The translations under genes and the position numbers were made by a program. Of a DNA stretch of 42,512 nucleotides, positions 1 through 42,512 are shown in pieces. A model generated the notes under the pieces. The model did no database searches. It was not told the DNA's origin and was given only the letters and a program-made list of their open reading frames with translations. Position 1 is the stretch's first letter; each line of letters starts with the position of its first letter. Source of the stretch: an uncultured Alphaproteobacteria bacterium (lineage in GTDB: Bacteria > Pseudomonadota > Alphaproteobacteria > Micropepsales > Micropepsaceae); the NCBI GenBank assembly GCA_903897605.1, contig CAIUCH010000012.1:1-42512 (forward strand), written 5' to 3'.

Positions 1-285
1 CACTTCCGGCCCGTTCAGGTCCAGGATGCCTTTGGCCGCCCGCAGCGAGGCCTGGGTGATGGTTTCGTGATAGCCGCTGGAATCGCTGTTCACCCCACCG
101 ACCGATTCATTGAAAGCGCGGATCAGGCCCGGCATCACCACCGGCGCGTCATGGCCCATGCGCATTAGCCACAGCGCCGCGGCGAAGTGGGCGGCATGGG
201 TCCACTCCTCCTTGGGCACGGTGCGGTCGATCAGCCCCTGCCCCAGGCGTTCAATCTCCGCGTCACTGGAAAAGATCGCGCGCAT
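1..285 (-). CDS. Conserved protein of unknown function, C-terminus cut by window edge
   Basis: The first 95 codons of a minus-strand gene run off the left edge without a stop. The ATG at 285-283 shares one base with the TGA of the upstream lysozyme gene (TGATG), which suggests translational coupling. The visible part has a W-T-H-A-A-H motif (residues 28-33), an ALWLMR helix, an IRAFNE segment and G-Y-H-E-T-I-T (71-77). I recall this combination from an uncharacterised bacterial family in which the His-x-x-His and YHETIT motifs are conserved, which hints at metal binding, but I know of no assigned function. No signal peptide or membrane segment is visible. Codon use is ordinary for the window. 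The gene is confident; its role is unknown. Confidence 0.75.
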   Translation of the reverse strand, partial: MRAIFSSDAEIERLGQGLIDRTVPKEEWTHAAHFAAALWLMRMGHDAPVVMPGLIRAFNESVGGVNSDSSGYHETITQASLRAAKGILDLNGPEV

Positions 286-767
286 CAGTCGTGAGTCAGG
301 AACACCGTGCGCTCGGCCACGCGGCGGTTGTGCAGGCCCGCGATGACCACGGCCTGGCCGTCGACATGGCCCTTGTCCCACATCAGGAAGGCATCGGCGG
401 CGCCGGCGGTGTCGCCGGCATTGAACTTGCGCAGCACGCTGGACGAGCCGAAGGCGCCAGTGCCGATATTGTAGGTCAGCGACAGCATGGCGGCGGCCTG
501 GTGCCGGCTGGCCGGCTTCTGCAGCATCGGCGCCATCACCTTGCTCTTGAGGCCCAGCTGGTAGTTCAGGAACTGGATGCCTTGCGCCTCGGTGATGGCG
601 GGATCGCCTATTCTGATGGCCTCGCCGCCGGGATAGGTGATGCAGCCATAGCCGATGGTGGGAATGCCCACGCTGTCCAGATAGGGGCTGCTGCGGAACC
701 CTTCGAACTGCTTCAAAAGCGTGGTGCAGAGGGGAAAAACAGCGCTATCGCCCGGCCAGTTCGACAT
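285..767 (-). CDS. Phage-type lysozyme (glycoside hydrolase family 24 endolysin)
   Basis: A 160-residue protein of the T4/P21 lysozyme family, which hydrolyses the MurNAc-GlcNAc bond of peptidoglycan. The catalytic triad lies in the N-terminal block: Glu22 (K-Q-F-E-G-F), Asp31 (Y-L-D-S) and Thr37 (P-T-I-G-Y-G). The spacing of 9 and 6 residues equals that of T4 Glu11/Asp20/Thr26. A second conserved block, S-L-T-Y-N-I-G-T-G-A-F, lies near residues 96-106, and H-N-R-R-V-A-E-R near the end matches the family's NRR-x-x-E segment. Length is normal and the enzyme looks intact. There is no clear signal peptide or signal-anchor, so export would need a holin or lysis. No other phage gene is visible. 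It lies head-to-head with ssrA and is coupled to the unknown gene downstream. It may be a prophage remnant or a domesticated wall hydrolase. Confidence 0.9.
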   Translation of the reverse strand: MSNWPGDSAVFPLCTTLLKQFEGFRSSPYLDSVGIPTIGYGCITYPGGEAIRIGDPAITEAQGIQFLNYQLGLKSKVMAPMLQKPASRHQAAAMLSLTYNIGTGAFGSSSVLRKFNAGDTAGAADAFLMWDKGHVDGQAVVIAGLHNRRVAERTVFLTHD

Positions 768-790
768 ATCCGCGAATCCCCTTGAAACCC

Positions 791-819
791 TTCTAAAATT
801 AACCCCCGCACCCTATATT
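791..819 (+). promoter_or_regulatory. Possible ssrA promoter
   Basis: TATATT at 814-819 is a reasonable -10 box placed a few bases before the expected 5' end of the tmRNA precursor. The matching -35 position (TTCTAA, 791-796, 17-bp spacer) is weak. A better -35 word, TTGAAA at 782-787, is 26 bp away and too far. It is assigned mainly by position. Confidence 0.3.
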
Positions 820-825
820 GGGAAG

Positions 826-1068
826 GCTGGGCAACCAGCTATGGCAATAAACGGCTTCGTAATAAGCGGCCCGGACCCGGGGGCGGTACCCGGCGCCTCC
901 ACCACAAGCCCATTCCGGTGGGTTTTTGTGGGGGCGAAACAGGATCGACGGACGTGTAAAGGCTGTCCTTTTGCTCGGTATGGTATCCGCCGTTATCGGG
1001 CTATCCGTACAGGTGCCAACGATAATCAAATGGCCCTCGCTGCTTAATTAATTAAGCAAGCGCGGCTC
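826..1068 (+). ncRNA. ssrA: tmRNA, circularly permuted two-piece gene
   Basis: The gene rescues stalled ribosomes by adding a degradation tag. The order is permuted, as in other alphaproteobacteria: the acceptor piece comes first and ends at ACCA (901-904), then a 25-nt spacer (905-929), then the coding piece from 930. The acceptor stem forms between GGGGGCG (930-936) and CGCCTCC (894-900), seven pairs with a G-U at the third position, the identity element read by alanyl-tRNA synthetase. A 5-bp T stem, CCGGG/CCCGG, with a 7-nt loop lies just before it. The tag frame reads ANDNQMALAA and stops at 1045. The two mature pieces would be held together by the acceptor stem and further pairing. The 5' end (about 826) and 3' end (about 1068) are estimates, from a possible -10 box and from the following terminator. 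Recognition rests on the tag and the acceptor stem. Confidence 0.93.
1015..1047 (+). other. ssrA: ssrA proteolysis-tag reading frame (ANDNQMALAA)
   Basis: The resume codon GCC at 1015 starts ten sense codons, then TAA at 1045-1047. With the tRNA-borne alanine the tag is AANDNQMALAA, 11 residues: AANDN as in other alphaproteobacterial tags and an ALAA end like E. coli's for ClpX/ClpA. TAA also occurs at 1049 and 1053, so all three frames are closed within 11 nt. The stops lie inside a perfect 16-bp palindrome, GCTTAATTAATTAAGC (1042-1057), which can form a stem right after the tag. Confidence 0.9.
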
Positions 1069-1135
1069 GGGGGGCGCCGGGCAACAGAAGCCCCCCACCT
1101 TGCAAGTTCGCGCTTCGGCGCCCCCCTATTTTTTT
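1069..1135 (+). terminator. ssrA terminator (unit 1)
   Basis: GGGGGGCGCCG (1069-1079) pairs perfectly with CGGCGCCCCCC (1116-1126), followed at once by TATTTTTTT. The 36-nt interior can form smaller hairpins, including GCGC-TTCG-GCGC, and the six Gs could instead pair with the C run at 1091-1096. It has the form of an intrinsic terminator with an unusually long loop. Confidence 0.7.
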
Positions 1136-1301
1136 AGGCGCGACGCGCAAGCGCGTCGTCGCGTGGGCGCCGGCAATGGGTCCGTAGGTCTTGAGCGCCA
1201 GCGAAAGACGCGTACGGACCCCCACCCTCCAAGTTCGCGCTTCGGCGCCCCCCTGTTTTTTAAGGCGCGACGCGCAAGCGCGTCGTCGCATGGGGCACCG
1301 G
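1092..1301. repeat. Two direct repeats of about 82 bp downstream of ssrA
   Basis: Copy 1 (1092-1173) and copy 2 (1219-1301) are offset by 127 bp and nearly identical. Each holds CCCCCACC, then AAGTTCGCGCTTCGGCG, a C run, a T tract, then a small hairpin GACGCG-CAAG-CGCGTC and GTCGC. Between the copies is a separate inverted repeat: GGGTCCGTA (1178-1186) pairs with TACGGACCC (1213-1221), with an inner GTCTT/AAGAC stem (1188-1192, 1205-1209). No coding frame is convincing here. The block lies between ssrA and the 3' end of the convergent MFS gene. Confidence 0.85.
1165..1262 (+). terminator. Second terminator-like unit
   Basis: GGGCGCCG (1165-1172) can pair with CGGCGCCC (1243-1250), followed by CCCTGTTTTTT. 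This repeats the layout of the ssrA terminator, with a 9-bp hairpin (1178-1221) nested inside the loop. It could back up ssrA termination; activity in either direction is not proven by sequence. Confidence 0.45.
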
Positions 1302-1369
1302 GCGGATCTGGTTTTTATTGGCTGGTCATAACGATAAGGTAGGCGCGAGAGCGGACAGAAACTTCCGCC

Positions 1370-2731
1370 TTATTCCACCACCTTCAATTTCCAGAATTCG
1401 CCGCGCCGGTCGTACCAGGCCAGCGCCGCCGCCAAGATGCAGATGCAACCGCCCGTCGCCACGGCGCGGCTGGCGCCGAAATGCTCCGCCACCCAGCCCA
1501 GGATCAGCGAGCCCCAGGGCGTCATCCCCAGAAACGCCATGGCATAACAGGCGACCACCCGGCCGCGCATATCGTCGCGCGCCAAAAGCTGGACGATGGA
1601 GTTGGTCGAGCCTCCCAGCAGCATCAGGCTGAACGCCGATGGCATCAGAAGCGCCAGCGACAATCCGAACCAGTGCGACTGGGAAAAAAAGATCAGCGAA
1701 ATACCGAAACCCAGCGCCGCAACCACCGGCGTGGCGAACAGATGCCGGTCCGGCACCCGCGCCAACGCATAGGCGCCCAGGAATGCGCCAGCTCCCACGC
1801 CGGCATAAAGAAAACCCAGTCCCTCGCTGCCCTGATGCAGGACATCGCGCGCAAAGGCGGGCAACAAGGTCAGATAGGCCGCGCCAAAGGCCGAACACAT
1901 GGCCATCAGGAGCATCGAGGTGCGGATCTCCCGCTCGCCCCACACATAGACAAATCCATCCTTCACGGCGCGAAGCGGCGCCGAATGCTTGCCCGGGAGG
2001 CGCGCCGCGAACTTCATGAAATAGAGGCTGATAATCACCGCCACGTAAGACAGCGCGTCGATGGAAAAACAGATCCCGACGCCCACCAGGGCGATCAGAA
2101 TGCCGGCGACGCTGGGGCCGATCACCCGTGCCAGATTGAACATCATGGAATTGAGCGAAATGGCATGGCGCAGATCGTCCTTGCCCACCATCTCCACCGT
2201 CATCGCCTGACGGATCGGCACATCGAAGGCATTGATGAAGCCCTGGAACAAGGCGAGGCAGACAATCTCCCAGACCCGGACCCAATGCGTCAGGGTGAGA
2301 ACCGCCAGCGCCAGGGATTGCGCGCAGGCCAGCGATTGGGTGACAAACAGCGCACGCCGCCGGTCGAAGCGGTCGGAGATCGCGCCGCCAAAGGCGGAAA
2401 AGAAGAACACCGGCACCGAGCCCGCGAAGGATGTCACGCCCAGCAGCAGCGGCGAATGGGTGAGGCTGTAGACCAGCCAGCCCTGGGTGACATTGGTGAT
2501 CCAGGTGCCCATCAGCGACACCATCTGGCCGGTGAAGAACAGCCTGTAATTTCGATGGCGGAACACTGTCAGAAATGCGAGCGCGCCACGATCTTCGGCT
2601 GCCTGCTCCGGCAGAACTTCCGGCGGCGGCGCTTCCACCGGTTGCGGCTCGGGCGCCCGCTTCAGCTCTTCGGGCAGCAGCGGGCTCTGCACCTTGGCGG
2701 GGGCGCGATTGGGGCTTTTTTCAATCGTCAT
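1370..2731 (-). CDS. MFS transporter, EntS-like (MFS_3) family exporter
   Basis: A 453-residue major facilitator protein of the inner membrane. After a proline-rich cytoplasmic tail (residues 1-50) come about twelve hydrophobic segments. F-R-H-R-N-Y-R-L-F-F-T-G-Q (57-69) is the typical start of the MFS_3/enterobactin-exporter-like group, and G-G-A-I-S-D-R-F-D-R-R-R after the second segment is the conserved loop 2-3 motif. Members export siderophores or drugs; the substrate here cannot be read from sequence and no siderophore genes are nearby. The gene is convergent to ssrA, with the tandem terminator units between them. The ATG at 2731 is followed by the whole family-length protein, and upstream DNA carries no extension of the fold. 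Confidence 0.88.
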   Translation of the reverse strand: MTIEKSPNRAPAKVQSPLLPEELKRAPEPQPVEAPPPEVLPEQAAEDRGALAFLTVFRHRNYRLFFTGQMVSLMGTWITNVTQGWLVYSLTHSPLLLGVTSFAGSVPVFFFSAFGGAISDRFDRRRALFVTQSLACAQSLALAVLTLTHWVRVWEIVCLALFQGFINAFDVPIRQAMTVEMVGKDDLRHAISLNSMMFNLARVIGPSVAGILIALVGVGICFSIDALSYVAVIISLYFMKFAARLPGKHSAPLRAVKDGFVYVWGEREIRTSMLLMAMCSAFGAAYLTLLPAFARDVLHQGSEGLGFLYAGVGAGAFLGAYALARVPDRHLFATPVVAALGFGISLIFFSQSHWFGLSLALLMPSAFSLMLLGGSTNSIVQLLARDDMRGRVVACYAMAFLGMTPWGSLILGWVAEHFGASRAVATGGCICILAAALAWYDRRGEFWKLKVVE

Positions 2732-3156
2732 TGCCGCCCCGCTTATACCGCGCCGACCATGCGCTCAAGCGACGTTTTGGCAATGATGTAATGCACTGCG
2801 CAAAACGAAAACTGATTGGGAATCGGATCACATCGCGCTCCGCCATCCGGTTCGCGGCCTGGCCGAGCATGATGATGTCGAAGGGCGGCGAATTGTGGAT
2901 GCCGTGGCGCCAAGAGGCGCGCGGAACAACGAGGTACGGTTCCGCTGAAGTCCGCGAATCACCACTTGTGGACAGGGTCGCATCGTGGCCCCGGGTGGCC
3001 AATTCTTCTATCAATCAGGGCACCGAAGCCATATCCCCAACGGCTTGATAAAGCTTCCGGTTCTCCCCATTGCCGCAATTGTGCCGACGGTCGGCCATGA
3101 TTTGCGGGGTTCCCGCGATTGACTCCTCGTTAGCCACGCTTAGTCTAAAAAGCCTC
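2732..3156. other. Gene-free stretch between MFS gene and sspB
   Basis: About 425 bp between divergent genes, somewhat less GC-rich than its flanks, with no coding frame I trust. It should hold the promoters of both the MFS gene and sspB. Three GANTC words occur (2820-2824, 2956-2960, 3121-3125), slightly above chance. A TTG-started minus-strand frame (3014-2721) has no recognisable domain and is not called. Confidence 0.5.
3119..3146 (+). promoter_or_regulatory. Possible sspB promoter giving a very short leader
   Basis: TTGACT (3119-3124), a 16-bp spacer and TAGTCT (3141-3146) form a moderate sigma-70-like pair. Transcription would start about 7-10 bp later, at or just before the sspB ATG at 3157. 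There is also no clear Shine-Dalgarno before that ATG, so a leaderless or nearly leaderless message is possible. Confidence 0.3.
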
Positions 3157-3654
3157 ATGGCGAAGGATTTTATCGGCTATCAGTCCCTGACCGACCAGGC
3201 GTTGCGCGGCGTCGTGCGCGATGCCCTTCGCCGCATCGAAAAATCCGGGCTGATCGGCGCGCACCATTTCTATTTGACCTTCAAGACCCATGCCGAAGGT
3301 GTGGACATTCCCGATTTCCTGAAGGAGCAATATCCCGACGAAATGACCATCATCATCCAGCACCAATATTGGGCGCTGAAGGTGAAAGAGGATTATTTCG
3401 AGGTCACTCTGACATTTAAAAAGCTTCCCGCGCCGCTTCACATCCCCTTCAGCGCGCTGACCGCCTTTTTCGACCCGGGGGTGCAGTTCGGCCTGCAATT
3501 CCGCAGCGAGGGCGAAACCAAGCAAGCGGCCCCTGGCCCCGTCATGGTGCCCCCACCCCAGCCCGAAGGCGAAATAGCCACCGAACCGGCCCTTCCCGCC
3601 GACAAGACCCCGGCCGGCGAAGTCGTCAGCCTGGATTCTTTCCGCAAGAAATAG
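3157..3654 (+). CDS. sspB: SspB, ClpXP adaptor for ssrA-tagged proteins (alphaproteobacterial type)
   Basis: SspB tethers ssrA-tagged polypeptides to the ClpXP protease. The 165-residue protein has the SspB fold in about residues 1-120: it begins M-A-K-D-F-I-G-Y, followed by A-L-R-G-V-V-R-D-A-L and then H-F-Y-L-T-F-K-T. A flexible Pro/Glu-rich linker follows, and the end V-V-S-L-D-S-F-R-K-K fits the ClpX-binding tail of the family. The ATG at 3157 is chosen because the family starts at M-A-K-D-F; an in-frame ATG 87 bp upstream would add residues unlike the family. Gene order sspB - fumC - RHH_4 - GST - DUF4169 agrees with neighbourhoods I recall from alphaproteobacteria. Its substrate tag source, ssrA, is only about 2 kb away. 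Confidence 0.93.
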   Translation: MAKDFIGYQSLTDQALRGVVRDALRRIEKSGLIGAHHFYLTFKTHAEGVDIPDFLKEQYPDEMTIIIQHQYWALKVKEDYFEVTLTFKKLPAPLHIPFSALTAFFDPGVQFGLQFRSEGETKQAAPGPVMVPPPQPEGEIATEPALPADKTPAGEVVSLDSFRKK

Positions 3655-3687
3655 TAGCCGTGCCCGGCTTTTCCTGAGCAAGGCGCC

Positions 3688-5091
3688 ATGACCGACAAGA
3701 CCGTTCCGACCCGCACCGAGACAGACAGCTTCGGCCCCATCGAAGTGGCCAGCGACCGCTATTGGGGGGCGCAGGCACAGCGCTCCTTGGGCAATTTCAA
3801 GATCGGCTGGGAGAAGCAGCCACTGGCGGTGGTGCGGGCGCTGGGCATCATCAAGCGCGCCGCTGCCGAAACCAACATGGCGCTGGGTCATCTGGACAAA
3901 AAACTGGGCGAGACCATCGTCGCGGCCGCACAGGAAGTGATCGAAGGCAAGCTCGACGATCATTTCCCGCTTGCGGTCTGGCAGACCGGTTCGGGCACCC
4001 AGTCCAACATGAACGCCAATGAAGTGATCTCCAACCGCGCCATCCAGATGCTGGGCGGGGTGATGGGCTCCAAGAAACCTGTCCATCCCAACGATCACGT
4101 CAATATGAGCCAGTCGTCTAACGACACCTATCCCACCGCGATGCACATCGCCTGTGCCGAAGAGATCACGCACCGCCTGCTGCCGGCGCTGCAAAAATTG
4201 CGCAATGCCCTGAACGACAAGGCAGAGGCCTGGAAGGCGATCATCAAGATCGGCCGCACCCACACCCAGGATGCGACACCGCTGACCCTGGGCCAGGAAT
4301 TCTCCGGCTACACCACCCAGATCCAGAACGGCATCGAGCGGATCGAACAGTCCATGCCCAAGCTGATGCAGCTGGCGCAGGGCGGCACGGCGGTGGGTAC
4401 CGGTTTGAATGCGCCGGTGGGGTTCGATCGCATGGTGGCCGAGCGCATCGCCGCCATCACCCAGATGCCCTTCACCACGGCGCCCAACAAATTCGAAGCC
4501 TTGGCCGCCCATGACGCCATGGTGTTCAGCCATGGCGCGATCAACACCGTCGCCGCCAGCCTGTTCAAGATCGCCAACGACATCCGCTTTCTGGGCTCGG
4601 GTCCGCGCTCGGGCCTGGGTGAATTGTCGCTGCCGGAAAACGAACCCGGCTCGTCGATCATGCCGGGCAAGGTCAATCCCACCCAGTGCGAAGCGATGAC
4701 CCAGGTCTGCGTCCAGATCTTCGGCAACAACACGGCGCTGACTTTCGCCGACAGCCAGGGCCATTTCGAACTCAACGTCTATAATCCGGTGATGGCGTAC
4801 AACTTCCTGCAGAGCGTGCGGTTGATGGCCGACGCTTCGGTGAGCTTTACCGACAATTGCATCGTGGGGATCGAGCCGCGCTTGGACAATATCAAGGCCG
4901 GGCTGGAGCGTTCGCTGATGCTGGTGACGGCGCTGGCGCCCAAGATCGGCTATGACAACGCCGCAAAGATCGCCAAGACCGCGCACAAGAACGGCACCAC
5001 CTTGAAGGAAGAAGCGGTCAAGGGTGGTTATGTCACGGCGGAAGAGTTCGACGCCGTGGTGCGCCCCGAAGACATGATCGCGCCGAAATGA
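3688..5091 (+). CDS. fumC: Class II fumarate hydratase
   Basis: Converts fumarate to L-malate in the TCA cycle; a cytoplasmic homotetramer without an iron-sulfur cluster. At 467 residues it has the usual FumC length. The three conserved regions of the fumarase/aspartase superfamily are present: [10 protein letters not shown] near residue 100, [12 protein letters not shown] near 190, and the signature loop [11 protein letters not shown] starting at Gly321 with the catalytic serine pair 322-323. The [13 protein letters not shown] block separates it from aspartase in my reading. The ATG follows sspB by 33 bp, so co-transcription is likely. The stop codon lies in a 6-bp hairpin (5089-5105) that lacks a T tract. 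Confidence 0.97.
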
Positions 5092-5143
5092 CCCCAAATG
5101 GGTCATTCCCGGCGAGCGCGCGGCGCGAGGGAAGGGGATCCAG

Positions 5144-5353
5144 TTGCTGAAAAAGCGCTCTTTCTCGCTCGCGGGCCATCGCACATCGGTGGCGCTGGAA
5201 GAAGAGTTCTGGGCGATCCTGGACGGCGAAGCCAGGAAAACTGGCCGCAGCCTGGCGGCGCTGGTGCAGGGCATCGACGCGACGCGGGGATCACGCGCGC
5301 TGGCCAGCGCGCTTCGGCTTCATGCTCTTGCCGTCAGCCGCACCCACATTTAA
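5144..5353 (+). CDS. Ribbon-helix-helix protein (RHH_4 family), TTG start
   Basis: A 69-residue protein of the RHH_4 (PF13467) type. K-K-R-S-F-S-L-A-G-H-R-T-S-V-A-L-E forms the DNA-contacting ribbon, E-E-E-F-W-A-I-L the first helix and S-L-A-A-L-V the second, ending L-A-S-A-L-R-L-H-A-L. The family is predicted to bind DNA as a dimer; its targets are unknown to me. The start is TTG at 5144, set by the purine-rich GGGAAGGGG (5129-5137) upstream and by the family N-terminus. It lies between fumC and the GST gene (10-bp gap), the place this family often takes near sspB/fumC in alphaproteobacteria. Confidence 0.85.
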   Translation: MLKKRSFSLAGHRTSVALEEEFWAILDGEARKTGRSLAALVQGIDATRGSRALASALRLHALAVSRTHI

Positions 5354-5363
5354 CCTTGGCCGC

Positions 5364-5960
5364 ATGATCACACTCTATCACGCGCCGAAATCCCGCTCGA
5401 CCCGCATGATCTTCCTGCTGGAGGAACTGGGCGCGCCCTATGAAATCAAGATTGTCTCGATCCGGCGCGGCGACGGCAGCGGCGCCATCGATGAAAACAA
5501 CCCGCATCCGCACGCCAAGGTCCCTGCCATCCGTCACGGCAAGGAGACCGTGTTCGAATCCTCCGCCATCGTGGCGTATCTCACTGACACCTTCCCGCAA
5601 GCCGGACTGGCGCCCATGCCGGGCGAAGCCGGGCGCGGACAATATCTCACCATGCTGGCCTATTATGGCGATGTCCTGGAGCCCTCCTTCGTCTCCAAAT
5701 TCCTCAAGATGGATGTGCCGCGCGGTACCGCCGGCTGGGTCGCTGTGGAAGAAGTGATGCCGTATATCGACAAGCTGCTGACCGCCCAGCCCTATATCGC
5801 GGGCGACAAATTCACCGGCGCCGATATTCTCTACGCCACCACCTTCGGCATGTTCGCGCAGAATCCGATGATGCCCAAGCTGGCCTCGGTGGACGCCTAT
5901 GTGAAGCGCTGCCTGGAACGCCCCGCCTATGCGCGGGCGATGGCGAAGGACGCGGGCTGA
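5364..5960 (+). CDS. Glutathione S-transferase family protein
   Basis: A 198-residue cytoplasmic GST. The N-terminal thioredoxin-like domain begins M-I-T-L-Y-H-A-P-K-S-R-S-T-R and carries the glutathione-contacting A-K-V-P-A-I and E-S-S-A-I-V-A-Y-L segments (around residues 52-74). The C-terminal all-helical domain includes Y-I-A-G-D-K-F-T-G-A-D-I-L-Y, the conserved N-capping box. The catalytic residue is probably one of the serines in the first loop. The ATG at 5364 is preferred to one 42 bp upstream because the fold begins there and the earlier start would overlap the RHH_4 gene. Substrate unknown. It is followed 3 bp later by the DUF4169 gene. Confidence 0.9.
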   Translation: MITLYHAPKSRSTRMIFLLEELGAPYEIKIVSIRRGDGSGAIDENNPHPHAKVPAIRHGKETVFESSAIVAYLTDTFPQAGLAPMPGEAGRGQYLTMLAYYGDVLEPSFVSKFLKMDVPRGTAGWVAVEEVMPYIDKLLTAQPYIAGDKFTGADILYATTFGMFAQNPMMPKLASVDAYVKRCLERPAYARAMAKDAG

Positions 5961-5963
5961 GCG

Positions 5964-6137
5964 ATGGGTGAGATCGTCAATCTGCGCCGGGCCCGCAAGG
6001 CCAAGGCGCGCGACGAAAAGGAAAAGACGGCGAAGACCAATCGCACCTTGCATGGCACGCCCAAGCGCCTGCGCGATCTGGCCAAGACGCAGAGCGAAAA
6101 ATCCGCTCGCGATCTGGACGCGCACAAGAAAGACTAG
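5964..6137 (+). CDS. Small DUF4169 family protein
   Basis: A 57-residue, strongly basic and charged protein starting M-G-E-I-V-N-L-R-R-A-R-K-A-K-A-R, the hallmark of DUF4169 (PF13770). The rest is a run of Lys/Arg/Glu/Ala predicted to be a single long helix. Function is not known to me. The ATG lies 3 bp after the GST stop. Its TAG (6135-6137) shares the palindrome CTAG with the stop codon of the convergent matB gene, so the two coding regions overlap tail to tail by four bases. Confidence 0.85.
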   Translation: MGEIVNLRRARKAKARDEKEKTAKTNRTLHGTPKRLRDLAKTQSEKSARDLDAHKKD

Positions 6138-7624
6138 TGGTACAGATCCTTGTAGGTTTCCCGAAGCAGCGCCTTTTGCACTTTTCCCATGGCGTTACGC
6201 GGCAAGTCTTCCACGAACAGCACGCGCTTGGGCAGCTTATAGGCTGCCAGCCGCTCCTTGAGCGCCCCGATCACGCCAGCTTCCGTCAGCGCAGCATCGG
6301 CTTTCTTCGCCACCACCGCGGTGACGCCTTCGCCGAAATCGGGATGCGCCACGCCGATTACCGCGCTTTCCACCACCCCCGGCAAGGCATCGATCTCGCC
6401 TTCCACTTCCTTGGGATAGACATTGAAGCCGCCGGAAATCACCAGGTCCTTGCCCCGTCCGACAATGGCGACATAGCCCTTCTCGTCGATCATGCCGAGA
6501 TCGCCGGTGACGAAGAAACCGTCGCCGCGAAATTCGGCCCGCGTCTTTTCCGGCTGACGCCAATAGCCCTTGAATACGTTCGGCCCGCGCACCTCGATCA
6601 TACCGATCTCGCCTTGGGTCAAGGGCTTGCCGCTTTCGGGATCGGTGATGCGGATGTCCACGCTCGGCAGCGGCAGTCCCACCGTGCCGGCGACACGCGC
6701 GCCGTCATAGGGATTGGAGGTGTTCATGTTGGTTTCGGTCATGCCATAGCGCTCGAGGATCGCGTGCCCCGTGCGCAGCTGCCAGTCGCGATGGGTCTCG
6801 CTCAGAAGCGGCGCCGAACCGGAGACGAACAGGCGGATGTGCCGGGTCGCCTCCCGCGTCAGTCGCGCATCCGCCAGAAGCCGCGTGTAAAAAGTCGGCA
6901 CGCCCATCACCACCGTCGCCCGCGGCATCAGGCGAAACATCTCGTCCATGTCGGGTTTGGGCAGGAACAGCATCTCGGCGCCCGCCATCAAGATCGTGTT
7001 GGTCGCCACGAACAATCCATGGGTGTGATAGATCGGCAAGGCGTGGAGCAGAACATCCCGGTCCGTGAAGCGCCACACCTGCATCAGGGTGCGGGCGTTC
7101 GACGCCAGATTTTCATGGCTCAGCATTGCGCCCTTGGATCGCCCGGTGGTGCCCGAGGTGTAGAGAATGGCGGCCAGATCGTCCGGTCCCCGCGCGATAT
7201 CGGCAAAACTGTCGGATTGCTTGGCCGCAAGTTTCAACAGGCTGCCGCTGTGCCCGTCGGTTCCCAACGTCGCCACCGTGACGCCCGCGACTTTGTCCTC
7301 TTGGCCCGGCGCGGCGACAAACAAGGAAGGCTCGGAATCTTCCACGAAATAGGACAGCTCGGCGCGGGTATAGGCGGTGTTGAGCGGCAACCAGACCGCG
7401 CCCGCCCGCACACAGGCGATATAGAGCGCGATGGTTTCCGGGCTTTTCTCCACCTGCGCCGCGACCCGGTCGCCCGGCTTCACGCCCAGCGCCTGGAGGG
7501 CATGCGCCAAGCGGGCCGATAGTGCGTCCAGGCCGCCATGGGTCAGCACCCGGCCATCGAAATTGGTGATGAAGGCGCGGTCCGGCGCGACGGCCGCGAA
7601 CTGATCCAGAAGATGCGAAGCCAT
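6134..7624 (-). CDS. matB: Malonyl-CoA synthetase (AMP-forming acyl-CoA synthetase)
   Basis: Activates malonate (or methylmalonate) to its CoA ester with ATP in two steps through an acyl-adenylate. The 496-residue enzyme has the ATP-binding loop Y-T-S-G-T-T-G-R-S-K-G (155-165). It also has Y-G-M-T-E-T-N-M-N-T-S-N-P-Y-D-G, a block I associate with MatB rather than other acyl-CoA ligases, then the hinge G-R-G-K-D-L-V-I-S-G-G-F-N and the C-terminal catalytic lysine in P-R-N-A-M-G-K-V-Q-K. The start is the ATG at 7624 (M-A-S-H-L-L-D-Q-F); an in-frame start 90 bp upstream would run into the divergent uvrD start. No malonate decarboxylase or carrier gene is near, so it stands alone. Another CoA ligase specificity is possible. 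Confidence 0.85.
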   Translation of the reverse strand: MASHLLDQFAAVAPDRAFITNFDGRVLTHGGLDALSARLAHALQALGVKPGDRVAAQVEKSPETIALYIACVRAGAVWLPLNTAYTRAELSYFVEDSEPSLFVAAPGQEDKVAGVTVATLGTDGHSGSLLKLAAKQSDSFADIARGPDDLAAILYTSGTTGRSKGAMLSHENLASNARTLMQVWRFTDRDVLLHALPIYHTHGLFVATNTILMAGAEMLFLPKPDMDEMFRLMPRATVVMGVPTFYTRLLADARLTREATRHIRLFVSGSAPLLSETHRDWQLRTGHAILERYGMTETNMNTSNPYDGARVAGTVGLPLPSVDIRITDPESGKPLTQGEIGMIEVRGPNVFKGYWRQPEKTRAEFRGDGFFVTGDLGMIDEKGYVAIVGRGKDLVISGGFNVYPKEVEGEIDALPGVVESAVIGVAHPDFGEGVTAVVAKKADAALTEAGVIGALKERLAAYKLPKRVLFVEDLPRNAMGKVQKALLRETYKDLYH

Positions 7625-7712
7625 GGCCGTTTTGTGCGGGTTTAAGGCCCTCCCCGGCAAGAGAACAAAAGCAGGACTTTTGCCGCCCCCGCCTGCTAGG
7701 ATGGCCGGACTC

Positions 7713-10055
7713 ATGAGCCATCATCCCTATTCCGACCCGCTGGACGCGGCCTTCGGCGACGGCGAACCGTCCGCCACACCGGCTGCACAGACGCCGCGCG
7801 ATCCGCCCTACCTCGCCGGCCTCAACAAAGAGCAACGCGAGGCGGTGGAGAGCGTGGACGGCCCCGTGCTGGTGCTGGCAGGGGCGGGAACCGGCAAGAC
7901 CCGCGTCCTGACCACCCGCCTGGCGCATATCCTGGCGACCCGGCGGGCCTGGCCGGGCCAGATCCTGGCCGTCACCTTCACCAACAAGGCCGCCCGCGAA
8001 ATGAAGGAGCGGATCGGCGCCCTGATCGGCGGGGTGGTCGAAGGCATGCAATGGCTTGGCACCTTCCATTCCATCGGCGCCAAGATGCTGCGCCGCCATG
8101 CCGAGCTGGCGGGACTGAAATCCAACTTCACCATCCTGGACGCGGACGATCAGCTTCGATTGATGAAGCAGCTGGTCGAAGCCGAAGGCATCGACGAGAA
8201 GCGCTGGCCGGTGCGCACCCTGGCTTCGATGATCGACAATTGGAAGAACCGCGGCCAGCGGCCCGACGATGTCTCCGACGGCGACGGCCAAGGCTATGCC
8301 TTCGGCAAGGGCAAGACGCTGTACCGGCAATATCAGGAACGGCTCAAAGCGCTGAACGCGGCGGATTTCGGCGACCTGCTGCTGGAGACGCTCAACATCC
8401 TTCGCACCAATCCCGACATCCTGGCCGATTACCGCGACCGCTTCCGCTATATGCTGGTGGATGAGTATCAGGACACCAATGTGGTGCAGTATCTCTGGCT
8501 GAAGCTACTGGCCAGCCAGAGCGGCAATGTCTGCGTGGTCGGCGATGACGACCAATCGATCTATGCCTGGCGCGGCGCGGAAGTGGAAAACATCCTGCGC
8601 TTCGAGCACGACTTTCCCGGCGCCAAGGTGATCCGGCTGGAGCGCAATTACCGCTCCACCTCCGTGATATTGGGCGCGGCTTCGGGCCTGATCGCCGCCA
8701 ACAAGGGCCGGCTGGGCAAGACCCTATGGACCGAGGGTGACCCCGGCGAGCAGATCCGGGTCCAGGGCGTGTGGGATGCCGAGGAGGAAGCCCGCAACGT
8801 CGCCAGCGAAGCGGAAGATTTGCATCGCCAGGGCGCGCGGTTCGGCGACATGGCGATCCTGGTGCGCGCCTCGTTCCAGATGCGCGAATTCGAAGATCGT
8901 TTTATTTCATTGGGCCTGCCCTATCGGGTGATCGGCGGTCCGCGCTTTTATGAGCGGGCGGAAATTCGCGACGCCATGGCTTATCTGCGCTTGATTGCGC
9001 AAGGCGACGACGATTTGGCGTTCGAGCGCATCGTCAACAAGCCCAAGCGTGGCATCGGCGATGCCAGTGTCGCGACCTTGCATACCTTTGCCCGTGCGCG
9101 TCAGTCACCGCTGCTGGCGGCGGCGCGCGAAATCGCCGAGACCGACGAGCTGCCGCCCAAGGCCCGCAAGGCGCTGACCGAATTGACCACCAATTTCGCC
9201 CGCTGGAGCGAGACCTCGCGGGTGCTGCCGCACACCGAACTGGCGGAGATGGTGCTGGATGAGTCCGGCTATACCGACATGCTGAAGGCCGATAAATCGG
9301 CGGAAGCACCAGGCCGGTTGGACAATCTCAAAGAATTTGTTCGCTCGATGGAAGCGTTTGAATCCCTATCCGCCTTCCTGGAACATGTCAGCCTGGTGAT
9401 GGAGATCGCGCAGGACGAATCGGGCGACCGCATCAACCTGATGACCTTGCATGCCGCCAAGGGCTTGGAATTCGACACGGTCTTTCTGCCCGGCTGGGAG
9501 GAAGGCCTGTTTCCCAGCCAGCGCACCATGGATGAAAGCGGCGTCGCGGGCCTGGAGGAGGAACGCCGCCTCGCTTATGTCGGCTTGACGCGGGCCAAGC
9601 AGCGGGCGCGCATCTCGTTCGCCGCCAACCGCCGCGTGCATGGCAGCTGGCAGAGCGCGTTGCCGTCGCGCTTCCTGAGCGAAATTCCCGAAGCCCATGT
9701 CCAGACCATTGTCGACGAAGGTTTCTATGGCGGCGCCACGGGCTTTCGCGACAATGCCGGCGGTCCGGCCTTTGCCAGCACCTATGAAAGCCCCGGCTGG
9801 AAACGGGCACAACAATATAAGGAGGCCAACCGCGCCGCCGCTCAGACCCGCACCCGCCCGCCGATGATCGAGGCGCAGGCCTATGCGGTGCAGACCAGCG
9901 ATCCCACCGCCTCGCATTACGCGCGCGGCGACCGTGTCTTTCACCAGAAATTCGGCTATGGCCGGGTGAGTTTCGTGGAAGGCAACAAATTGACGGTGGA
10001 TTTCGACAAGGCCGGTGAGAAGAAAGTCATCGACCAGTTCGTGGCCCGGGCATGA
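7713..10055 (+). CDS. uvrD: ATP-dependent DNA helicase UvrD/PcrA (superfamily 1)
   Basis: A 3'-5' helicase acting in nucleotide-excision and mismatch repair and in displacing RNA polymerase or RecA. The 780-residue protein has all SF1 motifs: Q-motif L-N-K-E-Q-R-E-A-V, Walker A G-A-G-T-G-K-T (57-63), Walker B V-D-E-Y-Q-D-T-N, motif III G-D-D-D-Q-S-I-Y-A-W-R-G-A, motif IV R-N-Y-R-S-T, motif V T-L-H-A-A-K-G-L-E-F and motif VI V-G-L-T-R-A-K-Q-R. The C-terminal V-F-H-Q-K-F-G-Y-G-R-V block is the small Tudor-like domain of PcrA/UvrD. I chose the ATG at 7713 over one at 7701, where spacing for ribosome binding is poorer. It is divergent from matB (88 bp apart). Its TGA overlaps the next gene by ATGA. 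Confidence 0.95.
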   Translation: MSHHPYSDPLDAAFGDGEPSATPAAQTPRDPPYLAGLNKEQREAVESVDGPVLVLAGAGTGKTRVLTTRLAHILATRRAWPGQILAVTFTNKAAREMKERIGALIGGVVEGMQWLGTFHSIGAKMLRRHAELAGLKSNFTILDADDQLRLMKQLVEAEGIDEKRWPVRTLASMIDNWKNRGQRPDDVSDGDGQGYAFGKGKTLYRQYQERLKALNAADFGDLLLETLNILRTNPDILADYRDRFRYMLVDEYQDTNVVQYLWLKLLASQSGNVCVVGDDDQSIYAWRGAEVENILRFEHDFPGAKVIRLERNYRSTSVILGAASGLIAANKGRLGKTLWTEGDPGEQIRVQGVWDAEEEARNVASEAEDLHRQGARFGDMAILVRASFQMREFEDRFISLGLPYRVIGGPRFYERAEIRDAMAYLRLIAQGDDDLAFERIVNKPKRGIGDASVATLHTFARARQSPLLAAAREIAETDELPPKARKALTELTTNFARWSETSRVLPHTELAEMVLDESGYTDMLKADKSAEAPGRLDNLKEFVRSMEAFESLSAFLEHVSLVMEIAQDESGDRINLMTLHAAKGLEFDTVFLPGWEEGLFPSQRTMDESGVAGLEEERRLAYVGLTRAKQRARISFAANRRVHGSWQSALPSRFLSEIPEAHVQTIVDEGFYGGATGFRDNAGGPAFASTYESPGWKRAQQYKEANRAAAQTRTRPPMIEAQAYAVQTSDPTASHYARGDRVFHQKFGYGRVSFVEGNKLTVDFDKAGEKKVIDQFVARA

Positions 10056-10897
10056 AGAAGAAAACTATATCTAGAAACCCCTATCACACCGAAACCAACG
10101 AACTGATCCTTAGGCCCTCTGCTCTCGTTTTGATGGACATCCTCGGATATCAAGACATGACAATGGCCGCAGGTAGAGCCGGCCAACAACAGCAATTCTT
10201 GAAAAGCCTTTACGGAGCCCTTGTCGACGGCCGAAGATGGTTCGAAGATCCGTCCGACGAGATAAAATCACTACGAGAGAAAGATTTTTTCGCGCTTAAA
10301 GCATTCACTGACAATATTGCTATCGGATTTCCCATCAGCGGAGATGGCGAGATAGAGGTTGGCCATGCCATCGAAAAGGTAGCAGAATTTCAATTTAATA
10401 TGGCCATAAATGGATTTTTTGTCAGAGGGGCGATAGCGGTCGGGGACGCTTATGTCGACGACATTGCAGTAGTTGGAGGGGCGCTAATAGAAGCGTACGA
10501 AGGGGAAGCTCAGGCGGCGCGCGACCCTCGCGTGATTTTGACTGCGTCCGCTGTTGAAATGGTAAAGCGCCATCTAGGTTATTATGGAAATCAACCACAC
10601 GCTCCGCAAGCTCGAGATTTATTGCAAGATTCTGACGGCCAATGGTTTGTGAACTATCTGGAAGAAATTCTAATCGCAGAGCACGAACAGGGTCCATTTT
10701 ACAGAGAATTTCTCCAGCATAAGGCTGCGGTCGAGACGAAGTTAGATCAGTATAAAGATCGCCCGACGATATTTGCCAAATATGCTTGGGTAGCAGGTTA
10801 CCATAATTTCTTCTGTGATCTCCATAGCGAGCATTTTGGTGATGAGCACAGAATTGCTACCGAATTATTCCGCGCCAAGCCGAAACTGATTGTATGA
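10052..10897 (+). CDS. Unknown protein with class III nucleotide-cyclase-like motifs, AT-rich
   Basis: A 281-residue protein I cannot name. Its first 165 residues follow the strand-loop order of a class III adenylate/guanylate cyclase. L-M-D-I-L-G-Y supplies a metal-type Asp29, and K-A-F-T-D-N (Lys83...Asp87) matches the cyclase K-x-x-x-D with the second metal Asp. R-G-A-I-A-V-G (125-131) and G-G-A-L-I-E-A-Y-E-G-E (142-152) sit where cyclases have their G-x-x-x-G strand and V-N-x-A-x-R helix, followed by D-P-R-V-I-L. By this alignment the transition-state Asn and Arg are replaced by Ile146 and Glu150. I recall an uncharacterised family with these motifs; no function is assigned. No membrane segment or extra domain is visible. 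It is clearly more AT-rich than its neighbours (10261-10320 is 35% GC by hand count) and uses ATA, AGA and CTA codons. It starts and ends in ATGA overlaps with uvrD and prmA. Confidence 0.8.
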   Translation: MKKKTISRNPYHTETNELILRPSALVLMDILGYQDMTMAAGRAGQQQQFLKSLYGALVDGRRWFEDPSDEIKSLREKDFFALKAFTDNIAIGFPISGDGEIEVGHAIEKVAEFQFNMAINGFFVRGAIAVGDAYVDDIAVVGGALIEAYEGEAQAARDPRVILTASAVEMVKRHLGYYGNQPHAPQARDLLQDSDGQWFVNYLEEILIAEHEQGPFYREFLQHKAAVETKLDQYKDRPTIFAKYAWVAGYHNFFCDLHSEHFGDEHRIATELFRAKPKLIV

Positions 10898-11748
10898 TCA
10901 ATCCACCCTTCTGGAAAGCGTCGGTCGCGTTGACCAAGGCCGAGGCCCCGGACATGGCCTCGCTGCTGGAACTGGCGTCAGAGCCGCAGGCCGTTCTTAT
11001 CGTCGAAGAACCGTTCGGCGCCAATGCCATGGTAGAAGCTCTGTACACGGATGAACCCGATGCCGCGACCCTGACCCGCATCGCCGGCCGCGTCATCACT
11101 GTCGAGCCCCTGCCCGACCAGGACTGGATTCGCCTCAGCCAGGAAGGCTTGCCGCCGGTGCGCGCCGGGCGCTTCTTCGTCTATGGCGCCCATGACGCCG
11201 GCCGGGTGCCGCATGGCGTCATTCCGATGCGGATCGAAGCCGGGCTGGCGTTCGGCACTGGCCATCACGAGACCACGGCGCTGTGTCTGGCGGTGCTTTC
11301 CGGTCTGGCGCGACGCCGCGCCTACCGGAATGTTCTGGATCTGGGCTGCGGCACTGGCCTGCTCGCCATCGGCGCGGCCAAATTGTGGAAGAAGCCGGTG
11401 CTGGCGTCGGACATCGATCCGGTCGCCATCGAGGTCACTGACGAAAACGCCGTGAGCAATGGCGTGGGTCCGCTGGTGCGCGGCGTGGTTGCGGACGGGC
11501 TGATCAATCCGGTGTTGGCGGCGTCCGCGCCCTATGACCTGATCATCGCCAACATCCTGGCGGGACCGCTCACCCGCCTGGCGCCGCAGATCGTGGAGGC
11601 GCTGGAACCCGGCGCGACCCTGGTGCTGTCCGGTCTGCTGCACAACCAGGAAGCCATGGTGTTGAGTTTTTACCATCACCTGCGGTTCCTGGGTCGCCAC
11701 CGCGACGGCCCTTGGAGCGCGCTGGTCTTGGAGAAGCCGGGGCGCTAA
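10894..11748 (+). CDS. prmA: Ribosomal protein L11 methyltransferase
   Basis: Trimethylates ribosomal protein L11 using S-adenosylmethionine. The 284-residue enzyme has an N-terminal L11-recognition domain of about 90 residues. A Rossmann methyltransferase domain follows with A-F-G-T-G-H-H-E-T-T (119-128), the SAM loop D-L-G-C-G-T-G (149-155), the acidic strand end A-S-D-I-D-P-V-A and the PrmA-specific I-I-A-N-I-L-A-G-P-L in place of an NPPY motif. The ATG at 10894 overlaps the stop of the cyclase-like gene by four bases. The aminopeptidase gene follows 9 bp later. In many alphaproteobacteria I would expect uvrD and prmA to be close without the intervening gene. Confidence 0.95.
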   Translation: MINPPFWKASVALTKAEAPDMASLLELASEPQAVLIVEEPFGANAMVEALYTDEPDAATLTRIAGRVITVEPLPDQDWIRLSQEGLPPVRAGRFFVYGAHDAGRVPHGVIPMRIEAGLAFGTGHHETTALCLAVLSGLARRRAYRNVLDLGCGTGLLAIGAAKLWKKPVLASDIDPVAIEVTDENAVSNGVGPLVRGVVADGLINPVLAASAPYDLIIANILAGPLTRLAPQIVEALEPGATLVLSGLLHNQEAMVLSFYHHLRFLGRHRDGPWSALVLEKPGR

Positions 11749-11757
11749 CGTTGGCTG

Positions 11758-17419
<5,662 letters not shown>

Positions 17420-17432
17420 CGAGATGCGACTC

Positions 17433-18305
17433 TCAGAGTATCCGGTGGAAAGCTTGGCTGATCCAGGAGCCTTTGTCTTCCTTCGGGCGCAAATTGCGGC
17501 CTTTCAGGATTGTATAGGCATCCGTGTACCACTGGCTGCCGGGATAGTTGGCGCCCAGAACGGCGGCGGCAGTCTGGGCCTCGCTATCCAGGCCCAGGGC
17601 GTAATAGGCCTCTGTCAATCGCTCCAGCGCCTCGGCGATCTGGGGCGTGGTCTGATATTGCTGTATCACCACCCGGAAACGGTTGATGCCGCCGATATAA
17701 TCGCCTCGCGTCAGATAATAGCGGCCGACCGCCATCTCCTTGCCGGCGAGATGATCCTGGGTGAGATCGATCTTGAGCGTGGCGTCACGGGCATATTCGG
17801 TATCCGGGAAACGCTGCACCACATCCTGCAACGCCACCAGCGCACCTTGCGTGTTCCCCTGATCGCGATTGACGTCCACGATCTGTTCGTAGAGCGCAAT
17901 TGCCTTCAGATAGAAGGCATAGGCGACTTCATGGCTGCCGGGATGCAGCGAAATATATTGATCGGCGGTCGAAACCGCATCGCCATATTTGTTGGCCTGG
18001 TAGGAGCAGAAAGCGCTCATCAGCATGGCGCGCCGCGCCCAGACCGAATAGGGATGCTGCCGGTCCACCTCATTGAACTGCTTGGAGGCCTCTTCCCAGC
18101 TGCCTTTGCTGATCTGCGCCCAGGCGTCGCCATAGATCTGTTCGACCGGCCGTTCCTGATATTGGGCCGCGTCCTTGTTGAGGTCATTGCTGGCGTCATC
18201 CTTGTCCAGGCCCAGAAGGCTGCAGCCGCCTAAGGCAGCTCCCAGCGCCAGCACCAGAAGGGCGGCGCGGAAAGCCGGGACGGGAAGGCGGCCAGGAATC
18301 AACAT
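17433..18305 (-). CDS. bamD: Outer-membrane protein assembly lipoprotein BamD
   Basis: Essential lipoprotein of the BAM complex, which folds beta-barrel proteins into the outer membrane. The 290-residue precursor has a basic start, a hydrophobic stretch (12-24) and a lipobox ending L-G-G-C with Cys28 as the lipidated residue. The mature part is a set of TPR-like helical repeats: Y-G-D-A-W-A-Q-I, then F-N-E-V-D-R-Q-H-P-Y-S-V-W-A, typical of BamD/ComL, then P-G-S-H-E-V-A-Y-A-F-Y and F-P-D-T-E-Y-A-R-D-A. The alphaproteobacterial position between lpxC and recN supports the call. A promoter may lie in the 102-bp gap behind lpxC; I could not pick boxes with confidence. Confidence 0.96.
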   Translation of the reverse strand: MLIPGRLPVPAFRAALLVLALGAALGGCSLLGLDKDDASNDLNKDAAQYQERPVEQIYGDAWAQISKGSWEEASKQFNEVDRQHPYSVWARRAMLMSAFCSYQANKYGDAVSTADQYISLHPGSHEVAYAFYLKAIALYEQIVDVNRDQGNTQGALVALQDVVQRFPDTEYARDATLKIDLTQDHLAGKEMAVGRYYLTRGDYIGGINRFRVVIQQYQTTPQIAEALERLTEAYYALGLDSEAQTAAAVLGANYPGSQWYTDAYTILKGRNLRPKEDKGSWISQAFHRIL

Positions 18306-18407
18306 TGGACGTCAAACCTCGAGAATTTTCTTGCCCGGACAATAGCTTATGGCTGACGACGGCGACAGTCCGGAGCTGGGACTTCTTATAGCACATGGCC
18401 CCCGGCT

Positions 18408-19259
18408 TCAGGGAAGCATGACCAATTCGTAATTGCCGGGATCCGAAAACAGGGCCCGCAGCAGCCGGTTGTTGAGGCCATGGCCGGATTTGACGCCCTG
18501 AAAACGGGCGATCAGCGGCGCCCCGGCCAGCGCCATGTCGCCGATCGCGTCCAGAATTTTGTGGCGGACAAATTCGTCGGCAAAGCGCTGGCGTTGCTTG
18601 TTGATGACGCCGGTCTCATCCAGCGCCAGGGTGTTTTCCAATGACGCCCCCTTGGCCAAATTCATGGCATTGAGCGCATCAAGGTCCTTGAGAAAGCCGA
18701 AGGTGCGCGCGGGCGCAATCAGGTTCCGGAAATTCTCGGGCGAATAGTCAAAATGGAAATTCTGACGCCCGATCGCCGGCGTGTCGTATTCGAGCAGGAA
18801 ATCATAGGACAGGTTTTGGGCGGGATGGAGCGCGGCCTGCGCGTCTCCTTCCGACACAAGCACCTCGCGCAAAATCCTGATGGCTTTGCGCGGCAGCGTC
18901 TGCGCCTTCAGTCCGGCCTTTTCAATCGACACGAGATAGGACAGCGCGTCGCCGTCCAAAATGGGCGGCTCGGGACCGTCCAGACTCACGGTCAGATCGT
19001 CCAGCCCGGCGCCCGCCACCGCCGCCATCAGGTGCTCAATGACGCCGACCGTGATTCCATCTTTTTCGATCACCGTTCCCAACCTGGTTTGGCTCACCAG
19101 ATCGTAGCGGGCGGGAATCTCGGCATTCTTGTCGCTGCGGCGGAAGATGACGCCCTGCCCGGCCGGCGCCGGCGAAAGCGTCATGGTGACGGGCACGCCG
19201 GCATGCAGGGCGGTGCCGGAAATGGTGACGGCGCGGGCCAGCGTGTTTCGAAATGACAT
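18408..19259 (-). CDS. lpxC: UDP-3-O-acyl-N-acetylglucosamine deacetylase
   Basis: Zinc enzyme of the committed step of lipid A synthesis; it removes the acetyl group from UDP-3-O-acyl-GlcNAc in the cytoplasm. At 283 residues it is short but complete. The zinc ligands are His76 (V-I-E-H-L-M-A-A), His233 and Asp237 (H-K-I-L-D-A-I-G-D). The general acid-base His260 is in S-G-H-G-L-N-N, with the 27-residue spacing to His233 seen in E. coli (238/265). The protein ends at L-V-M-L-P. In many alphaproteobacteria lpxC follows ftsZ directly; here three genes intervene. It is divergent from the secreted protease gene, with 90 bp between the starts. Confidence 0.97.
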   Translation of the reverse strand: MSFRNTLARAVTISGTALHAGVPVTMTLSPAPAGQGVIFRRSDKNAEIPARYDLVSQTRLGTVIEKDGITVGVIEHLMAAVAGAGLDDLTVSLDGPEPPILDGDALSYLVSIEKAGLKAQTLPRKAIRILREVLVSEGDAQAALHPAQNLSYDFLLEYDTPAIGRQNFHFDYSPENFRNLIAPARTFGFLKDLDALNAMNLAKGASLENTLALDETGVINKQRQRFADEFVRHKILDAIGDMALAGAPLIARFQGVKSGHGLNNRLLRALFSDPGNYELVMLP

Positions 19260-19349
19260 GATCGCCTTATAGCAAACCTACGGCTGATTTCGATTGCCGG
19301 GCCCAAGATTGGAGCGTTTAGTGGGATCGCCCGGAAATAGGCAATAACA

Positions 19350-20312
19350 ATGGGGCGTTACGGCAACAAAGCGATTTTTCTGACGCTGGCTGTTCTGCTG
19401 GCGGCGACGGTGGTGCGAGCCGATACCCTGGTCGACCTGCCCTATCGCATCGGCGGGGATGGCCGCGTCAGCACGGACGTGTTCGTGGACGGCCAAGGAC
19501 CGTTCAGCTTTATCCTGGATACCGCTTCCAGCCGCACCATGCTGTTCGAACATCTGCGCCAGACACTGGGCTTGGCGCCCTCCGAAGCCGGCATGCTCAA
19601 GGTTTATGCGATGAACAATATTGGCACCGCCGTGCCGGTGAAGCCGCGCGAATTGCGCCTGGCCGACCAGGATATCAGAGACTTGACCCTGGGCGTGCTG
19701 CCGGACGATGTCCATCCGCCGGAAGGCGAGAAAGGCGCCGACGGTATTCTGGGCATGGATGCCCTGTCCCACTATTTCCTGGTCATGGACCATGACGCGT
19801 TGCGGGTCAGGCTGATGGATCCGGCAACACTGGGAACGGATGTCTATCGCGGTTGGCCCTCGGCGGAACTGACACCGTATCGGGCCAAGGACATGGACGT
19901 AACGTTATGGTGGCTGCGCGCCAAATTCGGCAACCAGACCGTTACCGCGCTGATGGACTTGGGATCTGGCATCACCATGTTGAATTGGATCGCAGCCGAG
20001 AAGCTCGGCATCCATCGCAGCAGCTTCGACAAACTGCCCGTGCCGCAAGATCTACGCGATGCGCTGGGAACCCTGGAGCCGGTAGTGACGGTAAAGGGGC
20101 TGACCATCACCATGGCGGAGCGGACCTTTCCCGCGCAGACCGTGATCGTGGCGAACGCGGCGGTGTTCCGCTATTTCGGGCTGGACAACAAGGCCGCCGC
20201 GATCATCGGCCCCGCCATGTTGCGCTACAATTCGCTGGCGATCGATTTCAACAAGCGGCGCCTCTATATCGGGCCGACCAGCAAGGCGGCGCTGGCGGAC
20301 GCGCCCTCTTGA
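19350..20312 (+). CDS. Secreted retropepsin-like aspartic protease (two-domain)
   Basis: A 320-residue protein with a signal peptide (basic start, hydrophobic 8-20, probable cleavage after V-V-R-A, about residue 24), so periplasmic or secreted. It holds two retropepsin-like halves. The first has the catalytic-type triplet in F-I-L-D-T-A-S-S (Asp57) and the matching A-D-G-I-L-G-M-D; the second has A-L-M-D-L-G-S-G (Asp203) and A-A-I-I-G-P-A-M-L. Such single-chain proteins could form the active site inside one molecule, as in pepsin. The second motif is D-L-G instead of D-T-G, so activity is likely but not certain. Substrate unknown. It is the only plus-strand gene in the ftsZ-lpxC interval and is convergent with the amidase, 12 bp apart. 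Confidence 0.75.
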   Translation: MGRYGNKAIFLTLAVLLAATVVRADTLVDLPYRIGGDGRVSTDVFVDGQGPFSFILDTASSRTMLFEHLRQTLGLAPSEAGMLKVYAMNNIGTAVPVKPRELRLADQDIRDLTLGVLPDDVHPPEGEKGADGILGMDALSHYFLVMDHDALRVRLMDPATLGTDVYRGWPSAELTPYRAKDMDVTLWWLRAKFGNQTVTALMDLGSGITMLNWIAAEKLGIHRSSFDKLPVPQDLRDALGTLEPVVTVKGLTITMAERTFPAQTVIVANAAVFRYFGLDNKAAAIIGPAMLRYNSLAIDFNKRRLYIGPTSKAALADAPS

Positions 20313-20324
20313 GACAATGACGGC

Positions 20325-21908
20325 CTAGCGCGGCAGCGGCGCCAGCGCGGCAGCGATATCCGGCTTGCTTTCCACCGAAGGCAGAAAGGTGGGCGGCTTG
20401 CGGGCTGCGGTAGCGCGTTCGAATGCCGCGCCCAGCGCCAGCAATCGCGCTTCCGACCAAGCCGGTCCGATGAAGGACAGACCCGCAGGCAGGTCATGGA
20501 CATATCCCATCGGCACCGTCAGATGCGGATAACCGGAAGCGGCGGGAACAAAGGATGCGCCCGGCCCGTCATTGTCCCCCTTGATCACGTCCAGCCGGAA
20601 CACCGTATCTTCGGTGGCGCGGATCAAGGCATCGAGGTGATTCTGGGTGATGGTATTGTCCAAGAGGGCCCGCGTGCTTGTCACCAGATCGTCGCGCGCT
20701 AGGAGATAAGCGGGATCGTCCAGTCCCCCCTTTTCGTTCGCCATTTCGAAATAATCCTGATCGAACAATGCGAGTTCGCGCGGGGTGCGGGCATTGAAGG
20801 CAATCAGGTCGGCCAGCGTCTTGGGGCCCGCGCCGGGTAGGCTTTGCAGATAGACGCCGATATCGTGCTTGAGCTCGAACTTCAGCACCACGCCCTCCTC
20901 GTCGGAGGTGACAAGCGGCCGGATGAAGCCGTGGATCTCGACGATCTCCGCGCCTTCCTGCCGCAGGACGCCGAGGGCGCGCTGCAGCAGCGCTTCGGTG
21001 GCGGGCGGCGACTCATCCGGCGGCGGCAGAATGACGCCAAGCCGCTTGCCCTTGAGCGATGCTCCCGCCAGCGCCGCATAATCGGCGCGATGGGCGTCGG
21101 CCTCCGCGGTCGCGCCATCCAGCGGATCGCTGCCGGCCATTGCGGATAGCAGCAGCGCGGCATCCGCCACGCTCCGCGTCATCGGTCCTGCGGTGTCCTG
21201 GGTATGAGAGATCGGCACGATATGGGTGCGCGATATCAGCCCCACCGTCGGCTTCAGGGACACAAGGCTGTTGAACGCCCCCGGACAGACCAGCGAGCCA
21301 TTGGTTTCGGTGCCCAATGCCGCCGCCGCCAGACTGGCGGCCACCGCGGCACCGCTGCCGGCGCTGGAACCGCAGGTGCTGCGGTCCAGCACATAGGGAT
21401 TGCGGGTCCAGCCACCGATCGCCGACCAGCCGCTGATCGAATGGGTGGAACGGATATTGGCCCATTCGCTGAGATTGGTTTTGCCCAGGACGATCACGCC
21501 TGCCGCGCGCAGCCGCGCCACCACCGGCGCATCGCGATGGGTGACATTATTCGCCAGCGCCAGCGAACCGGCGGTGGTGGGCATCGCATCGAGGGTCTCG
21601 ATATTGTCCTTCACCAGGATCGGAATGCCATGCAGCGGTCCGCGCAGATGGCCAGCCTTGCGCTCACCATCCAGGGCCCGCGCCTGCGCCACGGCATCGG
21701 GATTAAGGGCGATCACGCTGTGGAGTTGCGGATCGAGCGCAGCGATGCGCGCCTGATAGGCTTGCACCAGCCCCACCGCGTCGACCCGCCCCGCTGTCAT
21801 GTCGGCTTGCAGGGTGGCGATGTCCTTTTCCGCAACGTCATAAGGCGCCGCCAGCGCCGGAACGACGAGCCCGACACTCAAAGCCGCCGCCAAGATCATT
21901 CCCCGCAT
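20325..21908 (-). CDS. Secreted amidase (amidase signature family)
   Basis: A 527-residue amidase-signature hydrolase with an N-terminal signal peptide (hydrophobic 4-20, A-L-A-A cleavage region), so it works outside the cytoplasm. The Ser-cisSer-Lys triad is present: Lys100 (I-L-V-K-D-N-I), Ser181 in C-G-S-S-A-G-S-G, and nucleophile Ser205 in T-E-T-N-G-S-L-V-C-P-G. The 24-residue Ser-Ser spacing equals that of fatty acid amide hydrolase. The variant T-N-G-S-L-V-C (family usual is GGSIRxP) appears in the secreted amidase subgroup I recall. Substrate cannot be read; the exported form makes a GatA role in tRNA amidation very unlikely. It lies 39 bp downstream of the GNAT gene and may share its transcript. 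Confidence 0.88.
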   Translation of the reverse strand: MRGMILAAALSVGLVVPALAAPYDVAEKDIATLQADMTAGRVDAVGLVQAYQARIAALDPQLHSVIALNPDAVAQARALDGERKAGHLRGPLHGIPILVKDNIETLDAMPTTAGSLALANNVTHRDAPVVARLRAAGVIVLGKTNLSEWANIRSTHSISGWSAIGGWTRNPYVLDRSTCGSSAGSGAAVAASLAAAALGTETNGSLVCPGAFNSLVSLKPTVGLISRTHIVPISHTQDTAGPMTRSVADAALLLSAMAGSDPLDGATAEADAHRADYAALAGASLKGKRLGVILPPPDESPPATEALLQRALGVLRQEGAEIVEIHGFIRPLVTSDEEGVVLKFELKHDIGVYLQSLPGAGPKTLADLIAFNARTPRELALFDQDYFEMANEKGGLDDPAYLLARDDLVTSTRALLDNTITQNHLDALIRATEDTVFRLDVIKGDNDGPGASFVPAASGYPHLTVPMGYVHDLPAGLSFIGPAWSEARLLALGAAFERATAARKPPTFLPSVESKPDIAAALAPLPR

Positions 21909-21947
21909 GTGAAACCCGCCCCGTCCATGATCCCGGCGATGATAGCG

Positions 21948-22439
21948 TTACAGCTGCTTCTGTAAAAACACCAAGGTCAGCCAGCGGTCGAATTTTCGGC
22001 CGATCTGCGGCAACCGTCCCGTCTCCTCGAAACCAAAGGCCTTGTGCAGTGCAATGCTGAGGGTGTTCTCACTGTCAATGCCGCCCACCAGGACATGCAG
22101 TCCCTGGGCGCGGCCCCTGTCGATCAGCGCTGCCAGCAGCGCCTTGCCGATGCCGCGGCCACGCGCATCCTCGCGCACATAAATCGAATGCTCGGCGCTG
22201 AGCCGATAGCCGGAGGGGCCACGAAACGACCCGTAGGTGGCATATCCCAGAAAACCCGATGCGTCCCGCGCCGCCAGCACGGTGTAATCGCGTTTGCGGG
22301 CCGCGAACCATTCGGCCATCTCCGCATCGCTCTTGGGATACTCATGGTAGGACGCGGTGGTATGGGCGGCGGTGTGATTGAGGATCGCCGTGATGGCGGG
22401 AAGATCCGCCTCCTGTGCCTCGTCGATCCAGTAATCCAT
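21948..22439 (-). CDS. GNAT N-acetyltransferase, phosphinothricin/methionine-sulfone type
   Basis: A 163-residue acetyltransferase of the PAT/MnaT group that uses acetyl-CoA to acetylate small amino-acid-like molecules. The GNAT fold begins I-D-E-A-Q-E-A-D-L-P-A-I. The acetyl-CoA loop is R-G-R-G-I-G-K-A-L-L (Arg/Gln-x-x-Gly-x-Gly/Ala type), preceded by S-I-Y-V-R-E-D-A, and the group-typical G-I-D-S-E-N-T-L-S-I-A-L-H follows, with F-G-F-E-E-T-G near the end. The start is the ATG at 22439; an upstream in-frame start would translate through the palindromic repeat. It is the first gene after ftsZ on the same strand, separated from it by that repeat. The natural substrate is unknown. Confidence 0.88.
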   Translation of the reverse strand: MDYWIDEAQEADLPAITAILNHTAAHTTASYHEYPKSDAEMAEWFAARKRDYTVLAARDASGFLGYATYGSFRGPSGYRLSAEHSIYVREDARGRGIGKALLAALIDRGRAQGLHVLVGGIDSENTLSIALHKAFGFEETGRLPQIGRKFDRWLTLVFLQKQL

Positions 22440-22448
22440 AATTGATTG

Positions 22449-22536
22449 CCCCCATCTGTGCGGCACGCGGGCAAGCCCGCTACCGCACATCTTCCCCCGC
22501 AAAAGGCTCCGCCTTGCGGGAGAAGAAAGCTGAGGC
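22449..22536. repeat. Palindromic dispersed repeat, copy A (downstream of ftsZ)
   Basis: Two adjacent hairpins fill most of the ftsZ-GNAT gap. Hairpin 1 (22458-22488) pairs GTGCGG with CCGCAC around an inner GCGGGC/GCCCGC. Hairpin 2 (22491-22525) pairs CTTC-C-CCCGCAA with TTGCGGG-A-GAAG. The same element occurs in reverse orientation at 42252-42341 with changed but still complementary stems. It resembles REP-type intergenic repeats. It may end or attenuate ftsZ transcription, but there is no T tract on the ftsZ side. Confidence 0.8.
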
Positions 22537-22562
22537 CAAGACGCACCGCCCGAATTAGCGCA

Positions 22563-24050
22563 TCAATTCGACTGCCTTCTCAGGAAAGCCGGAATCTCGA
22601 ACTGCTCATCCGTGCCGTGATCGGGGAACAGATCCTCCCCCGATGGCGGCGTCGCGGTCACGGGATCCGGCGCGACCGGCCGTTGCATCGGCGCGGCGGT
22701 GGCGCGGGGACGTTCGACCGAACCCGGCTCGGCGCGCATATCCGGCACGGCAGCCTTCTTGCGGCCGAACAGGCCCCAACCGGCCTTCTTGGGCGCCTTG
22801 GGACGTTGCGCCAAGGGCTGCTGATCGAGGGGACGATAGCTTTCCGTGGCCGGATAGCGCGGCGCGGCGGTGGCTGCCGGCACTTCGATCGCCGGCGTTT
22901 CCCGGCCGACCAAGGGCATCGCGGCTTCGGCGTGCATGGCCGGCGCATTCAATTCCGCGGCCAGGCTTTCGACCTGGGCCTGCACCGGGTTCACCGTCGC
23001 GACGGGTCTTGTGGGCTCCATGCGAAAAGCCTGGGGCTTCAGATGCGGACGTAGCGTATGGACCTTTTCCGGCAGCTTCATCATCTCGGCATCGATGCCG
23101 GTGGCGACCACCGACACACGGATACGGCCTTCCATCTCATCCAGGATGGTATTGCCGAAGATGATATTGGCGTCGGGATCGACTTCGGCGCGGATACGGT
23201 TGGCGGCCTGTTCGACTTCGAACAGCATGAGGTCCGGCCCGCCGGTGATGTTGATCAGAACGCCCTTGGCGCCCTTCATGGTGACATCGTCCAGCAGCGG
23301 GTTGGAGATCGCCATGTCGGCGGCCCGGATGGCGCGGTCCTCGCCCTCGGCCTCGCCGGTGCCCATCATCGCCTTGCCCATCTCGGTGATCACCGACTTG
23401 ATGTCGGCGAAGTCCAGACTGATGAGGCCTGGCATGACAATAAGGTCGGTGACACCGCGCACACCGGCATGCAGCACCTCGTCGGCCATGGCGAAGGCTT
23501 GGGACATGGTGGTGCGGTCGGAAGCGACGCGGAACAGATTCTGATTGGGAATGACGATCAAGGTATGGACGAATTGCTGCAGCTCGGTGATGCCTTTCTC
23601 GGCCACCCGCATGCGGCGATCCCCTTCCAGGGCGAAAGGCTTGGTGACCACGCCGACGGTCAGAATGCCCGCTTCGCGCACCGCGCGCGCGATAACGGGG
23701 GCTGCGCCGGTGCCGGTGCCGCCGCCCATGCCGGCGGCGATGAACACCATATGGGCGCCGGCCAGGTGATCCATGATTTCCGCAAGCGATTCCTCGGCGC
23801 CGGCCCGTCCGACTTCCGGCTGGGCGCCCGCGCCCAGGCCTTCGGTGGTTGCGGCGCCCAGCTGGATGCGATGTTCGGCCTTGGATTGGGCCAGCGCCTG
23901 GGCGTCGGTGTTGGCGACGACGAAATCGACGCCGTCGAGACCTGCCTCGATCATATTGTTGACGGCATTGCCGCCGGCGCCGCCGACACCGAGCACGGTG
24001 ATGCGGGGACGCAATTCCTTGGTCTCAGGTAATTTGAGGTGGATCGCCAT
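22563..24050 (-). CDS. ftsZ: Cell division protein FtsZ
   Basis: Tubulin-like GTPase that forms the Z ring. The 495-residue protein has the N-terminal [10 protein letters not shown] (21-30), the GTP signature G-G-G-T-G-T-G (109-115), N-P-L-L-D-D as the T7-loop region and M-A-I-S-N before it. A long variable linker rich in Pro/Ala (about 325-480) follows, as is usual in alphaproteobacteria. The C-terminal peptide [10 protein letters not shown] is the docking site for FtsA and other partners. A good Shine-Dalgarno, GAGGAG, stands upstream of the ATG. The 83-bp gap behind ftsA carries four GANTC words, so ftsZ may have its own cell-cycle-regulated promoter. Confidence 0.98.
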
Positions 24051-24056
24051 GTTTTA

Positions 24057-24135
24057 GAGTCTCCTCAGTGACAGCGGGAAGCCGCCTTGCAAACGCCCGA
24101 ATCGCCCAATTGATTCGCTTTTATTATGTTGAATC
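24057..24135. promoter_or_regulatory. Cluster of four GANTC (CcrM-type) sites upstream of ftsZ
   Basis: GAGTC (24057-24061), GAATC (24099-24103), GATTC (24112-24116) and GAATC (24131-24135, touching the ftsA stop) lie within 79 bp. The middle two form an inverted repeat CGAATC-8 bp-GATTCG. GANTC is the CcrM methylation site of alphaproteobacteria. In Caulobacter ftsZ transcription responds to methylation and GcrA, so the cluster may tie ftsZ expression to replication. No -35/-10 pair could be fixed. Confidence 0.5.
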
Positions 24136-25414
24136 ATTCCAACCACCGGCCGGTCAACCGTCCAAGCCAACCTTTGTCTTTTTGCGCCGGCCGCATCATG
24201 GCGAGGTCGGGATTGATCATTTCTGGCGGCATGGTCGCGCCCGCCATCAAAAGCCCCATCGCGGCGGCATAGTCCGGTCCGACATTGGCGGCGGCCAGGC
24301 CGGGGAAATTCTGCGGCCGGCCGATCCGCACCTGCTTGTTGAGAATGCGCGCCGCCAACTCGCGGGTACCCGCCAATTGGCTGGCGCCGCCGGTCAGCAC
24401 CGCCCGGCGGCCCGCCGCGGCGTCGAATCCGGACGCCTGAAGACGCCTTTGCACTTCCTCGAAAATATCGTCCAACCGCGCCTGGATGATGCGGGTGAGC
24501 ATGGAGCGGGGAACCCTGAGCGCCGTATCGTCGCCCTCCTCGCCCATCTGGGGGATGGAAACCACGTCGGTGCCGACTTCCAGATCGCCCAGCGCGGCGC
24601 CAAACAGGTTCTTGACCCGCTCGGCGGCCGAGATCGGCGCCGCCAGCATCTGGGCGATGTCGGTGGTGACGGTGAAGCCACCCTTGGGCACCACATCCGC
24701 ATAGACCAAGTGACCTTCCAGGAACACGGCGATGGAGGTGCAGCCGCCGCCCATGTCGATCACGGTGGCGCCGATCTGTTTTTCGTCCTCGCTGAGCGTG
24801 GCCAGGCCCGAGGCATAGGCCGAGAACAGGGTGCCCACCACATTGAGATGGCAGCGCTCCACCGCCAGCTTGAGATTCTGAAGCGGGCTGGGTTTGACCG
24901 CCACCGCATGCATGGCGACGCCGATGCGCTGGCAGAACATGCCGGACGGATTGCGCACACCCCGGGCCTCGTCCACCACATAGGCGGTGGGGGCGCTTTG
25001 AATGACTTCGTGACCGTCCAGGCGGCAGCGCTCGCGGCCATCATTCAAGAGCGCACGCAGATGCGCGTCCGATACCAGGGCGCCGTCCAGCGCCATCACG
25101 GCGCGGCTGTTGACCGAGACCGGTTGGCCGCAATTGACCGAAATCAGCACATTCTGGATGCGGGCATCGGCATGGTTTTCCGCCGCCGCGACGCAATCGC
25201 GGATGGATTCCTCCGCCAGTTCCAGGCTGGTCACCGTGCCGGCGCGGATGCCGGCGCTTTCGCGCAGCGCGCTGCCCAGGATCTTCAGCGTCCCCTGCTC
25301 GGCCCGTCCGATGACGCAGGCCACCTTGGAGGAGCCGATATCCAGCGCCGACACCAGCCCGGGCCGGTAGGCGGGAATCTCATTGTTGACGCGCAATCGG
25401 ATCGCCTCGCCCAT
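24134..25414 (-). CDS. ftsA: Cell division protein FtsA
   Basis: Actin-like ATPase that anchors FtsZ to the membrane and recruits later division proteins. The 426 residues show the phosphate-1 region A-L-D-I-G-S-S-K-V, the 1C domain unique to FtsA (about 90-170), phosphate-2 V-I-D-M-G-G-G-C-T-S-I-A and the adenosine motif L-T-G-G-A-S-Q-L. The C-terminal G-W-L-G-R-L-T-G-R-W-L-E is the amphipathic membrane-targeting helix. The ATG follows the ftsQ stop by 2 bp, so the two are probably coupled. The 83-bp gap after it to ftsZ is one of the widest in the cluster. Confidence 0.97.
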   Translation of the reverse strand: MGEAIRLRVNNEIPAYRPGLVSALDIGSSKVACVIGRAEQGTLKILGSALRESAGIRAGTVTSLELAEESIRDCVAAAENHADARIQNVLISVNCGQPVSVNSRAVMALDGALVSDAHLRALLNDGRERCRLDGHEVIQSAPTAYVVDEARGVRNPSGMFCQRIGVAMHAVAVKPSPLQNLKLAVERCHLNVVGTLFSAYASGLATLSEDEKQIGATVIDMGGGCTSIAVFLEGHLVYADVVPKGGFTVTTDIAQMLAAPISAAERVKNLFGAALGDLEVGTDVVSIPQMGEEGDDTALRVPRSMLTRIIQARLDDIFEEVQRRLQASGFDAAAGRRAVLTGGASQLAGTRELAARILNKQVRIGRPQNFPGLAAANVGPDYAAAMGLLMAGATMPPEMINPDLAMMRPAQKDKGWLGRLTGRWLE

Positions 25415-25416
25415 CT

Positions 25417-26352
25417 TCAGGTCTCTTTCCCGCGTTGAACGTCTTTCTTCTCGCCGCTGCGCAGGACGAAGAAATACTGCGTCGGCGAACGCAGATCGAT
25501 TTCGGTGACGTCCCGTTCCAGGATGCCAGAATCCACGATCAGATGTTCCAGCGCGTCCAGCTCCTTGTTCCAGCCGGTTTCCGGCAGCTTGACCACCACG
25601 CCGTCATTCAGGATCAGGTTCCAGCGCCGCTGGGAGACATATTCATAGGCCGCGACCCGGGCGGCGACGGCGCGATGTCCCGTCACCGCGTCTACCAAAT
25701 CCGTCGCGACTTCGGGCGCGCCGGCGCCCACCAGCTTGGGCAGCCGGGCGAATTTCTCCAGTCCCTGGGTGGTGATGACGCCGCCGGCGCGTTCCACCAC
25801 GGCGACACCGTGCGGGGACAGCCAGAGGGCGAAGGGCCGCTTCTCCACCACCGTGACGAAGATGGAGTCCGGATAGCGGCGCACCACATCGGCGGAGGCA
25901 ATCCAGTCCAGCGCCATGATGCGGCCGCGGGCCTGGGCCAGCTTGGCGTCGAAGATGGATTCGCCCGGCTTCATGCCCAGTGCCGCCAGAATGGTTTCGG
26001 GCGGCACGCGGCTGTTGCCGGCCAGATGGATTTCCGAAATGCCGAAGCCGGCATCCGCTACGACCGCGTCGATCGCGTTATCGATGCCGTGAACGGTGCG
26101 CCCGACCGTGCCGCTGGCGAACAAGGCCGCGATGGCGGCGAACAGCATCAGTCCCAATGTCATCAGCATGACAGGGCGCCGGATCAGCCCCCCGGCGCGG
26201 CGAACCAAAGCGGAAAGAATACTGTCTCGCAGCGATCCACGCTGGCTGAAATTCTTGCCAGACGACACGTCGCGCACCGGGCGCGCCGGCTTGCGCGTGG
26301 CGCGGGCGCGGGGATTGTCGCGGCTTTTGCGTTCCAGCTTCAGCGATCGCAT
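25417..26352 (-). CDS. ftsQ: Cell division protein FtsQ
   Basis: Bitopic inner-membrane protein that links FtsA-side and FtsL/B-side divisome proteins. The 311 residues have a long basic cytoplasmic tail (1-55, many Arg/Lys) and one membrane segment (about 60-81). The POTRA domain begins [14 protein letters not shown] and includes [15 protein letters not shown], and the beta domain ends [11 protein letters not shown]. The ATG at 26352 is chosen because it begins the typical tail; a longer frame upstream would be read inside ddl. It overlaps the end of ddl by 13 bp. Confidence 0.95.
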
Positions 26353-27263
26353 GACGCGTCCTCCACCAGCCAGCGGCACAATTGGGCGTAGGAGATTCCG
26401 ATATGCGAGGCTTGTTCCGGCACCAGGGAGGTCGGCGTCATCCCCGGCTGGGTGTTGGTTTCCAGCAAGATCAGGCGGGGTTTTTCGCCGGTGTCGTCGT
26501 AGCGGAAATCGGTGCGCGACACGCCGCGGCAGCCCAAGGCGCGATGCGCCCGGAGCGCCAGGTCCATGCAATCCTCGGTGATGGCCGCCGGCAGCTTGGC
26601 GGGCAGGATATGGCGCGAGCCGCCGGCCGCGTATTTGGCTTCATAGTCATAGAATTCCAGATCGGTGACAATTTCGGTCACACCCAGGGCGCGCTCGCCC
26701 ATCACCGAGACGGTGAGTTCGCGGCCCGGCACGAATTCCTCCACCATCATGTCGTTCGACAGATTCCATTGGTCGCTGCCCAGGGCGGCGGGCGGGCGAT
26801 TGTCACCGGGGCGGATGATGAAGACGCCGACGCTGGAGCCTTCATTGACCGGCTTGACGACATAGGGAGGCTCCATCAGATGCCGCGCGGCGACATCCTT
26901 GCGGCTTGCCAGGATCGATTTTACGACAGGCAGACCAGCCGCGCGATAGACATCCTTGGTGCGCTCCTTGTGCATCGCCAAGGCCGATGCCAGCACGCCC
27001 GAATGGGTGTAGGGCAGGCGCATCAATTCCAGCAGCCCCTGCACCGTGCCGTCCTCGCCGAATCGCCCATGCAGCGCATTAAATACAGCGTCGGGCTTCG
27101 CCTGATATAGTTGATCGCCGGGATTATCGCCGGGATCGATGCTCATTGGCTCGAAACCTTCCTCTGCCAGCGCCTTCATGACGCCGCGGCCGGAGGAGAG
27201 ACTCACCTCCCGTTCCGCCGAGCGGCCGCCCATCAGAACCGCGATGCGCTTGTAAACGGTCAT
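26340..27263 (-). CDS. ddl: D-alanine--D-alanine ligase
   Basis: Joins two D-alanines with ATP for the end of the muropeptide stem; a cytoplasmic ATP-grasp enzyme. The 307-residue protein has [16 protein letters not shown] near the N-terminus (Glu and Ser for the first D-Ala site), [31 protein letters not shown] for ATP, and the closing [15 protein letters not shown]. DdlB-type length. The ATG at 27263 overlaps the murB stop by ATGA. Confidence 0.97.
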
Positions 27264-28177
27264 GGCCGGACCCCGGCGGCAAGGGGCACGCCGACGCGCT
27301 TGATTTCCCATTCCAGGGCGACACCTTCGCGTTCCCAGACGCGGCGCTTGACCTCTTCGCCCAAGGCCTCGATGTCCGACGCGGTGGCATCGCCCGTATT
27401 GATGAGGAAATTGCAGTGCTTCTCGCTGACCTGGGCCGCGCCATGGGTCAGACCCCGGCAGCCGGCACGGTCGATTAACTCCCAGGCCTTCAGTCCGGGT
27501 GGATTCTTGAAGGTCGAGCCGCCGGTCTTGGCGCGGATCGGCTGGCTGGCTTCGCGGTTGGCCGCCAGCTCTTCCATCCGGGCCTTGATCGCTTCCGGCT
27601 TGTCGGGCGTTCCCTCAAACACGGCCTCGACAAAAATCAGATCGTCGCCGGCGGTGGTCTTGCGATAGGAAAAGCCCATCTCGCCGCACGTCAGCGTGAC
27701 CTTGTTGCCATGGCCGTCCAAGGCCGTGGCTGCCACGAAAATATCGGCAATTTCGCGGCCATAACAGCCTGCGTTCATTCTGAGCGCGCCGCCCACGGTG
27801 CCTGGCACGCCGCGGAGGAATTCCAGGCCGGCAATGCCCGCATCGGCGGCGGTGCGCGCCACGGCGGCGTCCAGCGCCGCGGCGCCCGCGCGAACGCGGC
27901 TGCCGCTGGCTTCGATCTTGCCGAAACTGGCCGGCAGGCGCACCACCGCGCCGGGAATGCCGCCATCGCGCACCAGAAGATTGGACCCCACACCGATCAC
28001 ATGGATCGGCAAGTCACCGGATCGCGCCGCCAGGAACATGGCGAGATCTTCGACATCCGCAGGACGGAATAGGACTTCGGCCGCGCCACCGGCGCGAAAC
28101 CACACCATCTCCTTCAGCGCCGCATCGCGGACGACCGAACCGCGCACCGGCGGAAGCATGTCGCAAGGCCTGGTCAT
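27260..28177 (-). CDS. murB: UDP-N-acetylenolpyruvoylglucosamine reductase
   Basis: FAD/NADPH enzyme that reduces UDP-GlcNAc-enolpyruvate to UDP-MurNAc. The 305 residues have the flavin-binding start (T-W-F-type block here [11 protein letters not shown]), [14 protein letters not shown] and [15 protein letters not shown]. The catalytic serine region [10 protein letters not shown] is of the shorter type II MurB kind. The N-terminus is complete. Both ends use ATGA overlaps (murC upstream, ddl downstream). Confidence 0.97.
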
Positions 28178-29595
28178 AAGGCCTCCAGCTTCTTCTGGAG
28201 CCCATGCATCCAGCCCGTGATCGAACCGGCGCCAAGCCCCACCACCACGCCGCCGGGTTTCAGATGGGGCGCCACCGCGGCGGCAAGATCACCTTCGCCG
28301 TCGATCGTAATGACATTGCGGTGGCCATGGGCGCGCAGCGCTTCGGCATAGCTGTCGCGGTTGATGCCTTCGATCGGCTGTTCGCCAGCGGCATAGACCG
28401 GCGCGATGATGGCGACATCGGCATCGTTCAGGCATTTGGCGAATTGCTCGAATGTGTCGCGCAACCGGGTGAAGCGATGCGGCTGCACCACCGCCACCAC
28501 CGGACCGCTGTAAGCCTGGCGCGCGGCCTTGAGCGCGGCGGCGATCTTGAAGGGATTGTGCGCATAATCGTCGATGATGGCCGCGCCGTGCCATTCACCA
28601 ATCTTGGAAAAGCGGCGCCCGACGCCTTTGAAGCCGGCCAGCGCCCGGCGGATCACATCATCGCTCACGCCCAACTCGCGCGCCACCACGATCGCAGCCA
28701 GCGAGTTCTGCACATTGTGGTCGCCCGGCATCGGCAGGCTGAGATGATCGAGCCGGGTCTCGGTGCCCTTGCGGCGATCGGTGAAAACCACATCGTAATG
28801 CGAGGCGCCTTCGGAATAGCGGACATTGACGGCGCGCGCATCGGCCTGAGGACTGAAGCCATAGGTAATGATGCGGCGGTCGGTGATGCGTCCCACCATC
28901 GCCTGCACTTCCGGATGATCCAGACATAACACCGCGAAACCATAGAAAGGCACATTCTCGACAAAGCGCTGGAAAGCATCGCGCATGGCGTCGAAGGTGC
29001 CGTAATAATCCAGATGATCGGGATCGGCGTTGGTCACCACCGCCACGGTGGCAGGAAGACGCAGGAATGTGCCGTCGCTTTCATCGGCTTCCACCACCAC
29101 CCATTCGCCCGCGCCCAGCCGCGCATTGGTGCCATAGGCATTGATGATGCCGCCATTGACCACGGTCGGGTCCATCCCGCCCGCATCCAGCAAGGCCGCG
29201 ACCATGGTGGTGGTGGTGGTCTTGCCGTTGGTGCCGGCGATGGCGACGCAGGAGCGCAGCCGCATGATCTCGGCCAGCATCTCGGCGCGGCGCACCAGCG
29301 GCAGCGACAAGGCCCGCGCCGCATCGAACTCGACATTGCCGGGCTTCACCGCCGAGGAATAAACCACGGCATGGGCGTTCTTGAGATTTTCCGCGGCGTG
29401 GCCGATCGCGATCTCGATGCCCATGGCGCGCAGGCGTTTGACATTGGCGCTATCGGCCACGTCCGAGCCCTGCACCTTGTAGCCTAGATTGTGCATGATC
29501 TCGGCGATGCCCGACATGCCGATGCCGCCGATGCCGATGAAATGAATGGCGCCGATATCCAGCGGAACCCGGGTGGTGACAGGCATGGCCATCAT
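28174..29595 (-). CDS. murC: UDP-N-acetylmuramate--L-alanine ligase
   Basis: Adds the first amino acid, L-alanine, to UDP-MurNAc using ATP. The 473 residues carry the UDP-binding [14 protein letters not shown] (18-31), the ATP loop G-T-N-G-K-T-T (121-127), E-A-D-E-S-D-G-T in the middle domain and D-D-Y-A-H-N-P at the start of the third domain. Ordinary length. Start at 29595 because that ATG overlaps the murG TGA by four bases; ATG codons at 29592 and 29586 are alternatives that change only the first few residues. Confidence 0.97.
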
Positions 29596-30671
29596 GCGGC
29601 GTTCCTTGCAAGACTATCGACCATGTCGGCCAGCTTGCCGGCTGCATCCGGCACGGCCAGGGCATGGGCGGCGGCGGCACGGCCCGCCAATTGGGCCGGC
29701 GCGGAAAAAATTCCGGAAAGCATCTGGGCCAATGAATCCGGGGTCAAATCTCGCTGCGAGACCGTCCAGCCCGCGCCGGCGCGGGACAGGATTTCGGCAT
29801 TGGGGGTCTGATTGTCGTCCAGCGCATGCGGCAGCGGCACCAGGATGGCGGGACGGCCGATCGCCATCAATTCGGCCACGGTGCCGGCGCCGGCGCGGCC
29901 GATCACCAGATTGGCTTCCGCCATGCGCTGCGGCAGATCGGAAAAGAAGGGTTGAAGTTCGGCGCGGATTTCGGCGTTGGCGTAGATCGCACGCACCGTC
30001 TCGATGTCTTCGGCGCGGCATTGTTGAACCAGTTGCAGCCGGATTTTCAAGGCATGCGGCAGCCGCGTGATGGCCTGGGGCACAATTTCGCTGAACGCGC
30101 GCGCGCCCTGGCTGCCGCCGAACACCAGAAGACGCAGCGGTCCATTCGCGACAGGCATTCGGTAGGGCGCCCCCCACAATTGAATCACTTCCGGCCGCAG
30201 CGGATTGCCGGTCAGCACGATCTTGGTTTTGTCGCGCGGCGCGAAACGGGCGATGGGAAATGCCGCGGCCACGCGCTTCACCTGGTTCATCACCAGCCGG
30301 TTGGCGCGGCCCACCACTGCATTCTGCTCAAGGATGGCGGTGGGAATGCGCGCCAGGCTGGCCGCCAACATCACCGGCACCGAGGGATAGCCCCCAAAGC
30401 CGATCACCGCGGCCGGCTTCAGCCGCAGCAGCTTGGCGAAAGCCTGGATGACGCCGGCCGCAATCTTGAAGGGCGCCGCCAGCGAATTGAACGGCGCGGA
30501 CGAGACGGTCTCGATCCGCGCACCCGGAAAGGAGGTGGCGTAGTTGGCGAAGCGCGTATCGGTCATCACCACGATCGAACGGCCGCGACGACTGAGCTCA
30601 CCTGCCAATGCCTGGGCGGGAAAGAGATGTCCGCCGGTGCCACCGGCCGAAAGGACGATCACACCCGTCAT
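29592..30671 (-). CDS. murG: UDP-GlcNAc:lipid I N-acetylglucosaminyltransferase MurG
   Basis: Adds GlcNAc to lipid I on the inner face of the cytoplasmic membrane, giving lipid II. The GT-B enzyme of 359 residues has [12 protein letters not shown] (8-19), [20 protein letters not shown], then the second domain with V-F-G-G-S-Q-G-A-R and the donor site [11 protein letters not shown] and P-H-A-L-D-D-N-Q. The ATG at 30671 overlaps the ftsW stop by ATGA; the open frame extends further upstream only as an out-of-frame reading of ftsW. Confidence 0.97.
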
Positions 30672-31815
30672 GCATGCACTCCCAGCGCCCCGAGCAGCGA
30701 TTCCGCCCGCGCGGTGAGCTTTGGCCGCTGGCGTGTCACCGCCAGGGCAAAACCCATGGTGAGGGCGATCGAAAACAACGACGAGCCGCCATAAGAGATG
30801 AACGGCAGGGTCATACCCTTGGCCGGGAGCAACGACACCGCCACGCCCATATTGATGAAGGCCTGTACGGCGGTGACCACCGCCAAACCCGCGCCCGCCA
30901 GCTGGCAGAAGGGATCGCGGGCGTTGGCGGCGCGCAACAGCAAGCGCACCGTGAGCAGACCGAACAGCGCCGCGATCATGGCGCAAAGAATAAGACCGAA
31001 CTCTTCGCCGGCGACCGCGAAGATATAATCCGAATGTGCATCCGGGATGCGGTATTTGATGGTGCCCGCGCCAGGGCCGACCCCGGCGAAGCCGCCATGG
31101 GCAAAGGCCTTGAGCGCCAATCCGGCCTGATAACCGATGTCTGACGAACTCAGATACTGCGCCACGCGATGATGCACATGGGGAAAGATCGCATAGGCGG
31201 CAAAACCCAGCATTGTCGTGGCGCCCGCCAGGAGGCCGACCCAGAACAGCGGCAGGCCGGCGAAGAACAACATCGCGCCCCAGAGAGACAACAACAAACC
31301 GGTCTGCCCGACATCCGGCTGCAGCAACAGAATCGCGATCGCGGGCAGGATCAGAAGCAGGGTGATCACCGGTTTGGGCAGCTTCATCGGCGCGCGGTCG
31401 GCCAGTACGGCGGCGGCAAGAATGGCAAAGCCGGGTTTGAGAAATTCCGACGGCTGCAAACTCATGAAGCCGAAATTGAGTTCGCGCCGCGCCCCCAGCA
31501 CGTCGCTGCCCAGAAACAGGACCAGGAAAGACCCGATCAACGCGGCGGTGAAAATGAAGGCAGCCACGATCTTGACCTGCCGCAGCGACAGCAACGACGC
31601 CCCCGCCATGATGGAGAGCGCCACCACGGCATAACCCAGTTGGCGGGCGGCATAATGAAAATCGCCCGCGGTCAAAGGCCCGCCGGTGATGGCGGGGCTG
31701 GCGGCGAAGGCCAGCATCAAGCCGATGCCCAGCAGCAGGCCCATGCCGGTGAGCGCCACCTTGTCCACCGTGAACCACCAATTGGCGAAGCCGCCCTTGT
31801 CGGCGCGCGAGATAC

Positions 31816-31819
<4 letters not shown>
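30668..31819 (-). CDS. ftsW: Septal peptidoglycan glycosyltransferase FtsW (SEDS family)
   Basis: Polymerises lipid II at the septum together with FtsI. A 383-residue integral membrane protein with about ten hydrophobic segments. It shows the SEDS hallmark stretches S-L-Q-P-S-E-F-L-K-P-G-F, L-L-L-Q-P-D-V-G-Q-T and, near the C-terminus, G-M-T-L-P-F-I-S-Y-G-G-S-S. An N-terminal cytoplasmic tail of about 20 residues starts M-S-I-S-R-A-D-K. It begins at ATGA with murD and ends at ATGA with murG. RodA would be an alternative, but the position in the dcw cluster decides for FtsW. Confidence 0.97.
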
Positions 31820-33246
<1,427 letters not shown>

Positions 33247-33250
33247 CCCG

Positions 33251-34342
33251 TCACCGCAATTTCAAGGTGGCGAGGCCGGCCAGCGCCAGCACCACCGCCA
33301 CGATCCAGAAACGGATCACGATGGTGGGCTCGGTCCAGCCCAGTTGCTCGTAATGATGATGGATCGGCGCCATGCGGAACACGCGCTTGCCGGTGAGCTT
33401 GAAGGAAACCACCTGCACGATGACCGACACGGTCTCCAACACAAAGAGTCCGCCGACAATGGCAAGCACGATTTCATGCTTGGCGACCACCGCGACCGCG
33501 CCCAGCGCGCCGCCCAAGGGTAGCGATCCGGTGTCGCCCATGAAGATCGCGGCGGGCGGCGCGTTGTACCAGAGAAAGCCCAGGCCGGCGCCAACCAGCG
33601 CCGCTAGGAAGACCGCCAGCTCACCGGCGCCATCGACATAGGGTATCTGCAAATAGGCGGAGAATTTCTCGTTGCCCACCAGATAGACGATCAAAGTAAA
33701 GGTGGCGGCCGCGATCATCACCGGCACGATGGCCAGCCCGTCCAACCCGTCGGTGAAATTCACCGCATTGGCGGCGCCGGTGACGACAAAGCCGCCCACC
33801 AGAATGAAGAACAGACCCAGCGGCAGCAACGCCGTCTTGATGAAAGGCACCGCGAGCATGCCGGACAGGGACGGAATCTCGACCTGCATGATCAGCCAGG
33901 TCGCCACGAAGGCCGCAGCGAATTCGATCAAGAGGCGGGTGCGGCCCGAAAGGCCATCGGCGGTGCGTTTGGTGACTTTATAATAGTCGTCCAGAAAACC
34001 CAGCAGGCCGAACGCGCCCGTCACCAGCAACAGGATCCAGACATAGCGGTTCGACAGGCTGGCCCAGAGCAAGGTCGAGCCCACCCAGGGAATAAGAATC
34101 AGCAATCCACCCATGGTGGGCGTTCCCGCCTTTTCCACGATGTGCCGCGCCGGGCCATCGGCTCGGATGGGCTGGCCCTTGCCCTGGCGCAGCTTCAGCC
34201 AGGCGATCAAGGCGGGGTTGATCAGAAAAGCAATCAGCAGCGATGTCATCACGGCCGCGCCCGAGCGGAAAGTGAGATATTTGAACAACCGGAAGAAGGC
34301 GAGCTGGTCCAAATGGGTGAGCAGCGACAAATAATAAAGCAT
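33251..34342 (-). CDS. mraY: Phospho-MurNAc-pentapeptide translocase
   Basis: Transfers phospho-MurNAc-pentapeptide from UDP to undecaprenyl phosphate, forming lipid I. The 363-residue polytopic protein has about ten membrane segments and the MraY-specific blocks [17 protein letters not shown] (catalytic Asp pair), [21 protein letters not shown] and the histidine cluster M-A-P-I-H-H-H-Y-E. The ATG at 34342 is used because the standard N-terminus M-L-Y-Y-L starts there and it shares one base with the murF stop (TGATG). Confidence 0.97.
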
Positions 34343-35694
34343 CAGCCGTTTGCCCCTTTCAACGCTTCGACAATCACCGCCATCCGGCTTCCCAATGAGC
34401 CTTTCACCAGCACCGTGTCGCCGGGCCTGACAACCGATGTCAGCTTGGGCGCCAGGGCGGTGGAATTTTCCGCATAGGCGCCGCGCCGTGCGGCGGGCAG
34501 CGCATCCCACAAGGCCTTCATCTGCGGGCCCGAGGCAAAGACCAGATCGGTATGCGCGGCGGCGATGGGTTCGGCCAGCGCCGCATGCAGCGCCGGGCCG
34601 CCCTCGCCCATCTCCAGCATGTCGCCCAGCACCGCCAGCTTGCGGCCTTGGGCGGTGCTCAGCAAAGCCAGCGCCGCCGTCATGGAGGCGGGATTGGCGT
34701 TGTAGCTTTCATCGATCACATGAATGCCGTTGGCATCAAAGCGGGCGCCGCGGCCTTTCAAGGCCGTAAAATCTTTCAGCGCCGCCGCCGCGTTCAGCAC
34801 ATCGCCATCCGCCAGCGAGACCGCCGCCAGTGCCGCCACCACATTCATCGCGATATGCTCGCCGGGCGCGCCGACCAGGCAGTCCACGGCGCGGCCCAGA
34901 ATATCGGCTTTCACCCGCATGCCGGCGCCGTCCGGCATGAACGACAGAAGCTTTGCTTCGCCGGCATGGCCGAACCGCACCACGCGGCCGACTTGCGACT
35001 GCGCGGCGCGGGCGAGGAGGCGTTCGGCATAAGGCGAGCCGGATGGGATCAGCGCCGCGCCGCCGGGCAGCAATCCTTCGAAGATTTCGGATTTGGCGTC
35101 GGCGATCGCCTCGCAGGAGCCGAAGAATTCCAGATGCGCCGGCGCGATGGTGGTGATCAGCGCCACATGCGGACGGACAAAGGAAACCAGGTTGCGGATC
35201 TCGCCGGCATGGTTCATGCCGATCTCGAACACGCCATATTCGGCATCGCGCGGCAGTGACGCCAGACTGAGCGGCACGCCCCAATGATTGTTGTAGGACG
35301 CTGCCGATGCATGGGTGCGGCCCAAGGCGTTGCAGCAGAGCCGCAGAATCTCCTTGGTGGTGGTCTTGCCGGCGCTGCCGGTGACCGCCAGGATTTTGGC
35401 GTCGCTGCGGGCACGGGCGGCACGGGCGAGATCTTCCAGGCCGCGCTGGGTATCGGCGACGCTGAGCAGCGGGCCTTTGGAGCCCGGCAGCGAGCGGCTG
35501 ACCAGAGCGGCGCCGGCCTTGGCTTCGAACGCCGCGTTCACAAAATCATGGCCGTCGCGCTCGCCTTTCAGCGCCACGAACAGATCGCCCTCCTTCAAGG
35601 TGCGGGTGTCGATGGAAAGACCGCGCACGACAAAACTCTTGCTGGCGCTCCCCAAGGTGGCGGCTTCGGCTTCGACTGAGGTCCACAGCGTCAT
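34342..35694 (-). CDS. murF: UDP-MurNAc-tripeptide--D-alanyl-D-alanine ligase
   Basis: Joins the D-Ala-D-Ala made by Ddl to UDP-MurNAc-tripeptide. The 450-residue Mur ligase has the N-terminal block [16 protein letters not shown], the ATP loop G-S-A-G-K-T-T (106-112), [10 protein letters not shown] shortly after, [10 protein letters not shown] and I-D-E-S-Y-N-A-N-P near the third domain, all MurF-typical. The start overlaps the murE stop by ATGA and the stop overlaps the mraY start. Confidence 0.97.
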
Positions 35695-37115
35695 GCCGCG
35701 CGTCCCCCCAAAGCCAACGCCGCCTTCATCGCTTCCTCGCGGTCGGAGAAGGGCCGCACCTCGCTGCCGACATACTGGCCGGTCTCATGGCCCTTGCCCG
35801 CCAGCACCAGCACATCGCCCACCTGAAGCGCGGCGATCCCGGCGCGGATGGCTTCGGCGCGGTCACCGATCTCACGCGCCGCCGGAACGGTGGCAAGAAT
35901 TTCCTTGCGGATGATGGCGGGATTCTCGCTGCGGGGATTGTCGTCGGTGACGATCACATCGTCGGCCAGCGCCGCCGCGATCTGGCCCATCAGCGGGCGT
36001 TTGCCCTTGTCCCGGTCGCCGCCGCAGCCGAACATCACATGCAGCTTGCCGGCGGTGTGCGGCCGAAGCGCCTTCAGCACTTTCTCCAGCGAGTCCGGCG
36101 TATGGGCGTAGTCCACATAGATCGGCGCGCCGCTGAGGGCATAGGCGACCTTTTCCATCCGGCCCGGCGCGCCTTTCAGATGCGCCAGCGCCGCGAAAAC
36201 TTTCTGTGCGTCCTCGCCCAGGCCGATGGCAAGACCTGCCGCCACCAGGGCATTGGAAGCCTGGAATGCGCCCGCCAGCGGCAGCAACACATTATATGTG
36301 TGACCGTCATGCACGATGCCAAGCGCCTGGGCGTCGCCTTGGCTGTGACGAGACTTCAGCCGGATGCTCTCGCCGGTTTGCCCCACCGTCAGCAAGCGCA
36401 GGCCACGTTCCTTCGCCGCCGCGATGAAAGCGTCGGCATGGTCCGCGTCGCTGTTGACCACCGCGACACCGCCTTGCGCGACCACTTCGGTGAAGAGACG
36501 AAGCTTGGCCGCGAGGTAATCCTCGAATGTGGCGTGGTAATCCATGTGATCGCGGGTGATGTTGGTGAAGCCCGCGCCCGCCACCATCACGCCATCCAGG
36601 CGATACTGGTCCAGGCCGTGGCTGGACGCTTCGATGGCGAGGTGTTCGACCCCGTCGCGTTTCAATCCCGCCAGCAGGTGGTGGATTTCCACCGGATCGG
36701 GGGTGGTGTGGCTGAGCGGTGCTTCGCCCTTGGGGCCCACCACGCCGACCGTACCAAGACTGGCGGCGGGCTTTCCCAGCGCCGTCCAGATTTCGCGCAG
36801 GAAGGCGACAATGGAGGATTTGCCCTTGGTGCCGGTGACGGCGGCGACAGTGTCGGGCTGGGCGCCATAAAAAGCCGCTGCCATGCGCGCTAGCCTGAGG
36901 CGGGGATTTTCGTCGGCGATGAATGCCACGCCCAATTGCGCCACATCGGCCGCCACCTCCGGCCGCGCCAGCACGGCACGAGCGCCACGCGCCACCGCGT
37001 CGGACAGAAAGCGCGCGCCGTCGGTCTTGCTGCCGGGCAAGGCCGCGAACAGATAGCCGGCTTTGACCTTGCGGCTGTCGCTGGTCAGTCCTGTGAAGTC
37101 ACGTGCCGCCACCAT
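35691..37115 (-). CDS. murE: UDP-MurNAc-dipeptide--meso-diaminopimelate ligase (short N-terminus)
   Basis: Adds meso-diaminopimelate to UDP-MurNAc-L-Ala-D-Glu. The 474 residues include the ATP loop G-T-K-G-K-S (95-100) and D-N-P-R (392-395), the motif that selects meso-DAP over lysine, so the wall is DAP-type. The protein begins M-V-A-A-R-D-F-T-G-L-T-S-D-S-R-K. Family members have roughly 20 more residues before T-x-D-S-R, and the DNPR position (413 in E. coli) shows the same deficit. An in-frame TAA lies 7 codons' length or less upstream (inside GATAAAACGCC), so no longer start is available. The ribosome-binding site is weak. The 49-bp gap to ftsI is wide for this cluster. Confidence 0.95.
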   Translation of the reverse strand: MVAARDFTGLTSDSRKVKAGYLFAALPGSKTDGARFLSDAVARGARAVLARPEVAADVAQLGVAFIADENPRLRLARMAAAFYGAQPDTVAAVTGTKGKSSIVAFLREIWTALGKPAASLGTVGVVGPKGEAPLSHTTPDPVEIHHLLAGLKRDGVEHLAIEASSHGLDQYRLDGVMVAGAGFTNITRDHMDYHATFEDYLAAKLRLFTEVVAQGGVAVVNSDADHADAFIAAAKERGLRLLTVGQTGESIRLKSRHSQGDAQALGIVHDGHTYNVLLPLAGAFQASNALVAAGLAIGLGEDAQKVFAALAHLKGAPGRMEKVAYALSGAPIYVDYAHTPDSLEKVLKALRPHTAGKLHVMFGCGGDRDKGKRPLMGQIAAALADDVIVTDDNPRSENPAIIRKEILATVPAAREIGDRAEAIRAGIAALQVGDVLVLAGKGHETGQYVGSEVRPFSDREEAMKAALALGGRAA

Positions 37116-37164
37116 GGCGTTTTATCTTTCTTGTCCACCACATTCGTCCGCGAATGGGGCGCCA

Positions 37165-38769
37165 TTATGAATTTCCATCCGCCAGACGGGCCGGCGGTGC
37201 CGTGTTCGGTACGCCAAGAAGCGGCGCGATGCGTGCGATCACCCGGCCAGCCAAAGGCGCGGCGGTATAGCCCGCCAGGGCGAAGCCGCCCGTCGCCTTG
37301 ATGCCATGCGGCTGATCCATCAGCACAAAAACGAGGTAGCGGGGATTTTCGATGGGGAAAGCGGCGAAGAAAGAGGTGCGCAGCGCATGGGCAATGTAGT
37401 GGCCATGCTCGCCAGGCACCTGGGCCGAGCCGGTCTTGCCGCCCACCTCATAGCCTTCGACATTGGCGTTCTTGCCGGTGCCGTTGGTCACCACATAACG
37501 CAACAGGTCGCGCATCTGCTGGCTGGTTTGCGGCTTGATCAACTGGGCGCCGCGCCGGTCGGCATCGGTCTTGATGAAAGTGGGCGTGAGCTCGCGCCCG
37601 CCATTGACGATCGCCGCCGCCGACGCCGCGAAGCGCAGCGGGCTGACCGAAATGCCCTGACCGAAGGCGATGGTGGCGGTTTCGATCATGCCCCAGTTGG
37701 TGGGATAGAGCGGGCGGCGTTGCTCGGTCAGTTCCGAACGGATCGGTGCCAACAACCCCAGATGCGACAGGAATTGCTTCTGCCGCACACCGCCGGACCG
37801 CAATGCGATCCGTGCCGTACCGATGTTGGAGGATTGCGCCAGAATATCGCGCGCCGCCAGGGATGCCGGCATGCGCTCGGCTTCATGGATGGTATATTTG
37901 CCGATCTTGTAGCCCTGGCCGATCTGGAAGACTTCATCCAGATTCATGGTGTGATCCTCGAACGCCAGGGCGAAAGAGAAGATCTTGAACACCGAACCCA
38001 ACTCATAAACGTCCTGGGCCATGATGTTGCGGGTGGTGTCTTCGCCGGTGAGGCTGCGCCCGTTGGGATCGAAGTCCGGCAGCGATGCCATGGCGAGAAT
38101 CTCGCCCGTGCGCACATCCATCACCAAGCCGCCGGCGGCATGGGCGCCGAACGTATCGCGCTGCGCCGCGATCTCGTGCGCCAGGATATATTGAACCCGC
38201 ATGTCGATGGAGGTGATAACGGGGGTGCCGTCATCGGCGGCGCGGATCTTGTCCTGAAGCCCCAGCTCCAGACCGGAGACGCCGTTATTGTCGGGATCGG
38301 TGACACCCAGAAGCTGGGCGGCATTGCGGCCATCGGGATAGTAGCGCTTAACGCTGGGCTCGAACTCAAGGCCCGGCAGGCCCAGATGCATGACCTTGCT
38401 TTCGATCGCCGGGGTTACCTGCCGCGCGATCAGGACATAAGGGTGCTTGGTGTTGGCAAAACCGGCGCGCAAACGGCCCTCGTCGGCGCCGGTGGCGGCG
38501 GCAAGATCGCGAGCTGCTTCATTCTTGTTCCAGAAGACATGCGGGCGGGCATAGAGATCCTGGACCGGAAGATCGCGCGCCAGCAATTCGCCATTGCGGT
38601 CCACCAGGTCGGCGCGGGCGGTGACGGTGCGGTCTTCAAATCCGCTGCGACCATCTCCCCGCATCAAGCTGACATCGACTAGGCGGAGTCCAACCAGCGT
38701 GAAGGCGGCAACGCAGAAAACCGCTCCGATGACAATGCGCCGCTGGAAAACGCCGGGGACGTCCGCCAT
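37165..38769 (-). CDS. ftsI: Septal peptidoglycan transpeptidase FtsI (PBP3)
   Basis: Class B penicillin-binding protein that cross-links septal peptidoglycan. The 534 residues have a short cytoplasmic tail, one membrane segment (about 12-33), the pedestal domain with R-G-D-G-R-S and R-Y-Y-P-D-G-R, and a transpeptidase domain with S-V-F-K (nucleophile Ser259, Lys262), S-S-N (313-315) and K-T-G-S (445-448). All catalytic residues are intact. It begins 6 bp after ftsL and pairs functionally with FtsW further down the cluster. The C-terminal tail after the transpeptidase fold is short. Confidence 0.97.
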   Translation of the reverse strand: MADVPGVFQRRIVIGAVFCVAAFTLVGLRLVDVSLMRGDGRSGFEDRTVTARADLVDRNGELLARDLPVQDLYARPHVFWNKNEAARDLAAATGADEGRLRAGFANTKHPYVLIARQVTPAIESKVMHLGLPGLEFEPSVKRYYPDGRNAAQLLGVTDPDNNGVSGLELGLQDKIRAADDGTPVITSIDMRVQYILAHEIAAQRDTFGAHAAGGLVMDVRTGEILAMASLPDFDPNGRSLTGEDTTRNIMAQDVYELGSVFKIFSFALAFEDHTMNLDEVFQIGQGYKIGKYTIHEAERMPASLAARDILAQSSNIGTARIALRSGGVRQKQFLSHLGLLAPIRSELTEQRRPLYPTNWGMIETATIAFGQGISVSPLRFAASAAAIVNGGRELTPTFIKTDADRRGAQLIKPQTSQQMRDLLRYVVTNGTGKNANVEGYEVGGKTGSAQVPGEHGHYIAHALRTSFFAAFPIENPRYLVFVLMDQPHGIKATGGFALAGYTAAPLAGRVIARIAPLLGVPNTAPPARLADGNS

Positions 38770-38775
38770 GAATCT

Positions 38776-39168
38776 CTAGAATCCCGTTTGATCGGAAATG
38801 GGTTGCGGGGCAAGCATGGGACGCACCATGGCCACCGAGGATTGCGGCGCTTCGGCGCTGGCGTTGCGGACCGGCGAATTGTTCAGCGCTGCATCGCCCC
38901 GGCGCGGCAGCAGATCAAACGAAGAAAGCTGCACCGAGCTCGTGTCGCTCATGCCATGGTTTTGCGCCAGTTCCTGGATGCGGGCAGGACCGGCGACGCG
39001 GGCCCATTCGGTCTGCAGCACGCTGATGCTGCCATGCGCTTCGCGGATCTGACGATTGACCTTGGTGAGCTCCATCTGGGTGACGCGGGTGCGTTCCGAG
39101 ACATGATAGAGCGCCAGGATCGACAGCCCCATCAGCGCCACGCAGAAGAAATTGAGCAGCCGGATCAT
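38776..39168 (-). CDS. ftsL: Cell division protein FtsL
   Basis: Small bitopic divisome protein that, with FtsB and FtsQ, activates FtsWI. The 130 residues have a membrane segment at 3-22 (L-L-N-F-F-C-V-A-L-M-G-L) and a heptad-like coiled coil after it (about 28-62: R-T-R-V-T-Q-M-E-L-T-K-V-N-R). P-A-R-I-Q-E-L-A is similar to the FtsL A-R-I-E-x-x-A segment, and a disordered tail follows. Sequence identity in this family is low, so the call rests on size, topology and position between rsmH and ftsI. The ATG at 39168 is chosen since it begins the membrane segment. Confidence 0.88.
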   Translation of the reverse strand: MIRLLNFFCVALMGLSILALYHVSERTRVTQMELTKVNRQIREAHGSISVLQTEWARVAGPARIQELAQNHGMSDTSSVQLSSFDLLPRRGDAALNNSPVRNASAEAPQSSVAMVRPMLAPQPISDQTGF

Positions 39169-39181
39169 TGCCAAGTCTCCT

Positions 39182-40090
39182 TCAAGCAGCCAACCGCTCG
39201 GCGATCCGCAACTTGGCGGAACGGGCGCGGGGATTGATTGCGATCTCATCCGCGGACGGCGTCTGCGGACGGTTGGTGAGAAGCCGGAACGCGGCATGCG
39301 CGGCCTGGCCCGTATCTGGCGCATGGCGCGAGGCGCGCGGGCGCGTATCGCTGTGGCGCGTGAGGAACTGCTTGACGATGCGGTCTTCCAGACTGTGGAA
39401 CGACACCACGGCCAGGCGGCCGCGCGGCGCCAGAATGCGCAGGGCCGCTTCCAGCCCGCGTTCCAGCTCACCCAGCTCGTCATTCACATGGATGCGAAGC
39501 GCCTGGAAGGTGCGGGTGGCGGGATGAATGGCATGGCGCAGCGCGGCCGGACCCTGGGCATCGGAAACGATCTTCGCCAGCTGCGCGGTGCCGGTGACGG
39601 GCCGCGCGGCGATGATGGCGCGGGCGATGCGGCGGGCATTCTTCTCCTCGCCATAACGGGCAATGATCTGGGACAGGCTGCGCTCGTCGGCATTGTTGAC
39701 CAGGTCGGCGGCGCTTTCGCCCGACAGACTCATGCGCATATCCAGAGGGCCATCCTCGCGGAATGAAAAACCCCGCGAAGGCGTGTCGAATTGGAATGAT
39801 GAAACGCCCAGATCCAGCACGATGCCGTCGCTTTCACTGGCAAACTCATCCATCCGGGAGAATTCACCCGCGACCAGGGTAAGCCGTCCGTCGAATTGCT
39901 CGACCAGCTTCTGGCCCCGCGCGATGGCCTCGGGATCGCGGTCAATACCCAGCACCTGGCAATCGGCGGCTTCCAGGATGGCGCAGGCATAGCCGCCGCC
40001 GCCGAAGGTCCCATCGATGTAGCGCGCGCCGTCGCGTGGGCTGAGCGCGGTCAGAACTTCCTTCAGCATCACGGGCAGATGGCCGCTCAT
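39182..40090 (-). CDS. rsmH: 16S rRNA (cytosine-1402-N4)-methyltransferase
   Basis: Methylates C1402 in the decoding centre of 16S rRNA. The 302-residue protein begins [10 protein letters not shown], has the SAM site D-G-T-F-G-G-G-G-Y (family usual DGTxGxGGH), [16 protein letters not shown], the [15 protein letters not shown] block and the C-terminal [13 protein letters not shown]. Tyr replaces the usual His after GGG. The ATG overlaps the mraZ stop by four bases. Confidence 0.97.
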
Positions 40091-40566
40091 GCGTCACCGC
40101 CTTGTGCCGCCATACGGGCGCGCTCCAGACGGGCCTTCATCCGCGCCAGGGCTTCCGCCTGTATCGGCGCGTAGGTATCGGCATCCCAGATCTGGAATTT
40201 CTGCGACAGACCGACAAAGGCGACGCGGTCCTTCAAATTGGCATGTTCGATCATCGCATCAGGAAGGCGCACACGGCCCTGATCGTCGGCGACCAGAAGC
40301 TGGGTACGCGAGATGACGGCGGTCGCTTCGTCGTCATGGACCGGTGAGAAGAACGGATCCTGTGTCGATAGGCGCGCATGCAAAGTGTCGATCACGCTTT
40401 GGCCGAACGCTTCCAGCGCGGCTTCCGCGAAGCTGGGGCAGACGTAAACGCCTTGGGTGTTCTGGGCGGCGAGAATGTGGCGGTAGGACGCGGGAATACA
40501 GACCCGCCCCTTGCTGTCGAGCGACCCCATGACCGTCGAAATGAACGGCTGGACCAACCCGGTCAT
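40087..40566 (-). CDS. mraZ: Transcriptional regulator MraZ
   Basis: AbrB-like DNA-binding protein that autoregulates the dcw cluster. The 159 residues contain two swapped-hairpin repeats: [22 protein letters not shown] split over residues 8-29, and [13 protein letters not shown] with [13 protein letters not shown]. Both repeats keep the D-x-x-G-R-V-x-(I/L)-P core. The ATG at 40566 gives the alphaproteobacterial N-terminus. A set of TGGGA repeats about 80-105 bp upstream fits its operator. It is the first gene of the cluster and couples to rsmH by ATGA. Confidence 0.95.
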
Positions 40567-40645
40567 CGCTTGTCGTGCCCCCTTGTCCCAGTGCGTCCGG
40601 GCGGCCGGTCAATCGGCCGTTGTTCGGACGGGATAACGAGACCCC

Positions 40646-40670
40646 TGGGATAACATGGGATAACATGGGA
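40646..40670. promoter_or_regulatory. MraZ operator: three TGGGA boxes at 10-bp period
   Basis: On the plus strand TGGGA occurs at 40646-40650, 40656-40660 and 40666-40670, each followed by a TAACA or similar 5-bp spacer. A degenerate fourth box, CGGGA, lies at 40629-40633. Direct TGGGA-type repeats with 5-bp spacers are the known MraZ target in E. coli. Here they stand about 80-105 bp before mraZ and overlap the presumed -10 region, as expected for autorepression. Confidence 0.8.
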
Positions 40671-40686
40671 CGAAGCGTCGCGTCAA
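40658..40686 (-). promoter_or_regulatory. Likely dcw cluster promoter
   Basis: On the minus strand TTGACG (40686-40681), a 17-bp spacer and TTATCC (40663-40658) form a sigma-70-like pair with a good -35 and a weak -10. A start near 40650 would give an untranslated leader of about 85 nt before mraZ. The -10 lies inside the TGGGA repeats. Confidence 0.45.
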
Positions 40687-40924
40687 ACGAAAAACCCATA
40701 TTTTTGAGGGACTTGCCTATGTGTTGTGACGTGCCGCCTCACAATGGGTTGCGAATCCCGGAACAAATCCGAAACACGGAAAGGATGTGGTGAGATCGGT
40801 AAAGGATGTCTTAACCACGAACGGCGTTCGACCGGACGCGGCGATGACTTTTTCGCATCGCGGCGCGCGCTGAGTCGAACAGCGCCGGCCTATTCTGGCA
40901 GCTAACAACAGAGGAAAGCGCGAC

Positions 40925-41797
40925 ATGAAAATCGGATTTATCGGCCTGGGCCTGATGGGATCGGCGATGGCGGGCAACCTGATCAAGGCGGGACATTCCT
41001 TGACCGTGTGGAACCGCTCGCCGGAGGCGGTGAAGGCGCTGGTGGCGCAGGGCGCGACGGCTGCCAGGACACCTGCCGACGCCATGCAAGGCGAAGTGCT
41101 TTTCTCCATGCTGGCCAGCGATCAGGTGATGCAGGACGTCGGCCTGGACGCCGCGCTGTTGGAGAAGGCGGCGAAGGGTCTCATTCACGTCAATCTTGCC
41201 ACCATCTCGCCAGCCTTCGCGCGCGCGCTGGCCGCCGCGCATGACAGCCGCGGGCTGGGCTATGTCGCCGCGCCGGTATTCGCGCGGCCCGACGCGGCGG
41301 CAAAGGGCATGGCCGTAGTGATCGTCGCCGGCGCCAATGGCGATGTCGCCAAGGTCGAGCCTTTGCTGGCACAGATCGGACGGCGCACGGTGCGGGTGGG
41401 CGAGACCCCCGAGATGGCAAATCTCTTCAAGATCGCCGGCAATTTCATGATCATGAGCGCGGTGGAGACCTTGGGCGAAGCCTTTGCGCTTCTCAGGAAA
41501 GGCGGCGTTGATGCTGGCCAATTCCTCGACACCATGACCGAGGGCCTGTTCGCGGCGCCGGTCTACAAGAATTACGGCAAGCAGATTCTCGATCAGGCGT
41601 ATGAGCCCGCCGGCTTCTTTCTGCGGCTGGGGCTGAAGGATGCCAATATCGTCAAGGGCGCGTCCGAAGAACTGGCGGTGCCGATGCCGCTGCTTGATCT
41701 GGTGCGCGGCCATTACGAAGAAGCGATGAAAAAAGGCTGGGGCGAAAAGGACTGGGCTGCCCTTGGCGCGCTGGTGGCGGAAAAGGCCGGCCTCTGA
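40925..41797 (+). CDS. NAD(P)-dependent beta-hydroxyacid dehydrogenase
   Basis: A 290-residue cytoplasmic enzyme of the 3-hydroxyisobutyrate / tartronate-semialdehyde reductase family. The N-terminal Rossmann fold has F-I-G-L-G-L-M-G (5-12). The adenine-ribose region V-W-N-R-S-P-E (28-34), with Asn-Arg-Ser after the second strand, suggests NADP(H). The all-helical C-terminal domain has catalytic Lys169 and Asn173 (F-K-I-A-G-N-F). The substrate loop, usually D-A-P-V-S-G-G, reads A-A-P-V-F-A-R-P-D, which points to the subgroup sometimes called beta-HAD or GLYR1-like rather than true MmsB. Substrate unknown. Its TGA overlaps the start of the DUF1810 gene. Confidence 0.9.
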   Translation: MKIGFIGLGLMGSAMAGNLIKAGHSLTVWNRSPEAVKALVAQGATAARTPADAMQGEVLFSMLASDQVMQDVGLDAALLEKAAKGLIHVNLATISPAFARALAAAHDSRGLGYVAAPVFARPDAAAKGMAVVIVAGANGDVAKVEPLLAQIGRRTVRVGETPEMANLFKIAGNFMIMSAVETLGEAFALLRKGGVDAGQFLDTMTEGLFAAPVYKNYGKQILDQAYEPAGFFLRLGLKDANIVKGASEELAVPMPLLDLVRGHYEEAMKKGWGEKDWAALGALVAEKAGL

Positions 41798-42237
41798 GCG
41801 GCGATCCTTTCAATCTCGCGCGTTTCATCGGGCCGCAGCAAGCGGCTTGGCCGCAGGTGCTCGCCGAGTTGGCGGCGGCCAAGAAGCGCAGCCATTGGAT
41901 CTGGTTCGTGTTCCCGCAGATCGCGGGCCTGGGATCCAGCCCGCGTTCGGTCCATTTCGCCATCACCTCGCGCGACGAGGCCCGCGCTTATCTCGCGCAT
42001 GAAATGCTGGGCGCTCACCTGATCGAAGCCACGCGGCTGATGCTCGCGATCCAAGGCCGCAGCGCCCTCGACATCCTCGGCGCGCCCGACGATCTCAAAT
42101 TCCAATCGTCGATGACCCTGTTCGACGCTGTTTCTCCGAACGACATTTTCGCCAAAGCTCTGGAAAAACATTTTGACGGCAACAGAAATGCGTTCACGCT
42201 GCAACAGTTGGTTTCCAGCGCGCCTCCTTCCATTTAG
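41794..42237 (+). CDS. DUF1810 family protein, apparent CTG start
   Basis: About 147 residues of the DUF1810 family, which I know only as conserved and uncharacterised. The family core K-K-R-S-H-W-I-W-F-V-F-P-Q, I-A-G-L-G-S-S, R-D-E-A-R-A-Y-L and L-K-F-Q-S-S-M-T-L-F is intact. The conserved N-terminal D-P-F-N-L-A-R-F is encoded upstream of the first GTG (41857), and no ATG, GTG or TTG is in frame before it. The best start is CTG at 41794, which overlaps the dehydrogenase stop as CTGA and follows GGAAAAGG by a normal spacing. If translation begins at GTG 41857, the first 21 family residues would be lost. Co-transcription with the dehydrogenase is likely. Confidence 0.8.
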   Translation: MSGDPFNLARFIGPQQAAWPQVLAELAAAKKRSHWIWFVFPQIAGLGSSPRSVHFAITSRDEARAYLAHEMLGAHLIEATRLMLAIQGRSALDILGAPDDLKFQSSMTLFDAVSPNDIFAKALEKHFDGNRNAFTLQQLVSSAPPSI

Positions 42238-42251
42238 CTGTCAAAGCTCGG

Positions 42252-42341
42252 ACGTGGCTTTCTTCCCCCGCATGGCGAAGCCATTGGCGGGGGGAGATGT
42301 CCGCTAGCGGGCCTGCCCGCGTGGCGGACAGATGGGGGAAA
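42252..42341. repeat. Palindromic dispersed repeat, copy B (downstream of rnpB)
   Basis: The reverse complement of copy A at 22449-22536, again two hairpins. One (42299-42329) pairs GTCCGC with GCGGAC around a GC-rich inner stem. The other (42262-42296) pairs CTTCCCCCGC with GCGGGGGGAG around ATGGC-GAA-GCCAT. Outer stems differ from copy A on both arms in a way that keeps pairing. It fills the gap between the DUF1810 stop and the 3' end of rnpB. Confidence 0.8.
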
Positions 42342-42349
42342 AGAAAATG

Positions 42350-42512
42350 TCAGACAGCCTGTAAGCCGGGTTCTGTCCATCACCGAAGTGACTGGATGAC
42401 CATTCCTCTGGGATGTGTGTCGCCACACACCTCACGCGACCGACCCGGACGGCGATGCGGAAAACATCACGTGCCGTCCCTATTTGGTCTTGCTCCCGGT
42501 GGGGCTTGCCTA
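42350..42512 (-). ncRNA. rnpB: RNase P RNA, 3' part only
   Basis: The catalytic RNA of RNase P, which trims tRNA 5' leaders. Read on the minus strand, the window edge begins inside the gene: AGACCAAATAGGGA (42461-42474 region), then GGGTCGG, CCCAGAGGAATGG and finally ACAGAACCCGGCTTAC, the highly conserved 3' segment of bacterial type A RNase P RNA. About 160 nt are present and the 5' part lies beyond 42512. The 3' end near 42350 is set from the conserved CCGGCTTAC segment and a following T-rich stretch. Confidence 0.93.

Follow-up and report, generated by a model that had tools for sequence, protein, structure and literature searches.

The window analysed here, a stretch of 42,512 nucleotides from an uncultured alphaproteobacterium, carries two copies of a double-hairpin repeat, at the sites where the earlier note had placed them. 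Copy 1, a type I copy on the plus strand, has an 81-nt core at 22449..22529 (101.2 bits with the covariance model); copy 2, likewise of type I and with an 81-nt core, occupies 42258..42338 on the minus strand (105.3 bits). Hairpin 1 of copy 1 (22457..22489) comprises an outer stem (22457-22463/22483-22489), the bulges CAC and TA and an inner stem (22467-22471/22476-22480). Its hairpin 2 (22490..22526) has an outer stem at 22490-22500/22516-22526 with a C-A mismatch at 22495/22521, and a tip at 22503-22515. The 3' tail of copy 1, with CCAAGACGCACC (22530..22547, plus strand), resembles by eye the start of the spacer of longer composites. In copy 2, hairpin 1 lies at 42298..42330, with the outer stem GTCCGC/GCGGAC, and hairpin 2 at 42261..42297, with a C-A mismatch at columns 45-75 (both minus strand). 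The CATCT linker between the hairpins had been described correctly; CATCT was found also 5' of hairpin 1.

Both copies had been said to sit just 3' of an essential gene. This holds for copy 2, which lies in sense orientation behind rnpB (42346..42512, minus strand, cut by the contig end; RF00010, 122.7 bits), but copy 1 is antisense to ftsZ (22563..24050, minus strand; TIGR00065, 404.2 bits against a cut-off of 295.2). The core of copy 1 ends 33 nt behind the ftsZ stop codon and starts 9 nt ahead of the start codon of the next gene, a GNAT acetyltransferase-like gene (21948..22439, minus strand) for which 17 families were listed, each below its own curated cut-off. On the reverse strand of copy 1, GATGGGGGCAATCAATTATG reaches the start codon of the GNAT-like gene, and a G-run (GGGGG) lies shortly before this codon (window 22440-22455); judged from these letters, a copy in antisense might provide the following gene with a G-rich ribosome-binding region. 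The rnpB gene is split by the contig end, with a further stretch on contig C6 (G000:C6:33454-33651), and a permuted alphaproteobacterial tmRNA gene is located at window 787-1099.

When aligned, the stretches around copies 1 and 2 had a mean column identity of 88%. A 40-base hairpin-1 pattern with up to 3 mismatches matched exactly these two copies in the window and nothing in 100 shuffles. Compared with dinucleotide shuffles, both strands of both copies folded well (z of -3.78, -5.55, -3.96 and -3.88), and 0, 0, 0 and 1 of 200 shuffles, respectively, folded as well. The paired stem changes claimed between the copies are present at three pairs in which both partners are altered (outer hairpin-1 stem, columns 12-38 and 15-35; hairpin 2, columns 56-66), but two further pairs (columns 45-75 and 47-73) differ on one side. 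No Rfam family matched at either of the two elements of the window, and a search of the elements of five loci at E<=5 was likewise negative.

Copy number, layout and range of the repeat family

A genome-wide covariance search, as the earlier note had suggested, was run with a model built from 20 full-length type I copies of the own genome. It gave 61 matches at E<=1 and 45 at E<=0.001, and a DNA search of the 2.79-Mb, 60-contig assembly gave 45 matches at E<=10, many of them partial. The genome thus holds further copies, and these carry paired changes in their stems. Some of the model matches belong to a second subfamily, beta (CCCCCTCCGGCC...), with the same layout as the first, alpha. In the 20 type I copies, 97.5% of pair cells were paired compared to 40-52% for slid structures, the former value being favoured by the derivation of the structure from the same 20 sequences.

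The unit consists of a T-rich tract, CCCCCATCTGT, hairpin 1, ACATCTTCCCCC, hairpin 2 and GGGGGAAGAAAGCC, in this order. Over 149 copies, T makes up 50-65% at all but one of the nine positions -10 to -2, compared to 20% farther out, and on the 3' side conservation extends a few bases past GAAGAAAG. In type II copies the CATCT linker is replaced by a third hairpin (GTTCGGTA...TACCGAAC), longer composites have the form alpha(+)-spacer-beta(-), and an additional palindrome within hairpin 1 or 2 occurs at L021, L255, L259, L025 and L133, such palindromes often having a core that resembles AAAGCTCC...GGAGCTTT. Module combinations and alternating orientation of the BIME kind are therefore present as type I, type II, loop or tip inserts and alpha(+)beta(-) composites. 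The repeat is a non-autonomous mosaic palindromic DNA family, REP/BIME-like in kind, of one mostly uncultured alphaproteobacterial genus. At the level of titles and abstract openings, with the original RIME and Bru-RS papers outside this coverage, the papers listed by the literature searches contained no account of this double-hairpin family.

At E<=0.001, the covariance model matched in 14 of 36 congeners and in none of 24 genomes from other families of the class. Positive congeners had between 1 and 29 matches, and the own genome had 43 in the same cross-genome search. Among 289 genomes of the class, 6 contained an exact pattern of the general layout; three of them belong to the genus, counting the own genome, and three to other families. 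The reversed control of the pattern occurred in none of the genomes listed; in the three other-family genomes the second C-run/G-run hairpin was also present behind the pattern. These three genomes, of other alphaproteobacterial families (G047, G080 and G318; L278-L280, L284, L287, L290, L293), show the order CCCCCTCCGTC-hairpin-GACACCTCCC-hairpin, and G047 has two pairs of double-hairpin copies about 205-210 bp apart. Among the matches listed, the named records with exact ones were mostly metagenome-assembled genomes labelled Alphaproteobacteria, Proteobacteria, Hyphomicrobiales or Rhizobium sp. Q54, and Rhizobiales bacterium dw_265.

The earlier note had suggested a REP-like family of this lineage. 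The family is indeed dispersed, keeps its hairpins and lies mostly at gene 3' ends, but a REP identity in the strict sense is not supported, as it shows neither an unpaired GTAG or CGTC tag nor a link to RAYT. The unpaired GTAG tag is absent from the consensus ends. At its foot (columns 9-12), hairpin 1 has TGTC (or TGTG), whose letters take part in base pairs in all or almost all of the 106 copies. In the stem, TGT is followed by C or G in 105 of these, so that an AT-start stem as in CGTC REPs is absent, and no CCA tail is conserved after hairpin 2 in 149 copies. For comparison, passages of Di Nocera 2013 (PMC3733652) describe the superfamilies GTAG and CGTC, the latter with tag variants TGTC and CCTC, a stem of 8-9 bp starting with AT and a tail that is mostly CCA. 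Like the REPs of those passages, the present elements are dispersed palindromes that lie mainly near 3' ends, between genes in convergent or tandem order, with copy numbers several-fold different between related genomes; unlike them, they have a core of 81 nt that forms two hairpins rather than a single hairpin of 20-40 bp, and no unpaired tag, AT-start stem, CCA tail or visible link to RAYT.

As BIMEs and REPINs are generally described, the family shares with them mosaic modules that include inverted pairs, here alpha(+)-spacer-beta(-), and differs from them in its double-hairpin modules, its C-run/G-run stems and the in-place differences of hairpins at shared sites. RIME of Rhizobium and Bru-RS of Brucella are intergenic palindromic elements of Alphaproteobacteria of about 100 bp, and their likeness to the double-hairpin family is one of description only. 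The length of Bru-RS is given as 103-105 bp in a table of PMC2267715.

Position of the copies relative to genes

Mapping to gene 3' ends, a check that the earlier note had proposed, placed the copies mostly there. Genes were called by codon usage, with training on the window plus three stretches of 20 kb. The 142 copies came from many loci, which had been picked by the repeat and are non-random; with two copies left out of the position counts owing to overlap with a called gene, 52 lay between convergent genes, 35 in sense tandem, 40 in antisense tandem and 13 in divergent arrangement. Where a gene end faces the CCCCC end of the element, the stop codon is at most 15 nt away in 76 of 87 cases (quartiles 2, 4 and 9 nt). 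Distances are wider for gene ends facing the other end (quartiles 16, 37 and 128 nt), and a gene start faced by the CCCCC end is within 15 nt in 15 of 53 copies. For the 43 alpha copies of the own genome, partial ones included, the gene calls placed 14 between convergent and 5 between divergent genes, 10 with a gene end only on the 5' side and 13 with one only on the 3' side; the 5' neighbour was uncalled for one copy and a called gene overlapped two. We infer that many copies should be transcribed within 3' UTRs. Ribosome stalling has been reported for E. coli REPs located at most 15 nt from a stop codon (Liang 2015, cited in a passage of PMC12306157).

A tie to essential genes, which the neighbourhood of ftsZ and rnpB had suggested, was not borne out. 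The ftsZ gene was located in 40 of 41 genomes, and scanning 30 ftsZ loci with the model revealed a full adjacent element only in the own genome, in antisense, and in one congener, G016, in sense and in the order stop codon, element, terminator. Weak partial matches occur beside ftsZ at L199, and several of 21 downstream regions inspected by eye have an ordinary terminator instead. The scan does not support a conserved site beside ftsZ; copies adjoin many other genes, and the adjacency to ftsZ looks incidental.

For rnpB, matched in 36 of 41 genomes, 30 loci were taken, of which 29 were readable. A regular expression detected an alpha/beta-type start 8-14 nt behind the end motif in six (L295-L298, L301, L305), and a decayed alpha/beta-like start was seen by eye at L299. 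Four loci (L300, L302, L307, L308) have a CGTC-REP-like start at 11-13 nt, L309 appears similar by eye, and the remaining loci have neither type of start. At the level of the model, only four of these loci gave E<=0.01 behind rnpB, the own-genome copy being additional. As the repeat families found there differ, the rnpB 3' end is a recurrent site of palindromic repeats and is not specific to the double-hairpin family.

Stem changes among copies and at sites shared between species

The main alignment held 109 matches at E<=1e-12 from 100 chosen loci, 106 of them distinct; a second alignment, of 102 matches at E<=1e-7 from 93 chosen loci, has many copies in common with it. In the 106 distinct copies, 98.0% of pair cells are paired, 19 of 28 pairs vary on both sides, and 336 cells carry two-sided changes compared to a shuffle mean of 72. 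The 2918 cells include 27 G-T, 31 A-C and 28 other non-Watson-Crick combinations. Overall, then, there is no excess of G-U over A-C of the kind that would mark a strand-specific RNA, and step-wise compensation by way of G-U intermediates is not supported, G-U being no commoner than A-C. By stem part, G-U and A-C number 7 and 21 in the outer hairpin-2 stem, 13 (7 of them at one pair) and 6 in hairpin 1, and 7 and 4 in the hairpin-2 tip; we take these opposite hints as showing no consistent strand signal.

Among the full GC-rich types of the hairpin-1 inner stem, GCGGG occurs 66 times, GGCCG 15 times, and GCCCG and GGGGG once each. Given the dominance of two types and the rarity of intermediates, the three inner-stem pairs flip together. 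The pair states of hairpins 1 and 2 are nearly independent, with mutual information above shuffles of at most 0.11 bits between them, compared to up to 0.66 bits within hairpin 1 and 0.85 bits within hairpin 2.

Sites are frequently shared between species. A first set of 19 orthologous pairs, non-independent and from loci picked by the repeat, displayed 86 two-sided against 19 one-sided changes; 75 of the former lead from one Watson-Crick pair to another, and the other 11 fall partly at misaligned columns. Stem divergence was 0.187 in orthologous and 0.195 in non-orthologous pairs (1278, drawn from the genome pairs of the set), while unpaired positions diverged by 0.091 and 0.118, respectively, and the flanks of orthologous sites by 0.180. 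Hairpin 1 was identical in 1 of 19 orthologous pairs and hairpin 2 also in 1 of 19, compared to 3.5% and 3.7% of non-orthologous pairs. In a control with terminator-like hairpins from the same loci, which is small and may include spurious hairpins, 11 pairs had 15 one-sided and no two-sided changes.

A stricter set comprised 154 rows, of which 150 were parsed, 149 unique places and 42 orthologous pairs; a near-flank filter left 33 pairs at 24 independent sites, whose hairpins were compared by edit distance. At 21 of the 24 sites at least one hairpin differed by at least 4 edits. For the closest pair per site, edits in hairpins 1 and 2 were at least 4 in both at 11 sites, 2-3 and at least 4 at four, 0-1 and at least 4 at three, at least 4 and 2-3 at two, at least 4 and 0-1 at one, 2-3 in both at one and 0-1 in both at two. 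Flank divergence over these sites ranged from 3.0 to 22.1%, and four edits in a hairpin of 27-30 nt are unremarkable at the remotest of them.

A small number of closely related sites show in-place replacement, on both arms, of a hairpin or of its tip. Seven sites have a flank divergence of up to 11.2%. Four of them contain a hairpin with at least 4 edits (hairpins 1 and 2: L079/L096, 1 and 8; L163/L166, 1 and 7; L074/L088, 4 and 6; L103/L117, 13 and 5), one has 3 in each (L008/L159), and two have 0-1 in both (L085/L134, 1 and 1; L093/L109, 0 and 0). One hairpin with 0-1 edits stands beside another with 7-12 at L079/L096, L163/L166, L012/L143 and L127/L157. In L079/L096, with flanks 96% identical, the hairpin-2 tip differs on both arms and is nearly the sole change, the others being one hairpin-1 substitution, a G-run shorter by one G and small differences just upstream. 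L124/L125 displays a switch between types I and II with hairpin 2 unchanged.

In a donor test, changed hairpins were no commoner elsewhere than the background: of hairpins changed by at least 2 edits, 33 of 68 (hairpin 1) and 27 of 76 (hairpin 2) were identical at a non-orthologous place, compared to 91 of 149 and 59 of 149. A gap search for empty sites with target duplication yielded 27 places, and no clean empty site with a duplication emerged; an inserted beta unit was recognised at one locus (seen twice, L107 and L230), likewise without one. Of 12 alignments inspected, L087/L153 showed presence and absence of a beta unit, and the rest other sequence or module changes.

Origin of the paired stem changes

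The earlier note had read the paired changes as structure kept by compensatory change. The hairpins are indeed kept, with 98% pairing, but step-wise compensation is not supported as their plain explanation: at shared sites one-sided changes are a minority (19 vs 86), several pairs flip together, and close relatives can differ by a whole hairpin or tip. It is hard to invoke for L079/L096, where both arms of the tip differ although the flanks are 96% identical. New insertion is hard to invoke where one hairpin was kept and the other changed within conserved surroundings. Taken together, the sites with one kept and one changed hairpin and the two-arm tip change led us to infer copying of hairpin blocks, which explains both. 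We therefore consider it fairly probable that the elements are mosaic REP/BIME-like repeats at lasting sites, whose hairpin blocks are renewed by short-tract copying between copies. Such copying, from other copies by ectopic gene conversion or by template switching during replication, would be anchored in the conserved flanks and the linker and would preserve stem pairing with no need for step-wise compensation. For conversion of the RecA type, anchors of 10-16 nt are short. Passages of PMC8794818 indicate that template switching can produce two-sided hairpin changes in one event. As in the template-switch hairpins described there, the present changes are multi-base and two-sided and the stems stay paired. 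However, whereas those stems are mended by a reverse-complement copy of nearby sequence, several new tips in the present family do not copy the former local arms and would need another donor.

Averaged over the orthologous pairs, stem divergence (0.187) is about that of the flanks (0.180), so at the remoter sites the amount of change needs no special process and the two-sided pattern alone does. Ordinary compensation may have acted at these more distant shared sites, and the support for clear block replacement comes from few close pairs, four of the seven sites with up to 11.2% flank divergence having a hairpin with at least 4 edits. A functional 3' UTR RNA element, with its pairing under RNA selection and maintained by ordinary compensatory substitution, would agree with the near-complete pairing and strong covariation, with the stop codon lying within 15 nt of the CCCCC end in most gene-end-facing cases, and with the lower divergence of unpaired positions (0.091) than of flanks (0.180) at orthologous sites. 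We nevertheless find it somewhat doubtful: G-U and A-C mismatches are balanced overall and opposed between outer hairpin-2 stem and hairpin 1, sense tandem copies (35) do not outnumber antisense ones (40), several pairs flip jointly, a tip changed at 96% flank identity, and one-sided steps are the minority. Repeated insertion of a MITE-like element at a favoured site behind stop codons, the differing hairpins being independent insertions, appears unlikely. It would account for the narrow position, for the different palindromic repeats at the rnpB 3' site across congeners and for L090/L094, which carry alpha(-) and alpha(+)beta(-) at one site, and it would also explain the 11 of 24 sites with at least 4 edits in both hairpins; it fits poorly with sites where one hairpin is unchanged and the other changed, the flanks being near-identical up to the element. 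As to the terminal inverted repeats, target-site duplication and parent transposon that define a MITE, composites run CCCCC...GGGGG, the gap search gave no clean empty site with a duplication, and the search for a parent covered Y1_Tnp.

That the family consists of REPs or REPINs proper, moved by RAYT (a Y1 tyrosine transposase), is improbable, even though hairpins dispersed by gene 3' ends, inverted alpha/beta composites and one Y1_Tnp gene in the genome would suit it. The 3.3-kb locus of this gene contains no recognisable copy and its ends are of another kind, and among seven genomes with at least 6 matches Y1_Tnp was found in three and not in four, namely G016, G006, G030 and G035 (29, 20, 8 and 6 matches; G016 is 82% complete). 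GTAG is absent, the TGTC-like letters are paired, and the elements have neither the AT-start stem nor the CCA tail that mark CGTC REPs. RAYT as the mover was rejected, as neither neighbourhood nor co-occurrence fits. The Y1_Tnp gene, the sole one found in the genome, lies at about 1390-3130 of L031 among GGGGTCAGAGT-type ends, and a partial repeat of its own 3' part occurs farther along (both by eye). Dispersed intrinsic transcription terminators would likewise be GC-rich hairpins behind genes, but this reading has very little to commend it: hairpin 2 is followed by no T-run, the conserved 3' flank being GAAGAAAGCC, and terminator-like T-run hairpins were seen by eye behind the element in L016, L009 and L188. 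A terminator identity was rejected for the lack of a T-run after hairpin 2.

Under block copying between lasting sites, the reading we prefer, the initial spread of the family would have needed an insertion enzyme. A barrier to exonucleases at 3' ends is a possible mild effect on the cell, and an effect on ribosomes at the stop codon is another possible candidate, in line with the report on E. coli REPs mentioned above.

Two-sided stem changes are the usual proof of conserved RNA structure. Tentatively, we propose that at long-kept sites the stems of this family are actively rewritten as paired blocks from a shared pool of hairpin cassettes, which would generate covariation without selection on RNA pairing. 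If this is true, covariation in dispersed repeats may stem from DNA copying. With at least 24 shared sites, the family offers material for telling block replacement from step-wise compensation, and the narrow position of its copies just behind stop codons can be put to the test as well.
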